From Bacteroidota bacterium (lineage in GTDB: Bacteria > Bacteroidota > Ignavibacteria > Ignavibacteriales > Ignavibacteriaceae): 45,929 bases of DNA. The translations under genes and the position numbers were made by a program. Of the stretch, positions 1-45,929 are shown in pieces. How positions within the stretch are numbered: position 1 is the first letter of the stretch; the number at the start of each line of letters is the position of its first letter. The notes beneath the pieces are model-generated. The model was not told where the DNA came from. It did no database searches and was given only the letters and a program-made list of their open reading frames with translations. The stretch lies in assembly GCA_023475265.1 (NCBI GenBank), contig JAMCWE010000030.1:1-45929 (forward strand). Direction: 5' to 3'.

Positions 1-1
1 T

Positions 2-619
2 GAGCCATATGCCTTAGCTGTACAACTCGTTTATGGTAAGGAACTATCGGAAGAGTTTTCGGTAGGCGGAAGAATTAAATATGCGAATCAAAATCTCGGT
101 AATAGCATGGTGCCTGTATATAATCAAGTGATAAAAGATTCAGTACTAACAACGGATACAACTTATGCAGTAAATAACTACTCCTTAAATGTTTTAGCAT
201 TTGATTTCGGAACAATATACAAAACCGGACTCAAGAGCCTCGCGTTCGGAATGTCTATTAGTAACTTTTCCAGAGAGATTGCTTACGAGCGTGAGAGCTT
301 TCAACTTCCCTTAACTTTTAGATTTGGAATCTCTATGAACATTGTGGATTTTATCCCGGGCATGGCGGAGAATAATTCTTTTGTTGTATCAATCGATGCA
401 GTTCATCCACGCTCATATTCTGAGTTTCTCAATATCGGAGGTGAGTATATTTTTATGAAAACGTTCTCACTTCGTGCAGGTTATGTAACAAAGCAGGATG
501 ATTATGGCCTAACCTTAGGTTTAGGTGTTAGTAAATTCGGTTTCGCCTTTGATTATTCTTACACACCGCACAAGATTTTTAATAATATCCAAAGATTTTC
601 ACTTAGTTTCTCACTATAA
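2..619 (+). CDS. PorV/PorQ-family outer-membrane beta-barrel protein (5' end missing)
   Basis: The reading frame is open from the first bases of the window to the stop at 617-619, so the N-terminus and signal peptide lie outside. About 205 residues are visible. They have the alternating polar/aromatic pattern of a small outer-membrane barrel, with phrases such as FDFGTIYKTGLKSLAFGMS, QLPLTFRFGISMN and LRAGYVTKQDDYGLTLGLG that are typical of PorV/PorQ-type proteins of Bacteroidota and Ignavibacteria. PorV is known as an outer-membrane shuttle of type IX secretion, but this broad family has many paralogues and no specific role can be assigned here. The last residues, FSLSFSL, end in an aliphatic/aromatic strand as outer-membrane barrels do. 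It lies 59 bases before a TonB-dependent receptor in the same orientation, which suggests a shared envelope operon. The first internal ATG at 107 is not the true start. Confidence 0.75.
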   Translation, partial: EPYALAVQLVYGKELSEEFSVGGRIKYANQNLGNSMVPVYNQVIKDSVLTTDTTYAVNNYSLNVLAFDFGTIYKTGLKSLAFGMSISNFSREIAYERESFQLPLTFRFGISMNIVDFIPGMAENNSFVVSIDAVHPRSYSEFLNIGGEYIFMKTFSLRAGYVTKQDDYGLTLGLGVSKFGFAFDYSYTPHKIFNNIQRFSLSFSL

Positions 620-678
620 CCGCTTCTGAAAAGAGAGACTATGTTTTCCTGAGTGCTATACAATTATAGGAGATTAAA

Positions 679-3600
679 ATGAAATTCAAATATGTCTTGC
701 TGATAACATTAGTTTTAGGTTTCTCAATATTCGTCCTTGCTGGAACGAGCGGAAAGATTGCCGGGAAAGTGACAGATGCGGAGAACGGACAACCGCTTCC
801 AAGCGTCAACGTTATCATAGAAGGAACTTCGATGGGAGCGGTTACAAATATAGACGGCTCGTTCGTAATTCTTAATGTTCCTCCAGGTACTTACAATATC
901 AGGTTCAGCATGGTGGGTTATGAAAAGATTCTCGTCGAAGGAGTGAGAGTTGAGATAGATCTAACAAGTACTATTAATGCTCAATTACGTGTAGCTGCTG
1001 TTACTGTAGGAGAAGTAATTGTTACTGCGCAGCACCCTGTCGTTACAAAGGACGTTTCTAACAGTATAATTAATATTCAAACAGAAAATATCCAGACTCT
1101 TCCGGTTCAAACAGTAGCAGATGTTCTTTATTTACAAGCTGGAATTGAAAAAGGAAGCAGCGGCATACTTGTGCGCGGCGGCGGTGCAAACCAAACTATA
1201 TATATGGTTGATGGTTTCAGGCTTAACGATGAAAGATCGAATATTCCATATTCTGCAGTAAGCCTGGCTTCTGCAAAGGACATTCAAGTGCAAACCGGAG
1301 GTTTCAATGCTGAATATGGAAATGTTAGATCCGGTATAGTTAATATTATTACTAAAGACGGCGACCGGAATCGTTATTCTGCAACAATAAATGTTAATTA
1401 TGCACCTCCGCAGCAGAAGCATTTCGGTTTATCACCTTACGATCCGAATTCATATTTCAACCGTCCTTTTACTGATCCAACTGTTTGTTGGACAGGTACC
1501 AATAACGGAGCGTGGGATCAATATACTCAAGAAAGTTATCCGACATTTCAAGGTTGGAATGCCATCGCGCTTAAAACTCTACAGGATAATGATCCTTCGA
1601 ATGATTTAACACCTTTGGGTGCTAAGAGGCTATGGGAGTGGCAGCACCGGCGAATCGGTGATATCAGCAATCCGGATTACACTATTGATGCAGGTTTCGG
1701 CGGACCTGTTCCATTAATTGGTCAGCAGCTTGGCGATCTGCGTTTTTATGTATCATATTTTACTGAACGAAATATGTTTGTTATTCCTCTTTCCCGCGAT
1801 TCATACTCAGATAATCACATTGAACTAAAACTAAATTCTAATATCACTAAAGATATTAAACTTACATTAATGGGAATTTACGGAGAAGACAATTCTGTCT
1901 CTCCATATGAGTGGACAACTGTGCCTAACGGCTATTTAATGAGGAGCCAGTCGGAAGTTGCCAGCCTTCTCACCAGCACTGACGGAATGAATGTTTTATA
2001 TATGCCGGATAGATATAGCCCAAGCTCTATCTATCGAAATGTTTTCGGTATTACACTTACACATGTGTTAAGTCCAACAACTTTTTATGATATATCTGTA
2101 CAACGCAATGAAAGCCGCTATAACACTTTTCAAACGCAAACCCGTGATACTTCAAAAATTTACCAGCCGATACCTGGATATTTTGTAGACGAAGCTCCGT
2201 TCGGTTATTGGGGCTACAGCACCGGATCCATTGACGGTGTAATGAGCATGGGTGGATGGATGAACTTGGGCCGCGACCAAAGTGTTAATGCTACATACTC
2301 TTTGCTATGTAGTATTACAAGCCAGTTTGACGCGTATAACCAAATTAAGTCAGGTTTCCAGTTCTATTACAATGACTATAATATTAATTCCGGCACATAC
2401 AGTCCATCGATGTCAACTTGGACCAGAAATTTGCAGTATCATATTTTCCCATATAGATTTGGTGCATATGCTCAGGACAAACTTGAGTTTCAAGGTTTCA
2501 TTGCTAATCTTGGTGTAAGACTCGACTATTCAAATCCAAATACAGAATATTTAAATCTTGATCCATATAACAATCTGTACAGCGCCGGTGCCGGTAATCA
2601 GATAACTCAAAATTCACCTAAGCAGAATGCTAATTCTGAAATGTACATTAGCCCGCGCCTTGGTATTTCGCATCCGATCACTGAAGACTCAAAATTGTAT
2701 TTTAATTACGGGCACTTTGTTTCTGAGCCGTCTTCATCTTACAGGTTTCTTATTCAACAAGAATCTAATGGACAAGTTGATTACATGGGAAATCCCAACA
2801 TGAGCTTTGAGAAGACTATCGCATATGAATTGGGCTACGAACAGAATTTATACAACACAGTATTATTTCATCTTGCAGCATATTACAAGGATGTAACCAA
2901 TCAGCCCGGATGGATACTTTATCAGAGTATTAATACTTCTGTCAATTACCGCAGGGCAGCAAGCAATAACTATGCTGACATCCGCGGTTTTGAAGTTACT
3001 TTGTCGAAAGTTACCGGAGGATGGCTTAGGGGATTTATTAACTACACTTATGATGTAGTAACTTCGGGATACTTCGATGTAACTCAGTATTATCAAGATA
3101 TAAATAAACAGCGTGCTTATCTGCTGTTGAATCCACAGCAGTCGAAGCCGGTGCCTCAGCCATATGCAAGAGCTAACATAGAATTAGTTACTCCTGATAA
3201 TTATGGACCGGAGGTAATGGGCACAAATCCGCTTGGAGGCTGGAGTCTAAGTATCCTTGCAAATTGGCAGTCAGGAGCGCATGCAACATATAACCCGAAT
3301 AATGTTCCAGGAGTTTCTAATAATGTTCAATGGGTAGATTATTTTGGTTTAGATATGAGGCTGGCAAAAGATTTCAGAGGATTTGCAAACCTTACGGGTG
3401 TGAATTTCCAACTTTATTTAGACATTACGAATGTATTTAACTTCAAGTATCTCAACATGGCGGGATTTGTGGATTCATACGATTATCAAGACTACTTGTC
3501 ATCTCTGTGCTTCTCGGGGGAAACGGGCGATCACAATGGTAATGATAAAATCGGTGATTATCGCCCCGGCAATGTAGCATACGATCCGCTTCAGCCGAAT

Positions 3601-3738
3601 CCCAATAACGATCCGGCGATTACAGCTGCAAACAATAGAAGAAAAGAAACAAAATCTTATATCAATATGCCTAATGATGAATCAATGGCGTTTTTAAATC
3701 CCCGTCATTTCAGTTTCGGCATCAGAGTAAATTTCTGA
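679..3738 (+). CDS. TonB-dependent receptor with carboxypeptidase-regulatory-like N-terminal domain
   Basis: This 1019-residue outer-membrane receptor probably takes up or senses a large ligand using TonB energy. Residues 1-21 form a signal peptide (MKFKYVLLITLVLGFSIFVLA). Residues about 25-105 are a carboxypeptidase-regulatory-like beta-sandwich (GKIAGKVTDAENGQPLPSVN, then a PPGTYNIRFSMVGY-type segment). Residues about 125-235 form the plug, with LPVQTVADVL, VRGGGANQTIYMVDGF and GFNAEYGNVRSGIVNIITKDG-like signatures. The rest is a 22-strand-type barrel rich in Tyr and Asn, ending in FGIRVNF with the expected C-terminal Phe. The start is supported by AGGAG at 668-672, six bases before the ATG. 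It shares its layout with SusC-like and CirA-like receptors, but there is no SusD partner next to it, so SusC is not claimed. The substrate is unknown. Confidence 0.9.
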   Translation: MKFKYVLLITLVLGFSIFVLAGTSGKIAGKVTDAENGQPLPSVNVIIEGTSMGAVTNIDGSFVILNVPPGTYNIRFSMVGYEKILVEGVRVEIDLTSTINAQLRVAAVTVGEVIVTAQHPVVTKDVSNSIINIQTENIQTLPVQTVADVLYLQAGIEKGSSGILVRGGGANQTIYMVDGFRLNDERSNIPYSAVSLASAKDIQVQTGGFNAEYGNVRSGIVNIITKDGDRNRYSATINVNYAPPQQKHFGLSPYDPNSYFNRPFTDPTVCWTGTNNGAWDQYTQESYPTFQGWNAIALKTLQDNDPSNDLTPLGAKRLWEWQHRRIGDISNPDYTIDAGFGGPVPLIGQQLGDLRFYVSYFTERNMFVIPLSRDSYSDNHIELKLNSNITKDIKLTLMGIYGEDNSVSPYEWTTVPNGYLMRSQSEVASLLTSTDGMNVLYMPDRYSPSSIYRNVFGITLTHVLSPTTFYDISVQRNESRYNTFQTQTRDTSKIYQPIPGYFVDEAPFGYWGYSTGSIDGVMSMGGWMNLGRDQSVNATYSLLCSITSQFDAYNQIKSGFQFYYNDYNINSGTYSPSMSTWTRNLQYHIFPYRFGAYAQDKLEFQGFIANLGVRLDYSNPNTEYLNLDPYNNLYSAGAGNQITQNSPKQNANSEMYISPRLGISHPITEDSKLYFNYGHFVSEPSSSYRFLIQQESNGQVDYMGNPNMSFEKTIAYELGYEQNLYNTVLFHLAAYYKDVTNQPGWILYQSINTSVNYRRAASNNYADIRGFEVTLSKVTGGWLRGFINYTYDVVTSGYFDVTQYYQDINKQRAYLLLNPQQSKPVPQPYARANIELVTPDNYGPEVMGTNPLGGWSLSILANWQSGAHATYNPNNVPGVSNNVQWVDYFGLDMRLAKDFRGFANLTGVNFQLYLDITNVFNFKYLNMAGFVDSYDYQDYLSSLCFSGETGDHNGNDKIGDYRPGNVAYDPLQPNPNNDPAITAANNRRKETKSYINMPNDESMAFLNPRHFSFGIRVNF

Positions 3739-3771
3739 TATTATTTCTTGGCAAATAAAAGGAGTATTATA

Positions 3772-5928
3772 ATGTTTCGTGTACACAAATGCTTAATTAC
3801 TTTAGCTGCGGCAGCTAGTTTGTTTTCAGTTACACCTCCATTATCAGCGCAGGTTTCCGAAACACAGACTCGATATATACGTGTTGGATCGCTTCAGAGC
3901 AAGTTTACGGCCATAGGCGCTGAGCGGGCATGGAATAATGTTTACTACGAAGGGCTGACGTGGCCATCAGATTATCTTTACCAGGATAATGCAGTTATTG
4001 AACGTACATACATCGGCTGCAAAGATTTTACAGACTCAAAAAATCAACATTGGGACAACTATTGTAATGGTATAAATACGGCATATGCAGGTGTCACAAT
4101 TTATCCGATGGAAATAAAAGAGACTGCGAAGTTCGCTAATCCAACAATATATGTAGATGGAGTAGATGTCAGCGCTCCATACAGTGGTGATATTGATAGT
4201 GTAGATGCTAATCAAATTGCTGATCGAATTGTTACTAACATTGTTAATACTTCGATGGGTATTACAATGACAAGGCGCGTCCTGGCTTTTAGTCAGCAAT
4301 ACCATGACAACTATTTTATAATTGAATATACTTTTAAGAATACCGGATATGTTGATGCTAATACTACGAAAGTTCTGAATGCAACTGTGAAGGGATTCCG
4401 CTTTGGATTTCTTAACAGATATAGTGTTTGCCGCGAAGGTGCTGACAAAATGGGTTATGATCAGGAATACGGAAAACATAGCTGGGTTACTAGGCGTGGC
4501 GAAGATTATCCCCAGCATGCAAATGATGTTTCGGGTTTAACTGAGTCAAGCCCGCTTCCTCAATGGCTGCGTGCAGGTTTTGAATGGACCGGACAAAGAG
4601 CTGAAAATACTTATGACAATATCGGTTCGCCGGATGTTATAACAGGAACAGGCCGATTAAGTTCACCTCAATTTGCAGGGATTGTGACTCTACACGCAGA
4701 TAAAACTACAACTGATAAAACAGATGATATTAACCAACCAGCGGTGCTTGGGTGGCATGCAGGCGATACTTATCCGAGTCTCGGTGATATGTCATTATCT
4801 ACAGCTCCGCAGCAGGCAGACATGTATAATTTTTTAAGCGGTGTGCCGTACAAAGGACTCGGCAATCCTAGCGAACGCATGGATGAAGTATATATGTCAA
4901 AGATATCGGATCCCTGGAAAGTTCACAACGATGGCGGCGGTACAGGGCTATGGATTTCTTACGGTCCATGGGATATAAATCCGGGTGACAGTGTAGTTGT
5001 AGTTTTAGCAGTCGGAGTTGATGGATTGGACCGTCAAACTTGCTGGCAAATTGGTAGACGGTGGATGCAGGCGTATAAAAATTCAAGTGACAATGGTCCT
5101 TTTACTCTGCCGGATGGATCGACAACTACAAATAAAGACGTGTACAAAGATACTTGGGTTTATACCGGTAAAGATTCTATTATGAAGACTTTTAGCCGGG
5201 CTGTAAGGAACTATGAACTGGGATATAAAATTCCGGAACCACCGCAGCCACCACCGTTATTTGATGTTAAATCTGGAGGAGACAGGATCACTCTTACCTG
5301 GGATCGCAGCGCATCCGAAAGTCAATCCGGATTTGGCGGTTACAAAATATATCGTGCAGTTGGTACACCCGATACAACCTTTGACGAAATTGCCTCGCTA
5401 CCGCCGGGTACAACTCAATTTGCAGATGTAACTGCACAGAGAGGTTTCTCATATTATTATTATATCTGTGCTTTTAGCAACGGAAGCGATAACACTACCG
5501 GTGGTCCGAACCCAAGTGGTCCTTTGATGAGCAGCCGCTTCTATACAAAAACAAATATTGCTGCATATCTTAGGCGGCAGGCTGGTGAATTCTTATCGAG
5601 CATAAGGATAGTTCCTAATCCATACAATATCAGATCGGCACAAATGCAATATCCGGGAGAACCCGACAAGATCATGTTCTTAAATATTCCCGGACACTGC
5701 ACTATTAGAATTTACACAGAAAATGGAAACCTAATCAATACTATTTATCATGAAGATGGCAGCGGAGACGAACGATGGAACTCAAATACTTCGTCCGGCC
5801 AAGTAGTTGTAAGCGGAGTGTACATTGTTCATTTCACTGTTACGCAAGATTTTACAGATCCGCTAACTGGAGAGTTGAAATATAGGAAAGGTGATACTGC
5901 ATATCAGAAATGTATAATCATCCGGTAA
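3772..5928 (+). CDS. Large secreted protein with Fn3-like region and type IX-like C-terminal sorting domain
   Basis: The protein has 718 residues from the ATG at 3772, which is preceded by AAAAGGAG at 3757-3764. An upstream in-frame TTG at 3748 has no such site and was not chosen. Residues 1 to about 27 are a signal peptide ending near PLSAQ. The large N-terminal part is unfamiliar, rich in Tyr, Trp and Asp, and probably beta-structured. At about residues 490-590 there is an Fn3-like segment (ITLTWDRSASESQSGFGGYKIYR, cut by loops). The C-terminal 100 residues run IVPNPYN, then IRIYTENGNLINTI, then SGVYIVHFTV, which is the pattern of type IX secretion C-terminal domains and FlgD-like Ig domains. 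It lies 33 bases after the receptor gene and before a lipoprotein, so it may be the surface partner of that receptor. Type IX sorting is an inference from resemblance only. The ligand and enzymatic activity, if any, are unknown. Confidence 0.7.
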   Translation: MFRVHKCLITLAAAASLFSVTPPLSAQVSETQTRYIRVGSLQSKFTAIGAERAWNNVYYEGLTWPSDYLYQDNAVIERTYIGCKDFTDSKNQHWDNYCNGINTAYAGVTIYPMEIKETAKFANPTIYVDGVDVSAPYSGDIDSVDANQIADRIVTNIVNTSMGITMTRRVLAFSQQYHDNYFIIEYTFKNTGYVDANTTKVLNATVKGFRFGFLNRYSVCREGADKMGYDQEYGKHSWVTRRGEDYPQHANDVSGLTESSPLPQWLRAGFEWTGQRAENTYDNIGSPDVITGTGRLSSPQFAGIVTLHADKTTTDKTDDINQPAVLGWHAGDTYPSLGDMSLSTAPQQADMYNFLSGVPYKGLGNPSERMDEVYMSKISDPWKVHNDGGGTGLWISYGPWDINPGDSVVVVLAVGVDGLDRQTCWQIGRRWMQAYKNSSDNGPFTLPDGSTTTNKDVYKDTWVYTGKDSIMKTFSRAVRNYELGYKIPEPPQPPPLFDVKSGGDRITLTWDRSASESQSGFGGYKIYRAVGTPDTTFDEIASLPPGTTQFADVTAQRGFSYYYYICAFSNGSDNTTGGPNPSGPLMSSRFYTKTNIAAYLRRQAGEFLSSIRIVPNPYNIRSAQMQYPGEPDKIMFLNIPGHCTIRIYTENGNLINTIYHEDGSGDERWNSNTSSGQVVVSGVYIVHFTVTQDFTDPLTGELKYRKGDTAYQKCIIIR

Positions 5929-5984
5929 TTGAAAAATAAGAAGCTAGTACTGTGTCATTGAAAGAAAAAAATTGTGGAGAAAGC

Positions 5985-7229
5985 ATGAAAAAATATTTAT
6001 TCAAATTATTTATATTCACGATATTTCTGGCAGTCACTTCGTTTGTATATTTTGTCGGCTGTTCAAATATCGTTACGCCAAGTCTTTATTCCACCGTACC
6101 AACGGGCCCAACTGGATCAACACCAGAGATTACTTCTGTTGATCCTCCCAATGTAGCACTTGCCGGTGTAACAAACATTACAATAACAGGCAATAATTTT
6201 TTATCAGATACTTCAGCAATAAAAGTTTATTTCGGCAAGCAGGCCGGAACTATTCTAACAGCTTCTCCAACAAAGATAACTGTAATTTCCCCGAACATAG
6301 CAGGCTCGGTAAAGATAAAAATAAGCACTAACGTTGCGGAGCCTTACAGCAATACATACGATTATTTGTTAAACGCAGCATCAAAAGATTGGTATCCGGA
6401 TGTTAAAGATCATACAAATATACCGATGTCTATCATAATTGATAATGCCGGGAACATTTATTCTTCAAATTATGCCATGGGTGTAGTTCAGATTACGCCT
6501 GACAGTGTTTCAACTCTTTATTCTGCTAAGGGCGGCGAGACTTACTGGACTACTATGAGATTAGGTACGGGTGGTGTTTTATACGCTGCCAGAGGTAATC
6601 AGGCGGTATTCACAATTCCAGCAGGCGGCGGTAAAAATTCTGCATGGGTTGTACTCTCACCTAGTACTTTAAAAATTTCGCAAATTGAATTCGATCCATT
6701 AGGTAATATGTGGGCAGCGGGAAAAAATTCGGCAATCTATAAAATTAAACCGGATAAAAGCTATTCCTCATATCCATTTAATTTTAACGTAACGGCAATG
6801 CGAGTGTTTGTCAACGGTAGTACTACTTATCTTTACGCAGCCGTTCAGCAGGATTCAATGACTACAATTATGCGCATGCCTATCGATTCAAACGGCAATC
6901 TCGGAACTCAAGAAACTTATTTTGATTTTTCGAGTGAATATGGGAGGGGATTCACTATAAATGATATTACCTTTGCTGCCGACGGCGAAATGTTTCTTGC
7001 TACAAATTTGCCTTCACCGATAGTTTATGTTAATAATGATAAATCAACCGGTGTATTGTATCCGAGTATACTTTTGAAATCTCCGGCGTTATCTTTAGCC
7101 TGGGGAACCGGAAACTATCTATATTACGTAAGGCGTCAGATAAATGATGCAACCGGTGCGTTTGTTCTTCCGCAAACTATTGTTAAATTGGATTTGCAGA
7201 AACCAGGTGCGCCCTATTACGGAAAGTAA
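5985..7229 (+). CDS. IPT/TIG-domain lipoprotein with propeller-like repeats
   Basis: The ATG at 5985 (MKKYLFKLF) is chosen because GGAGA lies at 5976-5980 and a lipoprotein signal follows directly; an earlier in-frame TTG at 5952 adds 11 unlikely residues. The predicted length is 414 residues. The hydrophobic signal ends in YFVGC, so Cys26 is the probable lipidated residue. Residues about 45-125 form an IPT/TIG Ig-like domain (PEITSVDPPNVALAGVTNIT, then ITGNNF and VKIKIST). The remainder has recurring blocks such as IIIDNAGNIYSS, IEFDPLGNMWAAG and ITFAADGEMFLAT, like NHL or SMP-30-type beta-propeller blades. It is the last gene of the envelope block and lies 56 bases after the secreted protein. 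A surface carbohydrate- or polymer-handling role with the receptor is plausible but not demonstrated. Confidence 0.7.
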   Translation: MKKYLFKLFIFTIFLAVTSFVYFVGCSNIVTPSLYSTVPTGPTGSTPEITSVDPPNVALAGVTNITITGNNFLSDTSAIKVYFGKQAGTILTASPTKITVISPNIAGSVKIKISTNVAEPYSNTYDYLLNAASKDWYPDVKDHTNIPMSIIIDNAGNIYSSNYAMGVVQITPDSVSTLYSAKGGETYWTTMRLGTGGVLYAARGNQAVFTIPAGGGKNSAWVVLSPSTLKISQIEFDPLGNMWAAGKNSAIYKIKPDKSYSSYPFNFNVTAMRVFVNGSTTYLYAAVQQDSMTTIMRMPIDSNGNLGTQETYFDFSSEYGRGFTINDITFAADGEMFLATNLPSPIVYVNNDKSTGVLYPSILLKSPALSLAWGTGNYLYYVRRQINDATGAFVLPQTIVKLDLQKPGAPYYGK

Positions 7230-7661
7230 CATTGAAAATCTGTTCTCTAAATTATATAACAAAAATCAATTGATTAAAAAATAATTACAAGAATTCCGGT
7301 ATTTTTGGGCAAAAGCATTCCTCTAGTTGATGAACTAGCTAAGTAATAAAAATTTGATTATATAAGTATAGAAGTTTTAATAATGCTCTAGTAATGAGCT
7401 ATTATAAAAGAATTAAAAATTAATATCTTTTTCGATTAACCAAATGTGACGATGAAAAAATATTTTTATGAATTTGTGGGTAAATAATTAATTATGAAGA
7501 GTTCGCAAATTATTAAAAGTTTATTTAACTTTGGTTCGTTAAAATTATCTTTAATCACAAAACAAGAAAGTAATTGAGCAGTAATTTAACCTGCCTTAAA
7601 ATACACCAAGCTAGTTCCAAGTTTTTATCGATAGTAAGTTTGAAAATCAAAAGGAAAAAAC
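7230..7661. other. 432-base intergenic region, no gene recognised
   Basis: This AT-rich stretch separates the envelope block from pyrK. It holds a short hairpin (CTAGTT at 7323-7328, AACTAG at 7333-7338) without a T-run, and a few very short ORFs without ribosome-binding sites. The pyrK promoter should lie within it, but I see no convincing -35/-10 pair. Confidence 0.6.
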
Positions 7662-8423
7662 TTGTTCATTGTTGAAGCTCCAGTTGAAAAAGTTATTGAA
7701 CTTGATAACCAAATATTCTTACTTAAAATTCATTGTCCGGAAATTACTAGATCAATAAAACCCGGCCAATTTGTAAATGTAAGAGTATCCGAAACAATTT
7801 ATCCATTGTTACGAAGACCTTTCAGCGTGTGTGATGTTGAAGGTGAATACTTTTATCTTATGTTTAATGTCTTCGGGGAAGGCACAAAAATTTTAGCGAG
7901 CAAACATTTCGGTGATACTGTAGATATTCTTGGACCACTTGGAAACGGATTTAATTTTAATGATGATTATGAGACTGCGATAATTGTAGCCGGAGGATTA
8001 GGTGCTGCACCATTCCCATATTTAATTAGAGAAATTGGAAATGATAAAAATGTACTTTCTTTCATCGGCGGAAAAACATACCGGGATGTTATTACACACG
8101 GAATGAAAAATATTACCATGGCAACTGATGACGGCTCGTTAGGATTTAAAGGAAATGTAATTGATCTTTTAAATGAGAATATTGAGGTATTGAATAAAAG
8201 CAAAATTAAAATTTTCGCATGCGGTCCGAATGCAATGCTTAGAGCGTTAAAAGATTTTTCCATAAAAAATAATTTTGAATGTGAGGCTTCAACAGAATGT
8301 GCTATGGCATGCGGATTTGGAATTTGCCAAGGCTGTCCAATAGAGTCGACAAAAAATTCTGAAAAATATTTATTAGTTTGTAAAGATGGTCCGGTATTTA
8401 ATGTTCGGGATGTAATAATATGA
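7662..8423 (+). CDS. pyrK: Dihydroorotate dehydrogenase B, electron-transfer subunit (PyrK)
   Basis: PyrK is the FAD and [2Fe-2S] subunit that passes electrons from the PyrD flavin to NAD+ in pyrimidine synthesis. The sequence has the ferredoxin-reductase fold signatures: LLRRPFSVC near residues 47-55 for FAD binding, GGLGAAPFPY near 109-118 for the nucleotide, and FACGPNAML near 186. The C-terminal cluster ligands are visible as ACGFGICQGC plus the later Cys of LVCKDGPVF, four cysteines in the PyrK pattern. The length of 253 residues is normal. Translation appears to start at TTG (7662), six bases after AAGGAA at 7651-7656, because no ATG exists upstream in this frame and the N-terminus aligns with family expectation. 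It overlaps pyrD by four bases (ATGA), the classic coupling for this heteromer. Confidence 0.92.
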   Translation: MFIVEAPVEKVIELDNQIFLLKIHCPEITRSIKPGQFVNVRVSETIYPLLRRPFSVCDVEGEYFYLMFNVFGEGTKILASKHFGDTVDILGPLGNGFNFNDDYETAIIVAGGLGAAPFPYLIREIGNDKNVLSFIGGKTYRDVITHGMKNITMATDDGSLGFKGNVIDLLNENIEVLNKSKIKIFACGPNAMLRALKDFSIKNNFECEASTECAMACGFGICQGCPIESTKNSEKYLLVCKDGPVFNVRDVII

Positions 8424-9337
8424 ACAACATTGATTTATCAGTTCAAGTCGGATCACTAAAATTTCGTAATCCAATTTTATTAGCTTCCGGGACAGTTGGT
8501 TACGGAAATGAAATGTCCGAATTTTTAGATCTGAATAAAATCGGTGGAATTGTAACAAAGTCATTAAGTTTGAAACCGAGAAAAGGAAACCCACCGCAGC
8601 GAATAGTAGAAACACCTTCAGGAATGTTAAATGCAATTGGATTAGCTAATGTTGGAGTAGAAGTATTCTTAAAAGAAAAAATTCCTTTCCTAAAAAAATA
8701 TGATGTTCCGTTGATCTGTAATATTGCTGCTAGTTCAGTTGAAGAATATGTTGAATGTACCAGGATATTAACTGAAGAAGAAACAATTAAAGCTTTCGAA
8801 ATAAATGTATCATGTCCAAATGTAAAAGAAGGCGGATTACAATTCGGTAATGATATTAATGCTGTGGGAAAAATAACTGAAAAAGTAAAAGCAGTAACTA
8901 ATAAACCTGTCATTATAAAACTCTCTCCCAACGTTTCTTATATTTCTGATTTTGCAAAAGTTGTAAAAGAAGAAGGCGGTGATGCAGTTTCCGCTATCAA
9001 CACATTAGTGGGAACTGCTTTTGATATTTATACACGCAAGCCAAAAATCAAAAATGTAACCGGCGGATTATCGGGACCAGCAATTAAGCCTGTTGCACTT
9101 GCTAAAGTTCTGGAGATAAGACAAAAAGTTAAAATACCAATAATTGGTATCGGCGGTATTATGAATTGGAAAGATATAATTGAGTTTATGATCGCAGGTT
9201 CATCTGCAATTCAGATTGGTACTTTGAATTTTATAAATCCGGCAGCGGCAATTGAAATGTTAAAATCATTAGAACAATATTGTGTTGCAAATAAAATAGA
9301 AAACATTTCTCAGTTAACTGGTTCATATCGAATTTAA
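8420..9337 (+). CDS. pyrD: Dihydroorotate dehydrogenase B, catalytic subunit (PyrD, class 1B)
   Basis: The enzyme oxidises dihydroorotate to orotate with FMN, the fourth step of UMP synthesis. The 305-residue TIM barrel shows LASGTVGYGNE near residues 20-30, TKSLSLKPRKGNPPQR near 47-62, NVSCPNVKEGG near 134-144 (its Cys is the class 1 catalytic base), KLSPNV near 170, and IPIIGIGGI near 234-242 for phosphate binding of FMN. The neighbouring pyrK makes this the NAD-linked 1B type rather than a quinone- or fumarate-linked enzyme. This type fits an organism that must make pyrimidines without oxygen, although the class also occurs in aerobes. The start overlaps the pyrK stop by four bases, so the two subunits are probably translationally coupled. 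Confidence 0.95.
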   Translation: MNNIDLSVQVGSLKFRNPILLASGTVGYGNEMSEFLDLNKIGGIVTKSLSLKPRKGNPPQRIVETPSGMLNAIGLANVGVEVFLKEKIPFLKKYDVPLICNIAASSVEEYVECTRILTEEETIKAFEINVSCPNVKEGGLQFGNDINAVGKITEKVKAVTNKPVIIKLSPNVSYISDFAKVVKEEGGDAVSAINTLVGTAFDIYTRKPKIKNVTGGLSGPAIKPVALAKVLEIRQKVKIPIIGIGGIMNWKDIIEFMIAGSSAIQIGTLNFINPAAAIEMLKSLEQYCVANKIENISQLTGSYRI

Positions 9338-9340
9338 ATT

Positions 9341-10591
9341 ATGAATGTTGAAACTGCTTTAAATAAATTATATTCACTTCACAGCTTCGGAATAAAATTA
9401 GGACTTGAGAATATTTCTAATTTTCTTGAGTTCATCGGTAATCCACAGCAGCATTTAAAAACTTTTCATATAGCCGGTTCAAACGGAAAGGGAAGTACAT
9501 CATCATTTATTGCAAGCATTTTGATGGAGTTTGGAAACAAAGTAGGATTGTATACTTCTCCGCATTTCGTAAAGTTTAACGAACGAATAGTAATAAACAA
9601 TAACCAAATACCTGATGATTATATAGCTAAATTTATTACAGAATTTGTCGATTATATTGACAAAAATAAACTTACATTCTTCGAAGTAACGACTGCAATT
9701 GCATTCAAATACTTTTTTGAACAAAATGTAAACTATGCTGTAATAGAAACCGGGCTTGGAGGAAGACTGGATGCAACAAATGTTTTAACTCCGTTAGCTG
9801 TCGTTCTAACTTCTATTAGTCTTGAGCACACGAATATACTCGGCAATACAATTTCAGATATTGCAGGTGAAAAAGTAGCGATAATAAAAAATCATTCAAA
9901 AGTTTTTACTGGCAAATTACCTTCCGAAGCAGAAAAAGTTGTAGAGAAGAGATGTAATGAAACCAACAGCACTTGGTACAAAATAGAAGATTACATCAAT
10001 GTTAAAAACGAACTGGTAGAACTTTATACGGAAGAAGTAGAAATTGATAATTGGAATATTCCGCTTAGAGGCGAATATCAAAAATTTAATGCAGCTTTAG
10101 CCGGATTGGTTGTTTCTAAAACATTATTAAAAAATGATTTTAAACCAATAATGAAAGGAATAGAAAATGTAATAAAAAACACAGGCTTACAAGGCAGGTT
10201 TGAGTATTATTCGAAGGAACCTGATATAATTTTTGACTCTGCACATAATCCTGAGGGAATAGAAAACTTCCTTTTAGAATTTCAAAAAGATTTGAGCAAA
10301 TATCAAAAGAAGGTTTTGCTCTTCGGTGTAATGAAAGATAAATCAATCAAAGAAATGTTATTGAACCTAAAAAATTTCTTTGATGAAATTCATATTACCG
10401 AAATTAATTACGAAAGATCTAGTAAGATAGATGAGCTGCAAAGAATAGCCGGGGAATTAAACTTAAAAGTTATTCCAGAATATGATTCAATAAAATTTTT
10501 TGAAAGCTTCAAGGGCGAAAAACGAGAAAATTGTTTAGTCATTTTAGGAAGCATGTATTTATTAGGAGAAATAAAATCTTCATTACATTAA
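9341..10591 (+). CDS. folC: Bifunctional folylpolyglutamate synthase/dihydrofolate synthase
   Basis: FolC is an ATP-dependent ligase that adds glutamate to dihydropteroate and to reduced folates in the cytoplasm. The 416-residue protein is of normal length. It shows the P-loop HIAGSNGKGST near residues 42-52, the YTSPHFVKFNERI segment near 72-84, and ETGLGGRLDATNV near 137-149, all hallmarks of the Mur-ligase-like FolC family. FDSAHNPEG near 300 is the conserved C-terminal domain His motif. It begins three bases after the pyrD stop without a strong Shine-Dalgarno sequence, suggesting reinitiation from the pyr genes. Whether it performs both activities cannot be judged from sequence alone. Confidence 0.93.
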   Translation: MNVETALNKLYSLHSFGIKLGLENISNFLEFIGNPQQHLKTFHIAGSNGKGSTSSFIASILMEFGNKVGLYTSPHFVKFNERIVINNNQIPDDYIAKFITEFVDYIDKNKLTFFEVTTAIAFKYFFEQNVNYAVIETGLGGRLDATNVLTPLAVVLTSISLEHTNILGNTISDIAGEKVAIIKNHSKVFTGKLPSEAEKVVEKRCNETNSTWYKIEDYINVKNELVELYTEEVEIDNWNIPLRGEYQKFNAALAGLVVSKTLLKNDFKPIMKGIENVIKNTGLQGRFEYYSKEPDIIFDSAHNPEGIENFLLEFQKDLSKYQKKVLLFGVMKDKSIKEMLLNLKNFFDEIHITEINYERSSKIDELQRIAGELNLKVIPEYDSIKFFESFKGEKRENCLVILGSMYLLGEIKSSLH

Positions 10592-10597
10592 AATTGC

Positions 10598-10626
10598 TTG
10601 ACATTTTTTTCAAATAGCCGTATGTT
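10598..10626 (+). promoter_or_regulatory. Candidate sigma-70-like promoter for rho
   Basis: TTGACA at 10598-10603 is followed by a 17-base spacer and TATGTT at 10621-10626. This is a good match to a housekeeping promoter and would give a 5' leader of roughly 140 bases before rho. The gap from folC to rho is 184 bases, consistent with an independent transcription unit. Bacteroidota often use a different promoter consensus, so the match is only suggestive. Confidence 0.4.
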
Positions 10627-10775
10627 TCTATTAAACCTCTTGTTCCTTTCAATAGTAATTAAACATTTTTTTAACATAAGTTAATGACCGCTTAAGCTTG
10701 TCCGGTAAATCTTTGAAAACAAATAATTTAATTTATAATCAAATTCAATCAACTAAATAAATTGGGACTAATAAT

Positions 10776-12029
10776 ATGCCAATGGATATCTCTGAGCTTA
10801 AATCAAAAAAGATTGTAGAGCTCAATGCAATAGCTAAGGAATTAGGAATTTCCGGCTATAGTGATCTGCGAAAGCAAGAACTCATTTTCAAAATTCTCGA
10901 AGCGCAAACCTCCAAAGACGGCTTAACTTTCTCTAAAGGTGTTTTGGAAGTTCTGCCAGACGGTTACGGTTTCCTTCGTTCATCGGATTATAATTATCTA
11001 CCTTCACCCGATGATATTTATGTGTCACCCTCACAAATTAAAAAATTCAGTCTGCGTACCGGTGATTTTGTAAGCGGACAAGTAAGACCTCCAAAAGAAG
11101 GTGAAAGATTTTTTGCACTGCTGAGAGTTGAAGCAGTAAACGGACTGGAGCCAGAAGGAATAAGAGAAAGAACATTGTTCGATAACCTTGTTCCTGTTTA
11201 TCCAACGAGGAGAATAAATCTTGAATCAGCTCCAGGCGAATATTCAATGAGAATTATGGATCTTCTTTCTCCGATAGGAAAAGGTCAAAGAGGATTAATT
11301 GTATCTCCACCTAAAAGCGGTAAGACAATTCTTCTTCAAAAGATTGCAAACTCTATAACGAGAAATCATCCTGAAATAAAATTAATTATTCTTTTAATTG
11401 ATGAACGCCCTGAAGAAGTTACCGATATGGAACGTTCAGTAAAAGGCGAAGTAATCAGCTCAACTTTTGATGAACCGGCAGAACGCCACGTTCAAGTAGC
11501 GGATATGGTTATTGAAAAAGCTAAAAGATTAGTTGAAGCAAAAGAGGATGTTGTAATTCTTCTTGATAGTATAACAAGATTAGCACGCGCACATAATATA
11601 GTTGTTCCTCACAGCGGAAGAATTCTTTCCGGCGGTGTTGATGCAAACGCTTTACATAAACCTAAAAGATTTTTCGGCGCTGCTCGTAATACGGAAGACG
11701 GCGGAAGCTTAACTATCATTGCTACTGCGCTTATTGATACCGGTAGTAGAATGGATGATGTCATCTTTGAAGAGTTCAAAGGTACAGGCAACATGGAATT
11801 AGTTCTTAACAGAGATTTAAGCGACAGAAGAATATTCCCTGCAATTGATGTTAACCGCTCCGGTACACGAAGAGAAGATTTGCTTATGAAAGAGGATGAA
11901 CTTGCAAAGGTATGGATACTAAGAAAAATACTCAGCGATTTTAATCCTGTTGAAGCAATGGATTTCTTATTAGATAAAATTCGGGGTACTAAAAACAATA
12001 AGGAATTTTTGACCAGCATGAATAGTTAA
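10776..12029 (+). CDS. rho: Transcription termination factor Rho
   Basis: Rho is a hexameric RNA helicase that terminates transcription. The protein has 417 residues, close to the E. coli length, and lacks the long N-terminal insertion seen in some Bacteroidota and Actinobacteria. Residues about 5-45 are the Rho N-terminal helical domain ([18 protein letters not shown]). Residues about 55-125 are the cold-shock-like RNA-binding domain ([13 protein letters not shown]). The ATPase domain has Walker A SPPKSGKT near 177-184, [13 protein letters not shown] near 207-219 and [15 protein letters not shown] near 260-274. The R-loop and Q-loop region, [20 protein letters not shown], is intact. It is flanked by gaps of 184 and 222 bases and is probably monocistronic. 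The start is ATG at 10776; a second ATG two codons later is also possible. Confidence 0.96.
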
Positions 12030-12190
12030 TCAATGTCTTCATTGTACTTTCACGCCCATGTTAGTTGATCATTAAATCCTTTAAATTTATGGATTGCTTT
12101 TCAGATGATACGGGATAAGTACGATCTTTTGATAATGTAAATCAGAAGAAGTTTCGTAATTAAGAGATGAATTCGGATAATAAATAAAAT

Positions 12191-12220
12191 TTGACTGCAA
12201 TTAAAAATATCTTATATATT
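12191..12220 (+). promoter_or_regulatory. Candidate promoter upstream of the GWxTD-pdxA-ftsE unit
   Basis: TTGACT at 12191-12196 is followed by a TATATATT tract at 12213-12220, with a spacer of 16-18 bases depending on the register. Transcription would begin near 12226. That leaves too little leader for the ATG at 12231 and favours the ATG at 12252 as translation start of the next gene. Confidence 0.4.
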
Positions 12221-12251
12221 TATAGTCATAATGCATTATTATATTGGTATT

Positions 12252-13520
12252 ATGACTAAAAGATTTAATTTATTTTTAAATGTATTTATCGCGATTACAA
12301 TTTGCGGTTCAACTTTCAGCCAAATTCGCCCTTCATTTTCATATTATGAAACTCATATTTTCAAGGCAGATTCAACTTATAAAGTTTTTTACGTTTATAA
12401 AATTCCATACAATCATTTTGTCTTTATAAAGGACGGAAAAAAGTACACTGCCAATTTCAGATTATCAATTGAAGTTACCGATACAGCATCAAATCATGTT
12501 ACAAGGCAAATTGAAGATAAAATTATAGCATCAGTAAATTATGATGAAACAAATTCGGACAATAATTATTTTGAGGGTATAACTAAATTTAATTTATCTT
12601 CCGGAAAATACTTTTTGCACCCGATGATTACGGATTTAAATTCAAACAGAGATTTGAAATTGCCTGAAGTCCGAATCGATCTAATATCAACAAAAGAAAA
12701 AGATTTTTACCGGCCATTGGTTGTTGATAAGAGTTTAATGAAATGCGATAATAAATTATTGTATAAACTTACCAATTTCAACGATTGTGTTCCACTCAGT
12801 GAAAATGAATTTAACTTGATCATTCCTTGTAAGGATACCTCAGTAAGTCAAATCTATGTAAGATTATTAAATAACAAAGACACGGTTTACAGCGGCAATA
12901 TAAGCGAATCTTTTATCTGTGGAATATTGCCTGAGGAGTGTGAAGAAAGAATTGTTTTGGATTCATCAAAAAATATAATTCCGACAAGAAATTTTATATT
13001 AAAAAATTTCAGTCATAAACTGAAAGAAGGCAACTTACGAATTTATCTTTCCAGAGATAAAAATTTAGTTGATGAACATCCTTTTGTTTTAGATGTAACC
13101 TGGTTTAAGAAACCATTTTCATTGAGGGATTCTAAGGAAGCAATAAAACTTTTAAAATATATCGATAAAGAAACTGTAATAGATTCTCTTTTAAAATTTG
13201 ATTCAAATGATTATCCTGATGTTTTATTTAATTATTGGAAAAAATATGATCCGGATACATCAACAGAATTTAATCCATTGATGAATGAATATTATCAACG
13301 TATTGATTTGATGATCTTTCATTTTTCAGCACTTTCCGGTAAAAGCGGGGCAGCAACTGACAGGGGAATGACTTATATAAAATTTGGTAAACCAAAAAGT
13401 ATTGAAAGATCATCAAATCAATACGGAAAAGTTGTTGAGAAATGGTTTTATAAAAATCCTTTAAGAGTTTTTGAATTCATAGATCAGAACGGAACCGGTG
13501 ATTACGTATTAAAAAAATAA
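12252..13520 (+). CDS. GWxTD-family secreted protein with degenerate GWxTD motif
   Basis: The 422-residue protein begins with a signal peptide (MTKRFNLFLNVFIAITICG, cleavage near TFSQ). The start at 12252 is preferred over the in-frame ATG at 12231 because it places basic residues directly before the hydrophobic core and leaves room for the upstream promoter. The C-terminal 60 residues carry ATDRGMTYIKFGKPKSIER followed by VVEKWFYKNP, matching the GWxTD domain found in Bacteroidota, Ignavibacteria and Acidobacteria. The name-giving Gly-Trp is replaced by Gly-Ala (GAATD). The central part is beta-rich and unfamiliar. The function of this family is not established. It is followed one base later by pdxA, so it is the first gene of a four-gene unit. 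Confidence 0.72.
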   Translation: MTKRFNLFLNVFIAITICGSTFSQIRPSFSYYETHIFKADSTYKVFYVYKIPYNHFVFIKDGKKYTANFRLSIEVTDTASNHVTRQIEDKIIASVNYDETNSDNNYFEGITKFNLSSGKYFLHPMITDLNSNRDLKLPEVRIDLISTKEKDFYRPLVVDKSLMKCDNKLLYKLTNFNDCVPLSENEFNLIIPCKDTSVSQIYVRLLNNKDTVYSGNISESFICGILPEECEERIVLDSSKNIIPTRNFILKNFSHKLKEGNLRIYLSRDKNLVDEHPFVLDVTWFKKPFSLRDSKEAIKLLKYIDKETVIDSLLKFDSNDYPDVLFNYWKKYDPDTSTEFNPLMNEYYQRIDLMIFHFSALSGKSGAATDRGMTYIKFGKPKSIERSSNQYGKVVEKWFYKNPLRVFEFIDQNGTGDYVLKK

Positions 13521-13521
13521 A

Positions 13522-14502
13522 ATGAATAAATTTGTTTTTACTTGCGGCGATATAAACGGCATTGGGCCTGAAATTGTAATTAAGGCGTTAAATAAAATTA
13601 CCATCCGAACTAAATATAAATTTATTTTTATCTGTCCTATAAATGTATTTGATTATACTTCGAAAATAGTTAAACCGAAATTTGATTTTACAGTTACGAA
13701 TAGTGATGAATTAAAATTTGATTCAACTGTAACAATTTTGAATTACGGTTCATTCAAACAAAATATTGGTTCACCAACAAAAGATTCCGGCAGAGCTTCT
13801 TTTCATGCAATTAAAAAATCTTTTGAGCTTACTATAAATAAAATCGGTGATGCTATTATTACTTCTCCGATTTCAAAAAATGCAATCAATATGGCAGGCG
13901 AAAAGTTTCCCGGTCATACTGAAATGTATGCCGAATGGTGCGGAGTTAAAAATTTTGTAATGATGTTTCTCTCAAAAAAAATGAATGCAGCACTTGCGAC
14001 AATTCATGAGTCAATTAAAAATGTTCCGCGTTTAATAACCAAGAATTCAATTACTCAAAAATTAGAAGTAATTATTGATGCTCTTAAAGATGATTTAAGA
14101 ATTTCTTTACCAAGGATTGCAATTCTTGGATTGAATCCTCATGCAGGAGAAAATGGTTTAATCGGTCTAGAAGAAAAAGAAATTATTATACCGGTAATTT
14201 CAGAAAATAAATATTCAAAATATTTATCCGGACCATTTTCACCAGATGCTTTTTTCGCAAATCAAATGTATAAAAAATTTGATCTAGTATTTGGAATGTA
14301 TCATGACCAAGTTCTGATACCATTTAAGCTGATTAATTTTGGCGAAGGAGTTAACTATACTGCTGGATTACCTATTGTAAGAACCTCACCGGATCATGGT
14401 ACCGCATTCGATATTGCAGGGCGAGGAATTGCAAATGAATCAAGCATTATTAGATCATTTTTATACGCTAAAAAAATTGTATCTAATAGAAATCATAAAT
14501 GA
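13522..14502 (+). CDS. pdxA: 4-hydroxythreonine-4-phosphate dehydrogenase
   Basis: PdxA oxidises 4-phosphohydroxy-L-threonine with NAD(P)+ in the DXP-dependent route to pyridoxal phosphate. The 326-residue length fits the family. Visible signatures are TCGDINGIGPEIVIKAL at the N-terminus, FPGHTEMYAEWCG near residues 130-142 with a metal-binding His, LNPHAGENG near 203-211, FGMYHDQVLIPFK near 256-268 with the second His, and TSPDHGTAFDIAGRG near 289-303 with the third His. The gene starts one base after the GWxTD-family gene and overlaps the next gene by four bases (ATGA), so all three are probably cotranscribed. No other vitamin B6 gene is present in the window. Confidence 0.93.
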   Translation: MNKFVFTCGDINGIGPEIVIKALNKITIRTKYKFIFICPINVFDYTSKIVKPKFDFTVTNSDELKFDSTVTILNYGSFKQNIGSPTKDSGRASFHAIKKSFELTINKIGDAIITSPISKNAINMAGEKFPGHTEMYAEWCGVKNFVMMFLSKKMNAALATIHESIKNVPRLITKNSITQKLEVIIDALKDDLRISLPRIAILGLNPHAGENGLIGLEEKEIIIPVISENKYSKYLSGPFSPDAFFANQMYKKFDLVFGMYHDQVLIPFKLINFGEGVNYTAGLPIVRTSPDHGTAFDIAGRGIANESSIIRSFLYAKKIVSNRNHK

Positions 14503-15251
14503 ATACTGAAACGAATTCCAAAAATTATGAGAAGCTCCCACTTATTTACGAATATTTAATGAGGAAAATTGAATACGAAGTTTGGGCAAAATATATAAAT
14601 ACATTAGTTTCTAATTATGTAAAAAAGGATGTAAAAGTTTTAGAGCTGGCGGCAGGCAATTGTAAACTTGCAAAAAATCTCAAGCAATATTATCCGAAAA
14701 TCATTGCAACTGATATATCTAAAAATATGCTAAAAAACTCTGGTAAAAATAATATTTTAAAAGCTTGCTGTGAAATGACACGGCTACCATTCAAGAACAG
14801 CTTCGGTTTGATATACAGTGCTTTTGACAGCATTAATTATTTGACAAGTAAAAAGAAACTTCTAAATTTGTTTAAAGAAGTTTATGATTTGCTTGACGAC
14901 AAAGGAATATTCACTTTCGATGTAAGTCTTGAGAAAAATAGTTTGAACCATTCAAAAGAAGCAGAACGATACGGTGAATATAAAGGAATTAAATTTAATC
15001 AAAGAAGCGAATACAACAAGAAAACCCGAATACACAAGAATATTTTTATAATTGAAATGGAAAACAATAAAGTATTTAAGGAAGTTCATCGACAAAAAAT
15101 ATTTTTGTTTGAAACTTACTTTGAGCTAATTGAAAAATCCGGTTTATCAGTATTGGAATGCCTTAAGGCGTTCACATATAAACATGGAAGTCCAAATTCG
15201 GAACGTGTTCAGTTTATCTTAAGGAAAGATTTAAAGAGATGCTTACAATAA
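14499..15251 (+). CDS. SAM-dependent class I methyltransferase, substrate unknown
   Basis: The 250-residue protein has the Rossmann methyltransferase order: motif I VLELAAGNCKLAKNL near residues 46-60, motif II IIATDISKNML near 66-76, motif III/IV TRLPFKNSFGLIYSAFDSIN near 92-111, and the post-motif LLDDKGIFTFDVS near 130-142. The C-terminal half forms the beta strands expected to cap the active site. It overlaps pdxA by four bases and ftsE by 13 bases, so it is translated in the middle of a tightly packed operon. The neighbours do not indicate a substrate. Small-molecule methylation is more likely than rRNA methylation because there is no RNA-binding extension. Confidence 0.8.
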   Translation: MNTETNSKNYEKLPLIYEYLMRKIEYEVWAKYINTLVSNYVKKDVKVLELAAGNCKLAKNLKQYYPKIIATDISKNMLKNSGKNNILKACCEMTRLPFKNSFGLIYSAFDSINYLTSKKKLLNLFKEVYDLLDDKGIFTFDVSLEKNSLNHSKEAERYGEYKGIKFNQRSEYNKKTRIHKNIFIIEMENNKVFKEVHRQKIFLFETYFELIEKSGLSVLECLKAFTYKHGSPNSERVQFILRKDLKRCLQ

Positions 15252-15907
15252 ATAATTTAGCCTTTAGCTATCCTACGCAGCCAGTATTTGCAGATTTAAA
15301 TGTTAATCTAGAGCCTGGTGAATTTAGCTTTTTGATTGGGAAAAGCGGTTCAGGAAAAAGCACACTTCTCCAGTTAATTTATATGAACCTTCTGCCAGAC
15401 ACTGGTGAAGTTAATGTTGCAGGATATAGCTCGAGAAATATTAAACCGAAGGAATTACCGTTTTTACGGAGGAAGCTTGGTGTAATTTTCCAGGATTTTA
15501 AATTGTTTAGAGACCGTAATATTTATGAAAATATATCTTTTGTTTTAGAGGCAACGGGTATTTCAAAAAAAGAAATGAAGAAAAAATTAAATGATGCGCT
15601 TACTGATGTTGGATTATTTCATAGGCGCTTCAGCATGCCGAATGAGTTATCCGGTGGAGAAAAACAACGTGTTGCAATTGCAAGGGCAATAGTAAATGAA
15701 CCGGTATTAATATTAGCTGATGAGCCGACAGGAAATCTTGATCCGGAAACAGCAAATGAAATTCTTGATATATTAATGAAAATACACAACCGCGGAACAG
15801 CAATTTTATTTGCAACACACAATTACGAAATAGTAAAAAGATTTCCCATGAAAATATATAAGATTGAAGATGGGAAAGCATTAAAAGGCGTGATCAAACA
15901 GAAATAG
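15239..15907 (+). CDS. ftsE: FtsE-like cell-division ABC transporter ATP-binding protein
   Basis: FtsE is the ATPase that, with FtsX, controls peptidoglycan hydrolases at the division site. The 222-residue protein has Walker A GKSGSGKST near residues 34-42, the Q-loop at VIFQDF near 80-85, the signature LSGGEKQRVAIARA near 134-147, Walker B VLILADEPTGNLDP near 153-166 and the switch His in FATHN near 188. The single ATPase domain and the DFKLFRDRNIYENI segment fit FtsE better than LolD or MacB, but these groups are close. No ftsX lies next to it: the next gene is convergent. Its stop overlaps the 3' end of adk by 14 bases on the opposite strand. The ATG at 15239 overlaps the methyltransferase gene by 13 bases. 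Confidence 0.82.
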   Translation: MLTINNLAFSYPTQPVFADLNVNLEPGEFSFLIGKSGSGKSTLLQLIYMNLLPDTGEVNVAGYSSRNIKPKELPFLRRKLGVIFQDFKLFRDRNIYENISFVLEATGISKKEMKKKLNDALTDVGLFHRRFSMPNELSGGEKQRVAIARAIVNEPVLILADEPTGNLDPETANEILDILMKIHNRGTAILFATHNYEIVKRFPMKIYKIEDGKALKGVIKQK

Positions 15908-16568
15908 AATCCTTCTTGCCGGTTCTTGCTTCAATTGCGGAAATAATATTTTTTGTAACTTCTTCTACAGATGAAGATCCATTAATATAAATTACCATAT
16001 TTTTTTCTTCATAATGATCCAGCACCGGCCTTGTTGTAGTTTTAAATACGTCCATTCTATGCCTAATTACTTTTTCTGAATCGTCATCGCGCAAATAAAA
16101 ACTATTTTTTGCCTTACAAACCGGACATTCATTATTATCTTTGATCTCATTATAATTAAAAATATTACCGCAATTTCGGCAGGCTCGTCTATTCGTTAAT
16201 CTTTTAACTAATTCTTCTTCGTCAGCAGTTATTGTTAACAAAATTACATCGTTAATATTTAATTCTAACAGAATTTTATCTAAAGCAAAAGCCTGAGCAA
16301 GCGATCTTGGAAAACCATCTAATATAAATCCATTCTTACATTTTGCATTTTGAAAAGTATCTTTAATAAGTTCAATCATAATATTGTCGGATACAAGCTC
16401 GCCTTTATTTAAAATATTTTGAGCTTGAATTCCCAAAGGAGTTTGATCTTTAACAGACTGTCTTAAAATATCACCAGTCGAAATATGAGGAATATTAAAT
16501 TTTGCGGAAAGGATTTTTGCTTGGGTTCCTTTTCCTACCCCTGGAGAACCAAATAAAATAATACGCAT
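15894..16568 (-). CDS. adk: Adenylate kinase with zinc-type lid
   Basis: Adk interconverts ATP plus AMP and two ADP. From the ATG at 16568 the protein has 224 residues and begins directly with MRIILFGSPGVGKGTQAK, the P-loop. An upstream in-frame ATG at 16619 would add 17 residues rich in Asn that are not seen in this family, so it was not used. ISTGDILR near residues 31-38 and GFILDGFPRSLAQA near 83-96 bind AMP. The lid contains CRNCGNIFNYN and later CPVCKAK, four cysteines that would hold a zinc ion, as in Gram-positive and many Bacteroidota enzymes. RDDDSEKVIRHRMDVF contributes the conserved Arg pair. The 3' end overlaps ftsE convergently by 14 bases. Confidence 0.94.
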   Translation of the reverse strand: MRIILFGSPGVGKGTQAKILSAKFNIPHISTGDILRQSVKDQTPLGIQAQNILNKGELVSDNIMIELIKDTFQNAKCKNGFILDGFPRSLAQAFALDKILLELNINDVILLTITADEEELVKRLTNRRACRNCGNIFNYNEIKDNNECPVCKAKNSFYLRDDDSEKVIRHRMDVFKTTTRPVLDHYEEKNMVIYINGSSSVEEVTKNIISAIEARTGKKDSISV

Positions 16569-16672
16569 ATTATTTCCAATTATTTCAAGAAAATTATTAT
16601 TATTAAAAGTTTTAATCAAGCAGGATAATTTTAATCCCTTTAAATATTATTCAAAAAATAGTTTCATAATTT

Positions 16673-17209
16673 CTATTTTCTATGGACAGTTCCTGAATAA
16701 TATATTGAAAAAGCTACAGGGTTTGAAGAAGAAGCAATCTCAAATTTTATATTTAATTTTTGATTATTAATTTTAGAGTAAGTTAAACGATACCTAGGGT
16801 TGATGGGGGAAATGTCGCTAACAAAAGTTAATGTATTATGATCATCAGAAAAATTAATTGAATAATTTATAATATGTCCCTCGTTATCAAAATAATTTCC
16901 ATGTACAGAACCATCCGGCTGTTTATAAATTATTGTCAAATCATCATGACTATAAGATGATCTGTCTTTAGTTGAAGGGAAATAAGTGGAGCTTTTTCGT
17001 ATGAGGATTTTCTTTTGAAGATCAAAATCAAAGGAAAAACTACCTCTTCCTTGTCCCGGAGTACCTGATCCCTCACCAATCCATTCACCTAAGATAAAAT
17101 AGAATGGCTTCCAATCAGTATCTTTTTTAATACTTTGTGAAAATGTTAATGGGGTTAGTGCAAAGAAGACTAATAAAAGGATAACAATTTTTCTAATTTT
17201 ATTTTCCAC
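16673..17209 (-). CDS. Small secreted protein, nitrobindin/DUF1579-like beta-barrel fold possible
   Basis: The 178-residue protein starts with a signal peptide (MENKIRKIVILLLVFFALT, cleavage near TFSQS). The mature part begins with FYFILGEWIGEGSGTPGQG, resembling the LxGxWxGxG entry of nitrobindin-like and DUF1579 lipocalin-shaped barrels. About ten beta strands follow, including GSVHGNYFDNEGHIINYSI and ISPINPRYRLTYSKI. No catalytic motif can be recognised, and heme binding cannot be claimed. It stands alone between adk and tadA, with gaps of 104 and 224 bases, in the same orientation. Function unknown. Confidence 0.65.
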   Translation of the reverse strand: MENKIRKIVILLLVFFALTPLTFSQSIKKDTDWKPFYFILGEWIGEGSGTPGQGRGSFSFDFDLQKKILIRKSSTYFPSTKDRSSYSHDDLTIIYKQPDGSVHGNYFDNEGHIINYSINFSDDHNTLTFVSDISPINPRYRLTYSKINNQKLNIKFEIASSSNPVAFSIYYSGTVHRK

Positions 17210-17433
17210 TTTAATTTTCTATTATAACTATTAACTATCATTAGTTTTACAGCTTAAAATTAGTGCAAAATATTATATAATGACAGAAATATTTACCATA
17301 TATTTAAAAGAATATTTTGTATTGATGGATTAAATTATTTTGAAAAAAGTATTACTAAAAGAAATGTAAACAAAGTGTACGAGGCTCTTAATAAAAGAGA
17401 AATGAAAAAAATAATGATCGTAATAATATAATT

Positions 17434-17916
17434 TCATGCAAATTGATTCTTCCCATCATTTCGTTTTTTCGTAAAGAAAGCGTTTAATAACTGCCTGCTT
17501 TCGGATTCATATAAACCGGAAAAGATTCTAATCTTGTGGTTATATTTTCCTTCCTCAGCAACATTATAGACTGAACCGCATGCTCCAAACTTGGGATCGA
17601 ATGCAGAGAAAAAAACATTTTTTATCCTTGAAGCAAGCAAAGCTCCAGTGCACATAATGCACGGTTCGAGTGTTACATAAATGTCGCATTCATTAAGACG
17701 CCAATTTGCCAAATGATTAGACGCAGCAGTTATTGCAATCATTTCAGCATGAGCAGTGGCGTCTTTTAATTTTTCTACTTGATTATATCCGCGTCCGATG
17801 ATTTTATTCTCATGAACAACAACAGCACCAACCGGAACTTCATCTTCCAATAACGCTTGTTCTGCTTCCTGCAAAGCTGTGTACATAAATTTATATGAGT
17901 CTTCGGAAAAAAGCAT
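17434..17916 (-). CDS. tadA: tRNA-specific adenosine deaminase (TadA)
   Basis: TadA converts A34 of tRNA-Arg(ACG) to inosine, so that one tRNA reads CGU, CGC and CGA. The 160-residue protein has the zinc and catalytic motifs of the family: HAEM near residues 55-58 (His ligand and catalytic Glu) and PCIMCTGAL near 85-93 (two Cys ligands). The N-terminal DEVPVGAVVVHENKIIGRGYN and the TAHAEMIAI stretch fit TadA rather than cytosine or guanine deaminases, although these are related. A tRNA-Arg(UCG) gene lies about 100 bases upstream on the same strand, and the true substrate tRNA-Arg(ACG) is encoded at 32.1 kb. Confidence 0.9.
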   Translation of the reverse strand: MLFSEDSYKFMYTALQEAEQALLEDEVPVGAVVVHENKIIGRGYNQVEKLKDATAHAEMIAITAASNHLANWRLNECDIYVTLEPCIMCTGALLASRIKNVFFSAFDPKFGACGSVYNVAEEGKYNHKIRIFSGLYESESRQLLNAFFTKKRNDGKNQFA

Positions 17917-17931
17917 GCGTGGTTGATTAGA

Positions 17932-17967
17932 AATTCAAATTAAAAAGTATTTTCTCTAATTTGAATT
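17932..17967. repeat. 11-bp inverted repeat between tRNA-Arg(UCG) and tadA
   Basis: AATTCAAATTA at 17932-17942 is perfectly complementary to TAATTTGAATT at 17957-17967, with a 14-base loop. On the minus strand it lies about 50 bases after the tRNA 3' end and just before the tadA start. It could be a weak terminator or processing hairpin for the tRNA transcript, or part of the tadA leader. No long T-run follows it. Confidence 0.45.
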
Positions 17968-18016
17968 CTGGTTTCCTTATCATTCATAATCAATTGTGAA
18001 TTTAGAATTGTTTTAG

Positions 18017-18090
18017 TACGCCCAGAAGGATTCGAACCCTCAACCCTCAGATCCGAAGTCTGATGCTCTATCCAGTTGAGCTATGGGCGC
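18017..18090 (-). tRNA. tRNA-Arg (anticodon UCG)
   Basis: Read on the minus strand, a 74-base cloverleaf runs from GCGCCCA (acceptor, 18090 down) to TGGGCGT plus discriminator A at 18017. The D arm contains AGCTCAACTGGATAGAGC. The anticodon arm is TCAGA, loop CTTCGGA, TCTGA, giving anticodon TCG. The T arm is GAGGG-TTCGAAT-CCTTC with one G-T pair. The first acceptor pair is G-T. CCA is not encoded. It reads CGA and probably CGG. Confidence 0.93.
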
Positions 18091-18462
18091 ATAATTATTA
18101 AGGAATAAAAAACTAAGTATAAAAACAATAATTAAAAATCAAAGTTATTTTAAAATTTGTTTCATTTCTTCTCAACAAAAATACTATTGATATTCTCTAG
18201 AATCAATTTTGAGTTTGAATGTTGTGTAAATTAAATTTTATTAACTCATTAAATTTTATTACTTATTATAAATTATTTGAAGAATAAATATGTTGGGGCT
18301 TAATTAATCGATGGTAATTGAGAAAAGCTAATTTAGTCATGTGAAAAAATTATTTGAAAGAAATATATTATATTTATTACAAAGAATTTCTATTCATGGT
18401 CTTTATTTGAAATTCAAAAATATTTTTAATATAAAAAGCTTAATACAGATTTAATTGGGGTT
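18091..18462. other. Intergenic region before the sensory block, no gene recognised
   Basis: About 370 AT-rich bases between the leftward tRNA-Arg(UCG) and the rightward small ORF. It must hold divergent promoters for both units, but I see no clear consensus pair, no riboswitch-like structure and no credible ORF. Confidence 0.5.
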
Positions 18463-18467
18463 GGAGG
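18463..18467 (+). promoter_or_regulatory. Strong ribosome-binding site deciding the start of the small ORF
   Basis: GGAGG at 18463-18467 lies five bases before the ATG at 18473. It is among the best Shine-Dalgarno matches in the window and is the main reason to take the following 59-codon ORF seriously. Confidence 0.6.
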
Positions 18468-18472
18468 TATTT

Positions 18473-18652
18473 ATGTTATCCTCTAAGATATTATCGGTAT
18501 TATTTCTAAATCAAAAATCCTATCTAGTAATTCTAAATCAATTTTATTCTGATATTAATTATCGCGCTAATAAACCAAATTATTTCCAATTTGAATTATT
18601 AATAAATGAAGATTGTGATAAAATCTTCATATCAAAGCGGAGATATAAATAA
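18473..18652 (+). CDS. Small hypothetical protein coupled to the NarL-type kinase
   Basis: This 59-codon ORF is preceded by GGAGG with ideal spacing. Its stop TAA at 18650-18652 shares its last base with the ATG of the histidine kinase (TAATG), a typical translational-coupling arrangement. The product (MLSSKILSVLFLNQ, then a polar part ending KIFISKRRYK) has no recognisable domain; the N-terminal third is hydrophobic but too short to be a convincing membrane helix. The kinase also has its own GGAG at 18639-18642 inside this ORF, so the ORF may act as a leader or upstream regulatory ORF rather than make a functional protein. An in-frame TTG at 18455 would add six residues. Reality as a protein is uncertain. 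Confidence 0.45.
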   Translation: MLSSKILSVLFLNQKSYLVILNQFYSDINYRANKPNYFQFELLINEDCDKIFISKRRYK

Positions 18653-20130
18653 TGCAAAAGATAGAATTTAAAATCGAAGACCAATTATTTAAAAAGATTT
18701 TTAATGAAATTCCTGATCCGGCATCGCTTTGGTATAGAACAGATGAAGGCAGGATAATATTGGCTATGACAAATCAAGCTGCATTAGAAACCTCTAACGG
18801 TAGAATTAGTGAATTCATAGGTTATTCAGTTGAAGAATTCTATTTAGATAATATTCAGGTTATAAAGACAATAATTCAAGTAATAGGAACCGGAAAGAAT
18901 ATAAGAATTGAATTAAGAATTAAGCTGAGAACAACAGGCGAGTGGAAATGGTTTTTATCAGACTACGTTAAGGTTGATAATAGTTATGTATTGAACATTG
19001 CAAAAGATATAACTGATAGGAAGAATGTTGAAAAGGCTTTATCGGAAAGTGAAGAAAGATTTAGAATATTAGTTGAACAATCACCGGATGGAATTGGAAT
19101 AATTCAAGATGGAGTAATAAATTTTATAAATAAAGCTACAGTAAAAATGCTTCGCGCAAAAAATGAAACAGAAATAATTGGGCATTCTTTTACTGAATTT
19201 GTACAAAAGGATTCATTCGAAGAAATTAAGAAATATTATTTAAGAGTGAGTTCGGAATCTACTCCGCAGACAATTGAAATTAGATTTAAAACAATAGTAG
19301 GGAAAATATTTTTCGTTGAAATAATATCAAAAAAAATTATTTATAAAGGGAGAGAAGCAATTCAATTCATTATCCGAGATATAACAAAACGGGTTGCTAC
19401 AGAAATACAACTCCGTAATCTGACAACAAGGTTGAGATCCTTAACAACACATATCCAGACTTTAGTAGAAGAAGAAAAAATAAAAATTGCCAGAGAAATT
19501 CATGACGAACTAGCCCAAGCACTGACTGGATTAAAAATTGATTTAACTTTTTTACAAGAAATGAGCGAGGAAAATATAGATAAGAACCAAATAAAGATTA
19601 AGATAAAGTCTATGATCGAATTAATTGATACAACTATCAAAACTGTAAGAAGAATATCAACAGAATTACGTCCGATAATATTGGATAAGTTAGGGCTTAT
19701 TGCAGCAATAGAATGGCTGGTGGAGGATATTCAAAAAAGAACAAGTATTAAATTCCAATGTTCATTGCCAAAAGAAGTATTCACTCTTGATGAAAAACTT
19801 TCTACTGCTTTATTCAGAATATTTCAAGAGTCGATTACAAATATACTTCGTCATTCTTTTGCAACTAAAGTTAATATTTCTATGCTGATAGAAAATTACT
19901 GTTTACATTTGAAGATCAGAGATAATGGTATCGGAATTGAACAAGAAAATATTGATAATATTAATTCACTGGGAATATTCGGAATGAAAGAGCGAGTAAG
20001 AGAATTAAAAGGATCAATTAAAATAAATGGTAAAAAGGGAATGGGGACTTTAGTTATGATAGAAATTCCTTTAGAAAAAAATCAATTAAAAAAGGGCAGA
20101 AAAAATGATCAACATATTAATTGCGGATGA
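18652..20130 (+). CDS. PAS-PAS sensor histidine kinase, NarX/DegS type
   Basis: This 492-residue kinase has no membrane segment and is probably cytoplasmic. Residues about 10-120 and 130-250 are PAS domains, each closed by the usual DITDRK/DITKR linker. The dimerisation domain is HisKA_3 type: IAREIHDELAQALTGLKIDL with the phosphorylated His at 284. The ATPase region carries ESITNILRHS (N box), DNGIGI (G1) and LGIFGMKERV (G2). Such kinases phosphorylate NarL/FixJ regulators, and exactly such a regulator follows, overlapping by 26 bases. The ligand of the PAS domains is unknown; no heme or flavin motif is evident. It starts in a TAATG overlap with the small ORF upstream. Confidence 0.9.
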   Translation: MQKIEFKIEDQLFKKIFNEIPDPASLWYRTDEGRIILAMTNQAALETSNGRISEFIGYSVEEFYLDNIQVIKTIIQVIGTGKNIRIELRIKLRTTGEWKWFLSDYVKVDNSYVLNIAKDITDRKNVEKALSESEERFRILVEQSPDGIGIIQDGVINFINKATVKMLRAKNETEIIGHSFTEFVQKDSFEEIKKYYLRVSSESTPQTIEIRFKTIVGKIFFVEIISKKIIYKGREAIQFIIRDITKRVATEIQLRNLTTRLRSLTTHIQTLVEEEKIKIAREIHDELAQALTGLKIDLTFLQEMSEENIDKNQIKIKIKSMIELIDTTIKTVRRISTELRPIILDKLGLIAAIEWLVEDIQKRTSIKFQCSLPKEVFTLDEKLSTALFRIFQESITNILRHSFATKVNISMLIENYCLHLKIRDNGIGIEQENIDNINSLGIFGMKERVRELKGSIKINGKKGMGTLVMIEIPLEKNQLKKGRKNDQHINCG

Positions 20131-20734
20131 CCACCCGGTAGTAAGGGAAGGCATCAAACAGATAATTGCTAAATCAAAAGATATGACGGTGACAGCGGAA
20201 GCCTCTAATGGCCAGGAAGTAATTGAAAAGATATGCAAGTATAATTTTGACGTAATTATTTTGGATATTGCGATGCCTGGGAGAGACGGCTTTGAAGTAA
20301 TAAAAGAATTAAAAAGAATGAAACCGAAAATTGCGATATTAGTTTTAAGCATATATCCTGAGGATCAAATTGGAATAAGAGTTTTAGAAAACGGAGCTTC
20401 AGGTTATTTGAATAAAGAAAGTGCACCTTCCGAATTAATAAACGCAATAATTAAGATACATAATGGGCGAAAATATATTAGTTCAAATCTTGTCGAATCG
20501 TTAGCATCACGTGTTATGATCAGCAAGAAACCTCTGCTTCACGAAAATCTTTCGAATAGAGAATACCAAATACTTTGTTTAATAGCTTCGGGAAAAGACC
20601 CAAAAGAAATTGCTGATCGACTTTCAATCAGCATTAAATCAGTACGCACTTACCGCGAAAGGATACATCAAAAGCTAATGGTGAAAAATGATGTTGAATT
20701 AACTCATTATGCAATTCAGAATAAAATTATTTAA
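20105..20734 (+). CDS. NarL/FixJ-family response regulator
   Basis: The 209-residue protein has an N-terminal receiver (acid pair Asp8-Asp9, phosphorylation site Asp54 in ILDIAMPG, conserved Lys in GYLNKES near 104) and a C-terminal LuxR-type helix-turn-helix (LSNREYQILCLIASGKDPKEIADRLSIS, broken here, then IKSVRTYRERIHQKL). It overlaps the kinase gene by 26 bases, so the pair is a cognate two-component system with high likelihood. It is the only DNA-binding output protein in the 18-32 kb sensory block. A perfect palindrome of the LuxR-regulator kind lies 167 bases after its stop, upstream of the next receiver gene, and is a possible target. Confidence 0.93.
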   Translation: MINILIADDHPVVREGIKQIIAKSKDMTVTAEASNGQEVIEKICKYNFDVIILDIAMPGRDGFEVIKELKRMKPKIAILVLSIYPEDQIGIRVLENGASGYLNKESAPSELINAIIKIHNGRKYISSNLVESLASRVMISKKPLLHENLSNREYQILCLIASGKDPKEIADRLSISIKSVRTYRERIHQKLMVKNDVELTHYAIQNKII

Positions 20735-20900
20735 TCTTTGTTCTATTGCTGAACTGTTTAATTGTTAAATTGTTTTTTAATTCCATTGAATTATAATTGT
20801 CCTTCCTTCCAAAAAAAACTAAAATTTTAACATCGAATAAAAGAATCATTAAAGGGATTTTAAATTAATTATTAAGAAATTTAAGTGAAATTATTTTTAT

Positions 20901-20916
20901 GTAGTCCTAAGACTAC
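20901..20916. promoter_or_regulatory. Palindromic candidate operator GTAGTC-CTAA-GACTAC
   Basis: GTAGTC at 20901-20906 and GACTAC at 20911-20916 form a perfect inverted repeat around CTAA, 75 bases before the start of the lone receiver gene. GC-containing symmetric hexamers stand out in this AT-rich gap. The size and spacing fit a dimeric response-regulator site, and the NarL-family regulator encoded just upstream is the obvious candidate. A small RNA hairpin is the alternative, but no T-run follows. Confidence 0.45.
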
Positions 20917-20991
20917 AAAACAAGTGGTTTTTTGCTAATTGATTATCAATTTCTATTTAGATAATTAGTTATTGAATTTAATAGAATCAAA

Positions 20992-21375
20992 ATGAAACCT
21001 CTAAACATTCTTATTGTCGATGATTCGGAAATTATACGTGACCGGATTGCAGAAAAACTCCGGCAATTTGGTGATGCAATAAAGATCTTGCAGGCAGATA
21101 ATTACAGTCTTGCGTTAAAACTGTTTATTTCTTCGCCGCCAGAGATAATAATATTAGACATTCAACTGCCAGATGGGGATGGAATGGATCTTTTGAATAT
21201 TATTAAAACAATAGCCCCGTCCACTCATGTAATTATTTTAACAAATTATCCGTTTGCTGTATTTAAGGAACATTGTGCCAAATGTGGAGCCGAATTTTTT
21301 TTTGATAAGTCGAACGATTTTGAAAAACTACAATATGCAGTTAATCAAATTTGTACAAGTGATTCAATCAATTAA
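20992..21375 (+). CDS. Stand-alone receiver-domain response regulator
   Basis: This 127-residue CheY-like protein is a receiver only. It has Asp10-Asp11 (VDDSE), phosphorylation site Asp56 (ILDIQLPDGDG), Thr in ILTNYP near 85, and a conserved Lys in FFDKSNDFE near 105. The EHCAKCGAEFFF segment has a C-x2-C pair, seen in a group of such receivers. There is no output domain, so it must act by protein contact or as a phosphate relay or sink. It lies 11 bases before the large membrane kinase and is probably the first gene of a second transcription unit, after a 257-base gap containing the palindrome. Confidence 0.88.
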   Translation: MKPLNILIVDDSEIIRDRIAEKLRQFGDAIKILQADNYSLALKLFISSPPEIIILDIQLPDGDGMDLLNIIKTIAPSTHVIILTNYPFAVFKEHCAKCGAEFFFDKSNDFEKLQYAVNQICTSDSIN

Positions 21376-21386
21376 ACGAGATTAGA

Positions 21387-24300
21387 ATGAATTCTTCTAA
21401 CATCAATGATTCAATGCAAAAAAAGGAATTATTAAAAACACTTTTCATTACGATGGTTCTCGTTTTTTTAGGTATGAATGTATTCCAATTCTTGAAATTA
21501 TATCTTGATCCGCGTATAGATGTAGCTCTGTCCAATATTATTACAAATGTTTTTAATACAATAGTTGCTGTAATAGCTGCATATTTTATTTACAAAAAAC
21601 AATTCAATATAAATCAACTATTAATGAAAGAAATTGTCATAAGGAAAATTACAGAAGACAAATTAAGTCATATCAATAAACTTTATTCTGTATTAAGCAA
21701 TATAAATCAGGCGATTGTTCATATTAAAGAGAAAGAAAGATTATTAGAAGAAATCTGCAGGATTATTGTGGAACAAGGAAAATTCAAGTTAGCCTGGATA
21801 GGATTAGTTGATGAAGAAAATAATTTTATAAAACCCTATGCGTATTACGGTATTATTGACGGTTATCTTGATGATATAAAAATTTCTTTAAGCGATGACA
21901 AATTAAATAAAGGTCCAACTGCAAAAGCGATATTAAGCGGAAAATATTTTGTATGCAACGATATTGAAAATGATCCGCGGATGAAACAATGGAAAGAAAA
22001 AATTCTTAAACTGGGTTTCAAGTCATCTGCGGCTTTTGCATTCAATACTGAAGGTAAAGTAATAGGTTCATTAAATGTTTATATAGATAAACCGAATTAC
22101 TTTAATGAAGAGGAAATAAAACTATTAAATGAAATTAGATTTGATATTACTTATGCACTGGATGCAATTGAATCAGAAAGAAAAAAGAAAAAAGCTGAGA
22201 TAGAAATTAAAGAAGAAAGATTAAGATTCAATAATATTTTGGAAACATTACCGGCATCTGTTGTTTTATTAACCCCGGATTACCATGTAAGTTTTGCAAA
22301 CCGTTTTTTCCGCGAACGCTTTGGCGACGGAGATGGTAAGTGCTGTTACGAGTTTCTTTTCGACCGTTCGGAACCTTGTGAAAATTGTGAGACATATACA
22401 GTATTAAAAACAGGAAAGCGTCATGAATGGGAATGGTTGGGGCCGGACGGAAGAAATTATTTCATTAACGATTTTCCTTTTACAGATACCGATGGTTCGC
22501 CTCTGATTATTGAAATGGGAATTGATATTACGGAAAGGAGGCAAGCAGAAGAAGCCTTACAAAAAAGTGAACAACTACATATCGAAGCTCAAAAAATTGC
22601 GCACATCGGACACTGGCGGCTTGATTTGACTTGTAATAAACTAACATGGTCAGATGAAGTCTATATTATTTTTGGAATTCAACCGCAATCCTTTGATGGA
22701 ACTCTGGAAGTATTTTTAAATTATGTTCATCCAAATGATAGAGAATATGTTGCCAGTGAATATAAGGAATCTGTAGATAATAAAACTTTTTATAATATTG
22801 ATCATAGAATTATTAGACCAAATGGTGAAGTAAGATTCGTTCATGAACAATGTCATACTTATTATGATGACAATAGTTTACCATTGTACTCAGTCGGAAC
22901 AGTTCAAGATATTACAGAACGAAAAGAAGCGGAAGAAAAAGCTTTAGAAGCAAATCAACTTTACAGAATTGTTTTTGAAAATAGCTTAGACGGCTTAATG
23001 CTTACAGATCCAGACGGAAGAATATTTGACGTTAATCCTGCGGCAGAAAAAATCTTAGATTACACTCAAGATGAAATTAGAAAAATTGGGAGATCTGGAA
23101 TATTAGATACAACCGATCCACGTTTGCCTGAGTTCCTGGAAAGGAGAATTAAAAACGGTTTTGCTTTAAGTGAATTGATTTTAATTCGAAAAGACGGAAT
23201 TAAAATACCTGTAGATGTGTCTTCAAGAATTTTTTATGATAAAAATGGAGAGATGCGTACAAGCCTCTCCATTCGAGATATTTCCGAACGCAAGCAAGCG
23301 GAGGCAGCGCTAACAAAGCAGTTGCATTTTTCACGTGCAATTAACCAAATTGCTGAGGCCATAATTACACGGGAGAATTCAGAATCAATATTGCAAGCAA
23401 TAACAGATTTTATTGGTATAACTTTAGAGGTTGACCGGTCTTTAATCTATTTCATTTCATTTGAAAAAGAAGAGATTGAAGGTTTAACAGAATGGTTAAA
23501 TCCCAATTCAACTGGTATAACACCTACAAAGGCGACCTATCCAATTAATATATTCATCAGCAGCGCTACCGAAATGAACAAAACCAAGAATTGGTTAGAA
23601 AGTCATTTCGATGATATGAATTTCATGTTAATTGAAGATGGTTCTGCGCAAATTTTGCATGAACAAATGCAAATTAAAAGTTTACTTTGGTTTCCATTTT
23701 TATTTAATCGCGATAGCTTCTATTTAATTGTTTTAAATCATATTCAACATCGTCATATCTGGAAAACCGAAGAATTAGATTTTCTTGAAACCATAAGCAG
23801 GCTTGTAAGTATTGCCTTGATAAAAATTGAAATATTAAAAAAGCGGAAAGAGTATCAAGAAAAATTATTGGCGGTATCCAATTACACAAGGAATTTAATT
23901 GAGGTCAGTCTCGATCCGCTTGTTACAATAAGTGCCGAAGGAAAAATTACCGATGTAAACAAAGCTACTGAAAAAGCCACAGGCATGCCCAGAGAACAAT
24001 TAATTGGAAGTAATTTTTCTGATTATTTTACTGAACCGCAAAAAGCCAACGAAGGTTACCAGAAAGTACTTAAAGATGGTTTTGTTGTGGATTATCCTTT
24101 AATAATTCAGCATATATCTGGTAGATCAACACCGGTTTTGTATAACGCTACAGTTTATAGAGATGAAATGGGAGAAATACAAGGTGTGTTTGCAGCAGCA
24201 AGAGATATTACAAAATTAAAAGATTCAGAAGAAGAAATTCAAAAGATATTAAATGATCTTCGACGTTCTAATCAAGAGCTGGAACAATTCGCATATATAG

Positions 24301-24953
24301 CTTCGCATGATCTCCAGGAGCCGTTAAGAATGATATCGAGCTATACTCAATTATTAGCAAACCGGTACAAAGGCAAATTAGATTCCGACGCCGATGACTT
24401 TATTAATTTTACTGTTGACGGAGCGAACAGGCTACAGGCTTTAATACAAAGCTTGCTGGCTTATTCACGAGTAGATAGAAAAATAAAACCGTTTGAAATA
24501 ATTAATTGTAATTCAGTAATGAAACAAGTTCTTGATAATTTGAAAACTACAATAGCTGAAAATCAAGCTGTTGTCGTTTCTGAAAAGCTGCCGGTAATTT
24601 TAGGAGACGAGCTTCAGCTAATTCAATTGTTCCAAAACTTAATCGGTAATGCAATAAAATTCTGCGGAAAGAATATTCCTCAAATAAAAATTTCAGTAAA
24701 AGAGAATTTGGACGATTGGGAATTTAGCATACAGGATAACGGTATAGGAATAGACTCCCAATATTTTGAAAGAATATTTGTAATCTTCCAACGGCTTCAT
24801 CCAAGGGAAGACTACAAGGGCGTTGGAATGGGCCTGGCTATTGCAAAAAAGATAGTTGAAAAGCATGGCGGAAAAATTTGGGTTGATTCGGAGATCGGCA
24901 AAGGTTCTACTTTTTATTTCACTATTCCTAAAATAAAGGATAAAGATGAATAA
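21387..24953 (+). CDS. Membrane sensor histidine kinase, GAF-PAS3-GAF-PAS-HisKA-HATPase
   Basis: The 1188-residue kinase begins with two membrane helices (about residues 16-37 and 49-70) with no sizeable periplasmic loop. Then follow a GAF domain (about 95-265), a PAS domain with CYEFLFDRSEPCENC (about 285-390), a PAS_3 domain (about 398-520), a further PAS (about 525-640), a second GAF (about 645-820), and a PAS (about 831-950). The kinase core has FAYIASHDLQEPLR with His974, NLIGNAIKF near 1083, DNGIGID near 1116 and GVGMGLAIAKKIV. This HisKA type is shared with Cph1-like kinases, which pair with Rcp1-like receivers, and such a receiver overlaps by eight bases. No PHY domain or bilin-binding Cys motif is evident, so light sensing is not claimed. 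Confidence 0.9.
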   Translation: MNSSNINDSMQKKELLKTLFITMVLVFLGMNVFQFLKLYLDPRIDVALSNIITNVFNTIVAVIAAYFIYKKQFNINQLLMKEIVIRKITEDKLSHINKLYSVLSNINQAIVHIKEKERLLEEICRIIVEQGKFKLAWIGLVDEENNFIKPYAYYGIIDGYLDDIKISLSDDKLNKGPTAKAILSGKYFVCNDIENDPRMKQWKEKILKLGFKSSAAFAFNTEGKVIGSLNVYIDKPNYFNEEEIKLLNEIRFDITYALDAIESERKKKKAEIEIKEERLRFNNILETLPASVVLLTPDYHVSFANRFFRERFGDGDGKCCYEFLFDRSEPCENCETYTVLKTGKRHEWEWLGPDGRNYFINDFPFTDTDGSPLIIEMGIDITERRQAEEALQKSEQLHIEAQKIAHIGHWRLDLTCNKLTWSDEVYIIFGIQPQSFDGTLEVFLNYVHPNDREYVASEYKESVDNKTFYNIDHRIIRPNGEVRFVHEQCHTYYDDNSLPLYSVGTVQDITERKEAEEKALEANQLYRIVFENSLDGLMLTDPDGRIFDVNPAAEKILDYTQDEIRKIGRSGILDTTDPRLPEFLERRIKNGFALSELILIRKDGIKIPVDVSSRIFYDKNGEMRTSLSIRDISERKQAEAALTKQLHFSRAINQIAEAIITRENSESILQAITDFIGITLEVDRSLIYFISFEKEEIEGLTEWLNPNSTGITPTKATYPINIFISSATEMNKTKNWLESHFDDMNFMLIEDGSAQILHEQMQIKSLLWFPFLFNRDSFYLIVLNHIQHRHIWKTEELDFLETISRLVSIALIKIEILKKRKEYQEKLLAVSNYTRNLIEVSLDPLVTISAEGKITDVNKATEKATGMPREQLIGSNFSDYFTEPQKANEGYQKVLKDGFVVDYPLIIQHISGRSTPVLYNATVYRDEMGEIQGVFAAARDITKLKDSEEEIQKILNDLRRSNQELEQFAYIASHDLQEPLRMISSYTQLLANRYKGKLDSDADDFINFTVDGANRLQALIQSLLAYSRVDRKIKPFEIINCNSVMKQVLDNLKTTIAENQAVVVSEKLPVILGDELQLIQLFQNLIGNAIKFCGKNIPQIKISVKENLDDWEFSIQDNGIGIDSQYFERIFVIFQRLHPREDYKGVGMGLAIAKKIVEKHGGKIWVDSEIGKGSTFYFTIPKIKDKDE

Positions 24954-25398
24954 TTTATTTGGAAGACCGGTTCGAATTCTTCTTGTTGAAGATAATCTTG
25001 CCGATATAAGATTGACAAAAGAAGTATTTAAAACAAGTAAGGTATTAAATGAAATAGAGATTGCAAACGATGGTGTGGAAGCGATAAATTATTTAAAAAA
25101 AACCGGAAAGTATGAATCAAATAAAACACCGGATTTGATTTTACTTGATTTAAATCTACCTAAAAAAGACGGAAGAGAAGTTCTTGCTGAAATAAAATCT
25201 GATTTGAACTTGAGAAAAATACCAATCATAATTTTAACTATATCTAAAGATGAAGAGGATATTTTAAAATCATATAGCCTATATGCTAATTGTTATATTA
25301 CTAAACCAATAAACCTTGAGCAGTTCAATAATGTAATTAAAAGTATAGAAGATTTTTGGTTCACAATAGTTAAGCTTCCATCTGATTATATAAACTGA
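24946..25398 (+). CDS. Rcp1-like single-domain response regulator
   Basis: The 150-residue receiver has LLVEDNLADIRL at the N-terminus with Asp16, phosphorylation site Asp68 (LLDLNLPKKDG), Thr in ILTISKDEEDI and Lys in YITKPINLEQF near 120. The insertion before the phosphorylation site and the C-terminal helix ending in IEDFWFTIVKLP mark the Rcp1 subfamily, which partners Cph1-like kinases in cyanobacteria. It overlaps the preceding kinase by eight bases, and a second Rcp1-like gene follows the next kinase. It has no output domain. Confidence 0.9.
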   Translation: MNNLFGRPVRILLVEDNLADIRLTKEVFKTSKVLNEIEIANDGVEAINYLKKTGKYESNKTPDLILLDLNLPKKDGREVLAEIKSDLNLRKIPIIILTISKDEEDILKSYSLYANCYITKPINLEQFNNVIKSIEDFWFTIVKLPSDYIN

Positions 25399-25429
25399 AA
25401 ATATTTTCAACAATCTAATAACATAAAAT

Positions 25430-27226
25430 ATGTTTGAACAATTACAAATATTATTGGTTGAAGACAGTCCAGGGGACGCCCGGCTAATAGAAGAGATGTT
25501 AAAGGAATCGCACATTGCAGAATTCAAAATTAAGAAAGCAAAGCTTAAATCAGAGGCATTTGAGCTGTTAAAAAATTATTCATTTGATGCAATACTTCTT
25601 GATTTAAATTTACCTGACAGTTATGGAATCGAAACGTGTACAACTTTCGTTAGAGAATATCCTCAAATTCCTATTGTTGTTTTAACGGGAAATGAAAGCG
25701 AACAGATAGGTGAAGAAGCTTTGATGCTTGGAGCTCAGGATTATTTAATTAAAGGGCAGATTGATAATCGGCCGCTTGCAAGGGCTTTAAGGTTCAGCAT
25801 AGAAAGATTCAGGATACAAAAAAGATTGCAGAATAGTGAAACTCGTTTTAGAATAATGATTGAAAAAAATGATGACAGCATAATTATAACCGATAAAGGC
25901 GGAATAATTAAATTTGTCAATCCGGCAGCAGAAAAATTATTTAACAAGTCAAAAGAAAAATTATTAGGTGAAAAATTCGAATACCCGATTACTGAAGAAA
26001 AGCCATATGAAATATTAATTACAAGAAATCATGATGATAAAAGATATGCAGATATGAGAATAGTAGAAATTGAATGGGAAAATGTTCCAATGAATTTACT
26101 TACGCTTCATGATATTACTGAAAGAAAAACTGCAGAAAATTTATTAAGAGAAAGCGAAGAAAGATTTAGGTTGATTTCTGAAAATTCCTTGGATTTGATC
26201 AGCATGGTTAACGAAAACGGATATTTTGTTTATGCCAGTCCTTCTTTTGAAACGCTGCTTGAATATCCAACAAGAGAGCTTTATAAAAAAAGATTATTCG
26301 ATTTGATTAACAAAGAAGATCTTGAAAAAATTCCCAATTGGAAAAATAAGTTACAGTCTAAATTCAGAATTATTGATGCAAAGGGATTTTGGCGCTGGAT
26401 GGAAGGATCAAGCTATACTATTTTGTGGAAGCATCAAACTTTTATTATCTCTGTTTGCCGGGACATAACTGAAAGAATTATTGCCGATAATGAAATTAAA
26501 AAACTTAATGCCGAACTGGAACAGAGAGTAGTTCAGCGGACAGCAGAATTAGAAGCCGCCAATAAAGAATTAGAATCTTTTAGTTTTTCGGTTTCTCATG
26601 ACCTTCGCGCACCATTAAGATCTATAGATGGTTTTAGCAAAATATTGTTGGAAGATTATAAAGATAAATTAGATTCTTTCGGGCAGGATTATCTAAACCG
26701 TGTAAGACACGCTACCATTCGAATGTCCAATCTTATTGACGATTTTTTGAAACTATCAAGAATTACTAGAATTGAATTAACCAGAACAAACGTTAACTTA
26801 AGTCAAATTGCTCTCGACTATCTGAATGAACAGAGAAAAATTAATCCGGAAAGAAATGTAAAATTTATTGTTTCACCGGACATTTATGTTTACGCAGATA
26901 GTCAGCTTATGAAAATATTAATGGAAAACTTACTTGGTAATTCATGGAAATTTACTAGAAATCATGGGGAGGCAGTAATTGAAATCGGATCTTATGAAAA
27001 TAAAGACGGTAAAATATTTTTTATTAAAGATGACGGAGCTGGATTTGATATGGCAAATGCCGGAAAATTATTTACACCGTTTGAACGACTGCATTCTTCC
27101 AGTGAATACGAGGGAACAGGTATTGGATTGGCAACAGTTCATAGAATTATTGCCAGGCACGGAGGAAGAATATGGGCAGAAGGGGAAATAGAAAAAGGAG
27201 CCAAATTTAGTTTTATTTTGCCATGA
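25430..27226 (+). CDS. Receiver-PAS-PAS histidine kinase
   Basis: This 598-residue cytoplasmic kinase has an N-terminal receiver (LLVEDSPGDARL, Asp58 in ILLDLNLPD, Lys in YLIKGQ near 108), two PAS domains (about 140-240 and 245-355), a short coiled coil (LNAELEQRVVQRTAELEAAN), HisKA with FSVSHDLRAPLRSIDGF and His390, and an ATPase domain with NLLGNSWKF, DDGAGFD and GTGIGLATVHRII. The N-terminal receiver makes it a kinase that can itself be phosphorylated, for example by the kinase upstream, and then control its own activity. It starts 31 bases after the Rcp1-like gene and is followed by another such receiver. The PAS ligands are unknown. Confidence 0.92.
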   Translation: MFEQLQILLVEDSPGDARLIEEMLKESHIAEFKIKKAKLKSEAFELLKNYSFDAILLDLNLPDSYGIETCTTFVREYPQIPIVVLTGNESEQIGEEALMLGAQDYLIKGQIDNRPLARALRFSIERFRIQKRLQNSETRFRIMIEKNDDSIIITDKGGIIKFVNPAAEKLFNKSKEKLLGEKFEYPITEEKPYEILITRNHDDKRYADMRIVEIEWENVPMNLLTLHDITERKTAENLLRESEERFRLISENSLDLISMVNENGYFVYASPSFETLLEYPTRELYKKRLFDLINKEDLEKIPNWKNKLQSKFRIIDAKGFWRWMEGSSYTILWKHQTFIISVCRDITERIIADNEIKKLNAELEQRVVQRTAELEAANKELESFSFSVSHDLRAPLRSIDGFSKILLEDYKDKLDSFGQDYLNRVRHATIRMSNLIDDFLKLSRITRIELTRTNVNLSQIALDYLNEQRKINPERNVKFIVSPDIYVYADSQLMKILMENLLGNSWKFTRNHGEAVIEIGSYENKDGKIFFIKDDGAGFDMANAGKLFTPFERLHSSSEYEGTGIGLATVHRIIARHGGRIWAEGEIEKGAKFSFILP

Positions 27227-27239
27227 TGAGGAGGAAAAG

Positions 27240-27683
27240 ATGTTTACAAAATCTATTTTACTTGTAGAAGATAATCCGGATGATGAAGCATTAGCATTAC
27301 GAGCTTTTGGCAGTAGTAACTTCCCGCATCCATTAAGAGTTGTGCATGACGGGAAAGAAGCGATCGATTATTTATTATGTACAGGCGGGTTTTCAAATAG
27401 AAACCCAAATGAAATGCCCGCATTAATTATGCTTGATTTGAAATTACCAAAAGTAGCAGGGTTAAAAGTATTGCAGGTTGTTCGCACGCACGAAAGAACC
27501 AAATTGGTGCCGGTGGTAATATTAACTTCTTCAAAGGAAGAAAAGGATGTTTTGAATGCTTATTCTCTAGGAGCTAATAGCTATATCAGAAAACCTATTC
27601 GATTTGAAGAATTTGTCGATACAATAAAAGAGATTGGTAAATATTGGCTGCGGTTAAATGAACTACCACAAAATTTAGGATAA
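27240..27683 (+). CDS. Rcp1-like single-domain response regulator (second copy)
   Basis: The 147-residue receiver has LLVEDNPDDEALALRAF, phosphorylation site Asp66 (IMLDLKLPKVAG), Thr-Ser in ILTSSKEEKDV, and Lys in SYIRKPIRFEEF. Its C-terminus, IGKYWLRLNELP, is the Rcp1-type helix also seen in the other copy. The two copies are clearly diverged, so this is not a recent duplication. A strong GAGGAGGA at 27228-27235 precedes the ATG. It lies 13 bases after the REC-PAS-PAS kinase and two bases before the next hybrid kinase, so it could receive phosphate from either. Confidence 0.92.
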   Translation: MFTKSILLVEDNPDDEALALRAFGSSNFPHPLRVVHDGKEAIDYLLCTGGFSNRNPNEMPALIMLDLKLPKVAGLKVLQVVRTHERTKLVPVVILTSSKEEKDVLNAYSLGANSYIRKPIRFEEFVDTIKEIGKYWLRLNELPQNLG

Positions 27684-27685
27684 AT

Positions 27686-30046
27686 ATGAACACCAAAATA
27701 AATATTCTTGTAATTGAAGACAGCAATGATGATGCTTTACTAGTTCTCAGAGAAATACAAAAAGCAAATTATATAATCAATAACGAGATAGTTGCGTCCG
27801 CTGATTTATTAAAAGAATCGCTTAAAAAAATAAATTGGGATATAGTTGTATCAGACTATGTTATGCCGGGTTTTTCAGGTTTAGATGCTTTAAAGATCGT
27901 AAGAGAATTTGATGAAGACCTTCCGTTTATAATTGTTTCAGGTACAATTGGAGAATCAATTGCGGTTGATGCTATGAGGTCAGGGGCTAATGATTATGTA
28001 ATGAAGAATAGTTTGGCAAGGCTTGTTCCTGCTATTAAACGTGAGCTTCGAGAGGCAGTTATTCGCAGAGAAAGAAAAATCGCAAAAGATAAATTGAAAG
28101 AAAGCGAAGAATTATACAGAGCACTTGTTGAAACTTCACCGGAAGCTATTGTTTTGATAGACGCCTGCGGCAATATATTATTCAGCAATAAACAAGGCGC
28201 AAATTTAATAGGAGAAAAATATGTGCATAATCTAAAAAACAGAAATGTATTTGAATTTATTTTCCCCGAAGATTTAGAAAAAGCGAATTCAAATTTAATA
28301 AGGGCAAATGAGGGAGATGTGATTGATGATCAAGAAATCCGATTGATGCGTGCAGATAAAAATATTATTTACACTGAAATTCGAGTAGCACCATTATTAG
28401 ATAGTTCAGGAAAACCAAAATTTCTTATTTTTATGATAATTGATGTAACAAAGAAAATAGAAGGAATAAAAAAAAGGTTAAAATCAGAAGCGGAATTTCG
28501 ATCAGTCTGGGAAAATTCTTTTGATGCAATGAGGTTATGCGATGAAAACGGAATTATAGTAAGAGTTAACCGTGCGTTTTGCAAAATGATGAATAGGACA
28601 AGAGAGGAATTAGAGGGTAAGAGATTTGACGTAATATATAATTCTGAGAATGATCATGAATCTCTTGAAAAATATAAATATATATTTCATAACCATACTG
28701 TACAGCCAAAATTAGAAACGGAAATAAATTTAATAGATAAAAAAAAGATATGGGTCGAATTATCAAATTCATATATTGAAATTAAAGGACAGCCGACACT
28801 ACTGCTTAGTATATTTAGAGATATAAGCGAAAGAAAAAATTATGAAAACAGTTTGATTATTGCTAAAGAAAAAGCAGAAGAAATGAACCGCATGAAGAGT
28901 AACTTTATGAACAACATGAGCCACGAAATTAGAACTCCGATGGTAGCTATTTTGGGGTATGCTCAGCTTGTATTAGATGAATTAGAAAATGCAGACCCAT
29001 ATCTTTTTTTGAAAGGAATTGTTAGTTCAGGCAGAAGATTAATGGAAACAATAAATTCAATTTTAGATTTATCAAGAATTGAATCCGGAAAGATAGAATT
29101 AAAATTTAAAAAAATTAATTTAGTTTCAGAGTCAAAGGAAATAATAGAGAGGTTATCAATATTAGCAGAACAAAAAGGTTTATATATAAAATTTTCAGCT
29201 CGTGAAGATTCAATTTTATCGCTGCTTGATTCAAATCTTTACGATCAAATCGTTGAAAACCTAATTGGAAATGCTATCAAATATACTGAGAAAGGCGGGA
29301 TAATTGTTGAAATAACAAAAAACTATATTGAAGAAGAAAATTGGTCTGTATTAAATATAATTGATACAGGTATTGGAATACCGAAAGAAAGTCTTGAAAT
29401 AATATTTGAAGAATTCAGGCAAGTGAGTGAAGGCATTGGAAGGAGATTTGAGGGAAGCGGATTGGGTTTAACCATAACAAAAAAATATGTTGAAATGATG
29501 CATGGTAAAATATCCGTTGAAAGCAGATTCGGCAGGGGATCGGTTTTTTCAGTTAGATTTAAATCGTGCTTACCGGATGAAATAGAATTTGAATCTAAAA
29601 TATTTCAAAAGGAATTTCCGAAAACAATAATTGGGAAGGAAGGAAATATTAAACCAAATCTTGCCCGCCTTCTTTTAGTTGAGAATGATTCAGGATCAAT
29701 AAATATTACACGAAGATTTTTAAAAGGCTTATATGAACTAGATTGTGTCGAAAAAGGTGAAGATGCAATTGAATTGGTTAAAAACAAAAAATACGATTTA
29801 ATATTAATGGACATAAATCTTGGCTATGGAAAAAGCGGAGTTGAAACAACATTAGAAATTAAAAACATCAGCGGATATGAAAATATTCCGATTGTTGCAT
29901 TAACAGCTTATGCGATGCATAGCGATAAGGAATATTTTTTATCTATAGGGTTAACACATTATTTAGCCAAGCCGTTTGAAAAAAGCGATTTGATTAATCT
30001 TATTGAACAAATTTTACACTCATCAAACAAAGATAAATTAATTTAG
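27686..30046 (+). CDS. Hybrid histidine kinase: receiver-PAS-PAS-HisKA-HATPase-receiver
   Basis: The 786-residue protein has an N-terminal receiver (VIEDSNDDALLV, Asp57 in VVSDYVMPG), two PAS domains (about 150-270 and 275-390), a HisKA domain with FMNNMSHEIRTPMVAILGY and His413, an ATPase domain (NLIGNAIKYTEKG, DTGIGIPKESL, GSGLGLTITKKYVEMM) and a C-terminal receiver (LLLVENDSGSINITRRF, Asp709 in LILMDINLG, Lys in YLAKPFEKSDL). Receivers at both ends allow it to take in and pass on phosphate. A His-phosphotransfer protein would be expected for onward relay, but none is encoded here. It starts two bases after the Rcp1-like gene and ends the run. Confidence 0.93.
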   Translation: MNTKINILVIEDSNDDALLVLREIQKANYIINNEIVASADLLKESLKKINWDIVVSDYVMPGFSGLDALKIVREFDEDLPFIIVSGTIGESIAVDAMRSGANDYVMKNSLARLVPAIKRELREAVIRRERKIAKDKLKESEELYRALVETSPEAIVLIDACGNILFSNKQGANLIGEKYVHNLKNRNVFEFIFPEDLEKANSNLIRANEGDVIDDQEIRLMRADKNIIYTEIRVAPLLDSSGKPKFLIFMIIDVTKKIEGIKKRLKSEAEFRSVWENSFDAMRLCDENGIIVRVNRAFCKMMNRTREELEGKRFDVIYNSENDHESLEKYKYIFHNHTVQPKLETEINLIDKKKIWVELSNSYIEIKGQPTLLLSIFRDISERKNYENSLIIAKEKAEEMNRMKSNFMNNMSHEIRTPMVAILGYAQLVLDELENADPYLFLKGIVSSGRRLMETINSILDLSRIESGKIELKFKKINLVSESKEIIERLSILAEQKGLYIKFSAREDSILSLLDSNLYDQIVENLIGNAIKYTEKGGIIVEITKNYIEEENWSVLNIIDTGIGIPKESLEIIFEEFRQVSEGIGRRFEGSGLGLTITKKYVEMMHGKISVESRFGRGSVFSVRFKSCLPDEIEFESKIFQKEFPKTIIGKEGNIKPNLARLLLVENDSGSINITRRFLKGLYELDCVEKGEDAIELVKNKKYDLILMDINLGYGKSGVETTLEIKNISGYENIPIVALTAYAMHSDKEYFLSIGLTHYLAKPFEKSDLINLIEQILHSSNKDKLI

Positions 30047-30062
30047 CTATGGATAGCTAAAT
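30041..30062. repeat. Perfect 10-bp inverted repeat at the end of the hybrid-kinase gene
   Basis: ATTTAGCTAT at 30041-30050 and ATAGCTAAAT at 30053-30062 are perfect complements around GG. The repeat overlaps the hybrid-kinase stop codon (30044-30046). It lies between convergent genes and may be a weak two-way terminator or an mRNA-end stabiliser; neither side has a strong T-run. Confidence 0.5.
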
Positions 30063-30132
30063 GAAAATAAAATTACTGAAAGGTTCCAAATTTCATAAAA
30101 AAATAATTGGGATTTTTAACATCAGAAAAAAT

Positions 30133-30408
30133 TTAGCCTCCAATAACAACAGACCATGGTCTTATTTTCCATTCAGTAATTAATCCATTTAATACGTATG
30201 GATCATGTTTTGCAAATTTTTCAACAGTGGAAGGTTTATCCACTTTGAAAACTAATACTGCACTGTCTGCCGGTTCAGCAAGCGCACCAGCAAAAACTAA
30301 TTCGCCACGTTTATGTGCAGCCGAAGCATAAGCTAAATGACTTTCCCTAAACGGTACCCGTTTTTCAATATAGTTTTCAATTGTTTTATAAAATAATATA
30401 TAGTACAT
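30133..30408 (-). CDS. YciI-like protein
   Basis: The 91-residue protein matches the YciI family, small dimeric alpha-beta barrels related to muconolactone isomerase and EthD-type folds. It shows YYILFYKTIENYIEKRVPFR, the conserved His in FRESHLAYA near residue 24, FAGALAEPADSAVLVFKV near 59-76 and HDPYVLNGL near 88 with the conserved Asp. Members are sometimes fused to enzymes or sigma factors, but most have no defined activity. It is the only leftward protein gene in the sensory block, convergent with the hybrid kinase and divergent from the next kinase. A link to signalling is not supported. Confidence 0.82.
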   Translation of the reverse strand: MYYILFYKTIENYIEKRVPFRESHLAYASAAHKRGELVFAGALAEPADSAVLVFKVDKPSTVEKFAKHDPYVLNGLITEWKIRPWSVVIGG

Positions 30409-30780
30409 AATTTCACCTTCACTAATTATAAAAATTTGACTGAAAGATGATAAAATTAAATTTAATATGATATAATATTTAGAAGATAATAAAGAAATTC
30501 AATATTATTTTGCAGCACTATTAAAAATTAATTAAACTTATTTTTTTCAAAACCATAATTCAATATAATTTTAAATATTCTTTCTTTTCAATCTCTTAAT
30601 TATAAGACAACAAAAAAATCATTGTCATTTAAAAAATCTGTTTTGATAGTTATGAGAAAATTGTGAAACCTTAGAAACGTGTTCAATTATGACTCTAAAT
30701 GTAAAAGCAAAACCTATTTAAGGTATAATTTTTACATAACATATTATTAGTTATATTATTAAAAAATATTTTAATTATTT
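30409..30780. other. Intergenic region between yciI-like gene and PAS kinase
   Basis: About 370 very AT-rich bases between divergent genes. TATAAT at 30471-30476 is a possible -10 element without a matching -35. I see no ORF or RNA gene. Confidence 0.45.
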
Positions 30781-30793
30781 TCAGGAATCCTGA
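30781..30793. promoter_or_regulatory. Palindrome TCAGGA-A-TCCTGA covering the ribosome-binding site
   Basis: A perfect six-base inverted repeat with one central base ends one base before the ATG of the PAS kinase at 30795. It contains the AGGA that would pair with 16S rRNA. A one-base loop cannot form a hairpin as such, so a DNA- or RNA-binding dimer would be the more likely reader, if it is functional at all. Confidence 0.3.
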
Positions 30794-30794
30794 T

Positions 30795-31934
30795 ATGGAT
30801 AATAAAAAAAATGAACCGATCATTGAAATTAAGAATAGGTTGTCAATTGAAGATTTTAATTTTCAAAAGAAAAGCTTTTCTGAAAAAAATTTATTTACTG
30901 AAATATTGGATTCCACCCCGGATTATCTTGTCGTATTAAATCAGCAAAGACAAATTGTATATTCAAATCAAGCATTTAAAAATTTATTAACAAAAGTTAA
31001 CGACGATTCATTTTACGGTAAACGACCTGGTGAAGTACTTAATTGCCAGCGAGCTTTTATAAATCCGGAAGGGTGTGGAACAACAGAATTTTGTACAACA
31101 TGCGGTGCATTAAAAGTTATTCTTTCATCATTAAAAGGAGAAGAAGATGTTCAAGAATGTAGAATAATTCAAAAGGAAACAAATGAAGCTCTCGATTTAA
31201 GAGTTTGGGCAAAACCTCTAAATATAGATGGACAGGTTTATTCTGTTTTTACCTTTGTTGATATTAGTCATGAAAAAAGAAGATTAGCATTAGAAAGAAT
31301 TTTTTTCCATGATGTATTGAATACCGCAAATGGTTTAAAGAGTTACGTAAATTTGTTGAATGATTCCTCTTTTGAAGAAATCAAGGAAATGGAACCTATA
31401 GCTTCCGCATTAGTTTTTAGATTATTGGAAGAAATTAAAGCTCAAAGAGATCTTATGTTAGCTGAAAACCAAGAACTAGCTATTAATCTTCAATTTTGTA
31501 ATTCAAAAAAAATTATAAACGATTTGATAAATCTCTATAAAAATCAAAGTATTTCAGAAGAAAAGGTAATTGAAGTTGACAATGATTTCAAATCAATTGA
31601 GTTTATAAGCGACGAGATATTGATTTCAAGAGTATTAAGCAATATGATAAAAAATGCTTTGGAATCAATAACTGTTGAAAAAAAAATAAAGATCGGTTGT
31701 AATCTTTTAAATAATAAAATTCAATTCTTTGTACACAATCCAGGCTTTATTCCGATGGAAACACAGTATCAAATATTTCAGCGTTCTTTCTCGACTAAAG
31801 GTGTAGGCAGAGGACTTGGCACGTATAGTATGAAATTAATTACCGAACGATATTTGAAAGGTAAAATTTATTTTAATTCTTCAGAGGAAAATGGTACCAC
31901 ATTTTTTGCGGAATATCCAATTAATTTTGAATAA
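30795..31934 (+). CDS. PAS histidine kinase with four-cysteine PAS motif
   Basis: The 379-residue cytoplasmic kinase has one PAS domain (about residues 35-155) that carries RPGEVLNCQRAFINPEGC followed by GTTEFCTTCGA, four cysteines in a C-x(n)-C-x5-C-x2-C order. Related PAS kinases in many bacteria share this motif, and metal, Fe-S or redox sensing is a reasonable but unproven reading. The DHp domain is minimal: FFHDVLNTANGL with His172 as probable phosphorylated residue. The ATPase domain has NMIKNALESI, a weak G1 (VHNPGFIP, with the usual Asp-x-Gly replaced) and GVGRGLGTYSMKLI. No regulator gene adjoins it, so its partner is elsewhere, possibly one of the stand-alone receivers of this block. 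Confidence 0.87.
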   Translation: MDNKKNEPIIEIKNRLSIEDFNFQKKSFSEKNLFTEILDSTPDYLVVLNQQRQIVYSNQAFKNLLTKVNDDSFYGKRPGEVLNCQRAFINPEGCGTTEFCTTCGALKVILSSLKGEEDVQECRIIQKETNEALDLRVWAKPLNIDGQVYSVFTFVDISHEKRRLALERIFFHDVLNTANGLKSYVNLLNDSSFEEIKEMEPIASALVFRLLEEIKAQRDLMLAENQELAINLQFCNSKKIINDLINLYKNQSISEEKVIEVDNDFKSIEFISDEILISRVLSNMIKNALESITVEKKIKIGCNLLNNKIQFFVHNPGFIPMETQYQIFQRSFSTKGVGRGLGTYSMKLITERYLKGKIYFNSSEENGTTFFAEYPINFE

Positions 31935-32103
31935 TGTTGATATAAGCTTATACAGGCATTCCATTAATCTTAAAATATTTTTTATCCATTTTGATTGTGT
32001 AATTAAGAGCGTAGTTTAAAATGGTAAGTTTCTTTTGTTTATTAACCGGATAATACTTTTTGTAAATTGGTTGTTAAAATGATGAGATAAATTAATAACT
32101 CAG

Positions 32104-32177
32104 TGCGCCTGCAGGGATTCGAACCCCGAACCTTCTGATCCGTAGTCAGATGCTCTATCCAATTAAGCTACAGGCGC
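32104..32177 (-). tRNA. tRNA-Arg (anticodon ACG)
   Basis: On the minus strand, 74 bases form a full cloverleaf: acceptor GCGCCTG paired with CAGGCGC, discriminator A at 32104, D arm AGCTTAATTGGATAGAGC, anticodon arm TCTGA, loop CTACGGA, TCAGA, and T arm CGGGG-TTCGAAT-CCCTG. The anticodon ACG is the known TadA substrate, edited to ICG. CCA is not encoded. It closely resembles the tRNA-Arg(UCG) at 18.0 kb. Confidence 0.94.
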
Positions 32178-32447
32178 AATATTTTTCACAAAGACCTCGG
32201 CTAAATTACTACATAATTCTAAACTCTTCAAATAATTCTATTCCCTCTTATAAATTTTTTATTTCTACCTGAGGTTTTTAACAAATATGACGCAAATAAA
32301 ATAGATTTATTAGGAATTTTATTAAATTGTATTTAGAGAATAAAGAATTTAATTATTGCGATAAAATTTGAATTCTGTTTTTTCTTTATTCCTAAAATGC
32401 GGGTCCTAATTAAAATATTATTCTAAACTTTTTGAAAGGTTAAATGA

Positions 32448-33323
32448 ATGTTTAGAGGAGTTGGTACAGCAATTATAACTCCGTTTAATCAAGATTATAA
32501 TGTTGATTATCAAGCATTAAAAAAAATATGCCGGCATCAAATTGACGGCGGTGTAGATGCGTTAATTGTCCTTGGCACAACCGGAGAATCTCCGGTAATT
32601 AATCTTGATGAAAGAAAAAAAATTATTTCAACAGTTATTGAAGAGGTAAATGGTAAAGCAGAAATAATGATCGGCACAGGCACAAACGATACTAAACATG
32701 TCATCGAGCTAAATAGAGTTGCAGAAGAATTGAAAGCAAATGGATTATTAATTGTTAATCCATATTATAATAAGGGTACCCAAGAAAGTTTAATTGAACA
32801 TTTTAAATATGTTTCAGAAAGAACAACTCTTCCGATTTTACTTTATAATGTTCCGTCACGAACCGGAATGAATATGCTGCCTGAAACTATAATTAAAATT
32901 AATGAAGCATGCTCAAATGTGATTGGAGTAAAGGAAGCTTGCGGAAACATTTCACAAATTGCTCATCTTATGTCTATTAAACCTCTGGACTTCTTAGTTT
33001 ATTCAGGTAATGATGATCAGACGCTTCCGATAATGGCACTTGGTGGGGCTGGTATTATTTCCGTTTTTTCGAATGCCTATCCGAAAGAACTCAAACAAAT
33101 TACCGATTCAATTTTTAAAAATGATTTTTCATTTGCACAAAAATTAAATAATAAATATTTGAGCATGATGAATGCTCTTTTTATTGAGACGAGCCCGATG
33201 CCAATAAAATATGTAATGAGTAAGTTAGGTTTATGTGAAAATATTTTAAGACTACCATTAATTCCTATTTCAAAGAAGACTGAAATAATTCTAGATGAAG
33301 AAATGAAAAAGATTCCTTCTTAA
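32448..33323 (+). CDS. dapA: 4-hydroxy-tetrahydrodipicolinate synthase
   Basis: DapA condenses pyruvate with aspartate semialdehyde, the first committed step to DAP and lysine. The 291-residue TIM barrel has GTTGESPVI near residues 44-52, YNVPSRTGMN near 134-143 with the proton-relay Tyr, and GVKEACGNI near 161-169 with the Schiff-base Lys. YSGNDDQTLPIMALGG near 185-200 is also typical. GAAAGG precedes the ATG. It opens a rightward cluster of five genes. I see no lysine riboswitch in the 270 bases before it. Confidence 0.95.
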   Translation: MFRGVGTAIITPFNQDYNVDYQALKKICRHQIDGGVDALIVLGTTGESPVINLDERKKIISTVIEEVNGKAEIMIGTGTNDTKHVIELNRVAEELKANGLLIVNPYYNKGTQESLIEHFKYVSERTTLPILLYNVPSRTGMNMLPETIIKINEACSNVIGVKEACGNISQIAHLMSIKPLDFLVYSGNDDQTLPIMALGGAGIISVFSNAYPKELKQITDSIFKNDFSFAQKLNNKYLSMMNALFIETSPMPIKYVMSKLGLCENILRLPLIPISKKTEIILDEEMKKIPS

Positions 33324-33344
33324 ATATCAAAACCGAATCAATAA

Positions 33345-34007
33345 ATGGAAAAAATAATTAAATACGGTTTAATGGGTTCTTCCGGGAGACTTGGAAGCGA
33401 GGTTAGAAATGTTTTTAATGAAAAAGGATATCAACTCGTCTTTCAGTATGATATTGAAGGCGAAATCTATAACGATAAGCCTGAAGTATTAATAGATTGC
33501 TCGCTGCCTGAAGTATTTTCAAAAAGTATTTCAATTGCTGATAGATATAAAATCCCATTTATTGTCGCAACCACTGGATTGAGTGATAAACAGTTTTCTG
33601 ATTTGAAAAAATTAGCCGAGACTGTTCCGGTTGTGCAAAGTTATAATTATTCAATCGGTATTCAAATATTTTTAAAATTAACTGAAATGGCAAAAGAAAA
33701 ACTTCCTGATTGGGATGTTGAAATATCAGAAACTCATCATAGATTTAAAAAGGATAAACCATCCGGAACTGCAAAAATGATTAATGATATTTTTAAAGAT
33801 AAACCGATCAATATTTCTTCTTTAAGATTAGGGAATGTTCCCGGTGATCATACAGTTTATTTTGGCGGATTAGGAGAAGTTCTGTCCATCACTCATCATG
33901 CAACTTCCAGAAGAACTTTTGCAGAAGGAATATTGCTTTCAGCAGAATTTGCATTAAAAAAGAAAAATGGATTTTATTCTTTTCGCGAAGTTGTATTCGG
34001 AAGTTAA
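33345..34007 (+). CDS. dapB: 4-hydroxy-tetrahydrodipicolinate reductase, short form
   Basis: DapB reduces the DapA product with NAD(P)H. The N-terminal Rossmann fold has LMGSSGRLGSEV near residues 8-19 and VATTGLSDKQ near 75-84. The catalytic region is ISETHHRFKKDKPSGTA near 128-144, with the conserved His pair and Lys. At 220 residues it is shorter than E. coli DapB (about 270); the nucleotide-binding half is compact, as in Thermotoga-like and Bacteroidota forms, and all key residues are present. It follows dapA by 21 bases. Confidence 0.93.
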   Translation: MEKIIKYGLMGSSGRLGSEVRNVFNEKGYQLVFQYDIEGEIYNDKPEVLIDCSLPEVFSKSISIADRYKIPFIVATTGLSDKQFSDLKKLAETVPVVQSYNYSIGIQIFLKLTEMAKEKLPDWDVEISETHHRFKKDKPSGTAKMINDIFKDKPINISSLRLGNVPGDHTVYFGGLGEVLSITHHATSRRTFAEGILLSAEFALKKKNGFYSFREVVFGS

Positions 34008-34049
34008 TTTCGGAAAAATAATTTTAAAATTATTCATCAAAGGATAAAA

Positions 34050-34748
34050 ATGGATTCGTATGAAATAATAAATTACATCGCTAATTCAGAGAAGAAAACA
34101 CCGGCAAGAATCTTTCTTCAAGGTGAATTGGATAAAATAAATTTTCAAGAACTTGATTTCTTCGGTAATAAAGAGTTTGGAATTTTATTCTGTGAGCATA
34201 ATGAATTCATAAAACTTTATGAAAGTAATAAGCAATTCATAAAAAAATATAAAATAGAAATAGATCGAAGGAACTCCGCAATTCCATTATCTGATTTGAC
34301 TAAATTCAAAGCGCGAATCGAACCTGGCGCTATAATAAGAGATTTGGTTGAGATTGGTGACAATTGCGTAATTATGATGGGCGCAGTTATCAACATTGGC
34401 GCTGTTATTGGCGAGAAAACTATGATTGATATGAATGTTGTAGTTGGCGGAAGAGTAATAGTTGGGAATAACTGTCACATTGGGGCGGGTGCTGTATTAG
34501 CCGGCGTAGTAGAGCCCCCAAGTGCAACTCCAGTAATAATTGAGGATGATGTTTTAATAGGTGCAAATGCAGTTGTTCTTGAAGGAGTTAGAGTAGGGAA
34601 GGGCGCTGTAATTGCGGCTGGTTCAGTTGTTGTAAAAGATGTTGAACCATACTCAGTCATGGCTGGTGTTCCAGCTAAGATGATTAAGAAAGTCGATGAA
34701 AAAACAAAAAGCAAAACTCAATTGATTGATGAATTAAGAAAATTATAA
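34050..34748 (+). CDS. dapH: Tetrahydrodipicolinate N-acetyltransferase
   Basis: DapH acetylates tetrahydrodipicolinate with acetyl-CoA, opening the acetylase branch of DAP synthesis. The 232-residue protein matches Bacillus-type DapH closely: an N-terminal segment with [12 protein letters not shown] near residues 71-82, then a left-handed beta-helix with hexapeptide repeats ([34 protein letters not shown], then [10 protein letters not shown] and [18 protein letters not shown]), and a C-terminus with [18 protein letters not shown]. This pattern separates it from succinyl-type DapD. AAAGGA lies just upstream of the start. The deacetylase of the same branch is encoded two genes further on. Confidence 0.93.
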
Positions 34749-34771
34749 ATTAAAATATTTTATAAAATTAT

Positions 34772-35959
34772 ATGAAAATTATTGTTCAAAAATATGGCGG
34801 TAGTTCTGTTGCAGATACAGAAAAAATTAAAAATGTAGCGAAAAGAATTTCAAAAAAAATCGATGAAGGAGCAAAGCTTGTAGTTGTTGTGTCTGCTATG
34901 GGAAAAACGACCGATAATCTTATAAAATTGGCAAAAGAAATTACACACAATATTGTGCCCAGAGAATTGGATATGCTGCTTACAACCGGTGAACAAGTTT
35001 CAGCATCTTTACTTTCGTTGGCATTAAATGATATCGGAAAAAAAAGTAAATCATTAAATGCTTTTCAAGCTGGCATCGTTACCACCGGCGACTTTACACA
35101 AGCAAGAATAAAAAATTTAAAATCCAAAAAGATTAAATATCTTTTTAAAGATAATGACGCAATAATCGTAACGGGCTTTCAAGGAATTACAGAGGAAGGA
35201 GAGATTACAACTTTAGGCAGAGGAGGCTCAGATACTTCAGCAGTTGCTGTTGCCGCGGCTCTAAATGCCAAATGTGAAATATACAGTGATGTGGCTGGCA
35301 TTTTCACTACAGATCCAAGAATACATCCGGCGGCTAAAAAATTAAAATATATTACTTACGATGAAATGCTTGAGATGTCAAGCCTCGGTGCAAAAGTATT
35401 GCACAGCAGATCTGTAGAAATAGCTAAAAAATTTGGAATTACTATTTATTGTGGTTCAACATTTTCCGACGAGGAGGGAAGTTACGTAATGAAAAAAAAT
35501 ATCGAACAACCTGTTGTTTCAGGACTAAGTGTTATGGATAATCAGACTCAAGTTACACTATCAAATCTTCCGCTGGATTATAATTTGGTTCAGCAGATAT
35601 TTGAAAAGGTTGCTAAAGAGGGATTAAACGTTGATATGATCTCTGTTATCAGCAACACTGGATTGAATATTGCTTTTACAATTATCGAAGAGAAAAAATC
35701 ACACGTTGCAAAAGCACTTTCTCAGATTCTTAAAGACATGAAAGGATTTAATATAAATTATCATTCAGGGTTTTCTAAAATTTCAATCGTCGGTATCGGA
35801 ATGAAATCAAGCAGTGGTGTTGCTTCAAAATATTTTAAAGCTTTGGAGAAAATTCCGATTAAATTAGTTACAACTTCAGAGATAAAAATTTCTTGCCTTG
35901 TTGAAGAAAAATATAAAGACAAAGCGGTAAAAGCTCTTATCGATTCTTTCGAACTATAA
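34772..35959 (+). CDS. lysC: Aspartate kinase, monofunctional
   Basis: The enzyme makes aspartyl phosphate, entry to the aspartate family of amino acids. The 395-residue protein has VQKYGGSSVADTEKI at the N-terminus, TTGEQVSASLLSLAL near residues 70-84, GFQGITEEGEITTLGRGGSD near 131-150 and YSDVAGIFTTDPR near 170-182. Two ACT domains follow from about residue 260 (SGLSVMDNQTQVTLSNLP and SKISIVGIGMKSSSGVASKY), which bind regulatory amino acids. There is no homoserine dehydrogenase fusion. Its place in the dap cluster suggests feedback by lysine, but the effector cannot be read from sequence. It lies 23 bases after dapH. Confidence 0.94.
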   Translation: MKIIVQKYGGSSVADTEKIKNVAKRISKKIDEGAKLVVVVSAMGKTTDNLIKLAKEITHNIVPRELDMLLTTGEQVSASLLSLALNDIGKKSKSLNAFQAGIVTTGDFTQARIKNLKSKKIKYLFKDNDAIIVTGFQGITEEGEITTLGRGGSDTSAVAVAAALNAKCEIYSDVAGIFTTDPRIHPAAKKLKYITYDEMLEMSSLGAKVLHSRSVEIAKKFGITIYCGSTFSDEEGSYVMKKNIEQPVVSGLSVMDNQTQVTLSNLPLDYNLVQQIFEKVAKEGLNVDMISVISNTGLNIAFTIIEEKKSHVAKALSQILKDMKGFNINYHSGFSKISIVGIGMKSSSGVASKYFKALEKIPIKLVTTSEIKISCLVEEKYKDKAVKALIDSFEL

Positions 35960-35986
35960 ATATTTTGGATCAAAATATTATTTATT

Positions 35987-37093
35987 ATGCCAATAAATCC
36001 TATAGCTTTAAGACATAAACTTCATCAAAATCCGGAATTATCTTTTCATGAAATTAATACTACCAAGTTATTGATTGAAAGCATTAGAAATTTAACTGAT
36101 TCAAATAAGTTAATGATTATTACTCCATATAAAACCGGGTTGATTGTTGATTATAAAGTAAACGATGATAAATATTTGCTCTTCCGGGCTGACATTGATG
36201 CGCTTCCAATTAAAGAGGAAAATGAAATAGCTTTCAAATCAAAAAATAATTTTATGCACGCTTGCGGACATGATGTGCATACTGCAATTCTTTTCAGTTT
36301 TCTTCAGCATGTTCTTAAAAATAAAATAAAAAGAAATATATTATTCTTATTCCAGCCGGCTGAAGAAAGCGGCGGTGCAATGGAATTTTATAACACCGGA
36401 ATATTTAAAAAATATAATATTAAAAATGCGTTTGCCCTTCATGTTACAGATGAATATTCAATTGGAACTGTAGCAAGTACAAATGGCGTTTTATTTGCTT
36501 CTTCTTTAGAAATAAATATAGATTTTAATGGAGTTAATTCTCACGTCGCATTTCCACAAGAAGGTAAAAATGCATTCAACGCTTTACGTTTATTTTTGGA
36601 TTCGATAGATAAACTTCCGAAAGATATTTCAAAACCGTTTGTATTTGGCGCAGGGAAAATTACTGCTGGAGAAATCAGAAATATTCTTCCAGGTTATGCA
36701 AGATTAGAAGGAACAATGAGAGGATTAAGCAGCAAAGAATTATTAAAATTTTATTCAAAAATTGAAAACATTTTAATGGGCATTGAAAAAATTACCGGCG
36801 TAAACATAAAATCAGAAAAAGGTGCTCAATATCCGGAAGTTATTATTGATCCTATATTATATGATAAACTTTCACACACGCTTTCCAGAAAATTTAATTT
36901 TGTTGATTGCGGTTATAAAATGACTGGCGAAGATTTTGGTTTCTTCTCTCATAAATTTCCATCTTTTATGTTATGGCTTGGAACTTCAGAGGGGGAACAC
37001 CATGGATTGCATAATCCTAAATTCTTACCGGATGATAAAATGATCAATATTGGGAAATCAGTTTTTGTTGAAATATTAAATGAATTAATTTAA
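35987..37093 (+). CDS. M20-family amidohydrolase, probable N-acetyl-diaminopimelate deacetylase
   Basis: The 368-residue M20 peptidase-like protein shows RHKLHQNPELSFHEINT near residues 9-25, LFRADIDALPIKEE near 66-79, HACGHDVHTAILF near 91-103 and FQPAEESGGA near 125-134, which supply the metal ligands and the catalytic Glu. The lid-domain His and late HGLHNP are also present. Similar sequences include hippurate and indole-acetyl-amino-acid hydrolases, so the substrate is judged from context: it ends the dapA-dapB-dapH-lysC cluster, where removal of the acetyl group from N-acetyl-LL-DAP is required. The aminotransferase of this branch is not in the window. An AT-rich inverted repeat (AATATTTT at 35959-35966, AAAATATT at 35972-35979) lies in the gap before it. 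Confidence 0.82.
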   Translation: MPINPIALRHKLHQNPELSFHEINTTKLLIESIRNLTDSNKLMIITPYKTGLIVDYKVNDDKYLLFRADIDALPIKEENEIAFKSKNNFMHACGHDVHTAILFSFLQHVLKNKIKRNILFLFQPAEESGGAMEFYNTGIFKKYNIKNAFALHVTDEYSIGTVASTNGVLFASSLEINIDFNGVNSHVAFPQEGKNAFNALRLFLDSIDKLPKDISKPFVFGAGKITAGEIRNILPGYARLEGTMRGLSSKELLKFYSKIENILMGIEKITGVNIKSEKGAQYPEVIIDPILYDKLSHTLSRKFNFVDCGYKMTGEDFGFFSHKFPSFMLWLGTSEGEHHGLHNPKFLPDDKMINIGKSVFVEILNELI

Positions 37094-37265
37094 AAAATAT
37101 TTTATCCCAAAGACTATTTTTTGTTGTGCTAAATTAATTCGTTTTCTCAATAGTAGATTGAATCCTTTCTTCTAAATGAAATAATCCTAATAATTTCAAT
37201 GAAAAGGCCTCGGCATATTACTTGTAATTAGTTAAATGTTGTTGACCAAATTAAAGAAAATATTT

Positions 37266-37333
37266 AGAGCCATTTGTTTAGGAAACGACGAAAGTTTTTC
37301 GTTGGAGGGATTCCTAAGCAATGGCTCTTTTTT
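37266..37333. terminator. Long hairpin terminator between the dap cluster and nagB
   Basis: Outer arms AGAGCCAT (37266-37273) and ATGGCTCT (37321-37328), middle arms with TTTAGGAA (37277-37284) and TTCCTAAG (37311-37318), and an apical stem CGACGAAA (37286-37293) with TTTCGTTG (37297-37304) make a stem-loop of over 60 bases. T6 at 37328-37333 follows on the plus strand. It should end the dap transcript. On the minus strand the flank is also T-rich, so it may serve nagB as well; it ends immediately before the nagB stop codon. Confidence 0.82.
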
Positions 37334-37334
37334 C

Positions 37335-38147
37335 TTACTTTAAGAGGCTCTTGGGATCAAGGTTCGCTGCTTCGATGTCTTTAAAATATTTAACAGTTCC
37401 AACTTTCAATTCATAAGTCGACGAATCGTCACAAACAATAATTCCTTTTGGGTGTAATTGCAATGCGCTTACCGTCCACATATGGTTAACACCTTCTTCA
37501 ACAACTTTCGCTAAAGCACGTGCTTTGTTATGGCCGCTAATTAAGATCATAACTTCTTCAGCATCAAGAACAGTTTTTACACCAACTGTAAGTGCTGTTT
37601 TAGGAACTTTGTTTATATCATTATCAAAGAATCTTGAATTAGCAATAATAGTATCCATCGTTAAAGTTTTTACTCTTGTTAATGATCCTAAGGAAGAACC
37701 TGGTTCATTAAAAGCGATGTGCCCATCCGGGCCAATTCCACCTACAAATAATTTTATACCACCGGAATTTTTTATTCTTTTTTCATAGTCAATACATTCT
37801 TTCTCAAGATCTGTTGCGTTGCCATTTAATATGTTTACAAAATTCTTGTCAATATCAATGTGACTAAAAAAGTTATTCCACATAAATGAATGATAACTTT
37901 CCGGATGATCCTCAGCTAACGCAACATACTCATCCATGTTAAATGTAGTAACATATTTAAAAGAAACGACGCCGCGTTTATTAAGTTTAATTAATTCTTT
38001 ATACATGCCAATCGGGGATGAACCGGTTGGTAAACCTAGAACAAATCTTTTTTTTGAATTTGGATTGAATTCTAAAATTCTGCTAGCAACATAATTTGCA
38101 GCCCATTTAGATATCATATCATAAGTGGGTTGAATAATTAAACGCAT
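37335..38147 (-). CDS. nagB: Glucosamine-6-phosphate deaminase
   Basis: NagB converts glucosamine-6-phosphate to fructose-6-phosphate and ammonia. The 270-residue length equals the usual bacterial size (about 266). Signatures are [18 protein letters not shown] near residues 36-53, [10 protein letters not shown] near 68-77 with the catalytic Asp, [17 protein letters not shown] near 136-152 with the active-site His, and SGHNKARAL near 204-212. AGGAG at 38153-38157 gives a strong ribosome-binding site. The next gene on this strand, upstream, encodes a GlmU-like protein, so amino-sugar functions cluster here. The matching deacetylase NagA is encoded at the right end of the window on the other strand. 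Confidence 0.95.
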
Positions 38148-38242
38148 AATTACTCCTTTTATTTTAAGTTTTTATTTTTATTATTTGTCATATCTGAATT
38201 AAAAATGTCTATCGATTATAATTCAAATATAACAGCATAAAA

Positions 38243-39508
38243 TTAATTAGGCATACCTCTTTTTCTACGTTCTTCTTTTGTGAGATCAAATATTTTTCTA
38301 AATAACCTTTCATCAATTTCTGTTAGTTCGATATTTCTTCTTCCCATAACTCTCTTTGCAACTTCAATGCTTCTACCGAGATCATAGCTAGTAAGAGCTT
38401 CGGAACCTCCCCATGAAAATGAAGGAATATATTTACTAGGAAAACTGCCGCCATAAATATTACTGGAAACACCCACGACAGTTCCGGTATTGAACATAGT
38501 ATTAATTGCACTTTTCGAATGATCACCCATAGTTAATCCGACGAACATTGAACCGCTGTCAACTTGTTCTCCGTTAATAATAACTTTTACACTTCCGTAA
38601 TTATTTTTTAAATCGCTATTATTAGTATCAGCACCAAGATTAACCCACATACCTAAGTATGAATGACCTAAAAAACCGTCATGTTGTTTATTGGAAAATG
38701 CATGAATGATTGATGCTTCAACTTCACCGCCAACTTTACAAACCGGACCGATACTAGTATCTTCATATATTTTTGCACCAATCTTTATTTTTGATTGATC
38801 TCCAATAAATGCCGGACCTTCAATAGTTGCGTTCGGATAAACTGTTGCATTTTTACCAATATAAATCGGTCCTCCTTCAGCATCTAGAACAACTCCTGGT
38901 TTTATTTTACTTCCTTCATCAATAAAAATATTATCTTTGTTTAGAAGGTAAACTCCATCATAAACTTTACCTTTGATTTTATTTCCTTTAACATCCTTTG
39001 TAAGATTTTTAAAATCCGCAACTAATTGTTTTCCATTATTGGAAATTAAATCCCACGGATAGTTAATAACATCAACATCAACTTCTTTTTTCACAAGGTC
39101 ATTAAAATCTGAAAGAGTAAATAAATCTGTCAGCTGATGTTTTATAGCATCCAATTTGGAACCACTTACTTTTGCTGCAATAATGGTATCACCTTTAACA
39201 TATAAAGTGTCATTCCCATCAAGCGAAATTTTATTTCTAAAATTTTCATCAACAATTACTCTTCCATTTATAAGCAAACAGCTTTTTCCTATAATTTGAT
39301 TTACTTTAAAAGTCGGATTTTGTTGTTGTAAAGTGTCGCTTAAATAACCGCGACTATGGAGTGAGATAGGGATATCCGGAAACTGAAGTATTACTTTTTC
39401 CCGCAAAGTTAATATACCGCACCTTAGATCATAAACCGGTCTAAAATATACTAAAGGCAAAAGCCGTGTATAATAAAGACCTTCAAAGAGACAGATACTA
39501 TCAACCAT
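38243..39508 (-). CDS. GlmU-like putative sugar nucleotidyltransferase with beta-helix domain
   Basis: The 421-residue protein has an N-terminal part beginning ICLFEGLYYTRLLPLVYFRP followed by VYDLRCGILTLREK, characteristic of the putative sugar nucleotidyltransferase family of Bacteroidota. The usual GlmU pyrophosphorylase loop is not recognisable, so this half may be inactive or act differently. Residues about 195-370 form a left-handed beta-helix (IDEGSKIKPGVVLDAEGGPI, GKNATVYPNATIEGPAFIGD, then KIYEDTSIGPVCKVGGEV), as in hexapeptide acyltransferases. GGGAG precedes the start. It lies 95 bases before nagB on the same strand, which fits a role in UDP-GlcNAc or related sugar metabolism, but the reaction is unproven. 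Confidence 0.8.
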   Translation of the reverse strand: MVDSICLFEGLYYTRLLPLVYFRPVYDLRCGILTLREKVILQFPDIPISLHSRGYLSDTLQQQNPTFKVNQIIGKSCLLINGRVIVDENFRNKISLDGNDTLYVKGDTIIAAKVSGSKLDAIKHQLTDLFTLSDFNDLVKKEVDVDVINYPWDLISNNGKQLVADFKNLTKDVKGNKIKGKVYDGVYLLNKDNIFIDEGSKIKPGVVLDAEGGPIYIGKNATVYPNATIEGPAFIGDQSKIKIGAKIYEDTSIGPVCKVGGEVEASIIHAFSNKQHDGFLGHSYLGMWVNLGADTNNSDLKNNYGSVKVIINGEQVDSGSMFVGLTMGDHSKSAINTMFNTGTVVGVSSNIYGGSFPSKYIPSFSWGGSEALTSYDLGRSIEVAKRVMGRRNIELTEIDERLFRKIFDLTKEERRKRGMPN

Positions 39509-39611
39509 AAATTTTCTCCCTTACAGTGGTTGTGAATTAGTGAATTAAGTTTTGGTTTAAGCCAATTATATTTTAAATTATTTTGAATTCACTTTCAGTA
39601 TCAATTATAAA

Positions 39612-39662
39612 AAAATAATTCTAATTGGTATTAAATGTGTTAATTAGAATTATTTTAATTAA
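39612..39662 (-). terminator. AT-rich hairpin terminator downstream of the RqcH-like gene
   Basis: Arms 39612-39626 and 39642-39656 are perfectly complementary over 15 bases around a 15-base loop. Read on the minus strand, the second arm runs directly into a T-run (39615 down to 39609). It sits about 150 bases after the RqcH-like stop and about 100 bases before the start of the GlmU-like gene, so the two are probably separate transcription units. The stem is AT-rich and therefore weaker than usual. Confidence 0.55.
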
Positions 39663-39802
39663 AAGAAATTACAAATTAACTATTAACAAAAGTTTAAATA
39701 TAATTTCTAATAATTCGTAACTAATATATGGTAATTGTCAATAAGAGTTAAGAAATATTTTTAAAAATATTTTAGTGAAGATTATAGAATGATGATTTTG
39801 GT

Positions 39803-41437
39803 TTATTCATGAATTATATATTCGCAGCCAGCTGGAATTTCGGGCTTTACAATGAGAACATCTTCTTTTAATAATGCAACTTTGCCTGGTTCCATTCCTT
39901 TCTTTTTAACTACATATTTTTTCTGCGCATATGATACCGGAGCTAATCCGCTGGTTTTTGCTTTGCTATGATAGGCGGCTAATGAAGCAGTTTTCTTTAA
40001 AATATTTTTGGGAATAATTTCTTTATTATTTTCTACTCGTAAAACAACATGAGAGCCAGGAACACTTCTAGCATGGAACCAATAATCGTTTTGTTTTGCA
40101 AATTGTGTGGTTAATAGATCATTATTCTTGCTATCCTTGCCGACATAAACATGATATTTTTCTTCAATTATATAATGCTTGAATTTATCTTGAATGTCAT
40201 CTTTCTTATTTACCCTTTCAGTCTCTTTAATCTTTAATTCTTTCATAATTAAATCAAAATCTTCTGTTGATTTAGAAATTAGAAATTTTTCTTCAATATT
40301 TTTCAAATGTTTGAATTGCCTAACCAGTTCTTTATGAAGTTCCTTCGACTTTTCAAGTTTTATTTTATCATTTTTAGCTTTCTCAAAATATTTATCGATA
40401 TTTTTTTTAGGAGAAAGCGAATTATCTAATTTAATATTTATTAACTGGTTTTCAGAATAAATATCTTGGACATCAACACTTTCAAATCCAGCATGAATTA
40501 AATTTAAATTTATAAGAAGAAGATTCCCGATCTTCTTATATTCATCTTCTTTACTGCCTCTATCAATTGATATTTTTAAACTATTAAGTTTAGATGTTAC
40601 TTTTTGTAATTCATTGTCAAGATGTTTCCGGATTTTCCTAAATTTTAATTTAGCATCTTCAAAATAATATTTTTTATATATGAAATAGTTAAGTGTTGAT
40701 ATAATATTTTCAAAAGATTTTATTTCTTTCCCCGGAAATATTTTAAGAGGATTAACTGAAATATTTACTTCGTGAGTTTGATTATCGAAAATAACTATTG
40801 ATTTTTCTTCTTCAATTTCCTTTATGATATTGTTTAATATTGACACTTTATCATTATCCGGAATATCGGCAGCTCTTCTGTTGAGTTCATTTAAAATTTC
40901 TTTCCCGATAAATGGAAATTCTTTTTTAATTTCATTTAAGAATTCAGTTTTATTCTTAATATTAATTTCCGGGAAATTATATTTTGAAGTGAAAATTTTC
41001 GATCCTATTTCTCTAGCGAATTCATCTTCAGAAAAATCTTCCGGCATATTTTTAAAATGATCTACGTTATCATTCTTGTCAATTAAGGATACGTTTGTGT
41101 ATTTGCCGCGTATCGCAAAATAAATTTTACCAATATCAGTTTCTAATTTTATAATTCTATCATCTTTTGCAATCTCCAATGAATAAATCCTGGAAGGGAA
41201 GTGTCCTTCAAAAATATCAATACTATTTTTCCTTGCCCTGTTAAATTTATCCTTAAGAGTGATATAAGGAAAACTAGGGTTTACAGAGATCTCAACAAAC
41301 TTTTCACCTTTTATATTTTCAGTTTGAATAATTAATTTATCCTTTTCTTGAGAGAAAATAGAATTGATAATCGAATCTTTTAGAATCAAATTTGCTTCAA
41401 TTACAAAACGGTTTAGAAAAAAATAATTTTTATACAT
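39803..41437 (-). CDS. NFACT-family protein, RqcH-like ribosome quality-control factor
   Basis: RqcH binds stalled 50S subunits with peptidyl-tRNA and directs addition of alanine tails that mark the chain for proteolysis. The 544-residue protein has a divergent NFACT-N domain (residues 1 to about 180), a helical and coiled-coil middle (about 255-400, rich in Lys and Glu), and a C-terminal NFACT-R domain with YHVYVGKDSKNNDLLTTQFA and then YWFHARSVPGSHVVLR, the family hallmark. ASLAAYHSKAKTSG and VSYAQKKYVVKKKGMEPG complete it. The N-terminal DR motif of classical RqcH is not obvious, so the mechanism may differ. No Shine-Dalgarno is seen before the ATG. It stands between a peptide transporter and the GlmU-like gene. 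Confidence 0.82.
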   Translation of the reverse strand: MYKNYFFLNRFVIEANLILKDSIINSIFSQEKDKLIIQTENIKGEKFVEISVNPSFPYITLKDKFNRARKNSIDIFEGHFPSRIYSLEIAKDDRIIKLETDIGKIYFAIRGKYTNVSLIDKNDNVDHFKNMPEDFSEDEFAREIGSKIFTSKYNFPEINIKNKTEFLNEIKKEFPFIGKEILNELNRRAADIPDNDKVSILNNIIKEIEEEKSIVIFDNQTHEVNISVNPLKIFPGKEIKSFENIISTLNYFIYKKYYFEDAKLKFRKIRKHLDNELQKVTSKLNSLKISIDRGSKEDEYKKIGNLLLINLNLIHAGFESVDVQDIYSENQLINIKLDNSLSPKKNIDKYFEKAKNDKIKLEKSKELHKELVRQFKHLKNIEEKFLISKSTEDFDLIMKELKIKETERVNKKDDIQDKFKHYIIEEKYHVYVGKDSKNNDLLTTQFAKQNDYWFHARSVPGSHVVLRVENNKEIIPKNILKKTASLAAYHSKAKTSGLAPVSYAQKKYVVKKKGMEPGKVALLKEDVLIVKPEIPAGCEYIIHE

Positions 41438-41465
41438 AATCTAAAATTTATAGAAATCCGGACAT

Positions 41466-41494
41466 AAAAAAAGGGCTGGATAAAAATCCAACCC
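41466..41494 (-). terminator. Rho-independent terminator of the POT transporter gene
   Basis: On the minus strand GGGTTGGAT (41494-41486) pairs with ATCCAGCCC (41481-41473) around a TTTT loop, with one G-T pair, and is followed by seven T residues (41472-41466). It lies 22 bases after the transporter stop. It also separates this gene from the RqcH-like gene. Confidence 0.9.
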
Positions 41495-41515
41495 TTCAGT
41501 TATAAAAGAATATCA

Positions 41516-43162
41516 TTAAGTAGCAGAACCTGTCTTTGCTTTAACTATTGCATCTAATGATTTAATCCTTGAAAATATTAAAACACCTCCAATAAAAGCT
41601 GCGATAACAAGAACAAGGAAGAACATTGATTTATCAGTGAAGCTATCCCAGTAACTTGCAAGAATACCGGCTGCTTTTCCGCCTAAAGATGTAGACAAAA
41701 ACCAGCCTCCCATCATTAAAGCTGTGGTTCTTGCAGGTGAAAGCTTTGAAACAAGTGACAGTCCAATAGGGCTCAAAAATAATTCACTAACTGTGAAAAC
41801 TCCATAAGTAATAAAAAGCCAGAATGCGGCAGTTTTGTGTGTGTAAACTGACGGGACTGACATAATTGCAAATACCATTACTAATGATGAAAGTCCCGAA
41901 ATAAATAATGCATAACCGAATTTACCCACCGTTGATGGTTCTTTCTTTCGCTTAGCTAGCCATGTAAAGAGACCAACTAACATTGGTGTAAATAAAATAA
42001 TAAAGAAAGGATTTATAGATTGAAATAATTCGGCATTTGCTAATTTTATATTTTTACCATCCTGAGGCCATTGGTTTTTAGGTAAATTTTCGAAATACGG
42101 ATCAGGGCCATTAACCATTACCATTTGACCACTGCTATCGGTTATTGTTCTTAAATATTTATCTACCTTCGGAACTAAATGCGGATTTGTATTTACACTT
42201 TGAAGCATATCAATTGCGTTTGCAGGTTTTTCCAGCGCAGGTGAAATTTCACGATTTGTATAACTTTGAGCCCATATAGTTAAGCCAGTAGCATTTTGAT
42301 TATAAATTGTCCAAAAGATAATTGAAATAGTAAAGATGAAAAGCAAAGCGCCAATGCTTTTTTTATCTTGACCTCTGGCTCTAACCCAAAGTGAAATATA
42401 AAAAGATATAATTGGTACACAAGCAAAAATAAAAGCGTCATTGGATTTGGATCCGAAAATTTCCGGAATCATCCAGCCAATTAATGCAAAAATGATTGCC
42501 GGAAGAAAAACATATAAGAAAATTTTCATCATAGGCATGTCTTCTTTTTCCATGGGCTTTTTTATATCAGCAAATTTTACATGTTTTAATCCTGAAGACA
42601 ACCATAAAAGACCAATTACTAATCCAACTCCGGCTGCTGAAAAAGCATAACCCCAGCCATATTTATTTCTCAAATAAGCAGCCACAAAGTTACAAACCAA
42701 AGCTCCGATGTTTATCCCCATATAAAAAATATTATAAGCATTATCCTTCAACGGTTTTAATTCTTCTTTGTTATAAATAATTCCAAGGATTGTGCTAATA
42801 TTTGGTTTAAAGAATCCGTTTCCGATGATAACTAAACTTAGAGAAATAAATAAAGCAGTGTCACCGGGAAATGACAAACCAAAATATCCTAACGCCATTA
42901 AACTACCGCCAAGATAAATTGATTTTAAATATCCAAGATATCTATCAGCAATCAAACCGCCGATAAATGGTGTTAAATAAACGAGCGCAATAAATGAACC
43001 GACGATATCAGCGGCTGTTTTAACATCAAATCCCTTTCCACCGGTTGTAGTATCGGTAAGATAAAGAAGTAAAATTCCTACCATTAAATAGTAACCAAAG
43101 CGTTCCCACATTTCTGTAAAGAATAAGACGTATAATCCCTTAGGGTGATTTTTGAACATCAC
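41516..43162 (-). CDS. POT-family proton-dependent oligopeptide transporter
   Basis: The 548-residue inner-membrane protein imports di- and tripeptides with protons. The POT signature EMWERFGYYLMVGILLLYL near residues 17-35 contains the ExxERFxYY motif. SFIALVYLTPFIGGLIADRYLG near 51-72 is the second family motif. GNGFFKPNISTILG near 112-125 and the many hydrophobic helices fit 12-14 transmembrane segments. A large soluble loop (about residues 290-375) contains VNTNPHLVPKVDKYL and DPYFENLPKNQWPQ, as in the Bacteroidota subgroup. GAGG lies before the double ATG; the first is used. A terminator follows. Confidence 0.93.
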   Translation of the reverse strand: MMFKNHPKGLYVLFFTEMWERFGYYLMVGILLLYLTDTTTGGKGFDVKTAADIVGSFIALVYLTPFIGGLIADRYLGYLKSIYLGGSLMALGYFGLSFPGDTALFISLSLVIIGNGFFKPNISTILGIIYNKEELKPLKDNAYNIFYMGINIGALVCNFVAAYLRNKYGWGYAFSAAGVGLVIGLLWLSSGLKHVKFADIKKPMEKEDMPMMKIFLYVFLPAIIFALIGWMIPEIFGSKSNDAFIFACVPIISFYISLWVRARGQDKKSIGALLFIFTISIIFWTIYNQNATGLTIWAQSYTNREISPALEKPANAIDMLQSVNTNPHLVPKVDKYLRTITDSSGQMVMVNGPDPYFENLPKNQWPQDGKNIKLANAELFQSINPFFIILFTPMLVGLFTWLAKRKKEPSTVGKFGYALFISGLSSLVMVFAIMSVPSVYTHKTAAFWLFITYGVFTVSELFLSPIGLSLVSKLSPARTTALMMGGWFLSTSLGGKAAGILASYWDSFTDKSMFFLVLVIAAFIGGVLIFSRIKSLDAIVKAKTGSAT

Positions 43163-43399
43163 TTAACCTCGTATTAAATAGTTGAAGGAAAAAAATTTTT
43201 TAGGCATGCTGCAAAAAAACAGAAAAATTATTTTTGAAATACAATTGGCTATCTCCTGTTTATAATTAATCAAATATAAATCAATTTTATTTTTTTTCAT
43301 AATGAAAAAATAAAGCAACATTGATTTAAGTAACAGCAAATGAACATTGTGAATTCACTTTTGTTGTTTAAGAAATTAGCATTTGATATATTTGAAACG

Positions 43400-44164
43400 A
43401 TGAAAAATCTAATACATAAGCCATTTTTTAAGAAGTTTTTAATTGCCGTAGGTATATTTATTGTATTTGTATGGTTAATGAATGTAGTCGTTATGCCGTG
43501 GTATGTAAATTCTCCTGAGTTAAAAGTTCCAAAAGTTGTTGGCATGAAAGAAGCAGATGCAATAACAATTCTAAAAGATAATAATCTTGAACCACTTGTC
43601 AGTGATACAACTTATGACGAGAAATTTCCGCGGGGAACAATAATTTATCAGCGGCCAAATGCAAATGAAACTGTAAAAACCGGGCGCAGAATTTATTTAT
43701 TTGTGAGCGGCGGTGAACCTACAGTTTCTGTTCCTTTATTGAAAGGTAAATCTTTAAGAGATGCAAGATTTTCTTTGGAGAGATTAGGTTTATACTTGGG
43801 AAGAATAGATTCTGTTGCTTCAGAAAATCCTTTAAATATGATTTTCGATCAACAATATGCAGTTGGAACACCATTAAAAAAAGGTGATTCAGTTGGAGTT
43901 TCTTTAAGCATTGGACAATCAATTGGAACAATAACAGTTCCAAACTTAATTGGTAAATCACTTTCCGATGCAGAAAAAGTTTTAGCAGATAGTTCACTAA
44001 AAGTTGGAAAAATAAATTATCAACCGTCTTTCTCATTATTACCAAATACTGTTCTTGATCAATATCCAAGCAAAGGGAATAAAGTAAATCCCGGCGATTC
44101 AATTGATCTTTTTGTAACAAAAGCAACCGAACCTGATAATCAACATCCTAACATGGAAAACTGA
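43400..44164 (+). CDS. Membrane-anchored PASTA-domain protein
   Basis: From the ATG at 43400 the protein has 254 residues: a basic start (MKNLIHKPFFKKF), one membrane helix (about residues 14-33), and three PASTA domains (about 40-105, 108-175 and 178-243). Each PASTA unit has the VPxxxGKxxxDA pattern, for example LKVPKVVGMKEADAITILKD, VSVPLLKGKSLRDARFSLER and ITVPNLIGKSLSDAEKVLAD. PASTA domains bind peptidoglycan or beta-lactams in Ser/Thr kinases and PBPs, but here there is no kinase or transpeptidase. An in-frame ATG at 43340 would add 20 residues and lacks a ribosome-binding site. Its stop overlaps the rpe start by one base (TGATG), so the two are coupled. Confidence 0.85.
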   Translation: MKNLIHKPFFKKFLIAVGIFIVFVWLMNVVVMPWYVNSPELKVPKVVGMKEADAITILKDNNLEPLVSDTTYDEKFPRGTIIYQRPNANETVKTGRRIYLFVSGGEPTVSVPLLKGKSLRDARFSLERLGLYLGRIDSVASENPLNMIFDQQYAVGTPLKKGDSVGVSLSIGQSIGTITVPNLIGKSLSDAEKVLADSSLKVGKINYQPSFSLLPNTVLDQYPSKGNKVNPGDSIDLFVTKATEPDNQHPNMEN

Positions 44165-44835
44165 TGGCATTTTTAGCTCCTTCAATTTTAGCAGCAGACT
44201 TATCAAATCTTTCACAACAAATCCGATTAGTAGAAATTGCCGGCGCTGATTGGATTCATTGCGATATTATGGATGGACATTTTGTTCCGAATTTAAGTTT
44301 CGGTCCGTTGGTAGTTAAAGCTGCGCGGAAAGTTACTAAGCTTCCTTTAGATGTTCATTTAATGATAGAAAATCCTGACAAATATTTAGAAGATTTTGTA
44401 AATGCCGGAGCCAATTCAATTACAGTGCATCAAGAAGCAGTTATACATTTAGATAGAACAATAACTAGAATTAAAGAGTTAGGTGTAAAAGCTGGAGTGG
44501 CGATAAATCCTTCTACGCCTGTAGACTTTCTAAAAGATATTGCTGAATATGTGGATTTAGTTCTTATCATGTCGGTCAATCCAGGTTTTGGCGGGCAAAG
44601 ATTTATTCCAAACTCACTTAAGAAAGTAAAAGAAACTGTTGAATTAAGAAAAAAGCTAAAATCAAAATTACTAATAGAAATGGATGGCGGTATTGATAAC
44701 AAAACAATTAAAGCAGCGTTAGATGCTGGATGCGATGTGTTTGTTGCGGGGTCGTCAATATTTAAAACTGAAAACGTTTCAGCTGCTGCGGTTGAATTGA
44801 AAAATATTATTAAGGAAAAGAATGATCGAAAATAA
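44164..44835 (+). CDS. rpe: Ribulose-phosphate 3-epimerase
   Basis: Rpe interconverts ribulose-5-phosphate and xylulose-5-phosphate. The 223-residue TIM barrel has APSILAADLSNL at residues 4-15, HCDIMDGHFVPNLSFGP near 33-49 with metal ligands and catalytic Asp, LDVHLMIENP near 63-72, MSVNPGFGGQRFIPN near 138-152 and EMDGGIDNKT near 174-183 with the second catalytic Asp. It begins in the TGATG overlap with the PASTA gene and overlaps nagA by 14 bases, so all three are probably made from one mRNA. A 28-base stretch of this gene (44264-44291) recurs at the very end of the window. Confidence 0.95.
   Translation: MAFLAPSILAADLSNLSQQIRLVEIAGADWIHCDIMDGHFVPNLSFGPLVVKAARKVTKLPLDVHLMIENPDKYLEDFVNAGANSITVHQEAVIHLDRTITRIKELGVKAGVAINPSTPVDFLKDIAEYVDLVLIMSVNPGFGGQRFIPNSLKKVKETVELRKKLKSKLLIEMDGGIDNKTIKAALDAGCDVFVAGSSIFKTENVSAAAVELKNIIKEKNDRK
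44264..44291 (+). repeat. 28-base direct repeat, copy inside rpe
   Basis: These 28 bases, encoding the IMDGHFVPN region of Rpe, are identical to 45902-45929. Here they make good biological sense, being part of the epimerase active site, so this is the original copy. Confidence 0.9.
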
Positions 44836-45929
44836 AAAAATTACAAGGTTAGCATTAATTGGCGGAACTATTATAACACCATTTAGAGTTGTTAAGAATG
44901 GAGTAATAATTATTGATGGAAACAAAATTTCAGAATTAGGTAAATCAAATGATATTAAAATACCTGATGAAACTGAAATAATTGATGTTAGCGGAAGAAT
45001 GATTTGTCCTGGGTTCGTAGACCTTTTAGTTCATGGCGGGGGCGGCTTTGGGTTTGCTGATGAAAATTTAGAAAGCATTGAAAAGGTTTCTAATTATTCT
45101 TTGCAGCATGGTTCAACTTCGGTTCTTGCTTCATTATTTGCAAAGCCGGAAAAATTACTTTTAAAAGATTTAAGACGGTTAGCAGATTATATTGAAAGCC
45201 ATCCTAATTCAAATATTCGCGGTATTCATATGGAAGGTCCTTATCTGAATAAACAATTCAAAGGGGCTATGAACGCGAATTATTTATGGACTCCGACAGT
45301 TCAATCGTGGAATAAATTATGGGAAGCTTCTAAAGGATATATAAAAATTATGACGATAGCGCCGGAATTGCCTGGCTCGTCCTTAGTTATGCGTGCGGCA
45401 GCCCAACAAGGAGTGGTTTTATCAATTGGACATTCTATGGCAACTTACGATGAAATTGAAGTTGCGATTGATAATGGCGCTGCTCATGTAACTCATATTT
45501 TTAATGCGATGAGTCCGTTTCATCATCGCCATCCGGGAATTATCTTGAGCTCGCTTTTACGGAATGAATTGAAGATAGAACTAATTGCTGATACTTTACA
45601 TGTTCATCCGGCTGTAATGGAATTGCTGTTAAAACTAAAAGGTGCTAACGGAATAATTTTAGTTTCTGATTCAATAAGAGCTGGTGGAATGCATGAAGGA
45701 GAATATGAGTTTGCAGATCAAAAAGTTTATATGCGTGCTAAGAAAGCATACCTAGAAGATGGAACGCTTGCAGGAAGCACTTTGACTTTGAATATTGCAG
45801 TGAAGAATATGGTGGAAACTGCAAATGCAAAAATTACTGAAGCTATAAGAATGGCATCTTTAAATGGCGCTAAGGTTGTTAATTTCGAACATAAAAAGGG
45901 AATATTATGGATGGACATTTTGTTCCGAA
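44822..45929 (+). CDS. nagA: N-acetylglucosamine-6-phosphate deacetylase (3' end missing)
   Basis: The ATG at 44822 lies inside the rpe end (14-base overlap), and the frame runs off the window after 369 codons. NagA removes the acetyl group from GlcNAc-6-P, feeding NagB. Visible motifs are FVDLLVHGGGGFGF near residues 64-77, GIHMEGPYLN near 134-143 with the metal-binding Glu, SIGHSMATYDE near 201-211, AAHVTHIFNAMSPFHHR near 219-235, IADTLHVHP near 255-263 and ILVSDSIRAGG near 277-287 with the catalytic Asp. Family members are about 380-390 residues. From about residue 360 the expected GxDADLV-like strand is replaced by LWMDILFR, exactly where the sequence becomes identical to part of rpe, so the last ten codons are suspect. 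Confidence 0.9.
   Translation, partial: MIENKKITRLALIGGTIITPFRVVKNGVIIIDGNKISELGKSNDIKIPDETEIIDVSGRMICPGFVDLLVHGGGGFGFADENLESIEKVSNYSLQHGSTSVLASLFAKPEKLLLKDLRRLADYIESHPNSNIRGIHMEGPYLNKQFKGAMNANYLWTPTVQSWNKLWEASKGYIKIMTIAPELPGSSLVMRAAAQQGVVLSIGHSMATYDEIEVAIDNGAAHVTHIFNAMSPFHHRHPGIILSSLLRNELKIELIADTLHVHPAVMELLLKLKGANGIILVSDSIRAGGMHEGEYEFADQKVYMRAKKAYLEDGTLAGSTLTLNIAVKNMVETANAKITEAIRMASLNGAKVVNFEHKKGILWMDILFR
45902..45929 (+). repeat. 28-base direct repeat, copy at the window end
   Basis: Identical to 44264-44291 and reaching the last base of the window. Here it is read in another frame within nagA and gives residues that do not fit the family. The base before the repeat differs (A here, G in rpe). 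Confidence 0.9.

Follow-up and report, generated by a model that had tools for sequence, protein, structure and literature searches.

Does the short inverted repeat that lies between a two-component pair and a long run of receiver and kinase genes serve as the operator by which the former controls the latter? The window, by which we mean the whole 45,929-nucleotide stretch of DNA that was analysed, carries on its forward strand a gene for a histidine kinase with PAS, HisKA_3 and HATPase_c domains (HK1, 18652–20130), whose frame overlaps that of a NarL-family response regulator made up of a receiver and a GerE/LuxR helix-turn-helix (20105–20734). Beyond a gap holding the palindrome GTAGTC-CTAA-GACTAC (20901–20916, forward strand), a single-domain receiver gene, sREC (20992–21375), is presumed to be the first gene of the controlled operon. 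It is followed on the same strand by a multi-PAS/GAF histidine kinase (HK2, 21387–24953), a single-domain receiver (24946–25398), a receiver-PAS-histidine kinase (25430–27226), another single-domain receiver (27240–27683) and a receiver-PAS-histidine kinase-receiver hybrid (27686–30046). Since the successive spacings from sREC to the hybrid kinase are 11, −8 (an overlap), 31, 13 and 2 bases, these genes probably form one operon. A tRNA gene detected with Rfam is located at 18017–18090 on the reverse strand, between a tadA-like gene and HK1, and the signalling block starts just after it; by eye, the same tRNA sequence is contained in the gap of a second genome of the same genus (G004).

The palindrome was present exactly where the initial annotation had placed it, and its arms were longer than claimed, extending to 7+7 (TGTAGTC-CTAA-GACTACA, 20900–20917), with a conserved A-rich right flank that reaches 20920. 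The distance of 75 bases to the ATG of sREC was likewise correct, whereas the stop codon of NarL is 166 bases away and not 167. The further claim that such a repeat is unusual for an AT-rich gap did not hold: when the 257-base gap was randomised with a first-order Markov model, 12.4% of 1000 randomised gaps contained a 6+6 inverted repeat of equal quality (loop of 0–8 bases, at least four G/C). The window as a whole contains 25 perfect 6-4-6 palindromes, seven of them with at least four G/C among the 12 arm bases, and matches to the motif at up to three mismatches numbered 5 against 4.85 expected. As the bare palindrome is within chance, the case for it must rest on comparison between genomes, and its significance comes from conservation, not from palindromicity.

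Within its own genome the motif stands alone. A genome-wide search for further copies, which had been proposed as a check, returned GTAGTCNNNNGACTAC as a single exact copy, with no second one in 4.77 Mb; one more copy at one mismatch (C102:34970) lies within an open reading frame (L002). At zero or one mismatch, TAGTCNNNNGACTACAAA matched the palindrome alone, on its two strands. The regulator is local in this genome, with one such site. A large regulon in this genome was considered and found no support, with 26 matches to TAGTCNNNNGACTACAAA at up to two mismatches against 65 for the reversed control. No autoregulatory site before HK1 was found in the window, where the best near-match to TAGTCNNNNGACTA in 17917–18651 has two mismatches; the best in the gap before HK1 of G004 has three.

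When 31 genomes were searched with sREC, the arrangement of histidine kinase, NarL, gap and sREC proved to recur in the order. The gap comparison covered the window and 23 further loci (three gaps being too long to view), and among these 24 gaps the palindrome element was shared by the window, G004 and three genomes from other families (G021, G022 and G026). In a pattern scan, TAGTCnnnnGACTACAAA was present in 9 of 164 genomes of the order. Eight of these nine are the genomes with the eight best NarL matches, scoring 437 to 248 bits, with the next match in the same 164 genomes at 232 bits; the ninth, G478, has its copy within an open reading frame. The site is therefore conserved with, and only with, its orthologous regulator, as expected for an operator: it was found in 8/8 genomes with a close NarL orthologue, representing three families, and in 1/156 others, there as the open reading frame copy (Fisher p ~8e-13, which is no true probability, as the genomes are related). 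A reversed control pattern likewise occurred in 9 of 164 genomes, so that the bare genome count is not above chance; the weight rests on the coincidence with NarL and on position, not on the number of genomes. In seven of the eight orthologue genomes, the arrangement in the window included, the site is located in the gap that separates NarL from sREC; the exception is G490, where it lies ahead of sREC and the NarL gene is on a different contig. Across nine aligned sites the columns for T at −1, TAGTC and GACTACA are identical in 9/9. The left arm reads ATAGTC in G022 and G026, and three of the nine sites are imperfect palindromes. Conservation in orthologous gaps had been named beforehand as the test that could overturn the proposal, and the motif passed it in all eight orthologue genomes.

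The regulators that accompany the site are themselves distinct. When 37 NarL proteins were placed in a tree, those of the eight site-bearing genomes formed one clade with a support of 96/95. All eight combine Arg181 with Asp or Glu at residue 185 of the recognition helix, a combination seen in 0/29 of the others, among which there is one Arg181 (L012, paired with Ala185) and no Asp/Glu185. In the window, this signature (Arg181 and Glu185 at the ends of residues 181–185) is encoded at 20645–20659 on the forward strand. The counterparts of the two positions in E. coli NarL are presumably Lys188 and Lys192.

The conserved sequence extends well beyond the palindrome. In an ungapped nine-site alignment anchored on the palindrome, from which a second site in G026 was left out as its spacing differs, 38 of 200 columns were identical in at least 7/9 sites, compared with a mean of 4.0 and a maximum of 12 after shuffling; here and in the dyad offset scan described below, the shuffles keep base composition only. 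Fifteen bases after the palindrome lies a clade-specific element of the form TTGCYAATT (TTGCTAATT, 20932–20940, forward strand), found at the same spacing in eight sites from 7/8 site-bearing genomes at up to three mismatches, against two matches for a reversed control, and present in 1/69 other NarL loci. It would span approximately −42 to −34; one possibility is that it represents a −33 variant, another that a second factor binds there. A general promoter class of the form TTGCCAATT-N21-TAnnTTTA was not supported: over eight genomes and at up to two mismatches it matched 402 times, and its reversed control 343 times.

A predicted −7 box, TAATTAGT (20962–20969, forward strand), starts 45 bases after the palindrome. 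At exactly this distance, TAnnT is found in 8/9 aligned sites and in 0/2000 shuffles, and the longer TAnnTT in 6/9; G473 is the exception, with neither TTGCCAATT nor a box at the standard offset. The window box is a weak form of the TAnnTTTG consensus. In Flavobacterium psychrophilum the −7 box spans −12 to −5 (PMC9723704). If TAnnT is read as a −7 box with this span, the centre of the palindrome would fall at about −65.5, and transcription of the operon would begin near 20974 on the forward strand, 18 bases before the ATG of sREC. The predicted position near −65 is one at which NarL-type regulators can activate; E. coli NarL does so with a single site at some promoters, the known centres being −67.5, −77.5 and −44.5 (PMC7419079). 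An activator site upstream, at a defined distance from the elements bound by polymerase, is the layout of a class I promoter, and the counts agree with it (TAnnT at 45 bases in 8 of 9 sites, TAnnTT at 45 bases in 17 of 27 dyads associated with other NarL clades).

We read the palindrome as the NarL operator in the promoter of the sREC relay operon, acting through phosphorylation of NarL by HK1, dimer binding and class I activation, and we assign this reading a probability of roughly three in four. HK1 would phosphorylate the adjacent NarL regulator, and a NarL dimer would then occupy GTAGTC-N4-GACTAC, its two recognition helices (Arg181, Glu185) taking one half-site each. Centred some 65 bases before the start, NarL would be placed as an upstream (class I) activator that recruits polymerase to the sREC promoter, and higher expression of sREC and the five receiver and kinase genes behind it would yield more relay proteins. 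The basis is computed: the site, an inverted repeat upstream of a predicted promoter and next to a NarL-family regulator as expected of an operator, the fact that this site is conserved and occurs together with one NarL clade, the helix residues of that clade and the fixed distance to TAnnT. Points against the reading are the weak window box, the exceptional G473, the imperfect palindromes, the separate contigs of site and NarL gene in G490, and the other NarL loci that have no dyad of this plan or no box at 45 bases. From this basis we infer binding, phosphorylation by HK1, activation over repression, the transcription start and co-transcription of the operon. On these sequence grounds, the earlier proposal that the NarL-type pair controls the relay operon is supported, and a palindrome spotted by eye becomes a predicted operator with a named regulator, transcription start and operon.

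The alternative that survives best keeps the same NarL and the same site and assumes repression or dual action, which we consider unlikely. The second site in G026, situated between HK1 and an HDOD gene, is by eye flanked on neither side by a box at the standard offset, suggesting that the site may also work otherwise. However, a centre near −65, upstream of the box and at a distance that is constant in the aligned sites and in most of the dyads of other clades, fits activation better than occlusion, and the weak window box fits a promoter in need of an activator. A second site is also present in G022, with a box at the standard offset, and faces a gene for a likely outer-membrane barrel (26.2 bits, under the Pfam cut-off of 28.7).

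It is considerably less probable that the palindrome is bound by another regulator, for instance an ArsR-family repressor. This possibility is raised by a near-identical core, TAGTCATTTGACTACAAA, in four genomes from other families in the phylum, with the adjacent gene of ArsR type by eye in three of the four loci, and by an ArsR/DUF2087 gene in G022 two genes from the second site. Against it, the site accompanies NarL orthologues in 8/9 genomes within the order, and there is no ArsR protein among the eight window proteins scanned (18652–30046). A phylum-wide scan found the pattern in 7 of 395 genomes, fewer than the reversed control (~21 genomes): the site-bearing G000 and G021, the four with identical TAGTCATTTGACTACAAA, and G197, where the copy lies between other genes. 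The TAGTCATTTGACTACAAA loci lie outside the order; at L036, L037 and L042 an ArsR-type gene stands beside the core and is followed by an SRPBCC-type gene (by eye), and L041 is the fourth locus. An unrelated repressor, having converged on the same core, probably uses TAGTCATTTGACTACAAA as its operator in these four loci.

Action of the palindrome as RNA, either as a leader hairpin or as a terminator of the HK1-NarL transcript, was rejected and appears very improbable. Although a 7-pair stem is possible in the window and one of 13 pairs in G004, covariation was not above that of shuffles, six of the 11 pairs show no variation at all, and in 3/9 sites a pair of the core is disrupted. A G+C-rich hairpin followed by a T run, as in an intrinsic terminator, was found nowhere in 20700–21050, the gap has no Rfam match, and the predicted transcription start is downstream of the palindrome. 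A chance palindrome with no function, which the frequency of equally good repeats in randomised gaps would allow, is next to negligible given that sequence, place and spacing are conserved in three families of the order.

With the palindrome read as a NarL operator, the genes under its putative control can be compared between genomes. In all eight, sREC is the first gene behind the site and the later genes differ. The relay operon follows in this genome and in G004, with proteins 64–98% identical. G500, G021 and G473 have three efflux genes there, for an outer-membrane efflux protein, an adaptor of HlyD type and a pump of AcrB type; G490 has the first two of these and an unscanned 1041-aa open reading frame that runs off the contig; and G022 and G026 have a DUF116 gene. 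For this genome and G004, the suggestion that the site links both halves of the block is the likeliest reading; in the six others the site precedes other cargo. At L110, L112, L113 and L117, a lone receiver gene heads an RND efflux operon behind the conserved site (the L112 pump being unscanned). The comparison suggests that one signalling pair controls a second, larger relay, and that the same switch stands before efflux pumps in relatives.

Gaps after other NarL clades contain different dyads with a common plan, GTAR-N8/9-YTAC. The pattern was picked by eye on a first set and then tested on a held-out set. It occurred in 8/17 gaps of the discovery set, from which five gaps of site-bearing loci and three gaps over 450 bases had been left out. 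The held-out set comprised 40 NarL loci, 29 of which were kept (11 had no following open reading frame or a gap outside 60–450 bases); here the dyad was present in 9/12 gaps before receiver-like genes and 10/17 before others, with ~0.3 expected in each group. Altogether, the 69 NarL loci outside the site-bearing clade comprise 35 with the dyad within 420 bases after NarL and 34 without it. In the paralogous HK-NarL-sREC locus of the genome to which the window belongs (L014, C209), the 420 bases next to NarL contain no such dyad. Behind four related NarL genes (L118, L120, L121 and L122) lies a frame that by eye resembles a lipoprotein with a trypsin-like protease motif.

The box recurs at the same distance after these dyads. 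Of the 35, 27 were kept as symmetric, eight with fewer than two of three inner matches being left out. TAnnTT at exactly 45 bases was found after 17 of the 27 (3/7 in the first set and 14/20 in the held-out set), compared with 5 at the next best offset and an average maximum of 2.8 after shuffling; ten have no box at 45. Over all 35 dyads, TAnnTT is at 45 bases in 20, and at 44 and 46 together in one. The box of L184, TAAGTTTG, is close to TAnnTTTG. The offset was first seen in the site-bearing set, and a later scan, open to all offsets, ranked 45 top. Because it equals the offset of the site-bearing clade, it lends support from other clades, although the members of a clade are related.

Half-site letters and spacer length vary with the recognition helix. 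Tyr181/Asn185 NarLs go with a left half of GTAACA in 7/11, GTAATA in three and GTAGTA in one, and with a spacer of 5 bases in 11/11; for Asn181/Ser185, the spacer is 4 bases in 4/5 and the halves are mostly GTAGTA-like; for Ser181, the half-sites are mixed. Spacer agreement inside residue-181 classes was 0.71 against 0.54 after shuffling, with 6/2000 shuffles as high. Apart from the mixed Ser181 class, a change of operator thus accompanies a change of recognition helix. A NarL clade with Tyr181/Asn185 (L170, L171, L172, L173, L178, L180, L182, L188, L189, L194 and L200) precedes genes that by eye resemble glutamate dehydrogenase or an ammonium transporter, and a GTAR-N9-YTAC dyad is present in the gap of 8/11 of these loci; its NarL is possibly a nitrogen-control regulator.

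We lean towards the view that many NarL-type regulators in the order are portable switch cassettes, each consisting of a kinase, a regulator and a promoter whose grammar is fixed (GTAR-N8/9-YTAC, 45 bases, TAnnTT) and which drives whichever operon adjoins it, the letters inside the half-sites and the spacer of 4 or 5 bases varying with the recognition helix. If this is true, DNA recognition by dozens of uncharacterised regulators in the order would follow a code that can be read, and the window would be one case of such a cassette, with a multi-kinase relay as its cargo. The dyad-box grammar would then offer a route to the targets of many unstudied NarL-type regulators in the order.

Among known systems, the 7-2-7 consensus of E. 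coli NarL is TACYNMT-N2-AKNRGTA, with half-sites that start with TAC and end with GTA. The window dyad differs from it in its 6-4-6 geometry and in its opposite polarity, GTA...TAC, and the palindrome was rejected as a site of this type. ComA of Bacillus is likewise a NarL-family response regulator. The consensus of its box is TTGCGGNNNNCCGCAA, and the palindrome shares with this NarL-family operator the 6-4-6 inverted-repeat geometry (PMC3793909); the half-site and the bacteria differ. With E. coli NarL sites, such as those of the ogt promoter, it has in common an inverted repeat and a similar position, activation being possible there from a site centred at −67.5, against an inferred −65.5 here (PMC7419079). 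The TAnnTT found 45 bases after the dyads comes close, in some loci, to the TAnnTTTG −7 box of Bacteroidota sigma-A promoters (PMC9723704); in the window, TAATTAGT matches that box weakly and the start is predicted. In the literature searched, we found no description of such a site, or of NarL-type sites in Ignavibacterium or Melioribacter, and no match to the motif in five literal spellings, most subscription journals being outside the coverage. The geometry of the predicted operator is of a known type, and the promoter grammar that surrounds it is unusually clear.
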